A stretch of DNA of 64,000 nucleotides from Borborobacter arsenicus (GTDB lineage: Bacteria > Pseudomonadota > Alphaproteobacteria > Rhizobiales > Rhizobiaceae), in contig NZ_ML133511.1 of assembly GCF_003934165.1 (NCBI RefSeq), positions 1 to 64,000 on the forward strand, given 5' to 3'. Shown here piece after piece: positions 1 to 64,000 of the stretch. Within the stretch, counting starts at the first letter, position 1. Each line of letters begins with the position of its first letter. The notes below the pieces were generated by a model. It saw only the letters and a program-made list of their open reading frames with translations. It searched no databases and was not told the DNA's origin. The translations under genes and the position numbers were made by a program.

Positions 1-1024
1 CGAACCGGAACCCATGGAATATGTCCGCGTCTGCGACGTTTACGGCGCCGGCTTCTACTACATCCCGGGCACCGAAACCTGCCTGCGCGTCGGCGGCTAT
101 CTGCGCTACGACATCCGCGCCGGCGACGGCGGCTACGGCGGCCTGAACGACGTCAACGATCGTCTCGATGGCGGCACGGACGACACCTACTTCAAGCGTG
201 CCCGCGCTGCCGTGCAGCTCGACGCCCGTTCGGAAACCGAACTCGGCACCCTGCGCGCCTACATTCACCTCAACTTCAACTGGGATACTGGCGTCACTGC
301 TGATGCCCGCGATGCGACCGGTGCTATCATCGTCGGCTCGGGTAACGACACGACCACCACAACCGGTGTCGCCATCAACCACGCCTATATCGAACTCGGC
401 GGCTTCCGCATCGGTAAGACCGACTCGCTGTTCTCGACCTTCACCGGCTATGCCGGCGGCGTGATCCAGGACGACCTGGTCTTCTACGGTCCGTTCGACA
501 CCCACCAGATCGCCTACACCTACACCGGTGGCAACGGCTTCTCGGCTGCGGTCGCTCTGGAAGAAGGCAATGGCTCGACCTTCACGCTCGACTCCTATGT
601 CCCGCACGTCGTGGCCGGCGCGTCCTACACGCAGGGCTGGGGCGGTGTCTCGGCCGTCGTTGGCTATGACTCGGTCTGGGAAGAGTGGGCCGGTAAGGTT
701 CGCCTGGATGTCAACGCGACCGAGACCGTGTCGCTCTTCATCATGGGCGGCTGGCAGTCGGATGCCGACAAGCCGAACTTCTACGCCCAGTGGGGCGGCG
801 ATTGGGCTGTCTGGGGCGGCGGCTCGGCTCAGCTGACCGAAAAGGCCAAGCTGAACGTTCAGCTCTCCTACGACGAAGATGAGAACTTCGCTGCTGTTGC
901 CGGCGTGAACTACAGGCTGGTTCCTGGTCTGACCATCACCCCGGAAATCGCCTACACCGACAACTTTGATGTTGACGGCGTCGATGGCGTTGGCGGCTTC
1001 CTGCGCTTCCAGCGTAACTTCTAA
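1..1024 (+). CDS. Outer-membrane porin, 3' part (5' end outside window)
   Basis: This is the C-terminal part of a trimeric beta-barrel porin of the alphaproteobacterial Omp2b/RopA family, which lets small hydrophilic solutes cross the outer membrane. The reading frame is open from base 2, and the residues before the first methionine (EPEP) match the end of a processed signal-peptide junction, so the true start lies upstream. Typical porin features are the opening block with two cysteines (VRVCDVYG and TETCLRVGGYLRYD), alternating aromatic beta strands, and a C-terminal phenylalanine (LRFQRNF) recognised by the BAM complex. A strong terminator follows. Family assignment is firm; substrate is unknown. 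Confidence 0.9.
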   Translation, partial: EPEPMEYVRVCDVYGAGFYYIPGTETCLRVGGYLRYDIRAGDGGYGGLNDVNDRLDGGTDDTYFKRARAAVQLDARSETELGTLRAYIHLNFNWDTGVTADARDATGAIIVGSGNDTTTTTGVAINHAYIELGGFRIGKTDSLFSTFTGYAGGVIQDDLVFYGPFDTHQIAYTYTGGNGFSAAVALEEGNGSTFTLDSYVPHVVAGASYTQGWGGVSAVVGYDSVWEEWAGKVRLDVNATETVSLFIMGGWQSDADKPNFYAQWGGDWAVWGGGSAQLTEKAKLNVQLSYDEDENFAAVAGVNYRLVPGLTITPEIAYTDNFDVDGVDGVGGFLRFQRNF

Positions 1025-1053
1025 TGCGCTTTCGTAGCTTGATATGATCCAGG

Positions 1054-1089
1054 CAGCCCGGAACTTCGGTCCCGGGCTGTTGCTTTTTA
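1054..1089 (+). terminator. Rho-independent terminator of the porin gene
   Basis: An 8-bp GC-rich stem (cagcccgg at 1054-1061 with ccgggctg at 1072-1079) is followed by a T-rich run, 30 bases after the porin stop codon. Confidence 0.85.
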
Positions 1090-1150
1090 GAAGCTGGCGT
1101 TGGCGGGGCAGCACAAGGAGGGGTATCGCCGGAAGTGCAAAAACTAAGGC

Positions 1151-1186
1151 AAGAAATACGGCGGGGACCTGAATCCGTATTTTCTT
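1151..1186. repeat. Imperfect inverted repeat upstream of the integrase
   Basis: The arms aagaaatacgg (1151-1161) and ccgtattttctt (1175-1186) are complementary apart from one extra T, and are separated by 13 bases. The element lies in the AT-rich 277-base gap between the porin terminator and the recombinase start. It could be a recombinase core site or a regulatory hairpin; nothing here decides between these. Confidence 0.5.
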
Positions 1187-1301
1187 GAGACGGTTTGGTT
1201 AGAGGCTTCCAAAACTCTCACAACTATGTATTTGAACACCCAACAGGTACCCATATTTAATTTATTTTAGTGGTATTGGTTGGGTAAGGTGCAACCAGAA
1301 G

Positions 1302-2324
1302 ATGAAAATAGAACGTTTAGACGGACTGCCAAGTTCCGCCTCTTCTTACACGACAAACTATAGCTCGACGCTGAGTTTTGGCGAAGGCAGATTTAATATT
1401 GTCGAAAGCTTTTCTGTTTCTGAACTGTTTGAAAAATACAAGAATATTTTGTGGGAAGACGGAAATCACAAATATAATGTGAATTTCTTTATAGGAGAGC
1501 TGAACGAAATCCTTATGGGACAACGTTTCAGCACCTTTGACCAGAGCACTCTCGACGATCTCATCGGCTCCCTGCGCGAGCGCGGCAACAGTAACGCCAC
1601 CATCAACAGAAAGATGGCGGCGCTCAGCAAATTGCTGCGAAAGGCGTACAAGATGGGGGACATCCATAGCCTGCCGGAGTTCCGGCGGCAAAAAGAGCGG
1701 GCAGGCAGAATCCGCTTCCTCGAATATGGCGAGGAAGATCTCCTGTTTGCTGCGATAAAAAAGCGCTGCGAGAATTCCTATCGGCTCTGCATATTCCTGG
1801 TCGACACCGGCTGCCGTCTTGGTGAGGCACTCGGCCTGATCTGGAACGATATTCAGGGACATCGCGTGAGTTTCTGGATCACCAAATCCGGACGCAGCCG
1901 CACCGTGCCCCTGACGGCACGCGCCAAACAGACCGTGTGTGTGGAGCGCACGCATCAAAAGGGCCCGTTCTGCATGCTGACGGGCGCACGCTTCCGGGCC
2001 ATCTGGAACGAAGCCAAGGCGGAGGTGGGATTGGCCACCGATGTGCAGGTGGTCCCGCATATTCTCAGGCACACCTGCGCTTCCCGATTGGTTCAGGGTG
2101 GAATCGATATTCGCCGGGTACAGATGTGGCTAGGCCATCAGACGCTGCAGATGACAATGCGCTATGCGCATCTGGCGACGACCGACCTCGACGCCTGCGT
2201 CAACGTGCTCGACCGCGAATGCTATCGCGCGCACACGCCCAATCAGAGCAAAGAGGCGCCTTTCGCAGCAGAGAACAAGAGTTTCTCACGCCAGCCGCTG
2301 ACTATGGAGGAGAATTTCGGTTAG
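1302..2324 (+). CDS. Tyrosine recombinase / phage-type integrase
   Basis: This is a site-specific tyrosine recombinase of 340 residues. An N-terminal SAM-like DNA-binding region (about residues 58-125) is followed by a catalytic domain with the full active-site set: Arg172 (TGCRLGEALGL), Lys195 in the beta hairpin, His253 and Arg256 (HILRH), His279 (LGH) and the nucleophile Tyr288 (MRYAHL). The enzyme therefore looks intact. Its first ~200 bases are visibly more AT-rich than the neighbours, as is the gap upstream, which suggests horizontal acquisition. No excisionase, relaxase or other mobility gene and no tRNA is visible nearby. Its 3' end overlaps the convergent TetR gene by 39 bases. It is probably a remnant integrase rather than a housekeeping XerC/D. 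Confidence 0.85.
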   Translation: MKIERLDGLPSSASSYTTNYSSTLSFGEGRFNIVESFSVSELFEKYKNILWEDGNHKYNVNFFIGELNEILMGQRFSTFDQSTLDDLIGSLRERGNSNATINRKMAALSKLLRKAYKMGDIHSLPEFRRQKERAGRIRFLEYGEEDLLFAAIKKRCENSYRLCIFLVDTGCRLGEALGLIWNDIQGHRVSFWITKSGRSRTVPLTARAKQTVCVERTHQKGPFCMLTGARFRAIWNEAKAEVGLATDVQVVPHILRHTCASRLVQGGIDIRRVQMWLGHQTLQMTMRYAHLATTDLDACVNVLDRECYRAHTPNQSKEAPFAAENKSFSRQPLTMEENFG

Positions 2325-2834
2325 CGAGGCATTCGCAACGTCCTGCTCTTCGGGCGAAAGAATATCCACCCCGAACAGCCTCAGGGCACGCATGCCCTCC
2401 AGCGCCAGGAAGAAGACGAGAATCGCGCCCTCGTCTTCGGACGAGGCCTTCATCCGGTCCAGAAGGTCGCGATTGAAGCGCCTAACCGGCGCGAGAAAGT
2501 CGGGATTTTCCGCCAGCGCCGCTAAAACGCCGGACGGCGGAGGCTGGCGCTGCTTGAGCTCGGTGATGAAAAGCTCCAGATAGGCTGCGCCCAGCCCAGC
2601 GGCTTGATGTTTTTCCTTTTCATTCAAAGCCGCGCTGAAATCGGCAAGGTGCTGCTCCACCAGCGCCTCCAACAGTTTGGCCTTGCTGGGGAAATTATAA
2701 AGCAAGCCTCCCTTCGAGACGCCCGCCTGCTGCGCCACCGCGTCAAGCGACAGATGGCCAGGCCCCACCTCGCGCGCCACCTGGCCGGCGGCCTTGAGGA
2801 TTCTGTCGCGCGAACTCATCTTGATATCGGTCAT
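2286..2834 (-). CDS. TetR/AcrR-family regulator of the adjacent RND pump
   Basis: This is a TetR-family repressor of about 182 residues. The N-terminal helix-turn-helix is recognisable (LSLDAVAQQAGVSKGGLLYN, then FPSK), and the C-terminal ligand-binding half has a plausible TetR_C helical pattern. I chose the ATG at 2834; a TTG at 2861 would overlap the operator, and an ATG at 2819 is also possible. The gene is divergent from the efflux adaptor at 2982, and a perfect palindrome lies between the two, so local repression of the pump and of itself is likely. Its 3' end overlaps the convergent integrase gene by 39 bases. The effector is unknown. Confidence 0.85.
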   Translation of the reverse strand: MTDIKMSSRDRILKAAGQVAREVGPGHLSLDAVAQQAGVSKGGLLYNFPSKAKLLEALVEQHLADFSAALNEKEKHQAAGLGAAYLELFITELKQRQPPPSGVLAALAENPDFLAPVRRFNRDLLDRMKASSEDEGAILVFFLALEGMRALRLFGVDILSPEEQDVANASLTEILLHSQRLA

Positions 2835-2854
2835 GAAAACGACCTTAGCCGAGG

Positions 2855-2887
2855 TTGACAATACCGTCCAGACGGTACAGTTATATT
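2855..2887 (+). promoter_or_regulatory. Palindromic TetR operator with a -35-like box, RND operon
   Basis: A perfect palindrome (taccgtc-ca-gacggta, 2862-2877) lies between the divergent regulator and the efflux operon. A consensus TTGACA (2855-2860) directly precedes it. The best -10 (TATATT, 2882-2887) sits 21 bases downstream, longer than optimal, so the exact promoter is uncertain; the operator is convincing. Confidence 0.7.
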
Positions 2888-2981
2888 TTCAAACCGTGCG
2901 TTTTGGTTTAGCCGTTTGGTTCAACCGAGCGCTGCGACGCGTCTATTCCTGCGCCACCCTTGTTCCTGCCGGTAGCCCTTC

Positions 2982-4172
2982 ATGATCAAACGATTCATCA
3001 TCGCCCTCATTCTTCTCGTTGTCGTGGTCGGCGGCATCGTTGGCTTCAACATGTTCCGCGACCGGGCGATTGAGCAGTTTTTCGCCAATATGCCGGTGGC
3101 ATCGGTGACGGTACCGACCGAAGTCGTCGAGCCGCAGGCCTGGACGCCAGGCATCGAGGCGCTTGGCACAGTCAACGCCTCCCAGGGCGTGGACCTGACG
3201 GTGGAGACGACCGGCGTGGTCAAGGAGGTGCTGTTCAAGGCCAATCAGCAGGTCAAGGATGGCGACATCCTCCTCCAGCTGGACGATGCCGTCGAGAAGG
3301 CCGACCTGGAAGCCGGCAAGACACAGACCGCACTTTACAAAACCACGCTTGACCGCGCGACCGAGCTGCGAAAGCGCGGCGTCGGCTCGGATGTCACACT
3401 GGACCAGGCGCGCACGGCCTTTTCCGCGTCGGAATCGCAGGTCGCCAAGCTGCAAGCGGTGCTGGACCAGAAGCAGTTGTGGGCGCCCTTTTCCGGCACG
3501 ATCGGTATTCCGCGGGTCGAGCTTGGCCAGTATCTCGCACCCGGCACCATCGTGGCAACGCTCCAGGACCTGGAGACCATGCGCGCGGATTTCTCTATCC
3601 CCGAGCAGCAGATTGGCCTGCTCAAGATCGGCAGGCCGGTGCGGTTCGGCGTCACTGCCGACGACATGCCCTTTGTCGGCACCATCAAGGGCATTGAACC
3701 CAAGGTCGACCCCACCTCCCGCATGGTGACCGTGCGTGCCGAGATCACCAATCCGGAAGGCAGGCTCACTCCCGGCCAGTTCGTACAGGTCGAGGTCGTG
3801 CTGCCGGAGGAAAAGGATGTGCTTACCGTGGCGCAAACCGCCCTGGTCACCAGCCTTTACGGCGACTTCATCTATGTCGTGCGCCCGGCGAACGCCGGGA
3901 ACGGCGCTGCCCCGGCACCAGCTGCCGCGCCTGCCGATGGAGCAGCAGCCGCCACCTCGGATGACGCTGCCGAGCCGGCGCTCGTCGCTACCCAGATCTT
4001 CATCAAGCCCGGACGCCGCTCGCACGGCCTCGTCGAGATACTGGAGGGTATCAAGCCCGGTGACCAGGTGGTCACCGCCGGCCAGAACCGGCTATCCAAT
4101 GGCACGCCCGTAAAAGTCGACAACACCGTCAACCCGGCCGCTCCGGCCCAGAAACAGCCGGCGGTCCAATGA
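2982..4172 (+). CDS. RND efflux periplasmic adaptor (membrane fusion protein)
   Basis: This is the adaptor that links an inner-membrane RND pump to an outer-membrane channel. The 396-residue protein starts with an uncleaved or lipid-free membrane anchor (IIALILLVVVVGGIVGFNMF), followed by a biotinyl-lipoyl-like half, a short alpha hairpin, the second lipoyl half (WAPFSGTIG), a beta-barrel domain and a membrane-proximal domain. An alanine-rich low-complexity insert lies near residues 300-330. The gene overlaps the pump gene by ATGA, so the two are translationally coupled. No outer-membrane channel gene is nearby, so it probably uses a TolC-type protein encoded elsewhere. Confidence 0.9.
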   Translation: MIKRFIIALILLVVVVGGIVGFNMFRDRAIEQFFANMPVASVTVPTEVVEPQAWTPGIEALGTVNASQGVDLTVETTGVVKEVLFKANQQVKDGDILLQLDDAVEKADLEAGKTQTALYKTTLDRATELRKRGVGSDVTLDQARTAFSASESQVAKLQAVLDQKQLWAPFSGTIGIPRVELGQYLAPGTIVATLQDLETMRADFSIPEQQIGLLKIGRPVRFGVTADDMPFVGTIKGIEPKVDPTSRMVTVRAEITNPEGRLTPGQFVQVEVVLPEEKDVLTVAQTALVTSLYGDFIYVVRPANAGNGAAPAPAAAPADGAAAATSDDAAEPALVATQIFIKPGRRSHGLVEILEGIKPGDQVVTAGQNRLSNGTPVKVDNTVNPAAPAQKQPAVQ

Positions 4173-7100
4173 GCTTCTCCGATATTTTCATCCGCCGGCC
4201 CGTGCTTTCGACGGTCGTGGCCTTCATGATCCTGCTGCTCGGCATCCAGGGCATATTCAACCTGTCGGTACGCGAATATCCCGAGGTCGAGGAAACCGTC
4301 ATTACCATCACGACGGCCTATCCGGGCGCCAGTGCCGATCTCATCCAGGGCTTCATCACCTCGCCGATCGCTGCCGCGGTTTCGACCACGGAAAACATCG
4401 ACTATGTCACCTCGCAGAGCCGGCCTTCCGCCAGCGTGGTGACGGTGCAGATGAAGCTCGGCTCCAATCCCGACATCGCCCTCACCGAGGTCATGTCGAA
4501 AGTGCAGCAGGTCAAGAGCCAGTTGCCGCAGGACGCCGAGGACCCGACCATCGTCAAGGGTACGGGCATGCAGTTCGCCATCATGTATCTGGCGATGCAA
4601 AACCCGAACATGACTTCCGAGCAACTTACCGAATATATCGAGCGCGTCATCCGCCCGCGCGTTTCGACCATCCAGGGCGTTGCCGAAGTGCAGATTCTGG
4701 GCGCCGCCAACTATTCGATGCGGATATGGATCGATCCGATCCGCCTTGCCGCCCGCGGCCTTACCGCCGGCGAGGTGCTTAACGCCATCAACTCGTCGAA
4801 CTTTCTCGCCGCCCCCGGCAAGACCAAGAACGACTATGTCGCCTATTCCATCACCATGCAGTCGACGCTGCAGACTCCGGAAGCTTTCGGTGCCCTGCCG
4901 TTGCGCTCCGATAGCAACGGCGTGATCAGACTACGCGACGTAGCCGATGTCGAACTGGCAGCCGAAAGCACCGACACCGTCGTCAATTTCAACGGCGAGC
5001 CCGGCACATTCATTGGCATCTTCCCCACCCCTTCGGCCAATCCGCTCGACACGGCAGCTGCCGTCATCGACGAGTTGCCGGCCATCCAGGCAAGCCTTCC
5101 TGAGGGCATGACCATCACCATGGTCTATGACGCGACCGAGACGATCAGCGCGTCGATCAAGGAGGTGTTCAAGACGATTGCCGAGGCGGTCGCCATCGTC
5201 GTGCTGGTGATCCTGCTCTTCCTCGGTTCCTTCCGCTCGGTGCTGATGCCGATCGTCACCATTCCGCTATCTCTGGTCGGTGTCTGCTTCATTCTGCTGT
5301 CGATGGGCTACTCGATCAATCTGCTGTCGCTGCTGGCCATGGTGCTTGCCATCGGCCTGGTGGTGGACGACGCCATTGTGGTGGTGGAAAACATCCACCG
5401 CCACATGGAAGAAGGCATGACGCCGATGCAGGCCGCCTTCAAGGGCATGCGCGAGATCTTCGGCCCGGTGGTGGCCATGACCATCACGCTGGCGGCCGTG
5501 TTTGCGCCGCTCGCCTTCACCGGAGGGCTCACCGGCTCGCTGTTCCGCGAATTCGCCGTCACCCTTGCAGGTGCGGTGATCATTTCGGGTTTCGTGGCCG
5601 TCACCATCACGCCGATGATGTCGGCGCGCATTCTCAAGCCCGGCCACAGCCGGTTCCAGGGCTTCATCGACCGGACGTTCGATCGCATCGCCAACGGTTA
5701 TGAACGGCTAGTCTTCGGCTCGCTCAAATATCGTCCGGTGACACTGATGGTGGTGGTCGCGCTGATGGGCGCCACCGGCTTCATGTTCATGAAGACTTCC
5801 AGCGAATTGGCGCCGGAAGAAGATGTCGGGGCGCTGTTTTCGCTGATCCAGGCGCCGCGCTATGCAACGAGCGAATATACCAGCCTCTATGCCGACCAGA
5901 TTCGCGACCTCACCAAGGACCTGCCCGAACTGCGCGCGAATTTCTCCATCGTCGGCATGGGCGGCGAGACCAATAGCGGCTTTGCGGTCTGGGCCTTCAA
6001 GGACTGGGCTGAGCGCGAGCGCTCGCAAAAGGAGATACAGCAGGACATCCAGGGTCGCCTGTCCAAGGTTTCGGGTACGCAGGCGCTGGTCTTTGCACCG
6101 CCCTCGCTGCCCGGCGCCGGTGGCGGGCTGCCGATCTCCATGGTCATCCAGTCGACCGGCGACCCAAGCGAGGTGTTCGAGGTTGCCGACCGCATTAAGC
6201 AGGAGGCGGAAGCCTCCGGCCGATTCATCGTCGTGCAGAATTCGCTGTCCTTCGACGCGCCGCAGGTGACCGTCACCATCGACCGCGATCGCGCAGCTGC
6301 ACTCAACTTGCCGATCCGCGACATCGGCTCCACGCTCGGCCTTCTGGTCGGCGGCGGGTCCATCGCGCAGTTCGACCGCGATTCCAACAGCTACGACATC
6401 ATCACCCAGGTGCCGCAGAAATATCGCGAAAACCCAGAAGAACTCGGCAAGTTCTATGTCCGCAGCATGTCGGGCGAAATGGTGCCACTTTCTGCCGTGG
6501 TCAATATCGAGACCAATGCCTCGCCCTCATCCATCGAGCAGTTCAACCAGTTGAACTCGGCGACGATCTCGGCCCTGCCGGTGCCGGGCGTCACCACCGG
6601 AACCGGATTGGCGACGATCGAGGAAATTGCCCAGCCGCTGATGCCGGCCGGTTTCTTCACCGATTATTCGGGCCAGTCGCGGCTGGAAAAAGATCAGGGC
6701 AATACGATTATCATCGCCTTCGGCCTCGCCGTCATCGTCATCTATCTGGTGCTGGCGGCGCAGTTCGAAAGCTTCCGCGATCCGCTCATCATCATGATGT
6801 CGGTGCCGCTGTCGATCTTCGGCGCCATCGTGCCGCTCAATCTCGGTCTCGGCACGCTCAACATCTACACGCAGGTCGGCCTGATCACGCTGATCGGCCT
6901 CATCACCAAGCACGGCATCTTGCTGGTGGAGTTCGCCAACCAGCAGCGAGAGGAACATGGGCTGTCGCGGCGCGAAGCCATCGTTGCCTCGGCCAAGGTG
7001 CGGTTGCGTCCGATCCTGATGACCACGGCTGCCATGGCGCTCGGCGTCGTGCCGTTGATCACCGCGGCCGGTGCAGGTGCGGCCGCACGCTACTCGATGG

Positions 7101-7243
7101 GCCTGGTGATCTTTTCGGGCATTCTGGTTGGAACGATGTTCACGCTCTTCGTGGTGCCGATGTTCTACACCATCATCTCGGAAAAGGAGATCGTGCACCG
7201 CAGCGCCACCGAGCCGGAGACGGCTCCTGCCGCTCAATCCTGA
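4169..7243 (+). CDS. RND multidrug efflux permease (HAE1 family)
   Basis: This is a 1024-residue inner-membrane proton/drug antiporter of the AcrB/MexF type. The opening (FIRRPVLSTV) is typical. The essential TM4 aspartate pair (GLVVDDAIVVVEN, near residue 400) and the TM10 lysine (GLITKHGILL, near residue 913) that form the proton relay are both present, and the length is normal. It overlaps the adaptor gene by four bases and ends at a strong terminator, so the operon is bicistronic. The substrate cannot be read from sequence. Confidence 0.93.
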   Translation: MSFSDIFIRRPVLSTVVAFMILLLGIQGIFNLSVREYPEVEETVITITTAYPGASADLIQGFITSPIAAAVSTTENIDYVTSQSRPSASVVTVQMKLGSNPDIALTEVMSKVQQVKSQLPQDAEDPTIVKGTGMQFAIMYLAMQNPNMTSEQLTEYIERVIRPRVSTIQGVAEVQILGAANYSMRIWIDPIRLAARGLTAGEVLNAINSSNFLAAPGKTKNDYVAYSITMQSTLQTPEAFGALPLRSDSNGVIRLRDVADVELAAESTDTVVNFNGEPGTFIGIFPTPSANPLDTAAAVIDELPAIQASLPEGMTITMVYDATETISASIKEVFKTIAEAVAIVVLVILLFLGSFRSVLMPIVTIPLSLVGVCFILLSMGYSINLLSLLAMVLAIGLVVDDAIVVVENIHRHMEEGMTPMQAAFKGMREIFGPVVAMTITLAAVFAPLAFTGGLTGSLFREFAVTLAGAVIISGFVAVTITPMMSARILKPGHSRFQGFIDRTFDRIANGYERLVFGSLKYRPVTLMVVVALMGATGFMFMKTSSELAPEEDVGALFSLIQAPRYATSEYTSLYADQIRDLTKDLPELRANFSIVGMGGETNSGFAVWAFKDWAERERSQKEIQQDIQGRLSKVSGTQALVFAPPSLPGAGGGLPISMVIQSTGDPSEVFEVADRIKQEAEASGRFIVVQNSLSFDAPQVTVTIDRDRAAALNLPIRDIGSTLGLLVGGGSIAQFDRDSNSYDIITQVPQKYRENPEELGKFYVRSMSGEMVPLSAVVNIETNASPSSIEQFNQLNSATISALPVPGVTTGTGLATIEEIAQPLMPAGFFTDYSGQSRLEKDQGNTIIIAFGLAVIVIYLVLAAQFESFRDPLIIMMSVPLSIFGAIVPLNLGLGTLNIYTQVGLITLIGLITKHGILLVEFANQQREEHGLSRREAIVASAKVRLRPILMTTAAMALGVVPLITAAGAGAAARYSMGLVIFSGILVGTMFTLFVVPMFYTIISEKEIVHRSATEPETAPAAQS

Positions 7244-7263
7244 TTTTCGGGATCAAGCTCGAA

Positions 7264-7287
7264 GGGCCGGCACGCCGGCCCTTTTTC
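7264..7287 (+). terminator. Rho-independent terminator of the RND operon
   Basis: A 7-bp perfect GC stem (gggccgg / ccggccc, loop cacg) is followed by five Ts, 20 bases after the permease stop. Confidence 0.9.
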
Positions 7288-7400
7288 ATTGCAGGACCTG
7301 CCGTTTCTTCGGATCCAGAATTTTTGTACCGGCCCGGCGGGGAATAGGTTATTGCTGGCGCGGCTTTCGCCGACCAGCATCCATTTTCTTCGAGTTCGCC

Positions 7401-8513
7401 ATGACCACACGCCCGCCCCTGACGCCGATCATCGACGCCCTGCCCTCCACCGTTCCCTTTGTCGGCCCGGAAGCCCAGCAGCGCGCCAGCGGCCACGTAT
7501 TTCGTGCGCGCATCGGCGCCAATGAAAGCAGCTTCGGCCCCTCGCCCCGCGTCATCGCGCGCATGCAGGAAGTCGCCCGCGACATGTGGATGTATTGCGA
7601 CCCGGACAATTACGATCTTCGCATGGCGCTCGCCGCCCATCTCGGCCTCGGCAAGGACAATGTCGCGGTCGGCGAAGGCATAGACGGTCTGCTCAGCCTG
7701 GCGGTGCGCATGTATGTCTCGCCCGGTGATGCGGTTATCACCTCTCTCGGCGCCTACCCGACCTTCAATTTCCACGTCGCCGGCGTGGGCGGCAGGCTGG
7801 TTGTCGTTCCTTACGAAAACGACCGTGAAAGCCTTGATGGCCTGCTGGAAGCGGTCAAGCGCGAGAAGGCGCCGCTGGTCTATCTGTCCAATCCCGACAA
7901 CCCCATGGGCACCTGGTGGGAATCGGACGAGCTGATCCGCTTCATGGATGCGCTGCCGCAGACCACGATGCTCATTCTCGATGAAGCCTATGGCGAGACC
8001 GCACCAGCCTCCGCGCTGCCGCCGGTGGAGGTCGAGCGCGTCAACCTGCTGCGCATGCGCACCTTCTCCAAGGCTTATGGCCTGGCCGGCATACGCTGCG
8101 GCTATGCCTTTGCCGACGCCCAGGTCATCGCGAATGTCGAGAAGATCCGCAACCATTATGGGGTCAGCCGCATGGCGCAGATCGCCGGGCTGGAAGCGTT
8201 GGCCGACCAGTCCTATCTCTCCAGCGTCATCGCCAGGGTCGCGGCCGCGCGCGATCGTATTTCGGGCATCGCCCGCGAAAACGGACTTGCGCCCATACAA
8301 TCCGCCACCAATTTCGTGACCGTGGATTGCGGCCGAGATGCCGACTTCGCCATGAAGGTGATGCAGAACCTGCTTGGACGCGACGTCTTCATCCGCAAGC
8401 CGATGGCGCCGGTGCTCAACCGCTGCATCCGTATCAGCGTCGGGCTCGACCACGAACTCGACGTCCTTGCCGAGGAACTGCCCGCAGCACTGGCCGCCGC
8501 ACGCGCCAACTGA
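7401..8513 (+). CDS. PLP-dependent aminotransferase, HisC-like (class I/II)
   Basis: This is a fold-type I pyridoxal-phosphate aminotransferase of 370 residues resembling histidinol-phosphate aminotransferase. Visible motifs are SNPDNPMGT (the Asn that contacts PLP), LDEAYGE (PLP ring aspartate and tyrosine) and RTFSKAYGLAGIRCGY, which carries the Schiff-base lysine. A longer in-frame opening reaches back into the upstream pump gene, but the ATG at 7401 gives the family start (TPIIDALPSTVPFVGPE). The gene stands alone between the RND terminator and the leucine operon promoter. It may be a secondary HisC or act on another amino acid; the substrate is not determinable. Confidence 0.85.
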   Translation: MTTRPPLTPIIDALPSTVPFVGPEAQQRASGHVFRARIGANESSFGPSPRVIARMQEVARDMWMYCDPDNYDLRMALAAHLGLGKDNVAVGEGIDGLLSLAVRMYVSPGDAVITSLGAYPTFNFHVAGVGGRLVVVPYENDRESLDGLLEAVKREKAPLVYLSNPDNPMGTWWESDELIRFMDALPQTTMLILDEAYGETAPASALPPVEVERVNLLRMRTFSKAYGLAGIRCGYAFADAQVIANVEKIRNHYGVSRMAQIAGLEALADQSYLSSVIARVAAARDRISGIARENGLAPIQSATNFVTVDCGRDADFAMKVMQNLLGRDVFIRKPMAPVLNRCIRISVGLDHELDVLAEELPAALAAARAN

Positions 8514-8565
8514 CGAACAACGATACGGATTTTCTCGCAGGCCAGGCGGTTTTCCACAGCACCGC

Positions 8566-8594
8566 TTGAAATAATTGAACGTTCGTTTTATTCT
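8566..8594 (+). promoter_or_regulatory. Promoter with embedded palindrome for the leucine catabolic operon
   Basis: TTGAAA (8566-8571) and TATTCT (8589-8594) are separated by exactly 17 bases, and the palindrome gaacgttc (8577-8584) sits inside the spacer. A GGGAGG Shine-Dalgarno follows before the ATG at 8616. The layout fits autorepression by the first gene product, a TetR regulator. Confidence 0.65.
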
Positions 8595-8615
8595 TGCTTT
8601 CAATAGGGAGGCAAG

Positions 8616-9245
8616 ATGGCGCGGACGACCGGCTCAGACGGCGGCAGGACCGAAGCGGCTATCCGCGAGGCGGCGATCAATCTTATCGCCCGCTTCGGCT
8701 ATGAAGCCGTTTCCATGCGCCAACTGGCCGCCGAGGTCGGCGTGCAGGCTGCTGCCCTCTACCGCTATTTCCCCAACAAGGAAGACCTGCTGTTCACGCT
8801 CATGCGCGAGCATATGGAGGACCTGCTGAAGGACTGGGATCAGGCAAGACCAGCTTCTGCCGATCCGCAGGCGCGGCTTGCCGCCTTCGTGCGCAACCAT
8901 ATCCGCTTCCATGTGGTCCGCCGGCACTCCACCCATGTCTCCAATATGGAGCTGCGCAGCCTGTCGCGTGACAATCTCAGCCATATCCTGCGGCTGCGCG
9001 GCGGCTATGAGAAGGAACTTCGACAAATCCTACGCGAAGGCGCAGACTCCGGCGCGTTCCGGATCGACGATGTCGGGCTGACCGCCATCGCCATCATCCA
9101 GATGATCACTGGGGTGATCGTCTGGTTCCGGCCCGACGAGCGTCTTTCTGTCGAGGAAGTCGCCGAGACCTATCTCACAATGACAATGCGTCTGACGGGC
9201 GCGGAAGAAATCAGGGAGAAACCGCATGTACACGCACACGCTTGA
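8616..9245 (+). CDS. TetR/AcrR-family regulator of leucine/isovalerate catabolism
   Basis: This is a 209-residue TetR-family repressor. The N-terminal HTH is clear ([20 protein letters not shown], then FPNKEDLL), followed by a helical ligand domain. It is the first gene of the operon and overlaps the isovaleryl-CoA dehydrogenase start by 20 bases, so it probably controls branched-chain acyl-CoA breakdown, perhaps sensing an acyl-CoA intermediate. That role is inferred from position. The start follows a good GGGAGG ribosome binding site. The promoter in front holds a gaacgttc palindrome that is its likely operator. Confidence 0.85.
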
Positions 9246-10389
9246 TTTCGGCCAGGGTGAAGACCTCGACAGCCTGCGCGACCTTGTCCGCCGCTTCGCC
9301 CAGGACCGCATCGCCCCGCTTGCCGCCGAAATTGACCGTTCCAACCAGTTTCCTGCCCAGCTTTGGACCGAGATGGGCGAACTCGGCCTGCTTGGGATCA
9401 CTGCCGATCCGGATTTCGGCGGCACCGGCATGGGCTATCTTGCCCATGTGGTGGCGATGGAGGAGATTTCGCGCGCATCCGCCTCGGTCGGCCTCTCCTA
9501 CGGCGCCCACTCCAATCTGTGCATCAACCAGATCAATCGATGGGCAACGCCCGAGCAAAAGGAGAAATACCTGCCCGGCCTGTGCTCGGGCGAGAAGGTC
9601 GGCGCGCTCGCAATGTCGGAATCCGGTTCGGGCTCCGATGTCGTCTCGCTGAAGCTGCGCGCCGAAAAGCGCAACGACCGCTACATCGTCAACGGCACCA
9701 AGATGTGGATCACCAACGGCCCGGATGCCGACACGCTGGTGGTCTATGCCAAGACCGATCCGGACAAGAAATCGCGTGGCATCACGGCCTTCATCGTCGA
9801 GAAGACCATGCCCGGCTTTTCGGTAGCGCAGAAACTCGACAAGCTCGGTATGCGCGGCTCCAACACCGGCGAACTCGTGTTCGAGAATGTCGAGGTCCCG
9901 TTCGAAAACCTGCTGCATGAAGAAGGCGCCGGCGTCGAAGTGCTGATGTCGGGGCTCGACTATGAGCGCACCGTGCTTTCAGGCGGGCCGCTCGGCATCA
10001 TGGCCGCCTGCATGGATGTCGCCGTTCCTTATGTGCATGAACGCAAGCAGTTCGGCCAGAGGATCGGCGATTTCCAGCTCGTTCAGGGCAAGCTTGCCGA
10101 CATGTACACGACCATGAATGCTGCCCGCGCCTATGTCTATGGCGTGGCTTCCGCCTGCGATGCCGGGCGCAGCACCCGCAAGGATGCCGCCGGCTGCATC
10201 CTGTTTGCTGCCGAAAAGGCGACCCAGATGGCGCTGGACGCGATCCAGCTTCTGGGCGGCAACGGCTATATCAACGACTATCCGACCGGGCGGCTTTTGC
10301 GCGACGCCAAGCTCTACGAGATCGGGGCCGGCACCAGCGAGATCCGCCGCTTCCTGATCGGCCGCGAGATCATGGCGGAGAGCCTCTGA
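9226..10389 (+). CDS. ivd: Isovaleryl-CoA dehydrogenase
   Basis: This FAD enzyme oxidises isovaleryl-CoA to 3-methylcrotonyl-CoA in leucine breakdown and hands electrons to ETF. The 387-residue protein has acyl-CoA dehydrogenase signatures: [11 protein letters not shown] in the FAD/substrate-binding middle domain and [12 protein letters not shown] near the C-terminus. The catalytic base in the isovaleryl-CoA dehydrogenase position is present as Glu247 in [15 protein letters not shown], whereas most other acyl-CoA dehydrogenases place it near the C-terminus. This supports the specific name. It lies one base upstream of the carboxylase beta subunit, in one operon. The ETF-ubiquinone oxidoreductase at 21510 could receive its electrons. 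Confidence 0.93.
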
Positions 10390-10390
10390 C

Positions 10391-11998
10391 ATGCCCGTCA
10401 TCCAGTCGCAGATATCCCCCTCCTCCGATGCCTTCAAGGCCAATGCCGAGCAGATGCGCGCGCTGGTGGCCGACATTGCCGAAAAGGGAGCCGCCGTCGA
10501 GCAGGGCGGCTCGGAGGAAGCGCGCAAGCGCCATACCTCGCGCGGAAAAATGCTGCCGCGCCAGCGCCTGGCGCAGTTGCTCGATCCCGGCTCGCCCTTT
10601 CTTGAGATCGGCCAGTTCGCCGCCTGGAACATGTATGACGGCGATATTTCGGCGGCCGGCATGATTGCCGGCATCGGCCGCGTCGAAGGCCGCGAAGTCA
10701 TGGTCGTCGTCAACGACGCCACGGTGAAGGGCGGCACCTATTATCCGGTGACGGTCAAGAAGCATCTGCGGGCGCAGGAAATCGCCATGCAGAACAACCT
10801 GCCCTGCATCTATCTGGTCGATTCCGGCGGCGCCAATCTGCCCAACCAGGACGAGGTGTTTCCCGACCGCGATCATTTCGGCCGCATCTTCTACAACCAG
10901 GCCAATATGTCGGCGATGGGCATTCCCCAGATCGCCTGCGTCATGGGTTCCTGCACGGCCGGCGGCGCCTATGTGCCGGCGATGGCCGATGAATCGATCA
11001 TGGTGCGCAACCAGGCCACGATCTTTTTAGGCGGCCCGCCGCTGGTCAAGGCGGCCACCGGCGAGGACGTGACCGCCGAGGACCTTGGCGGCGCTGAGGT
11101 TCATACACGCCAGTCGGGCGTTGCCGATCACTACGCGGTGGACGACGCCCATGCGCTCGCCATCACGCGGCGCATCGTCAAAAACCTGAATCGGAAGAAG
11201 GCGATAGGGCTCGATCTTGCGAAAGTGATTCCGCCGCTTTATGCGACCGATGAGATCTACGGCGTCATCCCCGCCGATATCCGCCAGCCCTATGATGTGC
11301 GCGAGGTCATCGCCCGCATCGTTGACGGTTCGGAATTCGACGAGTTCAAGCAGAATTACGGAACCACGCTGGTCACCGGCTTTGCCCATCTTTACGGCAT
11401 GCCGGTCGGCATCATCGGCAATAATGGCGTGCTGTTTTCCGAAAGCGCGCTGAAGGGCGCGCATTTCATCGAATTGTGCTGCCAGCGCAAGATTCCGCTG
11501 ATCTTCCTGCAAAACATCACCGGCTTCATGGTCGGCCGCAAATATGAGGCCGGTGGCATCGCCAAGGACGGCGCCAAGCTGGTGACGGCAGTCGCCACCG
11601 CGCAGGTGCCCAAGGTGACCATGATCATCGGCGGTTCCTTCGGCGCCGGCAATTACGGCATGTGCGGCCGGGCCTATTCGCCCCGCTTCCTGTGGATGTG
11701 GCCCAACGCACGCATCTCGGTGATGGGCGGCGAGCAGGCCGCCACGGTGCTGGCCATGGTCAAGCGCGAGGGCATCGAGCGCAAGGGCGGCGAATGGTCT
11801 GCCGAGGAAGAGCGGAAGTTCAAGAAGCCGATCCTGATGAAATATGAGCATGAGGGCCAACCGCTCTATTCGTCGGCGCGGCTGTGGGACGACGGCATCA
11901 TCGATCCGGCCCGGTCGCGCGAGGTGCTGGCGCTGTCGCTTAGCGCTGCGCTCAACGCACCGATACCGGAAACGAAATTCGGCGTGTTCAGGATGTGA
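10391..11998 (+). CDS. mccB: Methylcrotonyl-CoA carboxylase, beta (carboxyltransferase) subunit
   Basis: This subunit transfers carboxyl from biotin to 3-methylcrotonyl-CoA, giving 3-methylglutaconyl-CoA. The 535-residue protein spans both crotonase-fold carboxyltransferase halves, with oxyanion-hole glycine pairs such as [13 protein letters not shown] in the first half and [13 protein letters not shown] in the second. It follows ivd directly, ATG two bases after the stop, and its biotin subunit partner is at 13508, separated by two unrelated-looking genes. Length and motifs fit MCC beta better than propionyl-CoA carboxylase beta, and the ivd neighbour supports this. Confidence 0.93.
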
Positions 11999-12002
11999 GG
12001 AA

Positions 12003-12530
12003 ATGAGCCTGACCCAGCGCATGCAGGTGGTTACCGGCGACATCACCAAGCTGACCGTGGATGCTATCGTCAATGCCGCCAACTCCTCACTGCTGGGAGG
12101 CGGTGGCGTCGATGGCGCCATTCATCGCGCGGCGGGGCCGGAGCTTGATGCCGAATGCCGCACCCTCAATGGCTGCAAGGTGGGCGACGCCAAGATCACC
12201 GGCGGCTACCGGCTTCCAGCGCGATATATCATCCACACTGTCGGCCCGCTCTGGCAGGGCGGGGACGGCGACGAGGCTGGCCTGCTCGCCTCCTGCTACC
12301 GTCGCTCACTCGAACTGGCTGCCGAGAATGACTGCCGCACCATCGCTTTTCCAGCCATCTCGACGGGGATATATGGCTATCCCAAGGATGCCGCCGCACA
12401 TATCGCGGTCGGGGCAGTTTCCCGTTTTCTTGAGGCCAGCGACCTGCCGCATCAGGTGATTTTCTGCTGTTTCGACGAGCAGACCACAGTTCTTTATCTG
12501 CGTGAATTCGCAGCGCTTGGCGAAGAATAA
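12003..12530 (+). CDS. Macro-domain protein, O-acetyl-ADP-ribose deacetylase type (YmdB-like)
   Basis: This is a single macro domain of 175 residues that binds ADP-ribose. The diagnostic motifs are [33 protein letters not shown] (catalytic loop with Asn and Asp of the YmdB/MacroD class) and ISTGIYGYP (diphosphate loop). Enzymes of this class hydrolyse O-acetyl-ADP-ribose or mono-ADP-ribosyl aspartate/glutamate. It starts four bases after mccB and is clearly within the operon. An overlapping upstream-extended frame exists, but the ATG at 12003 after a ggagg-like site (gaggaaatg) gives the family start. Its role among leucine genes is unclear. Confidence 0.9.
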
Positions 12531-12725
12531 GATGGGCGCGGTACAGCCCAGCACCCCGTTTCCAACTGCCATCCCTCGATTGGCCGGGCCAGGTCGGGAC
12601 GCTTGCGTGCGGGCGATCACAATCCGGGTAGCGCGCATTTCCACGCAAGGAGGGCGGTTGCCCCGGCATCGGGCAGGCCTAGACTATAAGGCTGCGCGGG
12701 GCCGGCACGAACTTAGGAGCGTGAC

Positions 12726-13496
12726 ATGGCAAAACCCAACAATTTCGTTTGGTACGAACTGATGACCTCCGACCTTGACGCGGCGGAGGCCTTCTACAAG
12801 ACCGTCGTCGGCTGGAAACCGGAAGCATGGGGTGGCGCCGAAATGCCCTATGTCATCATGAAAGCGGGCGACACCGGCGTTGCTGGGCTGATGAACATTC
12901 CTGAAAACGCAGCAAAAATGGGACTGCGGCCCGCCTGGGTCGGCTATATCGGCACGCCCGATGTCGATGCTGCCACGCGGCGGGTGAAGGAAGCCGGCGG
13001 CACGATCCATCGCGAGCCGGACGATATTCCGGAGGTTGGCCGTTTCTCGGTCGTCGCCGATCCGCAAGGCGCCATGTTCATGCTGCTGACGCCCAAAGGC
13101 GAAGAACGGCCGCCGGAATCCATGACGGCGCCCGGGCAGATCGGCTGGCGCGAACTCTATGCGACCGACTGGAAGAGCGCCTTCGCCTTCTATTCCAGCC
13201 AGTTCGGCTGGACCAAGGGTAATGCGATGGATATGGGCGAGATGGGTACCTATCAGCTCTTTGCCGCTGGCGGCGACGATGCCATCGGCGGGATGATGAC
13301 CAAGCCTCCTCAGGTGCCCTCCCCGCATTGGCTATTCTATTTCAACGTAACCGATATCGACGCCGCCGTCTCGCGCGTTACCGAAAGCAAGGGCCAGGTG
13401 CTCAACGGGCCGATGGAGGTGCCGGGCGGCGCATGGATCATACAGGCAATGGACCCGCAGGGCGCAATGTTCGCGCTGGTCGGCTCCCGCAAGTAA
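12726..13496 (+). CDS. VOC (glyoxalase/bleomycin-resistance fold) protein, tandem domains
   Basis: This 256-residue protein has two vicinal-oxygen-chelate domains, starting near residues 5 (NFVWYELMTSDLDAAEAFYK) and 140 (WRELYATDWKSAFAFYSSQF). Each has the typical paired beta-alpha-beta-beta-beta units ending in DPQGAMFMLL or DPQGAMFALV. Such proteins bind metal and handle small metabolites, but the substrate is not evident. It lies 195 bases downstream of the macro-domain gene and 11 bases before mccA, so it is probably cotranscribed with the leucine genes. The preceding gap contains aggagc just before the ATG and nothing else I recognise. Confidence 0.88.
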   Translation: MAKPNNFVWYELMTSDLDAAEAFYKTVVGWKPEAWGGAEMPYVIMKAGDTGVAGLMNIPENAAKMGLRPAWVGYIGTPDVDAATRRVKEAGGTIHREPDDIPEVGRFSVVADPQGAMFMLLTPKGEERPPESMTAPGQIGWRELYATDWKSAFAFYSSQFGWTKGNAMDMGEMGTYQLFAAGGDDAIGGMMTKPPQVPSPHWLFYFNVTDIDAAVSRVTESKGQVLNGPMEVPGGAWIIQAMDPQGAMFALVGSRK

Positions 13497-13507
13497 CGGA
13501 AGGTGCA

Positions 13508-15469
13508 ATGTTTTCAAAGATCCTGATCGCCAATCGCGGCGAGATCGCCTGCCGGGTGATCCGCACGGCCCGCAAATTGGGCGTGAAGACAGTGGCCGTC
13601 TATTCCGACGCCGACGCCAGATCGCTTCACGTCGAAATGGCCGACGAGGCGGTGCATATCGGCCCCTCGCCGGTCGGCGAAAGCTATCTGCGTGGCGACA
13701 GGATCATTGAGGCAGCAAGGAAAACAGGGGCCGAAGCCATCCATCCCGGCTACGGCTTCCTGTCGGAAAACCCTGATTTCGTCGATCAGGTCGTGGCTGC
13801 CGGTCTGGTGTTCATCGGCCCTTCGGCGGCGTCCATCCGGGCGATGGGCTTGAAGGATGCCGCCAAGCGGCTGATGGAAAAGGCCGGCGTGCCGGTGGTT
13901 CCCGGCTATCACGGCGAAGCCCAGGAGATCGTGATCCTCGCTTCGAAGGCGCGCGAGATCGGCTATCCGGTGCTCATCAAGGCGCGTGCTGGCGGCGGCG
14001 GCAAGGGCATGCGCCGAGTCGAGCATCCCGACGATTTCGCCGAGGCGCTGTCGGGCGCACGGCGCGAGGCCAAGGCTGCGTTTGGCGATGATCGCGTGCT
14101 GGTCGAGAAATATGTCGACAAGCCGCGTCATATCGAGGTGCAGGTCTTCGGCGACAATTTCGGCAATGCCGTTCATCTGTTCGAGCGCGATTGCTCGGCA
14201 CAACGTCGCCACCAGAAGGTGATCGAGGAAGCCCCTGCCCCCGGCATGACGCCCGAGATGCGCAAGGCGATGACCGATGCGGCGGTGACGGCGGCAAAGG
14301 CCATCAGCTATTCCGGTGCCGGAACCATCGAATTCATTGTCGATGCATCGGACGGGCTGAAGCCTGACCGCTTCTGGTTCATGGAGATGAACACAAGGCT
14401 GCAGGTCGAGCATCCGGTGACCGAAATGATCACCGGCGTCGATCTGGTCGAATGGCAGTTGCGTGTGGCGGCAGGCGAAAAGCTGCCGAAAAGCCAGAAG
14501 GAGATCACGCTTTCCGGCCACGCCTTCGAAGCGCGCATCTATGCCGAAGACCCTGCGAAGGATTTCCTGCCGGCAATCGGGACATTGCACCATCTGCGCT
14601 TTCCAAGCGTAGGCGCAGGAAAATCGAGCATCCGGGTGGAAACCGGCGTGGGCGAGGGCGATTCCATCTCGCCTTTCTATGACCCGATGATCGCCAAGCT
14701 GGTGGTCCATGCGCCCGACCGGCCCTCGGCCCTTTCATCCCTCGGTGAGGCGCTCAAGACCAGCGAAATCGCCGGCTCCACCACCAATATCGGCTTCCTC
14801 GCCGCACTCGCGCAGGACCCGGATTTCGCTTCCGGCGACGTCGATACCGGGCTGATAGCCCGCAAGCAGCCGGCGCTTGTCGCAAGCCCCAAGCCTGACC
14901 CCGATATCATCGCGCGGGCACTGCTCACCGCATCGGGCGTCGGCCACCTCGCACCGACAGGCAATGATCCGTGGGAGCTGATTTCCGGCTATGGCCATTT
15001 CCACCCGCTCTGGCGGCAGGCTAGTGTCGGCTTCGAGCAACAGGAGACGACGGCCGGCATTCGCATGCGCCCCGACGGCAGGGTCGAAATCCGGTTCGAC
15101 GGCCAGGAGGATGGCGTCATCATCTCCGGCGACCGGCAGGGCGCCGTTGCCTGGCCCGGTCATGTCACCATATTTGCCGATGGTGCCGCATTCGACTTCA
15201 AGGTTCCGGATCCCTTCGCCAAGGCTGCCGAAAGCGGCAATGGCGCCGCCAGCATGCGGGCGCCGATGCCCGGTCTGGTCAAGCTGGTGCGGGCGGCAAA
15301 GGGCGATGCGGTGGTCAAGAACCAGCCGCTGCTCATTCTCGAAGCCATGAAGATGGAGCACACCATCACCGCCCAGCATGACGGGGTGATCGCCGAGATC
15401 GCCGCCGAGGGCGCTCAGGTGACGGATGGCACGGTTCTGGTGCGGTTCGAGGAGACGCCAGCAGAGTAA
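13508..15469 (+). CDS. mccA: Methylcrotonyl-CoA carboxylase, alpha (biotin) subunit
   Basis: This is the biotin-carrying, ATP-dependent carboxylase subunit. The 653-residue protein starts with the biotin carboxylase domain (MFSKILIANRGEIACRVIRT), has the ATP-grasp glycine loop (KARAGGGGKGMRRV), and ends with a biotinyl domain whose lysine is Lys615 in EAMKMEH. A longer open frame reaches upstream into the VOC gene, but the ATG at 13508 after gaaggtgc is the family start. It pairs with mccB at 10391. No hydratase or HMG-CoA lyase gene follows, so the last two steps of leucine breakdown must be encoded elsewhere. Confidence 0.93.
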   Translation: MFSKILIANRGEIACRVIRTARKLGVKTVAVYSDADARSLHVEMADEAVHIGPSPVGESYLRGDRIIEAARKTGAEAIHPGYGFLSENPDFVDQVVAAGLVFIGPSAASIRAMGLKDAAKRLMEKAGVPVVPGYHGEAQEIVILASKAREIGYPVLIKARAGGGGKGMRRVEHPDDFAEALSGARREAKAAFGDDRVLVEKYVDKPRHIEVQVFGDNFGNAVHLFERDCSAQRRHQKVIEEAPAPGMTPEMRKAMTDAAVTAAKAISYSGAGTIEFIVDASDGLKPDRFWFMEMNTRLQVEHPVTEMITGVDLVEWQLRVAAGEKLPKSQKEITLSGHAFEARIYAEDPAKDFLPAIGTLHHLRFPSVGAGKSSIRVETGVGEGDSISPFYDPMIAKLVVHAPDRPSALSSLGEALKTSEIAGSTTNIGFLAALAQDPDFASGDVDTGLIARKQPALVASPKPDPDIIARALLTASGVGHLAPTGNDPWELISGYGHFHPLWRQASVGFEQQETTAGIRMRPDGRVEIRFDGQEDGVIISGDRQGAVAWPGHVTIFADGAAFDFKVPDPFAKAAESGNGAASMRAPMPGLVKLVRAAKGDAVVKNQPLLILEAMKMEHTITAQHDGVIAEIAAEGAQVTDGTVLVRFEETPAE

Positions 15470-15659
15470 ACGGCGGTCCCGAATCCGGCAAAAAGCCGCG
15501 CCAGCCGTCAAGGCCGATCGCGGCTTTCTCCTCCGAACACCCCCGCCCGAAAAGCTGTCTGCCATTCCCCGTCACCCGCGCGGCTGGCCCGCCTCCAAGC
15601 TGCCGCGTTCTTTTGATTGGGGCCTGCCGTCTGCGCGGCTTTTGCCCTTGTATTCGATC

Positions 15660-15926
15660 TCAGTGCACGGTCATCCATTCGCGCGCTTCACGCAGCGCAC
15701 GGGCGATCTCCTGCTTCGACATCGAGGAGGTCAGTTCCGAGCGCAATTCGGCAGCCCGCGCCGACCCTTTGATGGCGGCGATGTTGAACCATTTATGGGC
15801 GCTGACGACATCGACCTCGCAATCGCGGCCGGTCGCATACATCATGCCCAGTTCGAAGAGGATATCGGCCTGAGCCGTTGCGCCCATGGTGCCGAAACCG
15901 GCTTCAAGCATCTCAAAACGTGCCAT
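15660..15926 (-). CDS. Small Sel1-like repeat protein
   Basis: This is an 88-residue protein with about one and a half Sel1-like (TPR-type) helical repeats: ILFELGMMYATGRDCEVDVV and SAHKWFNIAAIKGSARAAEL. I recognise it as a small conserved protein of rhizobia starting MARFEML. A longer open frame runs upstream, but the ATG at 15926 follows an SD-like ggacttgg and gives the conserved start. It is convergent with the leucine operon, with no obvious terminator in the 190-base gap. Function is unknown; Sel1 repeats usually mediate protein contacts. Confidence 0.75.
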   Translation of the reverse strand: MARFEMLEAGFGTMGATAQADILFELGMMYATGRDCEVDVVSAHKWFNIAAIKGSARAAELRSELTSSMSKQEIARALREAREWMTVH

Positions 15927-16354
15927 TTTTCCAAGTCCCTGTCCCGTTTCTGGAAGGCCGCCTCTTTGCGTTTCGGGCTTGCTCTTCCGATGCTTCGAAG
16001 CATGAACCGGAGGCTTGAATCCGCCGTTAAATGGCGTGCTTAATTTGGCGCAAACAAAGTTCAAACAAGAGGTAAATTACTGAATTCATTAAGGATGCAG
16101 AGGCGCGGGATTCCGGTGTTTCGCGATAAATTTGCTGAAAATCCGGTATGATGGCGGAAAGGGTTCGATAACCACAAAACGGGTACCCCCGAAAGATTCC
16201 GATCGGAAAATCAAGAAACTTCACGCGGCAAGCCATGTCAGATCCCGCAATCCTTCCCCGACTGGACCGGCTTTTCCTTTCCAGCCAACCAGGCTAGCTA
16301 CGTTTGCGTAAACTGCTGGTCTAGCGACCAGCAGGCATCGACAGGAGGAGATTG
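15927..16354. other. 428-base intergenic region without a convincing gene
   Basis: This divergent gap lies between the Sel1-like gene and the DUF2147 gene. Open frames here lack ribosome binding sites and recognisable content. The part 16030-16150 is comparatively AT-rich and may hold the promoters. The only clear structure is the perfect inverted repeat at 16313-16334. Confidence 0.6.
16313..16334 (+). repeat. Perfect 9-bp inverted repeat before the DUF2147 gene
   Basis: The arms ctgctggtc and gaccagcag flank the four bases tagc. The element ends 8 bases before the GGAGGAG ribosome binding site and 20 bases before the start codon. No T run follows, so it is more likely an operator or a leader hairpin than a terminator. 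Confidence 0.65.
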
Positions 16355-16699
16355 ATGTTGCGCATTTCAATCATCGTATTCGCGGCGACCGTGATGCTGG
16401 CAGGCGCAGCCTATGCCGATCCGATCGAGGGGAATTGGAAGACCCAGAGCGGCGAGACGGCGGCGATCGGCGGATGCGGCAGCGCCTTCTGCATCACCTT
16501 GAAGACGGGCAAGCATGCCGGCAAGCAGATCGGCCAGATGAAGGCGGGCGGCGAGGGCAATTATGCCGGCTCGATCACCGACCCCGCCGACGACAAGACC
16601 TATAAGGGCAAGGCCAACTTGAATGGAAGCGCGCTGAAAATGAGCGGCTGCGTGTTCGGCGGCCTGATCTGCAAAAGCCAGAACTGGTCGAAACAGTAG
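16355..16699 (+). CDS. Secreted DUF2147-like small protein
   Basis: This 114-residue protein has a signal peptide (MLRISIIVFAATVMLAG, cleavage probably after AYA) and a small beta-rich domain starting DPIEGNWKT, the usual DUF2147 opening. It contains four cysteines (GCGSAFC and GCVFGGLIC), which may form disulfides in the periplasm. The GGAGGAG site lies directly upstream. A TTG one codon earlier is a less likely start. Function of the family is unknown. It is convergent with the GST gene; an imperfect hairpin at 16704-16726 lies between them, without a T run. Confidence 0.8.
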   Translation: MLRISIIVFAATVMLAGAAYADPIEGNWKTQSGETAAIGGCGSAFCITLKTGKHAGKQIGQMKAGGEGNYAGSITDPADDKTYKGKANLNGSALKMSGCVFGGLICKSQNWSKQ

Positions 16700-16744
16700 A
16701 GCTGAGCCCGCCTCGATAGCAGGCTCCTGCGCTGGTTTCAGCCG

Positions 16745-17452
16745 TCAGGCGCGCGCCCTTTGCCCGAACAGCACCTTCTGCGCCTCCTTGTCGTCGGCCA
16801 GGTTTTTGCGGCGCTCCTCGCCGACCGCCACGCCGCGAGCGACGGCAGAACGTGCCATCACGGTCTCGAACCAGCGCTTGAGATGTGGAAAATCGTCCAG
16901 GTCCTGACCCTGGTTCTTGTAGGGCCTCACCCAGCCTATGCTGGCCATATCGGCGATGGAGTAATCGCCGGCGAGAAATTCGCGGTCGGCCAGGCGCTTG
17001 TTCATGACGCCATAGAGCCGGTTGACCTCATTGGTGTAGCGGTCGATGCCGTACTGAATTTTCTCCGGGGCATATTGGCGGAAATGGTGTGCCTGCCCAG
17101 CCATCGGCCCAAGCCCGCCCATCTGCCAGAACAGCCATTGATCGACCTCGACCTTCTGCCGTTCATCCGACGGATAGAACCTGCCGAATTTGCGCCCGAG
17201 ATATTGCAGGATGGCACCTGATTCAAACACCGAGATCGGCTCTCCGCCCGGCCCTTCCGGATCAATGATCGCCGGCATGCGGTTGTTGGGAGAAATCTTC
17301 AGGAAAGCCGGCTCGAACTGTTCGCCTTTGCCGATATTCACATATTTGACCACATAGGGAACGCCCAGTTCTTCCAGCATGATGGAAATCTTCCAACCGT
17401 TGGGCGTCGGCCAGTAATAGAGTTCGATCGGCTTGGTCTGCGTCGTCATCAT
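16745..17452 (-). CDS. Glutathione S-transferase, Nu-class / YfcG-like
   Basis: This 235-residue enzyme resembles E. coli YfcG, a glutathione-dependent disulfide-bond oxidoreductase. The thioredoxin-like N-terminal domain opens with IELYYWPTPNGWKISIMLEE, including the Thr/Asn pair that binds glutathione sulfur in the Nu class. It continues with ISPNNRMPAIIDPE and FESGAILQYLG, and the all-helical C-terminal domain follows. The start is MMTTQ; the first ATG at 17452 has GGAG nearby. The open frame extends further upstream but without family similarity. It is a single-gene unit and its physiological substrate is unknown. Confidence 0.88.
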   Translation of the reverse strand: MMTTQTKPIELYYWPTPNGWKISIMLEELGVPYVVKYVNIGKGEQFEPAFLKISPNNRMPAIIDPEGPGGEPISVFESGAILQYLGRKFGRFYPSDERQKVEVDQWLFWQMGGLGPMAGQAHHFRQYAPEKIQYGIDRYTNEVNRLYGVMNKRLADREFLAGDYSIADMASIGWVRPYKNQGQDLDDFPHLKRWFETVMARSAVARGVAVGEERRKNLADDKEAQKVLFGQRARA

Positions 17453-17614
17453 GCGGTCTCCGGTTGGTCTAACTCCCAGATAGGCATATGGGCCGCCGGC
17501 ACAAGCGCGTAATGCGCGATGCTGATTTAATAAAATTGAACCGAAGATGAACGGACACCTCAGAGGCCGTTCAGCCGGCAGCGGGCATTCTCCCAACCAT
17601 TGAAGGAGATACCC

Positions 17615-17785
17615 ATGCTTGCCCGCCGGTTCACCATTTTCTGCCTGCTGATGGCCCTGTTCGGAATGGCGTTTTCGGTTCTGGTCGCCAAGGCCAGCCG
17701 GCCCGCCCATTCCTGGGATCGTGGTGTGGCGCGGACCTGCCCTGCCGAGACGAGCATACGCTGCATAATGACCCGGCCTCTGTGA
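17615..17785 (+). CDS. Small putative membrane/secreted protein (56 aa)
   Basis: I do not recognise this gene. It encodes 56 residues with one hydrophobic segment (FTIFCLLMALFGMAFSVLVA) after a basic start, then a short tail with two cysteines (ARTCPAE, IRCIM). The ATG has a strong AAGGAGAT ribosome binding site at the right distance, which is the main reason to call it. It is divergent from the GST gene and 14 bases upstream of another small candidate gene. Confidence 0.45.
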   Translation: MLARRFTIFCLLMALFGMAFSVLVAKASRPAHSWDRGVARTCPAETSIRCIMTRPL

Positions 17786-17799
17786 GAAGGCGCCACACC

Positions 17800-17994
17800 A
17801 TGTCGACCATCATCGCCCCTTCGCTGAAAATCCTGAGATTGCTCCCCCGGGCAGCGCTTGTCGTCGCCGTGCTGACGGCACCGGTTCTTGGCGTTTCCGC
17901 AGCACGCAGTTCGACCGGAACGACGATAGAGGCACCCGCCTTGAAGAAATCCGGAGCGGGCTTGGTCCTGCTGATGAGCCTCCAGCGCGGCTAG
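17800..17994 (+). CDS. Small putative secreted protein (64 aa)
   Basis: I do not recognise this gene. The 64-residue product has a basic, hydrophobic N-terminus (LLPRAALVVAVLTAPVLGVSA) that looks like a signal peptide, followed by a short Thr/Ala-rich tail. A gagaagg sequence precedes the ATG by nine bases. It follows the 56-residue candidate closely and could form a small operon with it. Confidence 0.38.
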   Translation: MSTIIAPSLKILRLLPRAALVVAVLTAPVLGVSAARSSTGTTIEAPALKKSGAGLVLLMSLQRG

Positions 17995-18130
17995 ACCATT
18001 TTCAAGTCCTTCGCGACGCTGTAGCCGGCCAGAGGAGATGAGTTCACGACCTTAACGCCTGTCGGCCGGCTGAAACGAATAGCGCGGCCTCCCCCCTCCC
18101 AAGCCGGCCTCCGCCACTCTATATTGAGGC

Positions 18131-19633
18131 ATGGAAAAGAGAATCTACCCTGAACCGATCGACTTGATCGCCAGCCCGGAACCGTTCGGGCAGCACAGTT
18201 TTACCGATGCCGCCGAGGCCGTCGCCGCATTGAAGGCAGTCTATACGCGAAACACCGCTTTCCTGCGCGACGCATTCACTGCCTTGGCCAAAAGCGGCGA
18301 CAGCCACCAGAGATACCGGGCATTCTATCCCGAGATCGGCGTCACGACCTCCTCCTATACCCAGGTCGATTCCCGGCAGGCCTACGGCCATATGCCACTG
18401 CCCGGCCACTATACGACGACGATTACCCGTCCCGATCTCTTCGAAAGCTATCTTATCGAGCAGTTCCAGCTGATCATGCGCAACCATGGCGTTCCGATTG
18501 TCGTATCGGAATCGGCAACGCCCATTCCTCTACATTTCGCCTTCCTGGAAGGCACCCATGTCGACAGTTCGGTGGCCGATCGCATCAAGCGCCCGATCCG
18601 CGATCTGTTCGACGTGCCCGACCTGGACGGAACCGACGACCATATCGCCAACGGCACATTCGAGACCCTGCCCGGTGAACCGCGGCCGCTAGCGCCATTC
18701 ACCGCGCAGCGCGTCGATTATTCGCTGCATCGGCTTTCGCATTATACGGCGACGACGCCGGAGCATTTCCAGAACTTTGTCCTGTTCACCAACTATCAGT
18801 TCTATATCGATGAGTTCTGCGTCTATGCCCGCAAGCTGATGGCCGATGGCGGCGGCGGCTATGATGAATTCATCGAACCCGGCAACGTCATGACCACTGC
18901 CGGCGAAACAAAGCCGGCCGACGGCGCCTCGCCGGCGCGCATGCCGCAAATGCCCGCCTACCATCTGAAGAAGGCAGGGCACGCCGGCATCACCATGATC
19001 AATATCGGCGTCGGCCCCTCCAACGCCAAGACGATAACCGATCATGTCGCAGTGCTGAGGCCACATGCCTGGCTGATGCTCGGCCATTGTGCTGGCCTGC
19101 GCAACACCCAGGCGCTTGGCGACTATGTGCTTGCCCATGCCTATGTGCGCGAGGACCATGTTCTCGACGACGACCTGCCGGTCTGGATTCCCGTGCCGCC
19201 GCTGGCCGAAATCCAGGTCGCGCTCCAGGAGGCCGTGGCCGAAGTGACCGGCCTGTCAGGTTACGATCTCAAGCGCATCATGCGCACCGGGACCGTCGCC
19301 ACGATCGACAACCGCAACTGGGAACTGCGCGACCAGCGCGGGCCGGTGCAGCGGCTGTCGCAATCGCGCGCCATCGCGCTCGACATGGAATCGGCAACCA
19401 TCGCCGCGAACGGCTTCCGCTTCCGTGTCCCCTACGGCACGCTGCTATGCGTTTCCGACAAGCCGCTCCACGGCGAACTCAAGCTGCCGGGCATGGCCAC
19501 TGAATTCTACAAGCGCCAGGTCGCCCAGCATCTGAGCATCGGCATCCGGGCGGTGGAGAAGCTGGCCGAAATGCCGATGGATCGGCTACATTCGCGCAAG
19601 TTGCGCAGCTTCTCGGAGACTGCCTTCCAATAG
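18131..19633 (+). CDS. amn: AMP nucleosidase
   Basis: This enzyme hydrolyses AMP to adenine and ribose 5-phosphate and so regulates the adenylate pool. The 500-residue length is normal. An N-terminal regulatory domain (about residues 1-180) is followed by a nucleoside-phosphorylase-fold catalytic domain, with the phosphate-site-like stretch MINIGVGPSNAKTITDHVAV and the active-site region LDMESATIAANGFRFRVPYG. It is a single gene with 60 bases before the next start and no visible terminator. Confidence 0.93.
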   Translation: MEKRIYPEPIDLIASPEPFGQHSFTDAAEAVAALKAVYTRNTAFLRDAFTALAKSGDSHQRYRAFYPEIGVTTSSYTQVDSRQAYGHMPLPGHYTTTITRPDLFESYLIEQFQLIMRNHGVPIVVSESATPIPLHFAFLEGTHVDSSVADRIKRPIRDLFDVPDLDGTDDHIANGTFETLPGEPRPLAPFTAQRVDYSLHRLSHYTATTPEHFQNFVLFTNYQFYIDEFCVYARKLMADGGGGYDEFIEPGNVMTTAGETKPADGASPARMPQMPAYHLKKAGHAGITMINIGVGPSNAKTITDHVAVLRPHAWLMLGHCAGLRNTQALGDYVLAHAYVREDHVLDDDLPVWIPVPPLAEIQVALQEAVAEVTGLSGYDLKRIMRTGTVATIDNRNWELRDQRGPVQRLSQSRAIALDMESATIAANGFRFRVPYGTLLCVSDKPLHGELKLPGMATEFYKRQVAQHLSIGIRAVEKLAEMPMDRLHSRKLRSFSETAFQ

Positions 19634-19691
19634 CTGCATCGACTTTTGGTGCATCTTGAATGGGCCGCAATTGTGCCGATAAGAACGCCGC

Positions 19692-20705
19692 ATGGATGGA
19701 TCGGCACTGCGTAAGAAGATCGGGCTGGCAGCACTGGCCGCAGTCACCCTGCTGTCGCTGCCACTATTGGCGGGCTTTTTCGGCCGGCTGCACCCGGCAT
19801 TTGATTCCTTCGCGCATTTCCGTATCCACCTCGCGGTGCTCATGGCACTGGCGGCGCTTCTGCTGATCGGCAGCAGGTTTTTCCTCGAAGGTGCGGTGGC
19901 GATTGCCCTTGCCATTGGTGCCGTCGCGACTACGACGAAATCGATGGACTTGCCGTTGCTTGGCTCAATTCATGCGCAGGCGTCGGCAGGGCAACCGGTC
20001 TACCGGCTGTTGCAGCTCAACCTGCTTTACAACAATCCGGAACCGAACCGCGTGCTGTCACTGATCGGCCGCATCCGCCCCGATGTCATCACACTCAACG
20101 AGGTCTCGCCCATGTGGGCGGACAAGCTGGAACTGCTGTCGGCGGCCTATCCTCACCGGGTCCTGTGCCCGTTCCCGAACGGACGCTGGGGCGTCGCCAT
20201 CCTGTCCAGCCGTCCGTTCGCGCAGGATGCCGAGGCGAGATGCTACGATCGCGGCTCACTCGCAATCGCACCGATCGATTTCGGCGGGCGGGCAGTGGAT
20301 GTTGCAACGCTCCATCTTGGCTGGCCGTGGCCATTTCATCAGCCTCGGCAGCTCTCCGCGCTGGCGGGGCCCCTCGCCTTTCTGGCCGATACCGCTTTAC
20401 TCGCTGGCGATATGAATGCCACGCCATGGAGCGCGGCGGTATCGCGCGTGACCGAGCTTGGCGGCCTCGAACTGATGCGGTCGGTCGGACCGACCTGGCA
20501 AAGCAACCGGCTGCCGCAGTTCATGCGCTTTGCCGGCCTGCCGATCGACCAGGTCTTCCATCGGGGCGCGACCATCCATAACGCGCGAACGCTTGATGAA
20601 GTGGGATCCGACCATCTGCCGGTGCTGGTGGAATTCTCGCTGCCATTGCGGAAGCCGACGCCCGAGGAGGATGCAGAAACGGCAACTGCGGGCATAACCG
20701 AATGA
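19692..20705 (+). CDS. Membrane-anchored endonuclease/exonuclease/phosphatase-family protein
   Basis: The 337-residue protein has two or three N-terminal membrane helices (about residues 8-85), then a DNase I-like EEP domain facing the periplasm, as in YafD-like proteins. Catalytic motifs are present: LQLNLLYNN, ITLNEVSP (metal-binding Glu), GDMNATPWS and the C-terminal GSDHLPVLVEF (catalytic Asp-His). The substrate may be a phosphodiester or phospholipid headgroup; it is not determinable. It follows amn in the same direction. Confidence 0.85.
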   Translation: MDGSALRKKIGLAALAAVTLLSLPLLAGFFGRLHPAFDSFAHFRIHLAVLMALAALLLIGSRFFLEGAVAIALAIGAVATTTKSMDLPLLGSIHAQASAGQPVYRLLQLNLLYNNPEPNRVLSLIGRIRPDVITLNEVSPMWADKLELLSAAYPHRVLCPFPNGRWGVAILSSRPFAQDAEARCYDRGSLAIAPIDFGGRAVDVATLHLGWPWPFHQPRQLSALAGPLAFLADTALLAGDMNATPWSAAVSRVTELGGLELMRSVGPTWQSNRLPQFMRFAGLPIDQVFHRGATIHNARTLDEVGSDHLPVLVEFSLPLRKPTPEEDAETATAGITE

Positions 20706-20762
20706 AGAGCGCAAAGAGCGCAGTGCTGCTGCGAGCAGCTCAAAGTCCAGCGTAAATGACAA

Positions 20763-21350
20763 TCAATCCGTCAGAAGTGCAACCAGCCCGTCGACATTGC
20801 CGCCATAATGGTGCTCTTTGGCGTCGAATTTGCGCTGCCGTCGCTCATAATCGGCATAGACCATGTTGACACGGCGCCTGACCTCGCTTTGCGATTTGGT
20901 GCAGTTCGGATCGTTGTCATTGCCGATTCCGGCGATCGCCTGGTGCGCGGCGGTCACCATCTGTTGCGCAATCTGCCCATGGGTTTCCTCATGGGCGCGA
21001 ACGCCGGCCATGAAACGAACCCAGCGCCGCTTGAGGTCGGGGGTTACCGATCCGGTTATTCGCGGATAGCGGTAGGTGACGGCAAGCACCGCATTGGCGC
21101 GCTTCAGCTTGCATCCGCCTGCCGTGGCCGCCCAGTCCATGTCCCACTGAACGCTGTAGCGGGTCTGTGCCATCGCGCGCGCCAGGAACCCGTGCTTCGG
21201 ACCCTTCAGGTTCATCGCCCTCATCAGGGCCTCGCCATTTTTTCCGGCAACGGCGTATGTCTCAGTCCGGACGACCGTCTTTGTTCCGGCATAGGCGGCG
21301 TTAGCGAAGCCGAAAACCAAGGCGAGAACTGCGACTGCGACTGACCACAT
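20763..21350 (-). CDS. DUF922-family putative secreted Zn-dependent protease
   Basis: This is a 195-residue secreted protein. The signal peptide (MWSVAVAVLALVFGFANAAYA) supports the ATG at 21350 over an upstream in-frame start at 21383. The mature part contains RAHEETHGQIAQQM, a HExxH zinc-protease signature of the DUF922 family, with a CTKSQSEVRRRVN segment downstream. Two cysteines could form a disulfide. It is convergent with the EEP gene. No substrate is known for the family. Confidence 0.85.
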   Translation of the reverse strand: MWSVAVAVLALVFGFANAAYAGTKTVVRTETYAVAGKNGEALMRAMNLKGPKHGFLARAMAQTRYSVQWDMDWAATAGGCKLKRANAVLAVTYRYPRITGSVTPDLKRRWVRFMAGVRAHEETHGQIAQQMVTAAHQAIAGIGNDNDPNCTKSQSEVRRRVNMVYADYERRQRKFDAKEHHYGGNVDGLVALLTD

Positions 21351-21456
21351 GTCCTGGCTCCAGTGAGGCTTTGAACACAGCATATCGCCAAGGCGAATTC
21401 AATAATGATAAAGCATGAACTAAAGGAAGCGTTCCCTCATACGCTCATGGTCTTGC

Positions 21457-21480
21457 AAAGGCCGGGCGCCGCGCCCGGCC
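21457..21480 (-). terminator. Probable terminator of the ETF-QO gene
   Basis: A perfect GC-rich inverted repeat (ggccgggcgc / gcgcccggcc, 21460-21480) lies 30 bases after the minus-strand stop. On that strand it is followed by TTTGC, a short T run, so strength is uncertain. Confidence 0.65.
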
Positions 21481-21509
21481 TGATCCGGTGTCGTCAACCG
21501 GGCCAATAG

Positions 21510-23192
21510 CTACATGTTCGGATAGACCGGCCCCTCGCCGCCCTGCGGTGGCACCCAGTTGATGTTCTGGTTGGGGTCCTTGATGTCGCAGGTTTTGCAG
21601 TGGACGCAGTTCTGCGCGTTGATGACGAAGCGCGCATCGGCGTGCCCAGGCTCGGCGGCAATCGAATTGCCGTCGGCGTCGACCCACTCATAGACGGCGG
21701 CCGGGCAATAGCGGGCCGACGGGCCTGAGAACAGGCCGTATTCAGAACGCTTCTGCAGTTCCATGTCCTTGACCTGAAGATGGATCGGCTGATCCTCTTC
21801 ATGATTGGTGTTGGACAAGAACACCGATGACAGGCGATCGAAGGTCAGCACGCCATCCGGCTTCGGATAATCGATACGCTTGTGCTTTTCGGCAGGTTCA
21901 AGCGTGGCATAGTCCGGCTTGCCATGCTTCATGGTGCCGAAGGGCGAGAATCCGAACAAGGTGTTGAGCCACATATCCAGCCCGCCGAGGCCGACGCCTA
22001 TCAGTGTGCCGAAGCGCGACCATAGCGGCTTGACGTTGCGAACGCGCTTGAGATCCTTGCCGATAGCGCTCGCACGCCAGCCAGCTTCATAGGCCGAAAG
22101 CTCGTCATTGGCGCGCCCTTCGGCGATGGCCGCAGCAGCATGTTCGGCGGCCTGCATGCCCGACAATATCGCGTTGTGCGACCCCTTGATGCGCGGCACG
22201 TTGACGAAGCCGGCCGCACACCCGATCAGCGCGCCGCCGGGGAAGGTCAGTTTCGGCACAGACTGCCAGCCGCCCTCGGTAATGGCTCGCGCGCCGTAGG
22301 AAATGCGCTTGGCGCCCTCGAACGTGCCCCGGATTGCCGGATGCGTCTTGAAGCGCTGGAATTCCTCGAAGGGTGCGAGATAGGGGTTCTTGTAGTTGAG
22401 GTGAACCACGAAACCTACTGCAACCAGATTGTCTTCCAGATGGTACAGGAACGAGCCGCCGCCCGTCTTCATGTCCAGCGGCCAGCCAAAGGAGTGCTGC
22501 ACGAGGCCCGGCCTATGGTTTTCCGGCTTCACCTGCCACAGTTCCTTCAGGCCGATGCCAAACTTGCCCGGCTCGCGATCCTTATCGAGGCCGAAGCGCG
22601 CAATCGCCTGCTTGGAGAGCGATCCGCGCGCGCCCTCGCCAAGCAGCACATATTTGCCGAGCAGCGCCATGCCCGGCGCAAAGGCCGGTCCATGCGAGCC
22701 GTCGCGCTCAACGCCCATATCGCCGGTGATGACGCCGGTGACGGCCCCTTCATCATTGTAGATCAGGCTTGCGGCGGCAAATCCGGGATAGATTTCCACG
22801 CCGAGCGCTTCGGCATGACCTGCCAGCCAGCGGCAGACATTGCCGAGCGACACGATGTAGTTGCCGTGATTGTTCATCAAAGGCGGCATCAGGAAATTCG
22901 GCAGGCGTACCGAACCCGCCGGGCCAAGCACCAGGAAATGATCGTCGGTGACCGGGGTCTTGAAAGGATGGTCAGTTTCCTCGCGCCAAGCCGGTAACAG
23001 GCGATCTATGCCGATGGGATCGACCACGGCGCCGGACAAAATATGCGCGCCGACTTCACCGCCCTTTTCGAGAACCACGACGGAAAGCTCGGGGTTGACC
23101 TGTTTCAGCCGGATTGCAGCGGCCAGACCAGCAGGCCCCGCACCGACGATGACAACGTCGAACTCCATGCTTTCGCGTTCAATCTCACTCAT
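21510..23192 (-). CDS. Electron transfer flavoprotein-ubiquinone oxidoreductase
   Basis: This inner-membrane enzyme passes electrons from reduced ETF to ubiquinone and so joins acyl-CoA dehydrogenases to respiration. The 560-residue protein has the FAD dinucleotide motif VIVGAGPAGLAAAIRL at the N-terminus, a membrane-associated middle part, and C-terminal cysteines for a 4Fe-4S cluster (CPAAVYEW, then NCVHCKTC). Length and order match the mitochondrial-type enzyme. It is a single gene. The isovaleryl-CoA dehydrogenase at 9226 would be one of its upstream donors through ETF, whose genes are not in the window. Confidence 0.95.
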   Translation of the reverse strand: MSEIERESMEFDVVIVGAGPAGLAAAIRLKQVNPELSVVVLEKGGEVGAHILSGAVVDPIGIDRLLPAWREETDHPFKTPVTDDHFLVLGPAGSVRLPNFLMPPLMNNHGNYIVSLGNVCRWLAGHAEALGVEIYPGFAAASLIYNDEGAVTGVITGDMGVERDGSHGPAFAPGMALLGKYVLLGEGARGSLSKQAIARFGLDKDREPGKFGIGLKELWQVKPENHRPGLVQHSFGWPLDMKTGGGSFLYHLEDNLVAVGFVVHLNYKNPYLAPFEEFQRFKTHPAIRGTFEGAKRISYGARAITEGGWQSVPKLTFPGGALIGCAAGFVNVPRIKGSHNAILSGMQAAEHAAAAIAEGRANDELSAYEAGWRASAIGKDLKRVRNVKPLWSRFGTLIGVGLGGLDMWLNTLFGFSPFGTMKHGKPDYATLEPAEKHKRIDYPKPDGVLTFDRLSSVFLSNTNHEEDQPIHLQVKDMELQKRSEYGLFSGPSARYCPAAVYEWVDADGNSIAAEPGHADARFVINAQNCVHCKTCDIKDPNQNINWVPPQGGEGPVYPNM

Positions 23193-23374
23193 CCAAACCT
23201 CCGCACTGGCTTCGCCCCATCTGGCACTTTGCTGGTTTCAGCGCTCCCATAGCGCATCCGAATGCGACGGGGAACCATGCAAGGAGCGGCAATGGCCAAT
23301 CTCCACCTGTCACGCAGGCGAACGAACGCGTTTCATGGATTTGCGTCGGCGCGGTTCTCGGTCATACTCGCAGC

Positions 23375-24037
23375 ATGCGACACGCCGTGGTGTCCCCGTC
23401 CGTGTTGACGCGCCCGCGCAATTTCCGTCGCGAGGCGCTGGGTATCCTGTTTGCGGTTTTGTACTGCCTGCTTCTCTGGACCCTGCCCGCACCTGCACAG
23501 GAAAGCGAGTTCGAGCATCGGCAATGGCCTGCCGGGGCCTATTCCTTTTCAGACGAGCTGGGCGGATTTCACATCAGGTCGGTCACCGGCAGGGGAACCA
23601 GGGAAGACCCGGTCGTCATTTCCGAGGAAATGAACTCCGCAAGTCCGGTCACGCTCGTCATCCGCACCATTCGGCCGATTCGAGCCTTCGATTTTTCAGG
23701 AAACTACGCCAATGGCTTCCTGCATGTGCGGCTGGAGATCCTCAACAACAGCCGGCTGGCCTGGATCGAATTCGAATTCGAGCTTCAGGAACAGTTGCAC
23801 GAGCCGAGTCTTTTTGGCGACGGTCTCTCCTTCGACCAACGGCGTACGGATGCCAGGACCATTTCGTCCGACAGTTTCATGGAGTTCAGCCGGGATTTCG
23901 AGCCATATGACCGGCTGCTTTTGCGCAACGGCAAAGTCGATCCGGGTGAAACCGCGACATTCGGTTTCCTGATCACCGATTTCACGCCGAAGTCTCAATT
24001 CTATCTGGTCCAGGACCCCCGTATCCCTTCGACCTGA
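23375..24037 (+). CDS. Conserved hypothetical secreted protein (220 aa)
   Basis: I do not recognise a named family. The N-terminus has a long signal peptide or anchor (ALGILFAVLYCLLLWTL, probable cleavage APAQE). The mature protein looks beta-rich: a stretch with FHVRLEILNNS-like strands, WIEFEFELQEQ and a C-terminal GETATFGFLITDF, suggesting an immunoglobulin-like fold. The start is uncertain because no good Shine-Dalgarno precedes the ATG. It is followed by the uracil-DNA glycosylase gene 35 bases downstream and may be cotranscribed with it. Confidence 0.7.
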   Translation: MRHAVVSPSVLTRPRNFRREALGILFAVLYCLLLWTLPAPAQESEFEHRQWPAGAYSFSDELGGFHIRSVTGRGTREDPVVISEEMNSASPVTLVIRTIRPIRAFDFSGNYANGFLHVRLEILNNSRLAWIEFEFELQEQLHEPSLFGDGLSFDQRRTDARTISSDSFMEFSRDFEPYDRLLLRNGKVDPGETATFGFLITDFTPKSQFYLVQDPRIPST

Positions 24038-24072
24038 CTTGCTTTCAGCAGGCGTCCGGGAGATTGTGGGCC

Positions 24073-24933
24073 ATGAATTTGCCCTCCGGAACCGACATTG
24101 CCAATCTTGGCGAACTGCTTGCCTTCTACGCCGAAGCAGGCGTCGATGATGCGCTGGTGGAGGAGGCTGTAGACCGCTTCTCGCAACCGGCAGCGTCGCC
24201 GCTCCAAAGCGAGCGGCGTGAAAGCGCCTCCGGTAAACAGGAACGCCCTTCCCCTGCCCGGCATGAATCCCGGCCGAGGACAGAGGCTCCCATACGTGCG
24301 ACCGCCGCCATACCGGATGAGGGCCAGGCAGCGCTCGCCCGCGAACTCGCTGCCAGCGCCAATACGCTCGATGAACTGCGCCGACATCTGGAAGCCTTCG
24401 AGGGCTGCAACCTGAAATATACCGCAAAGAACACGGTCTTTGCCGATGGCAATCCCGATGCGGCAGTGATGCTGGTCGGCGAAGCTCCTGGACGCGACGA
24501 GGACATGGAAGGCCTGCCCTTCGTCGGGCGCTCGGGCCAGCTGCTCGACCGGATCCTGGCCGCCATCGGCCTTGACCGCACCAGCGCCTATATCGCCAAC
24601 GTCATTGCGTGGCGGCCACCGGGCAACCGTACGCCGACCCCGCATGAAACTGAAATCTGCCGCCCCTTCATCGAGCGGCAGATCGAGCTGGCAAATCCAA
24701 AGGTGCTGGTCACGCTCGGCGGCCCGTCGGCAAAGCTTCTGCTCAACACGACGGAAGGTATCCTGCGGCTGCGGGGCGGCTGGCGGCAACATGTAACGAA
24801 GACGGGCACTGTCATTCCGGCCATGCCGACATTGCACCCGGCCTACCTGCTGCGTAACCCCGCCCACAAGAAGCTGGCCTGGCGCGATTTCCTCGAAGTG
24901 AAGGTCAGGCTCAGGCAATTGAGCGGAAACTGA
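24073..24933 (+). CDS. Uracil-DNA glycosylase, family 4 type (UDGa-like)
   Basis: This enzyme removes uracil from DNA. The 286-residue protein has a variable, charged N-terminal extension (about residues 1-115), then the catalytic core: ligands of the Fe-S cluster start at GCNLKY, the water-activating motif is GEAPGRDEDMEGLPFVGRSG, and the C-terminal loop is TLHPAYLLRNPAHKK. I chose the ATG at 24073; an in-frame TTG at 24064 is less likely. It is convergent with the EamA gene with only 17 bases between the stops. Confidence 0.9.
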   Translation: MNLPSGTDIANLGELLAFYAEAGVDDALVEEAVDRFSQPAASPLQSERRESASGKQERPSPARHESRPRTEAPIRATAAIPDEGQAALARELAASANTLDELRRHLEAFEGCNLKYTAKNTVFADGNPDAAVMLVGEAPGRDEDMEGLPFVGRSGQLLDRILAAIGLDRTSAYIANVIAWRPPGNRTPTPHETEICRPFIERQIELANPKVLVTLGGPSAKLLLNTTEGILRLRGGWRQHVTKTGTVIPAMPTLHPAYLLRNPAHKKLAWRDFLEVKVRLRQLSGN

Positions 24934-24950
24934 CCTGTCCCAAGGTCGGC

Positions 24951-25901
24951 TCAGCCTTGCGGTGGCGTGACCTTGCGAGCGGCACCGCGTTCAAGTCCGA
25001 GCCGCTGTTCACGCCAGATGATGAAGATGCCGGCGCCGACCACGATCACCCCACCGACCAGCATATGGATGGTCGGAATGTCGGCGAAAACGAAATAGCC
25101 CACCACAATGGCAAGGATCATCGAGGTATATTCGAAGGGCGCAACGGTGGACAGCTGGGCATGGCGATAGGCTTCCGTCATCAGGAGCTGGCCCAGACCA
25201 CCGCAAAGGCCGGCGCCGGTGAGGCATATCGTCTGGGCAACGGTGAGCTTCTCCCAGCCGAACGGATAGGTTACCAACGCCATTATAGTGGCGGTCAGCG
25301 AAAACCACAGGACGATGGTGCCTGTCCTTTCGGTGTGGACGAGGCTGCGTACGAGGATGGCAGCGACTGCCGACACCGCGGCGGCGGCAAGTGCGGCGAT
25401 GACGCCAACCGCCTGCTCATTTCCCATTGCAGCGCCCCCGCTCAGCAGGGTCAGTTTCGGCCAGGAGATGATGAAGACACCGATCAAGCCGACAATGACC
25501 GCGCTCCAGCGGAAGACGCGAACGGTTTCGCCGAGAAAAATCGCGCTGAAAACCACCACCATCAGAGGCTGCGCATAGTTCAGGGTGATCGCTTCCGGCA
25601 GCGGAAGCCGCGTCAGGGCAAAAAAGCCAAGGCCCATCGAGGTCACGCCGACCACGCCGCGGGCAATGTGGTTGAGCGGCCTTGTGGTGTAGAAAGCGGT
25701 TCGCAACTCATGACGGAAGGCCAGAAAAGCCAGTATCGGCAACATGGCGAAAAGCGAGCGATAGAACACGATCTGCCCGGCGGGCACCGTGCCGGCTGCC
25801 TTGATCAGCGACGACATCGCCACAAAAATGGCGACCGACGACACCTTGAGGGCGATACCTTTGATTGGGTTGTTTGTGCCGGGGTTATGCGATGCCTTCA
25901 C
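24951..25901 (-). CDS. EamA-family (DMT) transporter
   Basis: This is a ten-helix inner-membrane transporter of the drug/metabolite superfamily, 316 residues, with two EamA repeats (about residues 20-150 and 165-300). The first-repeat signature GVVGVTSMGLGFFALTRLPLPEA and the second-repeat end EYTSMILAIVVGYFVF are typical; each contains the expected conserved Pro/Glu region. The start is GTG at 25901. The C-terminus is short and basic. The substrate is unknown. Confidence 0.88.
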   Translation of the reverse strand: MKASHNPGTNNPIKGIALKVSSVAIFVAMSSLIKAAGTVPAGQIVFYRSLFAMLPILAFLAFRHELRTAFYTTRPLNHIARGVVGVTSMGLGFFALTRLPLPEAITLNYAQPLMVVVFSAIFLGETVRVFRWSAVIVGLIGVFIISWPKLTLLSGGAAMGNEQAVGVIAALAAAAVSAVAAILVRSLVHTERTGTIVLWFSLTATIMALVTYPFGWEKLTVAQTICLTGAGLCGGLGQLLMTEAYRHAQLSTVAPFEYTSMILAIVVGYFVFADIPTIHMLVGGVIVVGAGIFIIWREQRLGLERGAARKVTPPQG

Positions 25902-26122
25902 TTTGCGGCCATCGCGGCCAGCAAATCTGGATTCTTATCGAGGTTAGACGTGTCGATGATCATTTCTGCACTGCAATTTCCGGGGCGACGCCGCCCTGCC
26001 ATAGACCCTGCGGCAGTTTTGTCGAGGGGATGTTTGGTGTAAAGAGCACCAGCTTCAATTTGTTGGGCCACCAGAAAGCCACGACTCACCGGTAGGCTCG
26101 GAACTTCGTCAGGAAATCCGCA

Positions 26123-28768
26123 ATGCGCACAGATACCGGCCAGGTTTTCAGGCTCGAGGACTATCGGCCCAGCGACTATCTCATCCCGCTGACCGGCCTT
26201 ACCTTCAGGCTTTCGCCAGACGGAACCTCCGTCGTTTCGGAACTGACGGTCGAGCGGCGCAGCGGCAGTACGGAAAATCCACCGCTGGTGCTCGATGGCG
26301 ACGGGCTTGTCCTCAAGCGGGTTGAAATCGATGGCACGTCTCTCGATCCCGCAGCCTATGAATCCACACCTGACCGGCTGACGATAAAAACCCCGCCTGC
26401 CACCCAGCAGTTCCGGGTACTTATCGAGACGGAAATCGCCCCGTCAAAAAACCAGGCGCTGATGGGGCTCTACCGCTCCAACAATGTCTATTGCACCCAG
26501 TGCGAGGCCGAGGGCTTTCGGCGCATCACCTATTTCCTCGACCGCCCGGACATATTGTCGGTCTACACCGTGCGGATCGAAGCCCGCCGTGATGAGGCGC
26601 CGCTGCTTTTGGCCAATGGCAACCCCGTCGAGCGCGGGGATCTGGCCGATGGCTGGCATTATGCGATCTGGCACGACCCTTTCCCCAAGCCGTCCTATCT
26701 GTTTGCGCTGGTCGCAGGCGACCTTGGCCGCGTGGCGGACAGTTTCGTGACCGTGTCCGGGCGGGAAGTCGAGCTCGGAATCTATGTCGAGCATGGCAAG
26801 GAGCGGCTTGCCGCCTATGCGATGGATGCGCTCAAGCGCTCTATGCGCTGGGACGAGGAAGTGTTCGGTCGCGAATATGACCTCGACGTCTTCAACATCG
26901 TTGCCGTGTCGGATTTCAACATGGGCGCGATGGAAAACAAGGGGCTGAATATCTTCAACGACAAATATGTGCTTGCCGATGAAGAGACCGCGACCGACAC
27001 GGACTTCGCCAATATCGAAGCCATCATCGCGCATGAATATTTCCATAATTGGACTGGCAATAGAATCACTTGCCGAGACTGGTTCCAGCTTTGCCTGAAG
27101 GAAGGGCTGACCGTTTTCCGCGACCATGAGTTTTCAGCCGACCAGCGTTCGCGATCGGTCAAGCGCATCGCCGAAGTGCGGACCCTGCGCGCGCATCAGT
27201 TTCCGGAAGACCAGGGACCGCTCGCACATCCGGTGCGGCCGCGGCGCTATCGTGAGATCAACAACTTCTATACCGCGACCGTCTATGAGAAGGGCTCGGA
27301 AGTAGTGCGGATGATCCGCACCATTCTCGGCAAAGCGACATTCCGCAAAGGCATGGACCTTTATTTCGAGCGTCATGACGGCGAAGCGGCGACCATCGAG
27401 GATTTTCTGAAGGTATTCGAGGATGTTTCAGGTCGTGACCTGTCGCAATTCGCGCTCTGGTATCACCAGGCGGGAACACCCAATGTGACCGTGGCCGCCT
27501 CGCATGATGCGTCCTCGCAGCAGTTCACGCTGGAGATCGAGCAGTCGGTGCCGCCTACGCCCTCCGAAAGCCGCAAGCGGGTGATGCATATTCCGCTGGC
27601 GTTCGGACTGGTCGGACCGGATGGCAAGGATATCGCCTATGACAGCGTCGAGGGTGCGACCGTCGAGGATGATGTGCTTCATCTTCACAAGCGCCGGCAC
27701 ACGGTGCGCTTCTCAGGCGTCAAGGAGCGCCCGGCCATTTCGCTCAATCGCGGATTTTCCGCGCCGATCACCCTTTCCATCGAGCAAAGCGCGCAGGATC
27801 AATATTTCCTGGCACGACACGATAGCGATGCATTTTCACGCTGGCAGGCATTCAACACGCTGTTGACCGAGACGCTGATCTCGGCGTTTCGCCAGTCGCG
27901 CGGCGGAAAGCCGATCGAGTTCAGTACGGATCTGCTCGAACTGGCCGGAACGATAGCGGCCGACGAAACGCTGGAACATGCGTTCCGCGCACTGGCGCTG
28001 ACCCTGCCGAGCGAAGCCGACATCGCGCGTGAAGCCGCCTCCAATATCGATCCCGACGCAATTCTTGCCGGCCGCGAAGCATTGATGGCAGCGATCGCAC
28101 AGGCAAATGCGGACCTGTTCACGAAGCTCTATCATGACTTGAGCAGCGACGGCGCATTCAGCCCGGACGCTGCGAGTGCCGGACGACGGGCGCTGCGCAA
28201 CGTGCTTCTGGACTATCTCTCGACCCTGCCGAATGGTGCCGCGCTTGCCGCCACCCATTTTGCCGAAGCAACCAACATGACCGATCGGGCGGCAGCACTG
28301 ACCGTGCTTGCCCATCGCCATATCGACACGCCGGAAGCCAAGGAGGCGCTGACCGGCTTTGAAGCCAGATATCGTTCCGATGCCCTTGTCATGGACAAAT
28401 GGTTCCAGATCCAGGCATCCGCGCCGGGCGCCGGCACCGTCGATCGCGTCAAGAAGCTGACGACCCACCCTGCATTTGCCCTTGCGAACCCCAATCGTGT
28501 CCGCTCGCTGATCGGCACATTCGCAACCCTCAACCAGACCGGTTTTCATCGCGCCGACGGTGCCGGCTACGAATTCTTCGTCGAGACGGTGCTTTCTGTC
28601 GAAAAACGCAATCCGCAGGTGGCGGCCCGGCTCGCAACGGCCCTGCGTTCTTGGCGTTCGCTCGAGCCCAGACGCCAGGCCAAGGCACGCGAGGCGCTTG
28701 TGACCATCAGCCGAGCAGAAAATCTCTCGGCCGACCTGCGTGACATCGTCGAGCGCACACTGGCCTGA
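26123..28768 (+). CDS. pepN: Aminopeptidase N
   Basis: This is an M1-family zinc aminopeptidase of 881 residues, cytoplasmic, that trims peptides from the N-terminus. It has the substrate-binding GAMENKGLNIF motif and the zinc site HEYFH (His304, Glu305, His308) with the third ligand in KEGLTVFRDHE about 20 residues on. The PepN-type Ig-like and C-terminal helical domains follow. The ATG has aggaa upstream. It is a single gene. Confidence 0.95.
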   Translation: MRTDTGQVFRLEDYRPSDYLIPLTGLTFRLSPDGTSVVSELTVERRSGSTENPPLVLDGDGLVLKRVEIDGTSLDPAAYESTPDRLTIKTPPATQQFRVLIETEIAPSKNQALMGLYRSNNVYCTQCEAEGFRRITYFLDRPDILSVYTVRIEARRDEAPLLLANGNPVERGDLADGWHYAIWHDPFPKPSYLFALVAGDLGRVADSFVTVSGREVELGIYVEHGKERLAAYAMDALKRSMRWDEEVFGREYDLDVFNIVAVSDFNMGAMENKGLNIFNDKYVLADEETATDTDFANIEAIIAHEYFHNWTGNRITCRDWFQLCLKEGLTVFRDHEFSADQRSRSVKRIAEVRTLRAHQFPEDQGPLAHPVRPRRYREINNFYTATVYEKGSEVVRMIRTILGKATFRKGMDLYFERHDGEAATIEDFLKVFEDVSGRDLSQFALWYHQAGTPNVTVAASHDASSQQFTLEIEQSVPPTPSESRKRVMHIPLAFGLVGPDGKDIAYDSVEGATVEDDVLHLHKRRHTVRFSGVKERPAISLNRGFSAPITLSIEQSAQDQYFLARHDSDAFSRWQAFNTLLTETLISAFRQSRGGKPIEFSTDLLELAGTIAADETLEHAFRALALTLPSEADIAREAASNIDPDAILAGREALMAAIAQANADLFTKLYHDLSSDGAFSPDAASAGRRALRNVLLDYLSTLPNGAALAATHFAEATNMTDRAAALTVLAHRHIDTPEAKEALTGFEARYRSDALVMDKWFQIQASAPGAGTVDRVKKLTTHPAFALANPNRVRSLIGTFATLNQTGFHRADGAGYEFFVETVLSVEKRNPQVAARLATALRSWRSLEPRRQAKAREALVTISRAENLSADLRDIVERTLA

Positions 28769-28910
28769 TTCCGGAGACCGAAGAGCACTATTTACGTTCT
28801 ATTCACTCTTGCCTCTGGACAAGGCGAATCACCTCTGATTCCTTATGGATGATTCGGATGTGCGGTGTTTCCGGATCATTTTTGGCGAATAGGTTTCGGG
28901 GAGCCTGGGT

Positions 28911-31238
28911 ATGGCGAAGGCGGACGCGTGGGGCGCGCCCGATGGGAATGCGTTTGTGCGACGCAAGGGCAGCAGCCTTGCGGGAAGCGCGCGCATCATT
29001 GCCGAACCGGCTTACCGGCGGCTTCTTGCCGCCGAACCGCTTTTGCGGCGTTCCATCCCTGCCCTGATCGTCATTTTCCTGCTGGTGGTGGCGGCCGCGC
29101 GATTTCTTTCACTGATGGCCTGGCACGATGATGTCGAGCGCAACACCAGGGCCATACTGGCTCTGGGTGCAGCTCAGCTCGCCAATAGCCTGATGGCGGA
29201 GAATATCGCAGACGACACCAACCCGACGGCGCCCCGGGACCTTCTGGAAAGCGTGATCCAGCAAGGCGGCATGGGAAGCAGGCATGTGCTGGCGATAACC
29301 GATCACTCCTTTCGGGTGGTCGCGGTGTCGCCCCAGTCGACGCGCTGGGAAGGCAAGGTGCTCAACGAACTCGTCTCCGGCGGGCAGCCACTGTTCATGT
29401 TCGGTGAGCGTGCCGGTGTGATGAAGGTCCGGATCGACGGTCAAGTCTGGTACGCCGCGCTGAGCCTAACCGACGACCGCAGCGCGGCAGCAACGGCGTT
29501 GATCCCGCAGACCGCCGTCTTTGCGGAATGGCGCAAGACCGTGTCGCTGAATGTTACCCTGTTCGTGCTCACCGCCGGCATCCTGATCATCGTCCTCTAT
29601 GCCTATTTCAGCCAGGCGGCGCGGGCGCAGGCGGCCGACCGCATCTATCTGGAAGCCCATCAGCGCATCGACCTGGCATTGGTGCGCGGCCGCTGCGGCC
29701 TGTGGGACTGGGACATGGTTCGCGGCAAGATGTACTGGTCGCGCTCCATGTATGACATGCTCGGCTACGAGCCATGCGAGACGATGCTCTCCTTCGGCGA
29801 GGTCGATGCGATCATTCACGAGGACGATGGCGATCTGTTCCAGGTGGCCAACCGAATCGTAGCGCGCGAGATCGACCACATCGACCAGGTTTTCCGCATG
29901 CGCCATGCCGACGGGCGGTGGGTCTGGGTTCGTGCCCGCGCACAGGTCATCGATCCTGACGCGCCGGAAATCCAGCTTATCGGCATTGCCGTCGACGTCA
30001 CCGAGCAGCGCCATCTGGCGCAGCGTTCGGAAGCCGCCGACCAGCGCCTGCGCACCGCAATCGAGAGCATCAATGAGTCCTTCGTCCTCTGGGACGCAAA
30101 GCAGCGCCTTGTCATGTGCAATTCCAAATATCAGCAGGACAATGGCCTGTCCGACGCCGACGTGGTCGCCGGCGCTCTGCGCCCGACGCTGGAGGAACGC
30201 ATGACCGCCTACGCCTCCGAGCGCAGGCTTGCCAATGCCAATGGCCGCAGCGGCGGCGCCACCTATGAAAGGCAGCTTGCCGATGGCCGCTGGCTGCAGG
30301 TCAACGAGTTGAAGACCCGCGACGGCGGAACCGTGTCGGTGGGGTCCGACATCACCCAGATCAAGCAGCATCAGGAAAAGCTGGTCGATAGCGAACGGCG
30401 CCTGATGGCGACGATCCACGATCTCAGCGTCGCGCGCCGGGCCGAGCAGGAGCGTGCACGCGAACTGGTCGACCTCAACAAGAAATACATGAAGGAGACG
30501 GAGCGAGCGGAGGCTGCCAATCGCGCCAAGTCCGAGTTTCTCGCAAACATGTCTCATGAACTGCGCACGCCGCTCAACGCCATCATCGGCTTTTCCGAAC
30601 TCATGGAATCGCGGCTGTTCGGACCCCTCGGCTCGTCGCGCTATGAAGAATATGCCAGCGATATCCTCAGCAGCGGCAGATATCTGCTGGGCGTCATCAA
30701 CGACATTCTCGACATGTCGAAGATCGAGGCAGGACAGTTCTCGATCGACAGCGAGGAAATCAACCTGTGCCCGCTGATCCACGAGACGGTGCGCGTGATT
30801 TCTCTGCAAGCCAAGCAGAAGTCCATCACCGTCGAGACGCGCATCGCGGAATCCCTGACGCTGTTCGCCGACAGGCGGGCCGTCAAGCAGATCGTCATCA
30901 ATCTCCTGTCCAACGCGGTCAAATTCACCGGTCATGGCGGGCATGTTCTGGTGCGGGCGCGCAACGTCGCCGGCGCCTTGATGATCACCATCGAGGACAA
31001 TGGCTGCGGCATCCCGAGCGAAGCGCTGAGCAAGCTTGGGCGGCCGTTCGAACAGGTGCAGAACCAGTTTTCCAAAAACCACACCGGATCGGGCCTTGGC
31101 CTTGCCATTTCGCGGTCATTGGCCGAGCTCCATGGCGGCGCCCTGAAAATCCGCTCGACCGAAGGATCCGGAACAATCGTTTCAGTTCGCATTCCGGTGC
31201 GCAAGAAGCCATCCAAGATAAGCCGGAAGGCAGCCTGA
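28911..31238 (+). CDS. pleC: PAS sensor histidine kinase, PleC-like
   Basis: This is a 775-residue membrane sensor kinase. Two membrane helices (about residues 48-65 and 208-228) bracket a periplasmic region, followed by a PAS domain (near LWDWDMVRGKMYWS), a second PAS-like region, a coiled linker and the kinase core. The H-box FLANMSHELRTPLNAIIGF carries His549, and the ATPase boxes are present (NLLSNAVKF, DNGCGIP, GSGLGLAIS). The core closely resembles the DivJ/PleC/PdhS group that controls DivK, and the location next to glnE and the degP/ccm genes matches what I recall for pleC in Sinorhizobium meliloti. The kinase call is firm; the pleC name rests on synteny and core similarity. Confidence 0.75.
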   Translation: MAKADAWGAPDGNAFVRRKGSSLAGSARIIAEPAYRRLLAAEPLLRRSIPALIVIFLLVVAAARFLSLMAWHDDVERNTRAILALGAAQLANSLMAENIADDTNPTAPRDLLESVIQQGGMGSRHVLAITDHSFRVVAVSPQSTRWEGKVLNELVSGGQPLFMFGERAGVMKVRIDGQVWYAALSLTDDRSAAATALIPQTAVFAEWRKTVSLNVTLFVLTAGILIIVLYAYFSQAARAQAADRIYLEAHQRIDLALVRGRCGLWDWDMVRGKMYWSRSMYDMLGYEPCETMLSFGEVDAIIHEDDGDLFQVANRIVAREIDHIDQVFRMRHADGRWVWVRARAQVIDPDAPEIQLIGIAVDVTEQRHLAQRSEAADQRLRTAIESINESFVLWDAKQRLVMCNSKYQQDNGLSDADVVAGALRPTLEERMTAYASERRLANANGRSGGATYERQLADGRWLQVNELKTRDGGTVSVGSDITQIKQHQEKLVDSERRLMATIHDLSVARRAEQERARELVDLNKKYMKETERAEAANRAKSEFLANMSHELRTPLNAIIGFSELMESRLFGPLGSSRYEEYASDILSSGRYLLGVINDILDMSKIEAGQFSIDSEEINLCPLIHETVRVISLQAKQKSITVETRIAESLTLFADRRAVKQIVINLLSNAVKFTGHGGHVLVRARNVAGALMITIEDNGCGIPSEALSKLGRPFEQVQNQFSKNHTGSGLGLAISRSLAELHGGALKIRSTEGSGTIVSVRIPVRKKPSKISRKAA

Positions 31239-31249
31239 CACCCGTTCAA

Positions 31250-34207
31250 TCAGCTTCGCAACAAGCGGTCGAAAACCGCCCTCACCTTTCGTGCCGTGGC
31301 CTTGATGTGCGCTTCAAGAACACTGAAACCCGGAAGGTCCGTGCTGCGCAATAGCAGGTCGGAGAGTCCTGGCGGGACGTCGTCGCGCTGAAATGCATCT
31401 GTCAGGCACAGCCTTATCATCTGTGTGAGCCCCAAATAGAGCGAATAGGCATCGACAAGATCTTGCCTAGCCTGCTCACCGGCAAAGCCAGGCGCCAGGC
31501 GCCGCAAGGTTTCGCCCGTGCCGATCGGGCGCTCACCGGATGTGAGTTGCCCGGTCAGCACCCCGACCTGTGCGATAAACTCCAGATCGATCAGCCCGCC
31601 GGGGACCAGTTTGATATCCCACAAATCACGCGGCGGCTTTTCCTCCTCGATCATGTGGCGCATTTCGACGGCTTCCTTGGCGATCTTGGTTTTATCGTGC
31701 GGCAAGGCAATCAGAGCCGCCACCTCGGCTTCAGCCTCGCCGCAGAGCGCGTCATCTCCCGCCACCGCGCGCGCACGTGTCAGCGCCATGTGCTCCCAGG
31801 TCCAGGCCTGCTCGTTCTGGTATTTCCGGAACGCATCGATATTGGTAGCGACAGGGCCCTTGTTGCCCGAAGGGCGCAGGCGCAGATCGAGTTCGTAGAG
31901 CACGCCTTCGGCGGTTGGCGCCGAAACGGCGGCAATCAGGCGCTGCGTCAGCCTTGTATAATAGTGCGAAGGCGCAAGGGGCTTTTCGCCATCCGATTCC
32001 TCGGCGTCCGCCGCGTGATCGTAAAGCAGGATGAGATCGACATCGGAGCCCGCTGTCAGTTCACGGCTGCCGAGCTTGCCCATGCCAAGGATCGCAACCC
32101 TGCCGCCTGCGATCTTACCGTGGCGCACAGCAAACTCCTCCAGCACCGCTTCGAGTGCGGCGCCGATGGTCAGGTCGGCAAGATCGGAAAAAGCCCGGCC
32201 GGCCCGCTCTGCGTCGATCGACCCTGCAAGCAACCGGACGCCGATCAGGAACTTCTGCTCGGCTGCGAAAATGCGCAGCCTGTCTAAGATTTCCTCATAG
32301 GTTTTGGCGGCTTCCAGAAACGCCGAAAGCCGCGCCGCCAGATAGGCACGGTCAGGCAATTCGGAGAGCAATGCCGGGTCGAGCAGTCCGTCGAAAATAT
32401 GCGGCCTGCGCGTGATGACCGCCGCCAGGCGAGGCGCGGCGCTCAAGATCGTGGCCAGCAGCTTCAACAAGCCTGGGTTGGATTGCAGCAGCGAAAAGAG
32501 CTGAATGCCTGCCGGCAGTCCGGCGATGAATTCGTTGAAGCGCATAAGCGCTTCGTCGGCGCGGCGCGTCTTGCCGAAAGCTTCCAGAAGCGCCGGCGTC
32601 AGTTCCGTCAGCCGCTCGCGCGCTTCGGCCGATTGAGTTGCCCGGTAGCGGCCGAAATGCCAGGCGCGGATCACCCGGCAAATGTCGCTCGGCCGCTCGA
32701 AGCCGAGCCGCTGCAAGGTCTGTAGCGTGTCGGGATCATCGACATCGCCGGTGAAGACAAGATTGCCGACGCCCGAAGACAATTCCGGCGCGGTTTCGAA
32801 CAGCGCCGCATAATGTCGCTCGACCTCCTGCAAAGCCCGGCGCAGCGCGTCCGCGAACGTATCGGCGTTCGCAAAGGCCAGCATATGCGCGATGCGCTCC
32901 AGCCCCTCATCGTCCTGCGGCAATGTGTGGGTCTGTTCATCCGCGACCATCTGGACTGCGTGCTCGACCCGGCGCAGAAACCAATATTGCTTGGCAAGAG
33001 AATCCCGCGCTTCGGCAGTGATCCAGTTGCGGGAAGCAAGCTCGGCAAGCATCGGCACGGTTTCGCGACCGCGCAGTTCAGGGAACCGGCCGCCGGCAAT
33101 CAATTGCTGCGTCTGGACGAAAAACTCGATTTCGCGGATGCCGCCGCGCCCCAGCTTGATATTGTGCCCCTTGACCGTGATTTCGCCGTGGCCCTTATGC
33201 GCATGGATCTGACGCTTGATCGAATGCACGTCGGCGATAGCGGCAAAATCCATATATTTGCGCCAGACATAGGGCTGCAGTTCCTTCAGGAAATTCACTC
33301 CCGCTTCCCTGTCTCCGGCCACAGGGCGCGCCTTGATCATGGCGGCCCGCTCCCAGTTCTGACCCCGCCCCTCATAGTAGAGCAGTGCTGCCTGAACCGG
33401 GATCGCCAGCGGTGTGGACCCCGGGTCCGGGCGCAGGCGAAGATCGGTGCGGAACACATAGCCATGCTCGGTGCGATCCTGAAGGATACGCACCAGACGC
33501 TTTGTCAGGCGCGAGAAAAGCTCGGAGGCATCGAGAGGATCGATGATGGCAGGCGCCTGAGGATCGAAAAAAACCACCAGGTCGATATCGGACGAAAAAT
33601 TGAGTTCATGTGCACCGAGCTTGCCCATGCCAAGGACAATCCAGCCCGACCCCTCGGTCGGGCGCTGCGGGTCCGGCAGTTTGAGCTTGCCCTGGAGATG
33701 CGCCTCTCGCAGCAGGAACATCACCGCAGCCTGCGTGCAGGCCTCGGCCAGATCGCTCAATCTGCGCACCGTCACTGCCGGCTCGGCCTCGCCTGCCAGA
33801 TCGGCAAGGGCAATGAGGAAATGCGCGTGCAGCTTGAGCTGGCGCAGCGTCATCATCACGCTCTTTTCCGAAACATCCTCGGCATGAACAGAACGACCAA
33901 TATCGGCATGGATGGAGGCCAGCAGCTCTTCGACATCGCGGTCGAATAGCCAGTCCAGCATATCCGGTGCACGGCGGGCACAGTCGCGCATGAAGCTCGA
34001 CAGGTCGAAAACCGCGCGAAGAAATCGTGCCTGGCGGCTATTTGCGGACAGGAATTCGGACAATCGCGGCAGGCCTGCCTGTTTGGCCGCCATGGCAATT
34101 TCACGGCATTCCTGCTTCGCGCGGCTGCTATCAAGCGGAGCCAGTTCGTGGACGACTTTCAGGCGCCAGTCCGAGCCGGCCGTTCTTGCCGCGACACCCG
34201 TCGTCAT
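31250..34207 (-). CDS. glnE: Bifunctional glutamine-synthetase adenylyltransferase / deadenylylase
   Basis: GlnE adjusts glutamine synthetase activity by adding or removing AMP according to PII signals. The 985-residue protein has two nucleotidyltransferase domains: the N-terminal deadenylylase half with FSSDIDLVVFFD (near residue 205) and the C-terminal adenylylase half with AGSDVDLILLYD (near residue 715). Helical linkers lie between and after them. Length is normal. It overlaps the following sensor kinase gene by four bases and converges on pleC with 11 bases between the stops. Confidence 0.95.
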   Translation of the reverse strand: MTTGVAARTAGSDWRLKVVHELAPLDSSRAKQECREIAMAAKQAGLPRLSEFLSANSRQARFLRAVFDLSSFMRDCARRAPDMLDWLFDRDVEELLASIHADIGRSVHAEDVSEKSVMMTLRQLKLHAHFLIALADLAGEAEPAVTVRRLSDLAEACTQAAVMFLLREAHLQGKLKLPDPQRPTEGSGWIVLGMGKLGAHELNFSSDIDLVVFFDPQAPAIIDPLDASELFSRLTKRLVRILQDRTEHGYVFRTDLRLRPDPGSTPLAIPVQAALLYYEGRGQNWERAAMIKARPVAGDREAGVNFLKELQPYVWRKYMDFAAIADVHSIKRQIHAHKGHGEITVKGHNIKLGRGGIREIEFFVQTQQLIAGGRFPELRGRETVPMLAELASRNWITAEARDSLAKQYWFLRRVEHAVQMVADEQTHTLPQDDEGLERIAHMLAFANADTFADALRRALQEVERHYAALFETAPELSSGVGNLVFTGDVDDPDTLQTLQRLGFERPSDICRVIRAWHFGRYRATQSAEARERLTELTPALLEAFGKTRRADEALMRFNEFIAGLPAGIQLFSLLQSNPGLLKLLATILSAAPRLAAVITRRPHIFDGLLDPALLSELPDRAYLAARLSAFLEAAKTYEEILDRLRIFAAEQKFLIGVRLLAGSIDAERAGRAFSDLADLTIGAALEAVLEEFAVRHGKIAGGRVAILGMGKLGSRELTAGSDVDLILLYDHAADAEESDGEKPLAPSHYYTRLTQRLIAAVSAPTAEGVLYELDLRLRPSGNKGPVATNIDAFRKYQNEQAWTWEHMALTRARAVAGDDALCGEAEAEVAALIALPHDKTKIAKEAVEMRHMIEEEKPPRDLWDIKLVPGGLIDLEFIAQVGVLTGQLTSGERPIGTGETLRRLAPGFAGEQARQDLVDAYSLYLGLTQMIRLCLTDAFQRDDVPPGLSDLLLRSTDLPGFSVLEAHIKATARKVRAVFDRLLRS

Positions 34208-35646
34208 GCGCCTGCCTCTTTCTTCCGGAAAACCATCACCACTGATAATCCGGGATTCGCAGGCACAAGATCAAGCCGCCCGCCATGCAGTTTCATCACC
34301 GCCTTGGCCAGGCTTAAGCCCAGCCCCGACCCCGGCTGCGACCGGCTCTTCTCCAGCCGCACAAACCGTTCTGTCGCCCGCTGGCGATCGGCATCATCGG
34401 GAATGCCGGGGCCATTGTCGGTTACCGTCAGTCTCACATCGGTGCCGCTCGCCTCCAAAGTGACGCGGACCGATGCATTGTCAGTCTCGGCGGAATATTT
34501 GATCGCATTATCGACAATGTTCGACAGCGCCTGCCCTATCAGTTCGCGATTGCCGTCCACGATGACTGAACCGGCCACGACGGACTCCAGCCCGACCCCA
34601 ACCTCCTCGGCGACCGCTTCGTAAAGCTCGACAACGTCGCGAACGGTCTCGGCAAGATCGACCTTGGAGAGACTCTCTGCGGAATAGCCAGCTTCGAGCC
34701 GGGAAATCATCAGAATCGCATTGAATGTACGGATGAGCTGGTCCGATTCCGCAATCGTGCCTTCCAGCGCCGCACGATATTCGGCTGGCGTGCGCTTGCC
34801 TGACAGAGCCGCCTCCGCGCGATTTTTCAGCCGCGACAACGGCGTCTTCAAATCATGCGCAATATTATCAGAGACCTGTTTCAGGCCCTCATTCAATTCG
34901 GCGATACGCGCCAGCATTGTATTGAGGTTTTCCGAGAGCCTGTCGAACTCGTCGCCAGCGCCTGTAACCGGCAGCCGACCGGAAAGATCGCCGCCCATGA
35001 TGCGGCGGCTTGCTTCCGAGACCTTGTCGATATGCTTGAGCGCGCGGCGTCCGACGAAATACCAGATCAGCAGTGCACCCAGCCCCATCGTCCCCAGCGC
35101 CGCTACCAGCGCGCGGCGCACCACCGCCCGAAACCGCTCAGGCTCGCCGAGATCGCGGCCGACCAGCACGATCATCTGGTTGGGCAGCCGCAACACCAGC
35201 GCGATGGCTTCATGCCCGACCTCCGGCCTGGTGGCGTCAGAATTACTTGAATCACGCCGTTCGGAACTGGCATCTCCGTAACGCAGATAGCGAAATGGCC
35301 GTTCGGTCCAGCCTTCCATTGCCAGAACAGTTGGGTCCAGACCCTCCACATTGCCGGAAAGGACACGGCCGGCCGGGTCGGCAATCAGGTAGAGATTTGC
35401 GCCCGGTTGACGCGAGCGCCGTTCGATCGTGCGCACAAGCAGAGGCAATCCCCCACGCTGATAAGCGCTACCCAGCCCCTGCATCTCCTCATTTATGGTT
35501 TCCATGGTCTGCGCTTTCAGCATGTCAAACGAAAGCGAGGTCATGTAAAAGACCAGGAGGACGGCACAGAGCGTAAATAGCAGCAGATAGAGAGCCGAAA
35601 GGCGCGCAGCCGTCGTCTTCATGATTGCAGACAGCCGCAGCGCCAT
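34204..35646 (-). CDS. HAMP sensor histidine kinase
   Basis: This is an about 480-residue OmpR-partner sensor kinase. It has two membrane helices (near residues 12-32 and 180-200) around a periplasmic domain, a HAMP linker, the DHp helix with the phosphoacceptor histidine (DNIAHDLKTPLSRLKNRAE), and the ATPase boxes NIVDNAIKYS, DNGPGIP and GSGLGLSLAKAV. I use the ATG at 35646; GTG 35649 and ATG 35622 are alternatives. It is downstream of its response regulator, nearly overlapping, and upstream of glnE. With degP next door it may sense envelope stress; this is inference. Confidence 0.88.
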   Translation of the reverse strand: MALRLSAIMKTTAARLSALYLLLFTLCAVLLVFYMTSLSFDMLKAQTMETINEEMQGLGSAYQRGGLPLLVRTIERRSRQPGANLYLIADPAGRVLSGNVEGLDPTVLAMEGWTERPFRYLRYGDASSERRDSSNSDATRPEVGHEAIALVLRLPNQMIVLVGRDLGEPERFRAVVRRALVAALGTMGLGALLIWYFVGRRALKHIDKVSEASRRIMGGDLSGRLPVTGAGDEFDRLSENLNTMLARIAELNEGLKQVSDNIAHDLKTPLSRLKNRAEAALSGKRTPAEYRAALEGTIAESDQLIRTFNAILMISRLEAGYSAESLSKVDLAETVRDVVELYEAVAEEVGVGLESVVAGSVIVDGNRELIGQALSNIVDNAIKYSAETDNASVRVTLEASGTDVRLTVTDNGPGIPDDADRQRATERFVRLEKSRSQPGSGLGLSLAKAVMKLHGGRLDLVPANPGLSVVMVFRKKEAGA

Positions 35647-35649
35647 CAC

Positions 35650-36324
35650 TCAGTCGGCCTTGAGCATGTAGCCGGCGCCGCGAACGGTGTGCAGGATCGG
35701 CTTGTCGAATCCTTTTTCAATCTTGCCCCGCAGCCGCGAGACATGAACGTCGATGACGTTGGTTTGCGGGTCGAAGTGATAGTCCCAGACGTTTTCCAGG
35801 AGCATGGTGCGCGTCACCACTTGGCCAGCATGGCGCATGAGGTATTCGAGCAGCCGGAATTCCCGCGGCTGAAGGATTATGTCGCGCGACGCTCGGCGAA
35901 CGGTGTGCGACAGGCGGTCGAGTTCCAGATCCCCGGCCCGGTATACGGTTTCGGCTTCCCTGGACGTGGCGCGGCGATTGAGCACCTCTACCCGCGCCAG
36001 TAATTCAGAAAACGCATAGGGCTTGGTCAAGTAATCGTCACCGCCGGCGCGCAGGCCGGTCACGCGGTCATCGACCTCGCCGAGCGCCGAAAGGATCAGC
36101 ACCGGTGTCCGATTGCCGCGCGAGCGCAATCCTGCAATCAGCGACAGCCCGTCACGGCGCGGCAGCATGCGATCGACGATCATCACGTCATAGTCACCCG
36201 AATCGGCAAGCGCAAAACCCGTCTCGCCATCACCGGCGACATGGGCGGTGTGCCCCGCCTCGGCAAACGCCTTTTCCAGATATTCAGCCGCTTCGCGGTC
36301 GTCTTCGACGATGAGAATCTTCAT
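35650..36324 (-). CDS. OmpR-family response regulator
   Basis: This is a 224-residue response regulator. The receiver domain opens MKILIVEDDREAAEYL, the phosphoacceptor is the Asp in MIVDRMLPRRDG (about residue 51), and the C-terminal winged helix has EFRLLEYLMRH and the recognition region NVIDVHVSRLRGK. An upstream-extended frame exists, but the ATG at 36324 is the family start. It lies 131 bases downstream of degP and directly upstream of its kinase. Confidence 0.9.
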   Translation of the reverse strand: MKILIVEDDREAAEYLEKAFAEAGHTAHVAGDGETGFALADSGDYDVMIVDRMLPRRDGLSLIAGLRSRGNRTPVLILSALGEVDDRVTGLRAGGDDYLTKPYAFSELLARVEVLNRRATSREAETVYRAGDLELDRLSHTVRRASRDIILQPREFRLLEYLMRHAGQVVTRTMLLENVWDYHFDPQTNVIDVHVSRLRGKIEKGFDKPILHTVRGAGYMLKAD

Positions 36325-36390
36325 CGAGCCACTATACGCGATTTCACTTGGTTCAATGGTGCTGATCTTCATGGCAACCTCCAAACCACG

Positions 36391-36420
36391 AGCGGCAGCA
36401 GGCATTCACCTGCTGCCGCT
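36391..36420 (-). repeat. Perfect 12-bp hairpin between degP and the response regulator
   Basis: The arms agcggcagcagg and cctgctgccgct flank a six-base loop. It lies 36 bases after the degP stop. No T run follows on either strand, so it may protect or process the degP mRNA or work as a weak terminator rather than a classical one. Confidence 0.7.
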
Positions 36421-36455
36421 AGACTTGGACACCTTTAGACACTCTTGATCGGCAC

Positions 36456-37982
36456 TCAGCCCTTGGCAACCGGAAGCGCGACAAACCGGTTGGTATCATC
36501 GCGGCTGATCTGCAGCAGCACCGCCTTGCGGCCTGCCTTCGATGCCTCATCCATTGCCTTGGAGACATCGGCTGGCCCGTTCACCTGCATCGAGTTCACC
36601 GCAACGATGACGTCACCGGCCTGGATGCCACGGCTTGCTGCATCGCTGTCGGGATCGACATCGGTCACGACCAGCCCCTTGCCGTCGTCGGCCCCGGTCA
36701 CAGTCAGGCCGAGATCGGCGAGTTTGTCGGTGCTGGTCTGCGACGATGACGGCTCATCGGTCGATCCCAGCTTGTCAGAGCCGGGCAATTCGCCAAGGGT
36801 CAACTTCACAGTCTCGGAATTGCCCTTGCGCCACAGATCAACGTCAATGGAGGTTCCCGGTGCGATCCCCGCAATTACGCGCGCAAGTTCACGCGGCGAT
36901 GCCACATCCTTGCCATTGACCTTGGTGATGACGTCGCCGGCGACGATGCCGGCCTTCTTTGCAGGACCGTCATCCTGCGATTCGGCAACGAGTGCGCCCT
37001 TTGCATCCGCAGCCATGCCGAGCGACTCGGCAATTTCCTTGCTTACCGGCTGAATCTGGACGCCGAGCCAACCGCGCTGAACCGCACCATTGTCGATCAG
37101 CTCCCGGACCACCGATTTTGCCGTAGAGGCAGGGATCGCGAAGGCAATGCCGACGTTACCACCGGAGGGCGAGAAGATCGCCGTATTGATGCCGACGACC
37201 TGCCCGCTGAGGTTGAAGGCCGGACCGCCCGAGTTGCCCCGATTGACCGCGGCATCGATCTGGATGAAATCGTCATAGGGGCCCGCACCGATATCGCGGC
37301 CGCGGGCCGAAACGATACCGGCCGTGACGGTGCCGCCAAGCCCAAACGGATTACCGACGGCAACCACCCAATCGCCGACCCGAACCTTGGCATCATCGGC
37401 AAAATCCACATAGGTGAACTTCTTGTCGCTATCGACCTTCAGCACGGCCAGATCGGTACGCGGATCGCTGCCGACCAGCTTGGCGTCAAGCTCGGTGCCA
37501 TCATCGGTCACCACCGTAAAGGTGGCGCCACCATCGACGACGTGATTGTTGGTGACGAGATAGCCGTCCTCGGAGATGAAGAAACCGGAGCCCTGCGCGA
37601 CCGGACGGGGTTCGCCGCGGTCACGGCGACCGAAGCGCTTGCCTTTTTCCTGATCACCACGGAACTGGCGGAAAAAGCGCTTCATCGGATGGTCGTCCGG
37701 AAGGTCTTCAAATCCGGGAGGGCCAAAGAAATCGCCGTCCATGTCGGATACGGCGGCAGTCTTTGCCTTCACACGCACGCTGACGACTGCGGGCGAGACC
37801 TGCTCGACGACATCAGCGAAACTCGGAGCCTGGGGCGCGTCCACGCGAACGGCTTCGGCGAATACGGGCGCGGTCCCGGTCGTTACCGCGCCAAGTCCGA
37901 TGGCGCCGGCAATGGCAACGGAAGCGGCAGCGGCAAGAAGCCGGCTGCGGGTTTTTGAAACGGAGTTGGGAGAATCAGTCAT
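36456..37982 (-). CDS. degP: DegP/Do-family periplasmic serine endopeptidase
   Basis: This is a 508-residue HtrA-type protease/chaperone. A signal peptide (SRLLAAAASVAIAGAIGLGA) is followed by the trypsin-like domain with the triad His (LVTNNHVVDGG, near 146), Asp (RTDLAVLKVD, near 176) and Ser (RGNSGGPAFN, near 251), then two PDZ domains (about residues 290-380 and 400-500). It degrades misfolded envelope proteins. Its gene is next to a two-component system, and an inverted repeat lies upstream at 38046-38087. Confidence 0.94.
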   Translation of the reverse strand: MTDSPNSVSKTRSRLLAAAASVAIAGAIGLGAVTTGTAPVFAEAVRVDAPQAPSFADVVEQVSPAVVSVRVKAKTAAVSDMDGDFFGPPGFEDLPDDHPMKRFFRQFRGDQEKGKRFGRRDRGEPRPVAQGSGFFISEDGYLVTNNHVVDGGATFTVVTDDGTELDAKLVGSDPRTDLAVLKVDSDKKFTYVDFADDAKVRVGDWVVAVGNPFGLGGTVTAGIVSARGRDIGAGPYDDFIQIDAAVNRGNSGGPAFNLSGQVVGINTAIFSPSGGNVGIAFAIPASTAKSVVRELIDNGAVQRGWLGVQIQPVSKEIAESLGMAADAKGALVAESQDDGPAKKAGIVAGDVITKVNGKDVASPRELARVIAGIAPGTSIDVDLWRKGNSETVKLTLGELPGSDKLGSTDEPSSSQTSTDKLADLGLTVTGADDGKGLVVTDVDPDSDAASRGIQAGDVIVAVNSMQVNGPADVSKAMDEASKAGRKAVLLQISRDDTNRFVALPVAKG

Positions 37983-38045
37983 GTGATCATATCCTCTTGC
38001 AGGGACACTCGAAGCGCATCCTTGGCAAAAGAGATAAGACAGCTC

Positions 38046-38087
38046 ACATTACGGTACTCTTTCCGGGGAATGAAACTTTCGTAATGT
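38046..38087. promoter_or_regulatory. Spaced inverted repeat upstream of degP
   Basis: The 8-bp arms acattacg and cgtaatgt are perfectly complementary and separated by 26 bases. They lie in the degP upstream region, between degP and ccmH. This could be a two-site regulator binding element; no -35/-10 pair was convincing. Confidence 0.45.
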
Positions 38088-38106
38088 TGGCCTGGCGCAT
38101 GCGGCG

Positions 38107-38574
38107 TCAGTCATCCCGCCGTAGGATCGTTTCAAGCGCCTTGCTTTCATCCTTGGTCAGCGCCGGAACTTCGTCGCGTCGTTTCGTGCGGATCGCATAG
38201 GCCATGAAGCCGCCGCCCAGCAGCAGCAGGACCAGCGGCGCACCCCAAAGAAATGCGTTGCGTAAGCTGAGGCGCGGTTTCAGCAGGACGAATTCGCCAT
38301 AGCGGGAAACCACATAGTCAAGCACTTGCGTGTCGCTGTCACCCGCAACCAGCCTCTCGCGCACCAGCACCCGCAAATCGCGCGCCAGGTCGGCGTCCGA
38401 TTCGTCGATCGACTGGTTCTGGCACACCATGCAGCGTAGTTCAGCTGAAAGCTCACGCGCCCGGTGCTCAAGGGCAGGATCTTGCAGCACCTCGTCAGGC
38501 TGCACCGCATGTGCTGACAGGCCGCCGAGGAGGCTGCATATCAATACCGCGCAAAGGATCAGTGCCCGTCTCAT
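38107..38574 (-). CDS. ccmH: Cytochrome c maturation protein CcmH/CycL
   Basis: This thiol-redox protein reduces apocytochrome c before haem attachment. The 155-residue protein has a signal peptide (ALILCAVLICSLLGGLSAHA), the LRCMVCQNQ motif with the CxxC pair, and a C-terminal membrane helix (LWGAPLVLLLLGGGFMAYA). The ATG at 38574 overlaps the ccmF stop (ATGA). It is the last gene of the ccmI-ccmE-ccmF-ccmH cluster. Confidence 0.93.
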   Translation of the reverse strand: MRRALILCAVLICSLLGGLSAHAVQPDEVLQDPALEHRARELSAELRCMVCQNQSIDESDADLARDLRVLVRERLVAGDSDTQVLDYVVSRYGEFVLLKPRLSLRNAFLWGAPLVLLLLGGGFMAYAIRTKRRDEVPALTKDESKALETILRRDD

Positions 38575-40562
38575 GATTGGCTCTGGCTTACCTTGCCGGC
38601 CAGCGGCTTTGCCCGTCGTGAAGGCGCTCCTACCCGCAAACGCCGGTCGCTCAGCGATATGGCACCAGCTGCCATCATCACCAGTCCGCCGAACCAGATC
38701 AGGATCACCAGCGGCTTCCACCACAACCGCACCACGACGCCGCCATCGGCGGTTTCGTCGCCCAGCGAAACGTAGAGCTGGCTCAAGCCCATCGTCTTGA
38801 TGCCGGCTTCGGTCGTCGGCATCTGCCTTGCCGGGTAGAAGCGTTTCGAAGAAACGATCTCGGCAATGACCTTCTGATCGTCGTCGAGCAGTTCGAACCG
38901 CCCCTGGTCTTCGGTGAAATTCGGGCCCTGGACCGGATGGAGCCCATCAAACCGCAGCGTATGCCCGGAAAGTTCGACAGTCTGCCCGGGGCGCATGGTC
39001 AGGATGTTCTCGGTTTCGAACGAAACGACACCGACAATGCCAAGCACCGATAACCCAAGCCCCATATGCGCAAGCGCGGTTCCATAGACCGAGCGCGGCA
39101 GGCCGCGCAGCCGGCTGAGCATCACCTTCCCGGATGCCGCCCCGAGACCCGACTTCAATACAATGTCTGTCAGCGCCCCCAGAATCATCCAGACACCGAG
39201 GCCTATTCCCAAGGCCGCCAGCACCGTGGCGCCATCAATGAACAGCAGCGTCGAAAGTACGGCAAGCAGCGCCACGGCAAAAGCGGCCATCAGCCGTTGT
39301 GCGGCAGCGTGAATATCACCACGTTTCCACGCAAGCAGCGGTCCGAACGGAACAAGCGCCAACAGCGGCACCATCAGCGATCCGAAGGTCAGGTTGAAGA
39401 AGGGAGCGCCAACCGAAATCTTGTCGCCAGACAGCGCTTCGATCACGAGCGGATAAAGCGTTCCGATCAGCACGGTGGCCGCAGCCGTGGTCAGGAAAAG
39501 GTTGTTGAGCACGAGTGCGCCTTCGCGCGAGATCGGCTGGAATATACCTCCTGCGGCGAGATTTCCGGCACGCAGCGCAAACAATGCCAGCGAACCACCA
39601 ATGAAGAGCATCAGGATGCCGAGAATGAAGACGCCGCGGCTAGGGTCGGTGGCGAAAGCATGCACCGAAGTCAACACGCCCGAGCGGACAAGGAAGGTTC
39701 CGAGCAGCGAAAACGAGAATGTCAGGATTGCCAGCAGCAGCGTCCAGATTTTCAATGCCGACCGCTTTTCCATGACGATGGCCGAGTGCAGCAGCGCCGT
39801 ACCGGCCAGCCACGGCATGAAGGAGGCATTCTCCACCGGGTCCCAGAACCAGAACCCGCCCCAGCCGAGTTCGTAATAGGCCCAGTAGGAACCCATCGCG
39901 ATGCCCCCGGTCAGGAAAACCCACGCCGCAAGCGTCCACGGCCTGACCCAGCGCGCCCATGCGGCATCGATACGGCCCTCAATGAGGGCTGCAACCGCAA
40001 AGGAAAAGCACACGGAAAAGCCGACATAGCCGAGATAGAGCAGCGGCGGATGAACGGCGAGCCCAATATCCTGCAGGATCGGGTTGAGATCGCGCCCCTC
40101 GATCGGAGCCGGGGCCAGCCGTGTGAACGGATTTGAGGTCGTCAGGATGAACAGCAGGAAAGCGGCCCCGATCCAGCCCTGGACCGCCAGCACATTTGCC
40201 CGCAACGTCGCCGGAAGATTGCCGCCGAACACCGCGACGAGCGCCCCGAAGAAGGTCAGGATCAGCACCCACAGCAGCATGGAGCCTTCGTGGTTGCCCC
40301 ATGTTCCGGTGATCTTGAACAGCATGGGCTTGAGCGAATGGGAGTTTTCCCAGACATTCAGCACCGAAAAGTCCGACTGCACGTAAGCCATTGTCAGGGC
40401 GGCAAAGGCCAGCGCTGTTAGGGCAAAGCCGGTCACCGTCACAGGGCCACCAACTGCCATCAGGCGCTCATTGCCGGTGCGGGCGCCGAAAAGCGGCACC
40501 ACGGATTGAACCAGCGCAAGCGAAAAGGCGAGAATGAGCGCGAAGTGGCCGGTCTCGACCAT
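38571..40562 (-). CDS. ccmF: Cytochrome c maturation haem lyase CcmF/CycK
   Basis: CcmF is the integral-membrane part of the haem ligation complex. The 663-residue protein has many membrane helices and the tryptophan-rich WWD-type motif WGGFWFWDPVENASFMPWL, which holds haem, with conserved histidines around it (TGTWGNHEGSMLLW, DIGLAVHPP). It is between ccmE and ccmH with overlapping or two-base junctions. CcmABCD are not in the window. Confidence 0.94.
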   Translation of the reverse strand: MVETGHFALILAFSLALVQSVVPLFGARTGNERLMAVGGPVTVTGFALTALAFAALTMAYVQSDFSVLNVWENSHSLKPMLFKITGTWGNHEGSMLLWVLILTFFGALVAVFGGNLPATLRANVLAVQGWIGAAFLLFILTTSNPFTRLAPAPIEGRDLNPILQDIGLAVHPPLLYLGYVGFSVCFSFAVAALIEGRIDAAWARWVRPWTLAAWVFLTGGIAMGSYWAYYELGWGGFWFWDPVENASFMPWLAGTALLHSAIVMEKRSALKIWTLLLAILTFSFSLLGTFLVRSGVLTSVHAFATDPSRGVFILGILMLFIGGSLALFALRAGNLAAGGIFQPISREGALVLNNLFLTTAAATVLIGTLYPLVIEALSGDKISVGAPFFNLTFGSLMVPLLALVPFGPLLAWKRGDIHAAAQRLMAAFAVALLAVLSTLLFIDGATVLAALGIGLGVWMILGALTDIVLKSGLGAASGKVMLSRLRGLPRSVYGTALAHMGLGLSVLGIVGVVSFETENILTMRPGQTVELSGHTLRFDGLHPVQGPNFTEDQGRFELLDDDQKVIAEIVSSKRFYPARQMPTTEAGIKTMGLSQLYVSLGDETADGGVVVRLWWKPLVILIWFGGLVMMAAGAISLSDRRLRVGAPSRRAKPLAGKVSQSQS

Positions 40563-40564
40563 GG

Positions 40565-40999
40565 TCAGTTCTCCTGCCAGACGCCCTTGGCTTTCAAGCC
40601 ATCGGCCACTTCCTTGGGCATATAGGTTTCATCGTGCTTGGCCAGAACGCTGTCGGCCACGAAAACCCCGTCAGAACCGAACGTGCCCTCGGTGATGACA
40701 CCTTGATCTTCACGGAAGAGATCGGGAAGAATGCCTGTATACGTCACCTTGACGGATTTTTCATGGTCGGTCACGCCAAAGCTGACCTCGGTCCCCTGCC
40801 CGCGCACGATCGTACCGGGTTCCACCAGTCCGCCCAGGCGAATGCGTTGCCCCGGCTGAAGCGTAGCTGCCTGCAAATCGGCCGGCATGTAGAAATAGGA
40901 TGCCTTCTGCCCCAGGGCATAGAATGTCAGGCCGGTTGCCGTTGCCAGAAAGACCGCCCCGGCGGCGATGACTGACAGTCTCTTTTGCTTGCGTGTCAC
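40565..40999 (-). CDS. ccmE: Haem chaperone CcmE/CycJ
   Basis: CcmE carries haem to the ligase in the periplasm. The 144-residue protein has an N-terminal membrane anchor ([20 protein letters not shown]), an OB-fold domain and the covalent haem-binding histidine in KHDETYMP (near residue 122). It lies between ccmI and ccmF with short spacers. Confidence 0.93.
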
Positions 41000-41004
41000 G
41001 TGAC

Positions 41005-42147
41005 CTACTCCGAAACCGGGATACCGAGACCAGCCGAGAATTCGGTGAGTTTGCGCCCGTTCTCCGTGGCTGCGCCCAGTGCCTCAAGCCCCCTTCCAAG
41101 CGCCGAGCGTGCCTCCTGGGTCTTGCCGAGCACGACATAGGAACGCACCAGGCGCATCCAACCGTCAGTATCCTGAGGATTCTCGCGCAGCTTCTGGTCA
41201 AGCCCTGCGACCATCGTCTCGATCATCGCCTTGCGGTCGCCGGACGACATGGAAGCGGCTGCATCCATTTCCGCCTGTGTCGGGCCTGCTGCCGGCTCTT
41301 TGGCTTCGGTTGCGGCAATACGACTTTGAGCCTCCGCCAGGGCCTGCGCCACCGGCTCTCGCCAGGGCGATCCTTCCGGAAGCTCGGCGCCCATCGTCTC
41401 CCAGGCCTTGATCGCCTCCGCCGACTTTCCGTCCTGCAGCAGCGCTACGGCCAGAAAGAACCTGGCCTTGGGCTGGGCGGGTTCCAGGACGAGCGCGCGT
41501 TCAAAAGCCTGCTGTGCGCCGGATGAGACAATTCCTCCGCCGGCATTGGTGAGCGCTTCGCCAAGCCCCGCTTCACGCGCAGCCGAAGCACCTTCCAGCC
41601 TGATTGCGTTTTTATACGCGGTGACGGCCTGGTCGAATCGCCCAAGTCGCAGATAGATCGGCGCCAGGACGTCCCAACCGCGCCCATCCTGCGGATTGGC
41701 GGCCAGATGGCCCTCGGCACGCGCGATCAGCTCATCGACCGAACTATCGGCAGGGTTTTGCGTCAGTCTCGCTTCCAGCGGCTGCGACGGTATATCCGGG
41801 GAGCCGAGAGCAGCGTAGAGCCCCCAGCTCATCAGCGGTACAACAAGCACTGCCACTCCGCCAAGCACGCGGCCCGCAGCGGACCACCCAGCTTTTTCGG
41901 CGGGCATCTCCTCGCTGCTGTCCGCCCTGATGATACGCCGGGCGATCTCTGCTCGCGCCTGTTCTGCATCAGCTGGCTGGATAAGGCCCCGCGCTGCATC
42001 GCGGTCCAGCTCGGCCAGTTGATCGCGATAGACGGCAAGGTCGTGCTGATTGCCTGCCGAATCACGTCGCGATGAGCCCGTCAGCGGCAGCAAAACCGCG
42101 ACGCTGGCACCAAATGTGAGCAAAGCGGCTACGAACCAGAACACCAT
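41005..42147 (-). CDS. ccmI: Cytochrome c maturation chaperone CcmI/CycH
   Basis: CcmI recruits apocytochromes c to the haem ligase. The 380-residue protein starts with a membrane helix ([20 protein letters not shown]), a cytoplasmic leucine-zipper-like loop ([20 protein letters not shown]), a second helix near residues 90-110 and a periplasmic TPR domain (repeats such as [20 protein letters not shown]). It is the first gene of the ccmIEFH cluster. Confidence 0.92.
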
Positions 42148-42241
42148 ATGCCTTTAATAGCCCTGGCGGCATCGCATGCCAACATCCTGGGGCTGCGACT
42201 GATTGACGGTTGCACTTGTTCCGGCGCTGCTTACGCGGGCT

Positions 42242-42676
42242 CTATGTAAGCGGCGTCCAACTGCCGTCCGGATTGCGGCAAGCAGTTCCACGGGCGCTGC
42301 GTGACTGGCCGGCAGTAAAGATCGTATGGGTATATTGACGGCAATCCTGCGAGCCTACCCGATAGGGCTGCGCGGCAACCACCTCGCCGGAACGACCCGA
42401 TCTGTCGCTCTTCCAGCCCACCGGACGCCCACCTTGGGTGTATTCCAAGGCCCGATACTCCGCCTCCAGCGCGCTGCGCCGATCGCGCTCGCTAAGGCCA
42501 TCTCCGATAGGACCGCCGACAAGCCCACCGCCCATTGACGAAATGATCGTCGCTGCAACTTGACCGTTGCCCGCCACCGCCGCGCTGCCAGTGCTGGCCC
42601 TCGTACCGGGCAGCCCCATCGTCGTGCAGCCAGAGACCCCAACCAGCCCGACAATTACCGCCACGCGAAAAATCAT
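42242..42676 (-). CDS. Outer-membrane lipoprotein, 17-kDa surface-antigen-like
   Basis: This 144-residue protein has a lipoprotein signal (IVGLVGVSGC, with the lipidated cysteine at about residue 17), a glycine-rich stretch (ISSMGGGLVGGPIGDGLSE) and a C-terminal surface-antigen domain with two cysteines (GSQDCRQYTH and ARGTACRNPDG). This is the pattern of the rickettsial 17-kDa antigen/RT0821 family. The ATG at 42676 is chosen because it gives a proper lipobox; the open frame extends to 42766. Confidence 0.8.
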   Translation of the reverse strand: MIFRVAVIVGLVGVSGCTTMGLPGTRASTGSAAVAGNGQVAATIISSMGGGLVGGPIGDGLSERDRRSALEAEYRALEYTQGGRPVGWKSDRSGRSGEVVAAQPYRVGSQDCRQYTHTIFTAGQSRSARGTACRNPDGSWTPLT

Positions 42677-42857
42677 GCCTGCCACCAATTCCGAATTCGC
42701 CCTGATGATTAACGCATAAGCCCGGAAACCGGAATCGATTTCTGGAAAGAAGCTGCGTCGATTCAAAGCATTACGCGGCGCTGAAGCCGGATGCGCCGTT
42801 AGCGGTGATCTTTGGCTTAAATTTGGCCGGGCGCCCAGACAGAACCAAGGTCAGGAC

Positions 42858-44234
42858 CTAGCGCACGCCGCGCAACCGAACAATTGCCTTCAGCCCTCCC
42901 ATCGCCGACTCCTCCAACAGGAGCTTCCCGCCATATTCGTTCACCAGATCGCTGACGATCGCGAGCCCCAGCCCTGTTCCCGGCTTGGTTTCGTCGAGTC
43001 TTCTCCCCCTCTTCAGCGCCTCACGCGCCTTGTCCTCCGGGATACCAGGTCCATCATCTTCAATTTCAATTGAGAACTGCGCGGCAGCGTTCTCCTCTCC
43101 GGGGATCGGTGCAACCGATATGCGTACGGTGGTCTTCGCCCACTTCATCGCATTTTCCAGCAAATTGCCGACGATCTCTTCCAGATCTTCGCGTTCGCCG
43201 GCAAACACGATCTCATTTGCCGGAAGCACGAGCGAGAGGGCGATTTCGGGGTGGAGCTTCTCCACCACCCTCACCATACGCCGCAGAAGCGCTGAAGTCG
43301 GCGTGCGATAGACGACACTGTCACGTTGGGCGGCCATGCGGGCGCGTTGCAGATAGTGCTCGACCTGACTCTGCATGGCCGACGCCTGGTCGGCAATCAG
43401 CTTGCCCTTCCTTCCACCAAGTGTTCGTCCCTCGTTGAGCAATATGGCCAATGGTGTTTTCAGCGAGTGCGCCAGGTTTCCGACTTGCGTGCGTGAGCGC
43501 TCCACTATGCGCCTGTTGTTTTCGATAAGGGCGTTGGTTTCATTGGCCAGCGGCTCGATCTCGGTCGGAAATCGCCCGTCCAGCCTATGCGCCCTTCCTT
43601 CCCGCACCATCGCCAGCGCCTCCCGGACTCGTCCGAGCGGTCTCAGTCCGAGCAGAATGGCAATGGCGTTGATGGCGATCATCCCCAGGCCGAAAAGGGA
43701 CAGGTAAGTCACCAGCCGGCGTTCGAATATGCCTATCTCGTCTTCCAGTTCGCTGCGATTGCCCATGACGCGGAACCGCGCGATCTGATTGTTGGTCCCG
43801 AGCACAAATTCGCTCTCAAGTACCTCCAGCTCCTCACCGGCGATGCCTTGGGTATCGTAGTTACGTTGGAACTCGGAATTGAAAGGCACTTCCGAGACTG
43901 GCGGGGAAGGCACGCCCTCGGTCATCGACAGCGAGCGCAGCGTGCCCCCAAGTCCGGGCGAAACCGGCTCGACCGCCCAGTACCAGCCGGAGTTTGGCCG
44001 TGAGAAACGGAGATCGCCAAGATCCGGGCGCCCGGTCAGCATGTCCTGATCCGATAGGCCTACCGAGCCGATGAGATTGAAAAGATGCGCCGAAAGCAGG
44101 CTTTCGAAGCCCCGCTCGCTTGCCTGGCGATAGAGCGTTGCAATCACGGTATAGATAACGACCAGCGCTACGATCGCCCACACCGTGGAAAACGCAATGA
44201 CGCGAAACGCGAGCGAGCGGGAGCCGGCGATCAT
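42858..44234 (-). CDS. feuQ: Sensor histidine kinase FeuQ
   Basis: This is a 458-residue PhoQ-like kinase with two membrane helices (residues ~8-30 and ~177-197), a periplasmic sensor of about 145 residues, a HAMP region, the H-box GNLAHSLKTPLAILLNEG and the ATPase boxes NLLENAMKWA, DDGPGIP and GTGLGLAIVSDL. It follows its regulator by 43 bases and the pair is preceded by feuN. The name rests on the feuN-feuP-feuQ order and kinase type known from Sinorhizobium and Brucella, where the system controls cyclic glucan export. Confidence 0.85.
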   Translation of the reverse strand: MIAGSRSLAFRVIAFSTVWAIVALVVIYTVIATLYRQASERGFESLLSAHLFNLIGSVGLSDQDMLTGRPDLGDLRFSRPNSGWYWAVEPVSPGLGGTLRSLSMTEGVPSPPVSEVPFNSEFQRNYDTQGIAGEELEVLESEFVLGTNNQIARFRVMGNRSELEDEIGIFERRLVTYLSLFGLGMIAINAIAILLGLRPLGRVREALAMVREGRAHRLDGRFPTEIEPLANETNALIENNRRIVERSRTQVGNLAHSLKTPLAILLNEGRTLGGRKGKLIADQASAMQSQVEHYLQRARMAAQRDSVVYRTPTSALLRRMVRVVEKLHPEIALSLVLPANEIVFAGEREDLEEIVGNLLENAMKWAKTTVRISVAPIPGEENAAAQFSIEIEDDGPGIPEDKAREALKRGRRLDETKPGTGLGLAIVSDLVNEYGGKLLLEESAMGGLKAIVRLRGVR

Positions 44235-44277
44235 AGGGCTCGGTCACAAGTCGAACGACAGGTCCGGTCGCTGGCTG

Positions 44278-44943
44278 TCAATCGCCCGGCTCTCGAATTC
44301 GATAGCCCATACCGCGCACGGTCTCGATCATGTCGATGCCCATCTTCTTGCGCAGGCGGCCGACGAAAACCTCGATCGTGTTGGAATCACGGTCAAAATC
44401 CTGATCGTAGAGATGCTCGACCAGTTCGGTGCGGGAAACCACCTCGCCCATGTGGTGCATGAGATAGGCGAGCAGCCGGAATTCGTGAGAGGTGAGCTTC
44501 AACGGAACGCCGTCCACATCCGCCTTCGATGCCTTGGTATCGAGGCGCAGCGGCCCGCAGGATAGCTCGGAGGATGCATGACCGGCGGCACGTCTTATCA
44601 AGGCGCGAAGCCGGGCCAGCACTTCCTCGATGTGAAACGGCTTTGCAACATAGTCGTCCGCGCCGGCGTCGATGCCGGCAACCTTGTCGCTCCAGCGGTC
44701 CCGCGCCGTCAGCATCAGCACCGGCATCTTGCGCCCGTCACGGCGCCAGCGCTCGACGACACTGATCCCGTCCATCTGCGGCAGGCCGATGTCGAGCACC
44801 ACCGCATCATAGGGCTCCGTGTCGCCGAGAAAATGCCCTTCCTCGCCGTCGAAGGCGCGGTCTACGACATAGCCGGCATCGGTCAGTGCATCGGACACCT
44901 GCCGGTTCAATTCCTTGTCGTCTTCAACGACGAGTATGCGCAT
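44278..44943 (-). CDS. feuP: OmpR-family response regulator FeuP
   Basis: This is a 221-residue response regulator. The receiver opens MRILVVEDDKELNRQVSDAL, with the phosphoacceptor Asp in VVLDIGLPQMDG (about residue 51). The C-terminal winged helix contains SHEFRLLAYLMHHMGEVV and the recognition part NTIEVFVGRLRKK. It is upstream of its kinase and downstream of feuN. Confidence 0.88.
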   Translation of the reverse strand: MRILVVEDDKELNRQVSDALTDAGYVVDRAFDGEEGHFLGDTEPYDAVVLDIGLPQMDGISVVERWRRDGRKMPVLMLTARDRWSDKVAGIDAGADDYVAKPFHIEEVLARLRALIRRAAGHASSELSCGPLRLDTKASKADVDGVPLKLTSHEFRLLAYLMHHMGEVVSRTELVEHLYDQDFDRDSNTIEVFVGRLRKKMGIDMIETVRGMGYRIREPGD

Positions 44944-45014
44944 CGCCTGCCTGTCCGTTGTCGATCCTGTGAGATATAGGCCGATTCCTGCCTTTGTTGA
45001 AACAACGCCGCGTT

Positions 45015-45266
45015 TCAGCCTTGGGGAACGACGAATTCAGCCCGCCGCGGCCGTTCGCCATCCCTGCCCGGAACGAGCACGACAATCACGCAGACAGGCC
45101 GCCCGCCCTGCGTGGACGAACTTGCCTTGGCCAGCGTGCCGCCGTTTTGAGCGGCGATCTGCTGGCCTATGGCGTAGCAGTCGGCTGCAAACGCGGGAGG
45201 CGCAAGCAAACTTGCCATGCAAGATGCCAGAACTGCAGAACAAAAAAGACGGCGAAGCGTTTTCAT
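45015..45266 (-). CDS. feuN: Small periplasmic protein, FeuN-like inhibitor of FeuQ
   Basis: This 83-residue protein has a clear signal peptide (FCSAVLASCMASLLAPPAFA) and a small mature domain starting ADCYAIGQQIAAQNGG, ending in AEFVVPQG. It lies 71 bases upstream of feuP. In S. meliloti a small periplasmic protein, FeuN, encoded just upstream of feuPQ, restrains FeuQ signalling; position, size and export signal match. The identity is inferred from these, since I cannot align it. The two mature cysteines could form a disulfide. Confidence 0.72.
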   Translation of the reverse strand: MKTLRRLFCSAVLASCMASLLAPPAFAADCYAIGQQIAAQNGGTLAKASSSTQGGRPVCVIVVLVPGRDGERPRRAEFVVPQG

Positions 45267-45327
45267 ACGTGTTCTTCTAGCCCCCGACTGCTGAACGTGG
45301 AATGAACAATCGACCACAGCAGAAGCT

Positions 45328-45354
45328 GAAAAGCGAGAGCTTGGAAGCCCTCGC
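45328..45354 (-). terminator. Probable terminator of the GTA operon
   Basis: On the minus strand an imperfect hairpin (arms gcgagggctt and aagctctcgc with one mismatch) is followed by TTTTC. It lies just downstream of the last small gene of the GTA cluster and before feuN. Confidence 0.65.
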
Positions 45355-45369
45355 ACGAATGCTTTTCTG

Positions 45370-45576
45370 TCAACCGATCCGGCTAGTTGCACTTACCCGA
45401 CCTATGATGGCCAGAATGCCCGCAAGCGCTGCCACTGCCTGCAGGACCGTATCAGCGAGTGCAGCCTGATCCGCGTCATCGACCGGCACGCCCAGCAGGC
45501 TGCCGCCGGCCGACAGAACGGCGATCAACGACGCCCAAATGGTGCGCGACAGATACCAGGGTTTGTTGGCGATCAT
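45370..45576 (-). CDS. Small membrane protein at the end of the GTA cluster, holin-like
   Basis: This 68-residue protein has a hydrophobic helix in its first half (TIWASLIAVLSAGGSLLGV) and a second in its C-terminal half (VLQAVAALAGILAIIGRV), with a short basic tail (SATSRIG). The composition and WYLSRTIWASL opening recall small phage holin-like proteins. The ATG at 45576 has aaggaa upstream and follows the gp15 stop by 38 bases, so it is the last gene of the GTA operon. Whether it takes part in particle release is inference. Confidence 0.65.
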   Translation of the reverse strand: MIANKPWYLSRTIWASLIAVLSAGGSLLGVPVDDADQAALADTVLQAVAALAGILAIIGRVSATSRIG

Positions 45577-45614
45577 GATTTTTCCTTTCTTGACAATGAT
45601 GCGCGGTCCCGACG

Positions 45615-48600
45615 TCAAGCCAGAACCAAACGGAGACGTGCCGGAATACCCCAGCCCACCGACAGGCTCAGTTGGCTTACGGTAATGTCTATCTCGCCGG
45701 CGGAGACACCGAGGTCCGATTCGATGGCCGCAGCCGTATAAATCCAGCCGGGCTGCGACACGGTTTGGGTACGAATGCTTTCGCCGGAGACGGTGAGGAT
45801 GGTGATGCGATATTGTTCGGTCTCTTCTCCCAGCGGAATGTCTCCGACCTCCCAGCTATCGGCATCGATGCGTCCGCGGCGTATCCAGGAGAGCACCAGA
45901 TCCCCATTTGCCTGACGCACCGCCCTGAGATGCACTGGAGATAGAGGCAGGCTCGCACGGACACCGCCGACCTCAGCCGATGTCACGAAATTTTCGCCGG
46001 AAAAGTCGGACCCTGCCGGCCCTGCCCGCCAATTGAGGGGCAGGCCGATTTCGCTGGCCAGCAGGCCGGCGGGTTGCACGGCATCGTCCAAGACGACGAA
46101 ACTCGCACCGATAGGAGCGCCAGCCGCCATGCCGTCATCCGTCCCCAACTGGCCACGCAACAATCCGCTGAGCCGCCAGACATTCGGCGCAATCTCTTCG
46201 GCCGACTGGAACTGGATCACTTCCCAGTTTCCAACAGCCGATTTTATGGCGGCGACATTGGCCCCATTGAGCAATTGGAGCCGGCTGACACCTTCCACCT
46301 CGCCATCGAACAACTCGACAACGATCGGCCGCAACCAGTCGATACGCCCCGAAAAGCCGGACAAAAGCGGCTCGACCAACCTCCCGACATTCGCAGCCTT
46401 GCCGATCGTACCGCGTTGCACGAAGCCGCTGTCTTCAGGCGACAAGAACAGCGCCTGGCTTCTCCATGGCTTCTGCCAGAGTGCTACCCGGAACCGGGAC
46501 TGCGCAGGCTCATGCGAGATCGACGGCAAATCCAGGAATTGCGCATATGGCCGGCCTGTCACCGGCACCCTTGACGGCACCGCTCCGGTTTGGGACGGCC
46601 GCCATGCGGCAGGCATGGAATGGGCGATCTGCCTGGCGGAAACCCTGCGCACCAGTCCGTCTTCAACCTCGGTGACGAGGAAAAAGACATCGTCGGCCGC
46701 TGCCGGAACATGAATGACAGCACCGGGGACAATCTCGGGATGCAAGGCCTCGACGGAAAAATTGATGCTTTCCCGCTCGGACCAGGTCCGCCGCATCCAG
46801 TCGTCCAGCAGCGCCCTGCCCTGCCCGGCTTCCAGAGCACCGGGAAATGAAATGGTCTGCTGCCTGCTCCCGGCGGCACCATAGCGTCGACTACGGACAG
46901 ATACCGTCTGATACTCGGCAAGCGGGTCACGAAAGGCCAGAATTGCCTCAACCGGTAATTCATGCTCAGGGGCACGCACTTTTTCGATGACGGTATTCTG
47001 GCCATCGGAGACGAGTTCTTCGATTTCGACCGGCGCCGCAGCGTTCGCACCGCACCGCCGGAAGATTAGTTTCTCGGCCTCCTCGTGCACTGCCAGATCG
47101 AACAGATCGACCAGTGGTTCCAGGGCCGAGCGCGCTGAAGACGGATCGCCGATCATGTAACCATGAACCGTTCCCTCGACGCCGGTTATATCGGCCGGCG
47201 GTAGTCCGTGATCCGCCAGTATCTCGTTGATCAGAGCCCCGACGTCCGGAGCTTCAAGCCTGCCGTTCAGCCAATGTCCGCGATGCCAGTTCGCCCCATC
47301 GGCCCACACCTCGCCCCGCAGCGGAAATACCGGGAACGGCCTGGCATCCCATGCCCAGAGGTAGCTGCGGGTGTGATCGACCATCCGGCCGCCATAGAGG
47401 GACGATACGGGATTTTTTGCGTCGTCAAAGCCCAGGCTTGCCGGGTCCCACACCAGCGCATGAGCCTCCAGCAACCTGTGCTGGGCGATGTCAGAACGCC
47501 CGCCATTCGAGAAATATGGAATGGCGTTTTCTGCCGACTTCGGGTCCGGAAAGACGTTTGGCTGGTTTGGCCCCTTGTCAACTGCCAGGCAGCCCAGCTC
47601 GGTAAACCAGATCGGCTTTGAACGCGGCACCCAGCCCGTCGGCTGGGCCGTTTCCACACCGCCAATCCGATTGAAATGCTCATTTCCCCACCAGCCGGCC
47701 AGGTCCTTGTACCGAAACACCCACGGCTTGCCATAAGCGCCGTCCGTAATGGGAGCACGCAAGCGTTGGACTCGGGCCTGCTCGCTCGGATAGTACCAGT
47801 CCTGGCCCTCGCCACCCGTGACGGCCGCACGCAATCCGTTTAGGTCGTACGGCCCGGCAAACCCGTCCGGGTTCGGATTGGCGTGATCGCTATCGCGCCA
47901 ATCCGATAGCGGCATATAGTTGTCGATACCGACAGCATTGACTGCAGCATGACTCCAGAGAGCATCAAGGTGGAAATAGACGTTTCCGCTGCCATCCGCC
48001 GGATGGTGGCCGAAATATTCGCTCCAGTCCGCGCCATAGGTGATAGCTGTCTGCGGCCCGAGGATAGACCGCACATCGGTTGCCAGGTCACACAATGCCT
48101 CGACGAACGGAAATGCGTCGTTCTGGTCACGTAAGGTGCTCAGTCCACGCAGTTCCGATCCAAGCAGAAATGCATCGACGCCGCCTGCTGCGACGGCCAG
48201 GTTGGCAAAATGCAGAATTAACCGCCGGTAACCCCAGTCATTGGCATCGCCGTGAAAGGAGACAGTATCCGACGATACCGTAAAATCCTCGGGAAGCACC
48301 GTCCCGCAGAAGCTCGCGACCTGCGAGCGTGCGGCAATGGTCCGGTCGACGGTTCCGGGTTTCAGTGGCGCCGGATAGCACGTAATGCGCCCGCGCCATG
48401 GATATGCCGATTGTTGCGCTTTGCCGTATGGATCGGGCAACCCGTTATCGGCCGTGATATCCATCATGATGAACGGATAGAGGGTGACTTTCAGGCCGCG
48501 TGCCTTGATCTCGCGGATTGCCGCAATCACGCTGCGGTCGGAGGGCGTGCCACCATAGGCCGCCCCGCCGCCATAGGACGACACCAGCATCGCCCCATTT

Positions 48601-49514
48601 CGATCCACGCCGGAGGCCGACCACGCTTCGGACAGTCCCTGCGACGAACGCGTGCTTACACCGGGTCTGATCTTGCAAGCGCCTGCGCGCAGATCGTCCC
48701 CGAACCAGGTTACGACGAGGCCGATATGCTTCAGCTTCGGGCAAAGCATCTGAATTTCGTCGAGCGATGCAGCGAGATCGGTCGCTGCGTGGAACATATG
48801 CCGGTTTTCGGCCTGCGTCTCGCCGGGCCGCTTTTCCTGCGTTACCAGCGATGGCGACAGGCCATATTCTGTTGCCCCCGGTATGAGGCAGGCGGCATGA
48901 ACCTGATCCACCAGTGTTCCGACCGGGCGCAACACTTCGAACTGAAGTTGCGGCAAGCGATTGCCATATTCAGCGAGCGGAAGGTGGTCGAACACCACAT
49001 AGGCAAGACCACGATAGGCTGGAGCATTCCCCTGCCCCTGCTTGGCCTCTATGAGGGGGTCGACAGGCTGATCCGCCGTGCCGCGATAGACCCTGACTTC
49101 CACACCATTGCGGTCAATCTCGCGTCCGTCCGCCCAGATTCTGCGAATGCCCGCGATCTCGCCTTCGCAAATGGCAAAGGCCGCATTGGCGAAATAGGCG
49201 TATTCGGTAAGGCGCGGGCCACCCTTGGCACCTTGACGCTTGGTCGTGCGCGTCTCTTCGAACTGCGTCGCCCAGATCAGAGTCCCGCCGACCCGTATTG
49301 TGCCATAAACCCGCGGGATCGGCGCCCCTTCCTCGGCGGTGAAAGGCCGTGCGCCGGAAAGTCTGGGACCCTCGATGCGTCGCGTGGCATTGATCAGCGA
49401 ACTGTCGATGGCGTAGCCGGCAAGCGCACCGGCAGCCGAGCCGATCGCGCTGCCGACAGGCCCGAGCACGCCGCCGAGAAAGGCCCCGGCCGCTTGCAGC
49501 AGAATGGTTGCCAT
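45615..49514 (-). CDS. GTA gp15, megatron baseplate protein
   Basis: This is the largest GTA protein, 1299 residues, close to the RcGTA gp15 length. It forms the tail-tip multidomain protein. The N-terminus has a Gly/Ala-rich hydrophobic stretch (FLGGVLGPVGSAIGSAAGAL). The middle holds a TIM-barrel glycoside-hydrolase-like domain (about residues 420-730, with WSEYFGHHPADGS and NAVGIDNYMPLSDW). The C-terminal half holds tail-tip domains. It may bind or open host surface polysaccharide. It follows gp14 by 20 bases. Confidence 0.93.
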   Translation of the reverse strand: MATILLQAAGAFLGGVLGPVGSAIGSAAGALAGYAIDSSLINATRRIEGPRLSGARPFTAEEGAPIPRVYGTIRVGGTLIWATQFEETRTTKRQGAKGGPRLTEYAYFANAAFAICEGEIAGIRRIWADGREIDRNGVEVRVYRGTADQPVDPLIEAKQGQGNAPAYRGLAYVVFDHLPLAEYGNRLPQLQFEVLRPVGTLVDQVHAACLIPGATEYGLSPSLVTQEKRPGETQAENRHMFHAATDLAASLDEIQMLCPKLKHIGLVVTWFGDDLRAGACKIRPGVSTRSSQGLSEAWSASGVDRNGAMLVSSYGGGAAYGGTPSDRSVIAAIREIKARGLKVTLYPFIMMDITADNGLPDPYGKAQQSAYPWRGRITCYPAPLKPGTVDRTIAARSQVASFCGTVLPEDFTVSSDTVSFHGDANDWGYRRLILHFANLAVAAGGVDAFLLGSELRGLSTLRDQNDAFPFVEALCDLATDVRSILGPQTAITYGADWSEYFGHHPADGSGNVYFHLDALWSHAAVNAVGIDNYMPLSDWRDSDHANPNPDGFAGPYDLNGLRAAVTGGEGQDWYYPSEQARVQRLRAPITDGAYGKPWVFRYKDLAGWWGNEHFNRIGGVETAQPTGWVPRSKPIWFTELGCLAVDKGPNQPNVFPDPKSAENAIPYFSNGGRSDIAQHRLLEAHALVWDPASLGFDDAKNPVSSLYGGRMVDHTRSYLWAWDARPFPVFPLRGEVWADGANWHRGHWLNGRLEAPDVGALINEILADHGLPPADITGVEGTVHGYMIGDPSSARSALEPLVDLFDLAVHEEAEKLIFRRCGANAAAPVEIEELVSDGQNTVIEKVRAPEHELPVEAILAFRDPLAEYQTVSVRSRRYGAAGSRQQTISFPGALEAGQGRALLDDWMRRTWSERESINFSVEALHPEIVPGAVIHVPAAADDVFFLVTEVEDGLVRRVSARQIAHSMPAAWRPSQTGAVPSRVPVTGRPYAQFLDLPSISHEPAQSRFRVALWQKPWRSQALFLSPEDSGFVQRGTIGKAANVGRLVEPLLSGFSGRIDWLRPIVVELFDGEVEGVSRLQLLNGANVAAIKSAVGNWEVIQFQSAEEIAPNVWRLSGLLRGQLGTDDGMAAGAPIGASFVVLDDAVQPAGLLASEIGLPLNWRAGPAGSDFSGENFVTSAEVGGVRASLPLSPVHLRAVRQANGDLVLSWIRRGRIDADSWEVGDIPLGEETEQYRITILTVSGESIRTQTVSQPGWIYTAAAIESDLGVSAGEIDITVSQLSLSVGWGIPARLRLVLA

Positions 49515-49534
49515 ATAGGCCTCCGGAAATCAGG

Positions 49535-49975
49535 TCATATTTTGGGAAATGCGAAGACCGCCGCGATGCGCTTGCGCCATTGCGGCACCAGCGCTGAAAC
49601 CACCACCGACTGTCCCTGATAGGCGTGGATGAAGCGCTCCTTCGCCACCATTATGCCGGCATGCTTTGCCGGCAGATGCGCTCGCCAGCGAAACAGGACG
49701 AGGTCCCCGTCCGACATGCCGCCCATTGCCTTTTCAGCGCAATGGCGTCTGGCAGCATCAAGAAGCAGATCCTTGCCTCCGGCCTCGGCCCAGTCCGCCG
49801 CATAAGGGCCAGGAAGTTCCGGCTTCTCGCCGTAAACGCCCCGCCAGACCCCGAGCACCAGCCCAAGGCAGTCGCAGCCCACACCCTTGCGCGATCCCTG
49901 ATGCCGGTAGGGCGTGCCTTGCCAGGTCAGCGCCTCGGCGACGATACGCAACGCAATCGCGTGGTCACCGCTCAT
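49535..49975 (-). CDS. GTA gp14, NlpC/P60-family cell-wall peptidase
   Basis: This 146-residue protein has an NlpC/P60 fold. The nucleophile cysteine is in GVGCDCLGLVLGVW, the histidine is in KHAGIMVAKERFIH, and the opening RIVAEALTWQGTPYRHQG is typical. In RcGTA this enzyme cuts the recipient peptidoglycan. It overlaps gp13 by ATGA and precedes gp15. Confidence 0.9.
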   Translation of the reverse strand: MSGDHAIALRIVAEALTWQGTPYRHQGSRKGVGCDCLGLVLGVWRGVYGEKPELPGPYAADWAEAGGKDLLLDAARRHCAEKAMGGMSDGDLVLFRWRAHLPAKHAGIMVAKERFIHAYQGQSVVVSALVPQWRKRIAAVFAFPKI

Positions 49976-50862
49976 GGCACGATCGGGCTCCCGTCAAACT
50001 GCCCGCCATCAACGACATAACCATAGGCGGCATCGTTGCCCGGCAGGTGCGGAAACCCTTGGAAATTCACGCTGTTGGAGAATTTGCCCTTGCAGGTGGC
50101 AAAATTCTTGTCGCACCCGGCGTGGACAACGAATGCATCACCGATCTCGACTGGCGGCCCGCCCATAGGCCGCAGCGCTATTGCCATCCCCTCCACATGC
50201 CGGCCATGATCCACGATCTGCTCGCTGCGCCCAGCACGTGCGCCTGTCGACCAGCTTAGCGTGCCATGCGAAAACCATCCGGGTTGAAATGCCTCCAGCC
50301 CTGCAACAAGGAATGTATCGCCGTCTTCTTTAGCCGTCACATGGCCGTTGCCACGAAAACCGGGCAGATCGAGGACGAAACGGCAGCGCGCATCGCCGAG
50401 TTCGGCATCGCAGGTGCGGCTCACATAGCGTCCATTGGGCTGGTCGAGCGTGTGCATGAGGCTCTCGAGCTCGGCCACGAAACGCTGATCGCTTCGTTTT
50501 ATCTTGCCGATCGTGGCCGTCCGCAGCACCGCAAAATCTTCCGGCTGGCACCAGTTGACCAAAATCGTTTCGATCTTCGCTCCGTCGTAAAGGCCGGCGG
50601 CAATGTCCTCTTCGCTTATATCGGCCGACGAAAGCGCGCCTTCTATATCGACGGTATCGACCGCAAGCCCCAGCGTGCCTCTGGCCTCGCTGGCGCTGAA
50701 TCCGCTCTCCGGCTTGAAGGCCATGCCATCGACGCTCAGCGGACGGTCATGGTCGGTATAGCCCGCCGCACTGCCGTCCTTCCTCGTCAGCCGCCAGCAA
50801 TGGCAAACCGTTGTCACTTCGCCGGCCAGATGGTCGACCAATTGTTGCTTGTATGCGCTCAA
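49972..50862 (-). CDS. GTA gp13, tail hub protein (DUF2163)
   Basis: This 296-residue protein is the baseplate hub. An N-terminal DUF2163 domain is followed by a cysteine-rich C-terminal part with paired cysteines (CDAELGDARC and CDKNFATC), then NSVNFQGFPHLPG. Related tail-tip proteins use such cysteines to bind an iron-sulfur cluster. It overlaps gp12 and gp14 by four bases each. Length matches the family. Confidence 0.92.
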   Translation of the reverse strand: MSAYKQQLVDHLAGEVTTVCHCWRLTRKDGSAAGYTDHDRPLSVDGMAFKPESGFSASEARGTLGLAVDTVDIEGALSSADISEEDIAAGLYDGAKIETILVNWCQPEDFAVLRTATIGKIKRSDQRFVAELESLMHTLDQPNGRYVSRTCDAELGDARCRFVLDLPGFRGNGHVTAKEDGDTFLVAGLEAFQPGWFSHGTLSWSTGARAGRSEQIVDHGRHVEGMAIALRPMGGPPVEIGDAFVVHAGCDKNFATCKGKFSNSVNFQGFPHLPGNDAAYGYVVDGGQFDGSPIVP

Positions 50863-51503
50863 AGCTGCACCTCGATCAGCGGTATGGTGGGGATCTGACC
50901 GGCCTTGAACGCCGTCAGGCTAACCGACATGCGATCAGTGTCGAAGCGCACCGGCACATCGAATTCGTAGCCTGCTGTTATCGCGGCGCCCGGCGACGGG
51001 GCGATCTGAAAAACCACTTCGCCGGTTTGCTCGTCGAAATGGAAATCGACCGATGTGGACAGCGGAATGGCATTTACCGCCACCGTCAATGCCGCTGTGT
51101 CGGGCCTTGAGATATTGCGCAGATAGACGTCCTCGCCCTCGCCATAAGCCTTGACCAGCTTGAAGCGTACCGCCGTCCCGTCGCCGGTCCCGATTTTCTG
51201 ATCGAGAAAGGATAGCGTTTCGTCCGGCCGGCAGGACTTCATGTCGAACGGGTCGCGAAAACGGAAGGCGTGCAGCGAGCCGCGCCGCGCCTCGAAGAAG
51301 GCAAGCACGACGTGAAGATCGCGCAGCGAGCGCACACCCGTCCCGGCATCGTAGTGATGGCGCGACTGCGAGAACCGCGCATTGCGCTTTTCGCGGCCCG
51401 ACGTCAGCGTGATGATCTCGTTGCGCCGTTCGGGACCGCCCGTTGCTCCAAATGAGACAGCCAGCGGAAACCGCACGTCATGAAAACTAGCAAGCTCTGA
51501 CAC
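50859..51503 (-). CDS. GTA gp12, distal tail protein (DUF2460)
   Basis: This 214-residue protein forms the distal tail ring. It has the DUF2460 opening FHDVRFPLAVSFGATGGPER and the block RNARFSQSRHHYDAGTGVRS. It overlaps gp13 by four bases and follows gp11 by 10 bases. Confidence 0.93.
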   Translation of the reverse strand: MSELASFHDVRFPLAVSFGATGGPERRNEIITLTSGREKRNARFSQSRHHYDAGTGVRSLRDLHVVLAFFEARRGSLHAFRFRDPFDMKSCRPDETLSFLDQKIGTGDGTAVRFKLVKAYGEGEDVYLRNISRPDTAALTVAVNAIPLSTSVDFHFDEQTGEVVFQIAPSPGAAITAGYEFDVPVRFDTDRMSVSLTAFKAGQIPTIPLIEVQL

Positions 51504-51513
51504 GGAAGCCCCC

Positions 51514-52098
51514 TCAAAATGTCCTGCTGCCGCGCGAAACCGCGCGTGCCAGCATGCCGGTAATCTGTGCTTCGGATCTGCGGAAGGATTGCGCGTCCTG
51601 CGTGGTCACGTTGAAGACCACATTCACCGGCGCCCCGCCTGTTCCGGTTGCGGCGACGCCCAGCCTGCCATCGGCGGAGCGCTGCAGAGGGAGGATCGCT
51701 TCGGCGCCTGCTTCGCCGGCAAGACCTATGTTTCTTCCCAACGGAAAGTAGCTCGGGCTCGATATCACCCCACCACTGGCGAAAGGCACGACATTCGCGT
51801 TACGGACGGCCCCGCCTTTGGCAAAGGGCATCACTCCGGAAATACCGCCAAGCAATGCGGAAAACTGCGCACCTGCCAGCGTCTGCAGGGGCTTCAGCCC
51901 CTGTTCCAGCGCCAGACCTGCGAGGTTCAGCCCAACCCGCCGCAAAACATCATCGAGTTCCCTGCCATGGACGGCCGCACTCTTCAGCGCGCCGGTCAGT
52001 TGCACGCCGAACCGGTCGGACATTTTCTGCAGTCCTTCCAGTGCGCTCTGGAACGGTGCCGTGTCTGCGGTAATCGATACGGTGACATCTTCGGCCAT
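51514..52098 (-). CDS. GTA gp11, tail tape-measure protein
   Basis: This 194-residue protein sets tail length and may thread through the tail tube. It has a Gly/Ala/Val-rich C-terminal part (GGAVRNANVVPFASGGVI, then GLAGEAGAEAILPL, the usual tape-measure repeats). It is much shorter than phage tape-measure proteins, in line with the short tail of RcGTA. The ATG at 52098 has gggaga upstream; an in-frame start at 52110 is also possible. Confidence 0.88.
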   Translation of the reverse strand: MAEDVTVSITADTAPFQSALEGLQKMSDRFGVQLTGALKSAAVHGRELDDVLRRVGLNLAGLALEQGLKPLQTLAGAQFSALLGGISGVMPFAKGGAVRNANVVPFASGGVISSPSYFPLGRNIGLAGEAGAEAILPLQRSADGRLGVAATGTGGAPVNVVFNVTTQDAQSFRRSEAQITGMLARAVSRGSRTF

Positions 52099-52109
52099 CG
52101 TTTCTCCCA

Positions 52110-52307
52110 TCAGTCAGGAAAGATGCGCATCAGTGCGCTCAACTCGGCGCGGCGAGGTGCTTGTCCGCCGTCACGCGGCAATACGCTCAGCGCTCGCTCC
52201 AATTCGCGCGGCGTCATTGCCCAGAATGCGGCCGGTGAAAGCCGCAGCAGACCGAATCCCATGGCCATCGCCTCATCCCAGGGAAACGCGTTTCGCTGGC
52301 CTGCCAC
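52110..52307 (-). CDS. GTA gp10.1, tail-assembly chaperone (rcc01693-like)
   Basis: This 65-residue protein contains FPWDEAMAMGFGLLRLSPAA, PAAFWAMTPREL and DGGQAPRRAELSALMRIFPD, the pattern of small GTA gp10.1 chaperones. The only start is a GTG at 52307, five bases after the gp10 stop, without a clear Shine-Dalgarno. Its frame is -1 relative to gp10 and is open through the junction. A slippery heptamer sits directly before the gp10 stop, so it may be made as a gp10-gp10.1 fusion by frameshifting rather than by reinitiation. Confidence 0.85.
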   Translation of the reverse strand: MAGQRNAFPWDEAMAMGFGLLRLSPAAFWAMTPRELERALSVLPRDGGQAPRRAELSALMRIFPD

Positions 52308-52312
52308 GGCGT

Positions 52313-52651
52313 CTAAGGGTTTTCCGGGCCTTGCTCCCTTGCGGCGCCGAAGGTCGCAGCCTGCAGTTCCGAAACGATTGCGGCGAACCCCGCCGCGCCG
52401 TTCGGCGTGTGCATCTGGCCGACTTCCTCGTCGCTGATGTCTTGGCCGGCCCCTCGCAATCCGGCGCCCACGATGCGCATCATGTCGAGGGCCGACAGCC
52501 GTCCGCGCGAAAACCGCTCGACCAGCGCACCCAGATCGTCGGCGGCGTAAGTGGCTTCCAATTCAGCCAAGGCCCCCAGCGTCAGGCACAACCGCACCGT
52601 CTGGCCGTCGAGTTCGGCGGCGATTTCGCCGCGATGCCGATTTGCGGTCAT
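52313..52651 (-). CDS. GTA gp10, tail-assembly chaperone
   Basis: This 112-residue protein has the GTA gp10 pattern: an opening beta element (RHRGEIAAELDGQTVRLCLT), then ALAELEATYAADDLGALVER and LSALDMMRIVGAGLRG. It probably coats the tape measure before tail polymerisation. It overlaps gp9 by ATGA, and gp10.1 follows in the -1 frame. Confidence 0.92.
   Translation of the reverse strand: MTANRHRGEIAAELDGQTVRLCLTLGALAELEATYAADDLGALVERFSRGRLSALDMMRIVGAGLRGAGQDISDEEVGQMHTPNGAAGFAAIVSELQAATFGAAREQGPENP
52316..52339 (-). promoter_or_regulatory. Candidate -1 ribosomal frameshift signal, gp10/gp10.1
   Basis: On the minus strand the last gp10 codons are GAA AAC CCT TAG. The heptamer A AAC CCT (52316-52322) has the X XXY YYZ form, directly before the stop. 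AGGGAG (52334-52339) lies 11 bases upstream, similar to the stimulatory Shine-Dalgarno-like element of E. coli dnaX. A shift to the -1 frame reads TTA GAC GCC GTG and enters gp10.1 with no stop. Confidence 0.6.
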
Positions 52652-53064
52652 AGCATCACCGTGAAGCTTATCGGCCCGGCGGATTCCAGCGCCATCTCGA
52701 ATGTCACCTCGCCGTCATGGCTGCCCGAATATTCGAGCGCCGTGATCTGGAAAGCGCCTTCGACCGTGCCGAAATCCGGAACGATCAATTGCCAGTCGGC
52801 GATCGTGCCTGCAAAGAACCGAGTGCGGATTTCCGCATCGGATGACGCATCCTTGAAAATGCCCGATCCGTTGATCGAAGCACGCTGCACGCCGCTGCCG
52901 GCAAGCAATTCGCGCCACCTTCCGGCGGAATCGGCATCGGTCACGTCCACCGTCTCGCTGTTGAAGGCAATCCGTTTCGAACGCATTCCCGCTGCCGTGA
53001 CGAAGCTGCCGGCACCACTGGTGTCGAGCTTCAAGAGCAGGTCCTTGCCCTTTTGTGCGACCAT
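52648..53064 (-). CDS. GTA gp9, major tail tube protein
   Basis: This 138-residue protein is of the TP901-1 type major tail protein family and polymerises to the tail tube. Recognisable parts are KGKDLLLKLDTSGAGSFVTA and the VDVTDADSAGRWRELLAG block, both typical. It overlaps gp10 by four bases. A gap of 43 bases separates it from gp8, with a ggaggc ribosome binding site. Confidence 0.93.
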   Translation of the reverse strand: MVAQKGKDLLLKLDTSGAGSFVTAAGMRSKRIAFNSETVDVTDADSAGRWRELLAGSGVQRASINGSGIFKDASSDAEIRTRFFAGTIADWQLIVPDFGTVEGAFQITALEYSGSHDGEVTFEMALESAGPISFTVML

Positions 53065-53107
53065 ATCGGCCTCCTGATTTTGCGAATGTCTTGGAATTGG
53101 CCAGCCG

Positions 53108-53518
53108 TCAGGCAGCAGGCTCGGTCACGGCACGAAAGCGCAGCAGCCCATGATGGACCAAGAGGTTCTCGTCATATCTGCATTCGGCAAATTCGAGCCG
53201 CAGATTCACCAGATGATGCCCGTCAAGCGCAAGCCCGCTGTCATGCAGGCAAGTCTTGCAGGCTTCCATGATGTCGAGCGCTTCCTTCTTGCCCTTGCTT
53301 CTCGACCAGATGTGCAACGTGAAAAGCTGCTCAGTGCCGCTTTCGGTTCCCGTGCTCCAGTCGTAAAGGCTGGTCCGCCCGAAGGTGATGTAGGGGAAGG
53401 TCGCCTTCGGCGGCACCTGGTCGAAGATCTTTTCGCCGCCAAGCAGCGCAGTAAGCACGCCATCCTGCTTGAGGGCCGTGAAAATGGCTCTCTGCAACTC
53501 AACGGCCGGCGCGTTCAT
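53108..53518 (-). CDS. GTA gp8, tail terminator (DUF3168)
   Basis: This 136-residue protein caps the tail tube. The DUF3168 opening AVELQRAIFTALKQDG is followed by FDQVPPKATFPYITFGRT and EQLFTLHIWSRSKGKKEALD. The ATG at 53518 is chosen; the frame runs on upstream. It overlaps the extra small gene upstream by 20 bases. Confidence 0.9.
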   Translation of the reverse strand: MNAPAVELQRAIFTALKQDGVLTALLGGEKIFDQVPPKATFPYITFGRTSLYDWSTGTESGTEQLFTLHIWSRSKGKKEALDIMEACKTCLHDSGLALDGHHLVNLRLEFAECRYDENLLVHHGLLRFRAVTEPAA

Positions 53519-53687
53519 CGCTCTGCTCCCTGGCGCTTTTGTCCTTCTCGGCGCGAGCGTCCCGACCCGATCCCGGCATCGGGGCTCCCTTACGGTAATC
53601 GCGTTCGATGTCTTCCGCCAGATCATGCGCCTTCCAGCGCAGAGCGCGGATCAGCCCGTCAGCGGTCATCGTCATGGCCATCTTCAT
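53499..53687 (-). CDS. Extra small GTA-cluster gene between gp7 and gp8
   Basis: This 62-residue protein is not part of the canonical RcGTA set that I know. It opens MKMAMTMTADGLIRALRWKA, followed by HDLAEDIERDYRKG, an amphipathic helix, and then a short charged tail. The ATG overlaps the gp7 stop (ATGA), and its end overlaps gp8 by 20 bases, so it is in the operon. The overlaps and a ggag-type site support translation. Function is unknown. Confidence 0.65.
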   Translation of the reverse strand: MKMAMTMTADGLIRALRWKAHDLAEDIERDYRKGAPMPGSGRDARAEKDKSAREQSDERAGR

Positions 53688-54019
53688 GCTCCGGTCTCCC
53701 TTACCCGGCACATGAGGTATCGCCCGGAATCGTCCGGATCATGCACCGTGATGATCTCGAAAACCCGATCCTGTCTGCGCAAACGCATCCCGCTCTCGAC
53801 GCCGCTGCGATGCCGGATGGTGATGCGGTGCGTCGTGGTCTCCAATGGCTGGCCTGCACCGAACACGCTGGTGGCCGATACCGGCTCGATCATGCCGAAA
53901 ACGGTGGCGATCTCGGTCCATGTTTCCTGGTAGCCGCCGATTTCGTCAGCCACCGGCACGCAGGCTTCCAGCGACAGTTCGTTGCGCAACCGGCCCGGAT
54001 CGATGAACAGCGCCCGCAT
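53684..54019 (-). CDS. GTA gp7, head-tail stopper (head closure protein)
   Basis: This 111-residue protein is of the phage head-closure family that forms the stopper ring below the connector. Typical parts are GRLRNELSLEA, GGYQETWTEIATVFG, VSATSVFGAGQPLETTTHRI and FEIITVHDPDDSGRYL. It starts with an ATG inside the gp6 stop (TGATG). Length matches the family. Confidence 0.9.
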   Translation of the reverse strand: MRALFIDPGRLRNELSLEACVPVADEIGGYQETWTEIATVFGMIEPVSATSVFGAGQPLETTTHRITIRHRSGVESGMRLRRQDRVFEIITVHDPDDSGRYLMCRVRETGA

Positions 54020-54588
54020 CACAGCCTCCGGTCACGATAGGAGGCGATCAGGCGCTCATATCCGGCGGGATAGGAAACCGGCTGCTGCGAGGGGGCGACA
54101 CTGGCGCGGAATTCATACCAATGCGCCACCAGCATCACCACGGCGCGCCGAAGCAGGTCCGGCACGTCGGTGCCCGCCTCGCCGAAGCCGGCGGTAAAGT
54201 CGATCTCAATCCCGTTCATCGCGCGCAGCCGTCCGGGCCGGCGTTCGAAATGCAGACGCGCCGGCCGCGAAACGCTGTCGAGCAGATAATCGGACGGGTC
54301 CATGACGCTCGCCTCGCCCTCGCTGCCGAACAGCGTGACTGACAGAATTTCACGCACCGGATGGCGCATCAGCACGACGCGATCCTCGCGCGGCCAGTCG
54401 TCGCGCACCAGCCGCCAGCTCTGCTGGATCATGGCCACACCGGTAGCCCTTTCGACATCCTCGCGTGCCGCCCGGATAAGGCTGGTGAGCAGCTCGTCCT
54501 CGCTGTCATGCGCCAGCCGCAAATGGGTCTTCATCTCGACCAGCGTCACCGGCTCGTTGGCCGGATCGACCGTTCGCAAAAGCGTCAT
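54019..54588 (-). CDS. GTA gp6, head-tail connector (adaptor)
   Basis: This 189-residue protein forms the adaptor ring below the portal. The HK97 gp6-like opening MTLLRTVDPANEPVTLVEMK is followed by LRLAHDSEDELLTSLIRAAR and the C-terminal PDLLRRAVVMLVAHWYE helix. The ATG at 54588 is the family start, although the frame stays open upstream. The gap before it holds the capsid terminator, so this gene may need read-through or its own promoter. Confidence 0.9.
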   Translation of the reverse strand: MTLLRTVDPANEPVTLVEMKTHLRLAHDSEDELLTSLIRAAREDVERATGVAMIQQSWRLVRDDWPREDRVVLMRHPVREILSVTLFGSEGEASVMDPSDYLLDSVSRPARLHFERRPGRLRAMNGIEIDFTAGFGEAGTDVPDLLRRAVVMLVAHWYEFRASVAPSQQPVSYPAGYERLIASYRDRRL

Positions 54589-54615
54589 TCGAATACCCCT
54601 GTTGGAGATTTCTGA

Positions 54616-54650
54616 AAGAAAAGGCCCCGGCAAAGAGTCCCGGGGCCTTT
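54616..54650 (-). terminator. Strong hairpin terminator downstream of the GTA capsid gene
   Basis: An 11-bp perfect stem (aaaggccccgg / ccggggccttt, 54620-54650) is followed on the minus strand by TTTTCTTTC. It lies 60 bases after the capsid stop and 32 bases before the gp6 start, so it can lower transcription of the tail genes relative to capsid. Confidence 0.85.
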
Positions 54651-54710
54651 CTGTGAGAGACCGTTCAATAACTCGCTCTGCCGCGTCAGATGGCCGGCAA
54701 GGTAGAGTCT

Positions 54711-55961
54711 CTAGGCGGTGCCGTATTTCAAGAGCTTGATCGCCTCGAAATCCTGGACCCCGCCGCCGACGCGCTTGGTGGTGTAGAACAGCACATAGGG
54801 CTTGGCCGAATAGGGGTCGCGCAGCACCCGCACGCCGGTGCGGTCGACCACCAGATAGCCGCGACCGAAGTCGCCAAAGGCGATCGGCGTGGTATCGGCG
54901 CCGCCATCGGGCATGTCCTCGGCCTCCACCAGCGGGAACCCCATCAGCATTGCGCGCTGGCCGGGGGCCGCCGGCGGCTGCCACATATAGTTCCCATCCG
55001 CATCCTTCAGCTTGCGGATCGAGGCCTGGGTCTTGCGGTTCATCACCCAGTTCGCGTTCTGGCGATAGCCGGCCTTCAGCGCATAGATCGTGTCGATCAA
55101 TATGTCCGAAGGGGCGGTATCGGGCAGCGCATCGGCCTTGCCGGTCACTTTATAGCCGATCTTCTCCCAGACCCAATTCGCGTCGGCGACCTGCGTATAA
55201 TCGAGGAAGCCCTTGGGCTTGTTCACCCCGTCGCCGCTGACGAATGCCGCACCTTCCTGCTCGGCAAACGCAACTTCCACCTCGCTGGAAATCCACTGAT
55301 CCAGATCGACCACGGAATCCTCCAGTAGCGTCTGCGTCGCCGCCGGCATGGCGTAGAGTTCCATGGTCGGAAACTGCAGTTCGGCCAGCGTAGGCGTTGC
55401 CGTTTGCGGGCGTGCCGCAGTCTCGCCGACCCAGCCAACCGCCGGCCCGGAGATAGCGAACGGCTTCTTCAGCACCGAGGCCGAAACCTGCCTTACCGAC
55501 GCAATCGAACGGATCGGCGACAGGGCTGTCAGCCGCTTGCCGATCTCGGCTTCGGTCTCGTCCGGTACGAGGTAGCCGCCGTCCTGGCCTGAGCCGTAAG
55601 ACATCGCCTTCGTATCGAGTGCCCGCAAATGCCGATCGTCGCCATTGCGGATATAGGCTTCGAAAGCGCTCTTGTGCTCGCTACGCTGTACGGTAGCGCC
55701 TTCCCGGCCAAGTACCGGGCGGACCTTTTTCAGGGAAAGATTGTCGAGCGCCCGCTTCTGCTCGTCGAGCGCCTTGGAAATGCGGTCCACCTTTTCCACG
55801 GTCACCACATCGGCGCTGCGGCGCTCGATTTGCGCCAGCCTTTCGTCGTTGCTGTCCTTGAAAGCCTCGAAGGTGGCCATGAATTCGCCGAAGGCATCCG
55901 CCAGGTCAGCCGGGTCGCCGGAGACGGATTTGATCTCCGGCGCGTTCAGTGCTTGCGTCAT
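54711..55961 (-). CDS. GTA gp5, major capsid protein (HK97 fold)
   Basis: This 416-residue protein is the major capsid protein. The N-terminal about 110 residues are charged and coiled-coil-like (DSNDERLAQIERRSADVV), the scaffolding delta domain that the prohead protease removes. The HK97-fold core follows, with GQDGGYLVPDETE, ELYAMPAATQTLLEDS, KPKGFLDY and the C-terminal FYTTKRVGGGVQDFEAIKLL. The ATG at 55961 overlaps the protease stop (ATGA). A strong hairpin follows the gene. Confidence 0.94.
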   Translation of the reverse strand: MTQALNAPEIKSVSGDPADLADAFGEFMATFEAFKDSNDERLAQIERRSADVVTVEKVDRISKALDEQKRALDNLSLKKVRPVLGREGATVQRSEHKSAFEAYIRNGDDRHLRALDTKAMSYGSGQDGGYLVPDETEAEIGKRLTALSPIRSIASVRQVSASVLKKPFAISGPAVGWVGETAARPQTATPTLAELQFPTMELYAMPAATQTLLEDSVVDLDQWISSEVEVAFAEQEGAAFVSGDGVNKPKGFLDYTQVADANWVWEKIGYKVTGKADALPDTAPSDILIDTIYALKAGYRQNANWVMNRKTQASIRKLKDADGNYMWQPPAAPGQRAMLMGFPLVEAEDMPDGGADTTPIAFGDFGRGYLVVDRTGVRVLRDPYSAKPYVLFYTTKRVGGGVQDFEAIKLLKYGTA

Positions 55962-56647
55962 ATCTGCTTCATCCTTGTTGATTGGATCATGCGGGTCGCC
56001 TGCCTTATGGTCGCGGCGAGGTTTCCCGGTGTGCCCGGCGCGGCATCCCGCTCTGCTGCCAGGCTGGCGAAGCCTTTGGCGATCACCGCCTTGGCCTCGC
56101 TTCGCGTCAGCCCCGCATCCCGCGTGAGCCAGCATTCGAATTCCCGTATCGTCGGCAGCCGCCTCGCCTTCACGGTCTCGACGCGCGCTTCGGGCAACAT
56201 CGGAAAGGTGACGATTGAAATCTCCCAGAGATCGGCTTCCAGGATGCGGCGCGCACCTTTGGCGGCATCCTTTTGGGCACGGATGGTGCGAAAGCCGATC
56301 GACAATCCGTCCAACGCTCCGCCACGCATCAGGCTCAGCACTTCGCGCGCCCGCTCGACACCGGTGGCAAGGCGTCCGCGCACAAACAGGCCGCGAGCGT
56401 CTTCCTTCAATTGCGTCCAGGCGCCGATGGGCTGGTTGGGATCGTGCTGGAACAGCATGCGGATGCCTGCCGTTCCTCTTGTCCGCAAGGATTTGGCGAA
56501 AGCACCCGGCTCGACAATATCCTTTCCCATGTCCATGCGCCCGAACAGGCTGGCATAGCCGGAAAAGCTGCCGTCGCTTTCCACCGCATCGAGCGTCAGA
56601 TCGACATGTTTGGTTTCGCATCGCCGCATGATGGCGTCAGCGCTCAT
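55958..56647 (-). CDS. GTA gp4, prohead protease (HK97 family)
   Basis: This 229-residue protease matures the capsid. It has SFSGYASLFGRMDMGKDIV, the catalytic histidine in MLFQHDPNQPIGAW and the serine in ALDGLSIGFR. The ATG at 56647 has an ideal AAGGAGG site; an ATG at 56653 is too close to it. The C-terminal tail probably serves as a self-cleaved extension. It overlaps gp3.5 by 11 bases and gp5 by four bases. Confidence 0.92.
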   Translation of the reverse strand: MSADAIMRRCETKHVDLTLDAVESDGSFSGYASLFGRMDMGKDIVEPGAFAKSLRTRGTAGIRMLFQHDPNQPIGAWTQLKEDARGLFVRGRLATGVERAREVLSLMRGGALDGLSIGFRTIRAQKDAAKGARRILEADLWEISIVTFPMLPEARVETVKARRLPTIREFECWLTRDAGLTRSEAKAVIAKGFASLAAERDAAPGTPGNLAATIRQATRMIQSTRMKQI

Positions 56648-56993
56648 CCGCATCCTCCTTAATCCGGTTTTTCTGAAGCAGCCGCCCCAGGCTGCCGTGC
56701 TGCAGGGTGCGGGCGGCAAAGCCCAGTGCCCACCAGGCGCACAGGCTGGCTACCGCCGAGCCCATCAGCACCAGTTCGCCCGGCCCGATCCTGTCCTGCA
56801 GTCCCAGTTCGTTGGCGATCTTCAGCCCAACGGTCCCGCCAAACACCATCCCGCACACCACGCCGACGGCGAAACGCGCCGCCGCCTCGCGCCGCCCATG
56901 CGGCAGGATATAGGCAAGCGAGATCGCCGAGCCGGCGACCGCGCCCGCCCCCTTGGCCAGCCACAGCCAGGCCGCTTCGGTCAGGTCAGTCAT
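56637..56993 (-). CDS. GTA-cluster membrane protein (DUF6107-like, gp3.5 position)
   Basis: This 118-residue protein has three hydrophobic helices: ALAKGAGAVAGSAISLAYI-like (residues ~10-30), FAVGVVCGMVFGGTVGLKI and LVLMGSAVASLCAWWALGFA. The tail is basic (LLQKNRIKEDADER). It lies between portal and protease, where rhizobial GTA clusters carry a small membrane protein. Its role in particle formation is unknown. It overlaps gp4 by 11 bases. Confidence 0.75.
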   Translation of the reverse strand: MTDLTEAAWLWLAKGAGAVAGSAISLAYILPHGRREAAARFAVGVVCGMVFGGTVGLKIANELGLQDRIGPGELVLMGSAVASLCAWWALGFAARTLQHGSLGRLLQKNRIKEDADER

Positions 56994-57022
56994 AGTCCTC
57001 GCTCCTTCTACAGAAACGCCGA

Positions 57023-58201
57023 TCAGTCGAAACCGCGAGGCTGATAACCCACGGCCTCGCGCTTCTCGTCGTCGCTCAGGAATGATGCCGCCTCCACACG
57101 CGCCCACAGCGCATCGCGCTCGCCCGACAGGCCGTCCACTCGGTCGGCGTCGTACCAGAGCCGCAGGCTGCCGCCGAAAACCGGGCCAAGCCACGCCGAC
57201 AGCTCCTTTGCGATACGGCCGACCAGCGGCAGGATCGTCAGCCGGTAGAAGGCGCGGTTGGCCTCCTGATAATTGGCATAGGTGTTGTCGCCGGGAATGC
57301 CGAGCAGCATTGGCGGCACGCCGAAGGCGAGCGCTATGTCGCGGCTGGCCGAATGCTTGGCCTCGATGAAATCCATGTCTTTCGGCGTCATGCCCATGGC
57401 TTTCCAGTCCAGCCCGCCCTCGAGCAGCAGCGGCCTTCCGGCACGGGTCGCGCCCGAATAGCCTTCCTCCAGTTCCGCCTTCAGCCGGTCGAACTGCTCG
57501 TCGGTCAGGTTGCCGCCCTCCTTCGGCGCATAGACCAGCGCGCCGGACGGTCGAGCCGAATTGTCGAGCAACGCCTTGTTCCAGCGTCCCGCCGCATTAT
57601 GGGTATCGAGTGCCGTCAGTGCCGCTTCGAGCGGTGCAAAGCCATAATGATCGTCAAGCGGATGAAAAAGCGTCAGATGCAGCGCCCCGCCGCCTTCTGC
57701 CGCCAGCGGGGTTCGCCGCCGCGCGCTGCCTTCGCGATAGTCGAGCGCCGTCGGCCAGCCGGATGGATCGGTCACCACGCTCACCCGGTCCGGCCGCAAA
57801 AGATGCAGCTCCCGCGCACCTTCATTCGCCTCGATCATTTCGACATAGGCATTGCCGGCCAAAAGCAGATGGCCATAGAGCGTTTCCAGAAACGAAGCGC
57901 CTGCCTGCCGCTGGTTCGGCCGCTCTAGCAGTTGCAGCAGCGGGTGGTCCTCCAGTTCCGCCGCCCCTTCATAAAGCAGCCACGGCATCGCCGATGCCGT
58001 CTCGCAGATCAGCCGCACTGCGCGATGCACGATCGGGTTGCGCATATAGCCTTCGCGCGCCAGTGCCGCATAATCCCGCCGGGTCCAGCGCGCCTCGCCT
58101 TGCGCATGCAGCGCTACGAATCCGCTCGGCGCACCGCTCTTGTGCTCGGGCCGAGCTCCGCCGTTCCCCGCATTGCGAGGCCAAGGCCATTTCCAAGCCA
58201 T
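57023..58201 (-). CDS. GTA gp3, portal protein
   Basis: This 392-residue protein is of the HK97-type phage portal family. Typical parts are YMRNPIVHRAVRLICETAS, HPLLQLLERPNQRQ, LETLYGHLLLAGNAYVEM, the DMDFIEAKHSASRDIALAFG block and the C-terminal WLGPVFGGSLRLWYDAD. The ATG at 58201 gives the family start; the frame is open well upstream. It forms the dodecameric DNA entry ring. It is 65 bases downstream of terminase. Confidence 0.93.
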   Translation of the reverse strand: MAWKWPWPRNAGNGGARPEHKSGAPSGFVALHAQGEARWTRRDYAALAREGYMRNPIVHRAVRLICETASAMPWLLYEGAAELEDHPLLQLLERPNQRQAGASFLETLYGHLLLAGNAYVEMIEANEGARELHLLRPDRVSVVTDPSGWPTALDYREGSARRRTPLAAEGGGALHLTLFHPLDDHYGFAPLEAALTALDTHNAAGRWNKALLDNSARPSGALVYAPKEGGNLTDEQFDRLKAELEEGYSGATRAGRPLLLEGGLDWKAMGMTPKDMDFIEAKHSASRDIALAFGVPPMLLGIPGDNTYANYQEANRAFYRLTILPLVGRIAKELSAWLGPVFGGSLRLWYDADRVDGLSGERDALWARVEAASFLSDDEKREAVGYQPRGFD

Positions 58202-58266
58202 CTGTCCATCCTGTGTGATTGAGATTTCCGGTGCACACGCACCGGCTCGGCGACGAGCCTCGTGCC

Positions 58267-59547
58267 TTATAGAAAGTCCCGGATGCGAGGAGTCGCCGCG
58301 CCTTCCTGCATCAGTTCGCTGATTGCCCAGACCAGCGCATCGACCCGGTCCGGCGACCGGTTGCTGGAAAGCCCATTGGGCCCGAAGTCGCACATTTCGT
58401 CTTCCAGTTCGGCGAAGCGCCCGGCATGTAACACCCTGCCCTGCTGGTAGAGTGCTGCGATCGGCTCGGCTCGCAGCCATTTCCCACGCCGGGCCCGTAC
58501 CGCCCTCACCGGCACATTCGGATCGACTGTCCGGATCACCGCCGTCACCATGTCGCCGCCCTGGTTGACCTCGGCCACGATGCAATCCGCCTCGATCCGA
58601 TGAAACAGCGCTACCGCCGCACCCGCCCAATCCTGCGGCTTGGCGGCACGAACTGTCGCGTCGGCTAGCACGATTGCCCGGCCGGTTTCGTCCAGCCCGG
58701 CAGCCACGATGCCACAGGCGTCCGATGTCTTTCGTGAACTTGCCGGCGGATCGACCGCGACCACGATGCGGCGCAGTTCCGGCACCTCTTCAATGAAGGC
58801 GTTTTCGAGGCCGTTGCGAGACCACAGCGCGTCCTCCCGGTCCTCGATCAATTCGCCGTCGAGTTCCTGCCGTCCCAGGCGCGTGCCGGCATAGCGCTTG
58901 CGCACCATGTCGAGAAACCCCGGCGCCAGATTACCGGCATTTTCGGCTGTCCGCATCCGCGTCACCGCCACCGCCGGATCGGCCAGAAGCCGCTTCAACA
59001 GCTTCATCGGCTTCGGCGTGGTGGTGATCAGTTGCCGCGGTTGCTCGCCCAACCGCAGGCCGAATTGCAGCATGTCGAAACAAGTCTCCGCATGTCTCCA
59101 CTTTGCCAGTTCGTCGCACCAGGCCGCATCGAATTGCGGCCCGCGCAGGCTTTCCGGGTCCTCCGAGGAGAATATCTGCGCCACTGCGCCATTGTCCCAG
59201 ACCAATCTGCGCCGGGTGGCCTCGAAACGCGGACGATCATGCCGGGAGATGGTGATGATCCCCGACGGGCCCTCGATCATCACCTCGCGCACATCGCCCA
59301 GCGTCTCGCCGATCAATGCGATGCGCCCATGCGCCCTGTCGGCGAAGGGCGAAAACCCCCGCACCAGGCTGTTTACCCATTCGGCGCCCAGCCGCGTCTT
59401 TCCCGCACCGCGTCCGCCGATGACCAGCCAGGTCTGTGGCGGTGTCCCCAGCAGATATTGCTCTATCCGCGCCTCGGTGAACCATTCTCGCTCGATCAGC
59501 GAAACCGCGTCAGCCTTCAGATTTTGTCTTGCCCAGTTGCCTTGCAT
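58267..59547 (-). CDS. GTA gp2, large terminase subunit
   Basis: This is the ATPase-nuclease that packages DNA. The 426-residue protein has the Walker A motif GGRGAGKTRLGAEW (near residue 42), Walker B-like region AAWCDELAKW, the coupling motif LITTTPKP and RNase H-fold nuclease acidic residues (VVAVDPPAS, and SPDRVDALVWA near the end). I chose the ATG at 59547, which overlaps gp1 by 38 bases; the ATG at 59610 would give a longer protein. The length agrees with RcGTA gp2. Confidence 0.9.
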   Translation of the reverse strand: MQGNWARQNLKADAVSLIEREWFTEARIEQYLLGTPPQTWLVIGGRGAGKTRLGAEWVNSLVRGFSPFADRAHGRIALIGETLGDVREVMIEGPSGIITISRHDRPRFEATRRRLVWDNGAVAQIFSSEDPESLRGPQFDAAWCDELAKWRHAETCFDMLQFGLRLGEQPRQLITTTPKPMKLLKRLLADPAVAVTRMRTAENAGNLAPGFLDMVRKRYAGTRLGRQELDGELIEDREDALWSRNGLENAFIEEVPELRRIVVAVDPPASSRKTSDACGIVAAGLDETGRAIVLADATVRAAKPQDWAGAAVALFHRIEADCIVAEVNQGGDMVTAVIRTVDPNVPVRAVRARRGKWLRAEPIAALYQQGRVLHAGRFAELEDEMCDFGPNGLSSNRSPDRVDALVWAISELMQEGAATPRIRDFL

Positions 59548-59977
59548 ATCCCTTGGCGAGTTCGACAATTCGCTGGTCGATCCGTTTGAGTGCTTCGGCC
59601 ATGTCTGCATCTCGTTTCGTCTGGTCTTCCTTGGCTTCACCGCCACTGGGCATGATTTCGATGATTTTCTCGAGGGTCCGCGTCAGCACCGAAATCGTGT
59701 CGATGCGCGCCTTGTCCAAAGCCAGCGGCTCCCCGTCTTCACCTATGGCAAGCGTCTGCACCTGGGCGATCAGGCTCTCCGCCACCTTTCTCAACGGCGT
59801 TTTGATGTCCGGTTGCCGCCCCGCCACGCGCCAGGGCACCCATTTTTCTCGTGCTGCGCGACGCTGGATCGAACGCACTGACCATCCGGTGATAAGCGCC
59901 AGTTGTTCGAAATCCAGCCCTGCACTTTCATGTGCAGCGCGGATCGCCACCCACCGCTCAACGGCGCGTGCTATCAT
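59510..59977 (-). CDS. GTA gp1, probable small terminase subunit
   Basis: This 155-residue protein is the first gene of the cluster and corresponds to RcGTA gp1, which has been proposed as the small terminase subunit. An N-terminal helix-turn-helix (DFEQLALITGWSVRSIQRRA) is followed by a helical, charged middle part (LTRTLEKIIEIMPSGGEAKE), likely for oligomerisation, and a C-terminal basic tail. A GGAG site is 8 bases before the ATG. It overlaps terminase gp2. Confidence 0.85.
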   Translation of the reverse strand: MIARAVERWVAIRAAHESAGLDFEQLALITGWSVRSIQRRAAREKWVPWRVAGRQPDIKTPLRKVAESLIAQVQTLAIGEDGEPLALDKARIDTISVLTRTLEKIIEIMPSGGEAKEDQTKRDADMAEALKRIDQRIVELAKGYARQLGKTKSEG

Positions 59978-60082
59978 GGAAATTTCTCCGGGATTTGAGC
60001 TGTTCGGAAGAAAAGGCTGTTAGCTCTCGGTGCTGTGGCTATCGAAGCGGCCCTGCACCCGCACTTTTCCGACGATAGCCAG

Positions 60083-60111
60083 ACACTATCAGAACACCGT
60101 TACGGTGTCAA
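60083..60111 (-). promoter_or_regulatory. Probable GTA promoter with palindromic operator
   Basis: On the minus strand a consensus TTGACA (60111-60106) is followed by a 17-base spacer and TAGTGT (60088-60083, a weak -10). The spacer and -35 edge hold a perfect 15-bp palindrome (acaccgt-t-acggtgt, 60094-60108). It lies about 106 bases upstream of gp1 with no other gene between. Confidence 0.6.
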
Positions 60112-60268
60112 GAATATATTCCTATTTTTATTCCACATTGCTCAATGCCGGTGAAAGTTTGGATTTCGCTTGCCGCATCCGCTAAGATTGAGTTCAAGGC
60201 AGAAACGAAGGCAGCATCCAGCCTCCCGCAAATACCCCAAGTTCTCGCGCAACAGCCGGATCCCCAGA

Positions 60269-62422
60269 ATGGAAGACCCCTTCGAGCCGCGAAAATCGAA
60301 AAGTCCGAAGGCTGGCAAGCTGCTCGCCATCGATGCCTGGATCGATTCGTCGCTTTATGAAGCAGGGTTCAAGGCGCGCGAGACCTGGGAAACGCTGACC
60401 ATCTTCTTTCGGCGCTTCCGGGTCAGCGGCTGGCGGCGCGCTATCATCGAGGTGCTGAGCGAGGGTTTCACCATGGGGGCGGCCGGTTCGGTCGTCATGC
60501 TGGCGCTTGCCCTGCCGGCATTCGATGAAACCGTTGGGAACTGGCGCCAGCAGGACGATTTCGCCGTCACCTTCCTCGACCGTTACGGCAACGAGATCGG
60601 TCAACGCGGCATCATCCAGCGCGATTCCGTGCCGATCGACGAAATGCCCGATCATGTCATCAAGGCCGTGCTCGCGACCGAAGACCGCCGCTTCTTCGAA
60701 CATTACGGCATCGATTTCCTTGGCCTGGTCCGAGCGATGTCGGAAAATGTGCGGGCAAACTCGGTCGTCCAGGGCGGATCGAGCATCACCCAGCAGCTCG
60801 CCAAGAACCTGTTCCTCTCCAATGAGCGCACCGTCGAGCGCAAGGTCAAGGAAGCGTTCCTCGCCGTATGGCTGGAAATGAACCTGTCCAAGTCCGAAAT
60901 CCTGCAACTCTATCTCGACCGCGCCTATATGGGCGGCGGCACATTCGGCATCGCGGCGGCCGCCGATTTCTATTTCGGCAAGCAGGTCAAGGACCTCAAC
61001 CTCGCGGAAGCCGCCATGCTCGCCGGCCTGTTCAAGGCACCAGCAAAATATGCGCCGCATATCAACCTGCCGGCCGCGCGTGCCCGCGCCAATGTCGTTT
61101 TGACCAACCTCGTGCAAGGCGGCTTCATGACCGAAGGCCAAGTGCTGTCGGCCCGGCTCCACCCTGCCGACATCGTCGACCGGGAAGATCGCAAAAGCCC
61201 GGACTATTTTCTCGACTGGGCCTTCGAGGAGGTCAAGCGCGTCGCCGCCGCATCGGGCATCCACTCCATGGTGGCGCGCACCACCATCGATATGAACATC
61301 CAGCAGGCAGCCGAGGAATCGCTCGAATTCCACCTGCGCCAGCATGGCAAGGAATATCGCGTCACAGAAGGCGCCATCGTCGTTCTCGAGACCAATGGTG
61401 CGGTCCGTGCCATCGTTGGCGGACGTGACTATGGCGCCAGCCAGTTCAACCGCGCCACGCGGGCGCTGCGCCAGGCCGGCTCATCGTTCAAGCCCTATGT
61501 CTACGCAACCGCGATGGAGCACGGCTTCACACCTGAGTCAGTCATATCCGACGGCCCGATCAGTTGGGGCAACTGGTCGCCGAAGAATTACGGCCGCAGC
61601 TATTCCGGCCGCACCACGCTTGCGATGGCGCTGATAAAATCGATCAATACCGTTCCGGTCAGGCTGGCCAAGGACCATCTGACCACTGCGCCGATCAAGG
61701 CCATGGCAGAGGCCATGGGCGTCGAATCACCGCTGGAATCGCACAAGACCATGGTGCTCGGCACGTCGGGCATGACCGTCATGGACCAGGCGACCGGCTA
61801 CAATGTCTTCGCCAATGGCGGCTTTGCCGGTACGCGCCATGGCATCCAACAGATTTTGAGCCATTCGGGCAAAGTCATCTACGACTACGATCGGGATGCG
61901 CCAAAGCCGAAGCGGGTTCTGTCCGAGCAGGCGCTGTCGGCGATGAACTCCATTCTCGTGCAGATTCCCGAAATCGGCACGGCACGCCGCTCGGCCCTTC
62001 TCGGCATCCGTTCAGCCGGCAAGACCGGCACGACGCAATCCTACCGCGACGCATGGTATGTGGGCTTTACAGGAAACTACACGGCAGCCGTGTGGCTGGG
62101 AAACGACGACTTCACCGCAACTCGCGAGATGACCGGCGGCTCTCTGCCCGCCATGATCTGGCAGCGGCTTATGACCTATGCGCACCAGAATATCGACATC
62201 AAGCCCATCCCCGGAATCAAGGACCCCTTCGTGGATGCCAAGACCGTCGCCGAAGCAGCCAAAACCGAAAAGAAAGACAGCGAGGAAACCGTCCAGGCCG
62301 TCGAGCGGCCGCCGGTCTTGTCCAGCACCACGACACGGCTGCTGCGCCAGATGACCGATCTGTTCAGCACCGCCCCCGCCTTGCAGACGCCGCAGGAACC
62401 GGAAAAGCTCTCTGCCCTCTGA
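60269..62422 (+). CDS. Class A penicillin-binding protein (PBP1A type)
   Basis: This is a bifunctional peptidoglycan synthase of 717 residues. A basic cytoplasmic part precedes one membrane helix (about residues 70-90). The transglycosylase domain has the EDRRFFEHYGID motif (near residue 137) and SSITQQLAKNLFLS. The transpeptidase domain has the active serine in GSSFKPY (SxxK, near residue 405), SIN (SxN) and KTGTT (near residue 585). The ATG at 60269 is chosen; the frame extends to 60170. It is divergent from the GTA cluster and separated by about 290 bases. Confidence 0.93.
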   Translation: MEDPFEPRKSKSPKAGKLLAIDAWIDSSLYEAGFKARETWETLTIFFRRFRVSGWRRAIIEVLSEGFTMGAAGSVVMLALALPAFDETVGNWRQQDDFAVTFLDRYGNEIGQRGIIQRDSVPIDEMPDHVIKAVLATEDRRFFEHYGIDFLGLVRAMSENVRANSVVQGGSSITQQLAKNLFLSNERTVERKVKEAFLAVWLEMNLSKSEILQLYLDRAYMGGGTFGIAAAADFYFGKQVKDLNLAEAAMLAGLFKAPAKYAPHINLPAARARANVVLTNLVQGGFMTEGQVLSARLHPADIVDREDRKSPDYFLDWAFEEVKRVAAASGIHSMVARTTIDMNIQQAAEESLEFHLRQHGKEYRVTEGAIVVLETNGAVRAIVGGRDYGASQFNRATRALRQAGSSFKPYVYATAMEHGFTPESVISDGPISWGNWSPKNYGRSYSGRTTLAMALIKSINTVPVRLAKDHLTTAPIKAMAEAMGVESPLESHKTMVLGTSGMTVMDQATGYNVFANGGFAGTRHGIQQILSHSGKVIYDYDRDAPKPKRVLSEQALSAMNSILVQIPEIGTARRSALLGIRSAGKTGTTQSYRDAWYVGFTGNYTAAVWLGNDDFTATREMTGGSLPAMIWQRLMTYAHQNIDIKPIPGIKDPFVDAKTVAEAAKTEKKDSEETVQAVERPPVLSSTTTRLLRQMTDLFSTAPALQTPQEPEKLSAL

Positions 62423-62521
62423 GGGCATATGCTTCTACGGCCAACACCCGGCAGGCATTCTGCGGCTTGCATTGACCGCCACGGACAGGATACTGCCGTG
62501 CATCCCTCTTTTCGGCCCTTC

Positions 62522-63106
62522 ATGTTCAGAACCGTTCTCTTCACCGCCCTGGTCCTGGTCATCGCCATCGGCGGCGGTGCATCCAGCGTGTGGTATGCTC
62601 TCGACCGGCAGGATGGCATCGACGCTGTCTCCATCGGCGGCTGGACCGCCTTTCCCGACATCGGCACGCCGGACGCCGATCCTTACTCGCAGGCAAGAAC
62701 GGCACGCCAAGGCATCCTGACGCTCGGCCGCGCGGAAGGCATATCCTTCATCGCCCAACATGACAGTTCCGGCGACGGGTTGCGCCAGGGTTGCAGCTAC
62801 AGGATCGAGGGCATTATCCCGCCTGCCCGCTTTTGGACGCTTTATGCCGCGGATGAAACGCTGTCGGCCTTGCCCACGCAGACCCGCCGCCCCTTTGCCC
62901 TCCACTCCTACGAGGTGCTGCGCGGGCCCGAAAACACGGTCACGATCGCGGTTGGCCCGCATCCTGCGCCGGGCAACTGGCTGATGGTCAGGGGAGCCGG
63001 CGCCATGCTCCTCGTTCTGACCCTCTATGACACGAGCATTGCAAGCAGCACTGGCATCGCCGATGTCGATCTGCCGCTTGTGACGAAAGTGGCTTGCGAT
63101 GCTTAG
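62522..63106 (+). CDS. DUF1214-domain membrane protein
   Basis: This 194-residue protein has an N-terminal membrane anchor (FTALVLVIAIGGGASSVWYA), then a DUF1214 domain (PARFWTLYAADETLSALP, PFALHSYEVLRGPENTVTIA). The ATG at 62522 fits the anchor; the frame is open from 62429. It overlaps the DUF1254 gene by eight bases, and the two domains are often fused in other bacteria. Function is unknown. Confidence 0.85.
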   Translation: MFRTVLFTALVLVIAIGGGASSVWYALDRQDGIDAVSIGGWTAFPDIGTPDADPYSQARTARQGILTLGRAEGISFIAQHDSSGDGLRQGCSYRIEGIIPPARFWTLYAADETLSALPTQTRRPFALHSYEVLRGPENTVTIAVGPHPAPGNWLMVRGAGAMLLVLTLYDTSIASSTGIADVDLPLVTKVACDA

Positions 63107-63641
63107 GCTTTTACACGCCACCGTCCTGGGGCTGGTCGGCGCCGGCATCGTCCATGTCGCGGTCCTGCTGCTCGTGCCGCAATTTTCCGAGCGGGACGCC
63201 TGGTCACGCCTGGCAATGGCGGCCGATCTCTACAAGGTCGTTCGGTTCGACACCCAACGCGGCGAGGCAGCCGCGGTCAAATCGGGTGACCCGCTCTTTT
63301 ATGCGGCCGCCTGCCGTTTCGATCTGAACGACGGTGTCGTCCATATAAGATCCGCCGGCCGCCCCCCGTTCTGGTCGGTTTCAGTCTACAATCGCGCCGG
63401 ACAGAATATCTTCAGCTTCAACGATCGTGCAGCGACAGACGGCACTCTCGATTTCGTTGTCGCGACGCCGTCGCAGGTGGTGGAAATCCGCAAGGATGTG
63501 ATCGACGACTACAAGAAATCGATCTTTGTCGAGACAGAATTGGCCGAAGGCATCATCGTAGTGCGCAGCTTTGTTCCAGACGACAGCTGGGATCAAGCCG
63601 TTTCAGGCTTTCTCGATACGATGTCCTGTACCTCACGCTGA
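63099..63641 (+). CDS. DUF1254-domain membrane protein
   Basis: This 180-residue protein has an N-terminal anchor (LLHATVLGLVGAGIVHVAVL), followed by a DUF1254 domain (LYKVVRFDTQRG, AGRPPFWSVSVYNRAGQNIF). It starts inside the preceding DUF1214 gene and the two probably make a complex. Function is unknown. Its stop is six bases from the convergent small gene. Confidence 0.85.
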   Translation: MLRLLHATVLGLVGAGIVHVAVLLLVPQFSERDAWSRLAMAADLYKVVRFDTQRGEAAAVKSGDPLFYAAACRFDLNDGVVHIRSAGRPPFWSVSVYNRAGQNIFSFNDRAATDGTLDFVVATPSQVVEIRKDVIDDYKKSIFVETELAEGIIVVRSFVPDDSWDQAVSGFLDTMSCTSR

Positions 63642-63647
63642 CGGCCC

Positions 63648-63842
63648 TCACCGCAGGGGCGCAGGTTCCTTCTGCCGTTGCCCGACATGGCCGGTGATCG
63701 TGGTGACCCCCGTCGCTTCGATCATCGCCCGACGCTCGTAGCGAACCCCTGGAAAAATAATTACCGATGCAGCCGATCCCGCCGGCTGCCGGCTTTGGCC
63801 CGTTGCCGCCTTCCGCGGCACGAAAGACAGTATGCTGCCCAT
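63648..63842 (-). CDS. Small conserved hypothetical protein (64 aa)
   Basis: This 64-residue protein starts MGSILSFVPRKAATGQ and has a hydrophobic strand-like SASVIIFPGVRYERR segment. I recall similar short proteins with this opening in rhizobia, without known function. It converges on the DUF1254 gene. A possible regulatory region lies upstream at 63913-63950. Confidence 0.6.
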   Translation of the reverse strand: MGSILSFVPRKAATGQSRQPAGSAASVIIFPGVRYERRAMIEATGVTTITGHVGQRQKEPAPLR

Positions 63843-63937
63843 GACACGCGCTCCTCTCGGTCTGGCCGGAGTAACAACGCAACGCCTCCGCCTTCGATAA
63901 GGCCAGCAGAGAGTTAACAGTCCGCTAACAGATCATG

Positions 63938-63949
63938 GCTAAATTTAGC
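63938..63949. repeat. 12-bp perfect palindrome upstream of the small gene
   Basis: The sequence gctaaatttagc is perfectly self-complementary. Just before it, ttaa-N7-ctaa (63914-63928) resembles a CtrA site with one mismatch. Both lie in the gap at the window end; regulatory meaning is speculative. Confidence 0.3.
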
Positions 63950-64000
63950 TTTACTCCGAGGCATCGGCCAATTCACCATCCTGCTGCCATGCCTCGGAAT

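Follow-up and report, generated by a model that had tools for sequence, protein, structure and literature searches.

A head-tail gene cluster of Borborobacter arsenicus raises the question of how gp10.1, which encodes its second tail-assembly chaperone domain, is translated after gp10. The cluster lies in the window, by which we mean the whole stretch of 64,000 nucleotides that was analyzed. A preliminary description of this DNA had proposed that a programmed -1 frameshift likely joins gp10 and gp10.1; that interpretation was supported by a comparison of 231 junctions. The sequence, its conservation, the -1-frame coding of the linker in relatives and the lack of usual starts in many of them were observed; the occurrence of the slip, its rate and the role of its product are inferences.

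Gene organization around the junction

The window is part of a draft assembly of 107 contigs, in which its contig measures 228 kb, and contains an RcGTA-type head-tail cluster, in which matches to PF05065, PF11367, PF06199, PF11836, PF09550 and PF09343/TIGR02217 follow one another in that order on one strand (minus). The two small genes gp10 and gp10.1 are flanked by gp9, which encodes the tail tube protein, and by gp11, which encodes the tape measure protein (Table 1). The gp10.1 product scored 62.7 bits against PF09550 (cut-off 23.4) and 59.7 bits against TIGR02216 (cut-off 56.1). On another contig of the same genome there was a second PF11836 gene (L002, 52 bits) with no detectable gp10.1 partner, perhaps part of a prophage. 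In the predicted fold of gp10, the mean pLDDT was 89 overall and 61 in the last, loose blocks after residue 100, a low value that fits a linker region. A comparison of this fold with PDB gave no match at E ≤ 0.001, and there were likewise 0 matches at E ≤ 0.001 in BFVD, where the first entry named as a tail assembly chaperone stood at rank 5 (E 0.012, TM 0.61/0.44); the similarity between the gp10 prediction and predicted tail assembly chaperones of phages is thus weak.

The 3' end of gp10 reads GAA AAC CCT TAG, so that the A AAC CCT heptamer stands immediately before the stop codon, as the preliminary description had stated. The AGGGAG 11 bases upstream and the open -1 frame leading through TTA GAC GCC into gp10.1 were also found where it had placed them. 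The GTG at 52307-52305 (minus), the first codon of gp10.1, would be read in this frame as the Val of L-D-A-V. It was the only ATG, GTG or TTG seen in the -1 frame between the gp10 stop and the conserved FPW core, and no Shine-Dalgarno sequence was visible near it, in agreement with the earlier claim of a sole start lacking such a sequence. The fusion expected after a -1 slip was computed at 180 amino acids, matching the proposed size of about 180 residues, and its junction-spanning tryptic peptide would be EQGPENPLDAVAGQR.

Table 1. Coordinates of the features at the gp10/gp10.1 junction and of the neighboring genes in the window
Feature	Position	Strand	Basis
gp11, tape measure protein, downstream gene	51514..52110	minus	NF058675 RcGTA_tape 158 bits (cut-off 220, not reached); TGATG overlap with gp10.1
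gp10.1, second tail-assembly chaperone domain	52110..52307	minus	65 aa from GTG plus stop; PF09550, TIGR02216
Putative -1-frame linker TTA GAC GCC (L-D-A), slip site to gp10.1	52308..52316	minus	-1-frame coding evolution in relatives
gp10 stop TAG, directly behind the heptamer	52313..52315	minus	sequence
gp10, first tail-assembly chaperone gene	52313..52651	minus	112 aa plus TAG, zero frame; PF11836 93.5 bits (cut-off 27.8)
Candidate slippery heptamer A_AAC_CCT, X_XXY_YYZ type	52316..52322	minus	sequence; conserved in relatives
AGGGAG, SD-like element, proposed 5' stimulator	52334..52339	minus	sequence; 11 nt between AGGGAG and heptamer
gp9, upstream gene for the major tail tube protein	52648..53064	minus	PF06199 157 bits; ATGA overlap with gp10

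Selection of junctions for comparison

Whole genomes were searched for gp10, which matched in 268 of 394 genomes of the family, 198 of 297 of the order and 44 of 389 of the class; named genome contigs (at least 14 loci) and phage records (2 loci) were further sources. We took 130 loci from the family (the window included), 70 from the order and 29 from the class, two of these last (L085 and L090) belonging to the window's own order; the sampled loci were the better-scoring ones and thus a non-random draw. The 247 loci yielded 242 gp10/gp10.1 pairs, with no pair from L002, L089, L097, L098 and L231, and 231 non-redundant junctions remained when identical sequences around the stop were collapsed. 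A set from a further family (L248-L264) was read and stands outside all counts. Changes were counted on a quickly built tree of modest support, on which 14 of 37 contrasts fell on starred branches.

Conservation of the -1 frame and the heptamer

Among the 231 junctions, all from Alphaproteobacteria, gp10.1 was in the -1 frame relative to gp10 in 210, in the +1 frame in 17 and in the zero frame in 4. AAACCCY occurred near the end of gp10 in the reading frame of gp10 in 111 of the 231 and in the other two frames in 2. Two of the 111 were filtered out, namely L091, where the heptamer lies past the core start, and L193, where the -1 frame is closed at the heptamer, and the 109 kept sites were distributed as 91 of 134 junctions in the family subset (family, named contigs and window), 15 of 69 from the order, 1 of 26 from the class and both of the 2 phage-labelled records. 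The -1 relation was found in 124 of 134 junctions of the family subset and in 61 of 69 of the order. The alignment of relatives proposed in the preliminary description therefore showed both features in the family, and conservation of both extended past it into the order. Conversely, 122 of the 231 junctions had no kept heptamer, and 21 were outside the -1 frame. Most close relatives in the comparison retain the putative slip site, which is rare outside the order.

The heptamer adjoined the gp10 stop in 79 of the 109 junctions and preceded it by 3-45 nt in the other 30. Its position relative to the stop has changed at least 13 times on the tree, and the heptamer persisted when the stop moved. 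Away from the junction, in-frame A_AAC_CCY was encountered 7 times in 299,587 codons of the same loci, the background being all coding-strand open frames of at least 100 codons from stop to stop, whether genes or not; A_AAC_CCY at the junction exceeds this chance expectation. No single-frame ORF carrying both domains fused was found, which speaks against the frameshift. In L067, L070, L107, L109, L171, L187, L188 and L194, GGACCCT or GGACCCC replaces AAACCCT, and C_CCY is kept near the gp10 stop. Slippage of a single tRNA and decay of the site are both possible in these relatives.

Start codons and the expression of gp10.1

In 45 family junctions with linkers of equal length, the ratio of non-synonymous to synonymous differences in the linker was 0.81 in the -1 frame vs 4.75 and 4.08 in the other frames, and that in the gp10.1 core was 0.65 vs 3.87 and 6.34; the ratios count single-step codon differences over all pairs and ignore kinship. 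Because the linker evolves as a coding sequence of the -1 frame, this frame appears to be translated from the slip site onward. The residues following the slip would be L-x-A-A in most loci with the heptamer adjacent to the stop and S-x-A-A in many non-adjacent loci.

We then considered whether gp10.1 has a start of its own. When ATG, GTG and TTG were counted from 45 nt before the gp10 stop to the core, 40 of the 109 heptamer junctions had none, 47 had TTG only, and 22 had ATG or GTG. In 45 of the 47 TTG-only junctions the TTG overlapped an adjacent TGA stop, so restart may occur there. The GTG of the window is not conserved: a GTG at its place (+8) was present in 3 of the 79 adjacent junctions, the window included, and 23 of the 79 had no ATG, GTG or TTG at all. 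The annotated gp10.1 of L246 (MW462191, 1887-2066) and L247 (MW091529, 1908-2066) begins at an internal ATG past the conserved FPW, as expected if the gp10.1 domain had no start of its own. Both are phage-labelled records whose GTA-like tail genes resemble the ones in the window, and they may be pieces of bacterial chromosomes.

One reading that is compatible with frameshifting has both routes in use, a low-level frameshift giving the fusion and a weak restart giving free gp10.1, in proportions that differ by lineage. The 9 heptamer junctions (of 109) that also had ATG or GTG near the stop, together with the 45 in which a stop-overlapping TTG is the only start, would suit such a combination; the 40 junctions with no ATG, GTG or TTG, and the GTG of the window with no visible Shine-Dalgarno sequence, would not. 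We consider this combination possible but somewhat unlikely.

Termination-reinitiation alone would dispense with the frameshift: a restart shortly after gp10 (at the GTG at +8 in the window, or at TTG in relatives reading CCT|TGA) would make free gp10.1, and the -1 relation would merely follow from the overlap of start codons with stop codons. Within the cluster itself, such overlaps were seen at 4 of the 7 junctions inspected (gp9/gp10 ATGA, gp10.1/gp11 TGATG, gp12/gp13 TTGA and gp13/gp14 ATGA), and not at gp10/gp10.1, gp11/gp12 or gp14/gp15. The TTGA at gp12/gp13 (window 50859-50862) is formed by the apparent TTG start of gp13, so the cluster may make use of restart at TTG. In relatives, ATG or GTG lay within -12 to +3 of the stop in 32 of 59 -1-frame junctions without any heptamer, and in genus g401 of the further family, GTG or ATG overlapped the stop in all 14 loci inspected. 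The window, however, ends gp10 with TAG, so that no TTG can overlap its stop, and the scarcity of GTG at +8 and the lack of any ATG, GTG or TTG in 23 of the 79 adjacent junctions are difficult to reconcile with reinitiation. Reinitiation also leaves unaccounted for the constraint that the linker ahead of the GTG shows in the -1 frame, the persistence of the heptamer when the stop moves, and the third-base A and CCT codon described below. As the only mode of gp10.1 expression it is therefore improbable.

Many junctions without the heptamer showed ATGA or GTGA overlaps. ATG or GTG was near the stop in 9 of 126 junctions with AAACCCY or CCCTTTC/TTTCCCT vs 49 of the 105 remaining ones (p 2.6e-12, plain counts). 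Exclusion between the heptamer and ATG/GTG overlap was not significant after tree correction (median p 0.625), and therefore it is claimed only as a tendency. CCCTTTC or TTTCCCT was present in 17 of the 231 junctions beyond those with AAACCCY, and 16 of these had no start before the core. Its use as a slip site is a possibility; the sequence could also stem from the PFPW codons themselves. In the 6 loci inspected of genus g225, also of the further family, gp10 continued as far as the PFPW codons, which it met at CCCTTTC, and the core was not preceded by any start. In L088, L091, L092, L093 and L261-L264, gp10 enters the gp10.1 core at a sequence resembling CCCTTTCC (PFPW), with no ATG, GTG or TTG before the core. 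The PFPW region may represent a second type of shift site.

Codon choice at the heptamer

The heptamer might instead be a mere protein motif, the C-terminal Asn-Pro of gp10, or a DNA or RNA site unrelated to translation; Asn and Pro are indeed the final two residues of gp10 at 75 of the 91 family sites. We chose loci by residues alone, and 90 of the 124 -1-frame family loci had Asn-Pro within the last 14 codons of gp10. At the last Asn-Pro of these 90 loci, Asn was encoded by AAC in all 90, and Pro by CCT in 80 and CCC in 10. The preceding codon ended in A in 90 of 90 despite encoding eight different residues, and this residue has changed at least 40 times on the tree. Codon use in the same genes would lead one to expect A in 16.9, CCT, a rare Pro codon, in 7.8 and CCY in 32.6 of 91 family sites; the sole misfit among the 91 was ACC AAT CCG, a second Asn-Pro upstream of the proper site. 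When all groups and the last 20 codons of gp10 were considered, A preceded Asn-Pro in 111 of 115 sites, and CCT was used in 103 and CCC in 12; in the order group, A was found in 15 of 17 and CCT in 16. None of 8 control Asn-Pro pairs elsewhere in the same genes carried the heptamer. As the third base is A throughout and CCT predominates though the preceding residue varies, selection appears to act on the bases and not on the residues. Against a mere protein motif or a site unrelated to translation stand the fixed codon choice, the fixed third base of a variable codon and the retention of the reading frame of gp10 (111 in frame vs 2 out), so that this alternative is very improbable. Transcriptional slippage in place of ribosomal slippage is the least credible of the alternatives: no observation favored it, and it usually needs runs longer than the 4 A and 3 C present in the window.

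Sequences flanking the heptamer

In the 109 junctions, pairing with the anti-SD sequence at a spacing of 7-10 nt was stronger than after synonymous resampling (z about -5 to -6, with loci treated as independent). SD-like 4-mers were located 8-13 nt upstream of the heptamer in 58 of the 109 vs 40.4 expected, and they were found in 48 of the 79 stop-adjacent loci vs 10 of the 30 non-adjacent ones. The view of AGGGAG as a dnaX-like stimulator is thus supported by an enrichment of SD-like sequences near that distance, which holds only as an average over junctions.

On the 3' side, a downstream hairpin was considered as a stimulator and rejected: the mean z was about +0.2 for stretches whose start lay 7-15 nt beyond the initial base of the heptamer, and no consensus RNA structure was found downstream in 46 loci. 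A weak structure signal (mean z -0.76) was given by the stretch starting 25 nt after that base. GCCGC was positioned exactly 5 nt past the heptamer in 87 of the 109 junctions (68 of the 79 with the stop adjacent, 19 of the other 30), where the window reads GCCGT (52306-52310, minus). The corresponding -1-frame residues were Ala-Ala in 88 of 109, encoded with GCC in 87 against a background of 36% and with GCA in 69 against one of 9%. GCCGC(A) is a base-level signal, fixed in position and codon choice, with no predicted stem-loop.

Proposed mechanism and significance

Because of this conservation, we consider it very probable, from comparative sequence analysis, that ribosomes undergo a programmed -1 frameshift at A_AAC_CCT and so fuse gp10 to gp10.1 in a gene-transfer agent, in the manner of lambda G/GT. 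The majority of ribosomes would end at TAG and release gp10 of 112 amino acids. In a minority, the Asn and Pro tRNAs on AAC and CCT would slip one base back onto AAA and CCC, and these ribosomes would read TTA GAC GCC GTG and onward, so that the fused product would have about 180 residues. In slipping, the Pro tRNA would give up its wobble pairing with CCT and gain a better pair on CCC. The SD-like sequence about 10-11 nt upstream probably assists by pairing with 16S rRNA, by analogy with dnaX, and GCCGC(A), located 5 nt downstream in most relatives (GCCGT in the window), may assist as well. On the model of lambda G/GT, the short and long products would be made in a ratio suited to assembling the tail between the gp9 tube and the gp11 tape measure.

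A broader proposal can be made only tentatively. Selection across a large alphaproteobacterial group may have kept in a GTA a ratio-setting tail-chaperone frameshift, composed of A_AAC_CCY with a stop codon at or close to the A site, of an SD-like element and, 5 nt downstream, of a fixed and apparently unstructured GCCGCA, which would constitute a stimulator of a new, sequence-based type; some lineages may have swapped this device for an ATGA/GTGA restart or for a slip within the PFPW codons. If the frameshift is real, selection has long preserved a recoding event in a domesticated gene-transfer agent, a virus-like particle, which would suggest that tail assembly in such elements is still functionally maintained. 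Synthesis by frameshift would also make gp10.1 awkward to annotate, as in the two phage-collection records with the start annotated inside the domain. The junction peptide would then be diagnostic, a simple reporter assay could be applied, and GCCGCA would be a possible new stimulator.

Comparison with known systems

In line with the preliminary description, which knew of no such case in a GTA, no description of a gp10/gp10.1 frameshift in a GTA was found in the literature searched, which leaves out most subscription papers. In the text available of each source, PMC11409702 was not among the papers pairing 'RcGTA' with 'frameshift', PMC7296036 gave 0 matches for 'frameshift', and the +1 shift proposed in a Wolbachia hydrolase gene in PMC10299305 is a separate matter. 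According to the accessible part of PMC11409702, g10 and g10.1 (g10.5) of the Rhodobacter capsulatus RcGTA are named tail chaperones 1 and 2. In Caulobacter phage phiCbK, the available text of PMC3556154 gives a -1 frameshift between gp93 and gp94 at a slippery AAAAAAC, and GGGAAAC in phage Colossus. As far as that text extends, phiCbK is likewise a phage of an alphaproteobacterium with pre-tape-measure chaperones and a -1 frameshift; it differs from the present locus in being a phage and in its heptamer (AAAAAAC vs A_AAC_CCY). RcGTA g10/g10.1 and the present pair share their gene families (PF11836, and TIGR02216, which is named after rcc01693).

The -1 frameshift of E. coli dnaX uses A_AAA_AAG with an SD-like AGGGAG about 10 nt upstream and a 3' hairpin. 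The window shares AGGGAG upstream of its heptamer; unlike dnaX, the gp10/gp10.1 junction gave no hairpin signal. The programmed -1 frameshift of lambda G/GT and its relatives was reportedly described by Xu, Hendrix and Duda in 2004. In the portion of PMC5009743 available, lambda G/GT is a -1 frameshift of tail genes of which the long form is rarer. On that partial account, gp10/gp10.1 resembles it in that two small genes lie between those for the tail tube and the tape measure, stand in a -1 relation and have a heptamer close to where the first of them ends. Unlike lambda G/GT, the GTA junction has A_AAC_CCY as its heptamer, with the stop directly behind it in 79 of 109 cases and a fixed 3' GCCGC(A) in most heptamer-bearing relatives, and it belongs to a domesticated GTA, in which the fusion is predicted from sequence.
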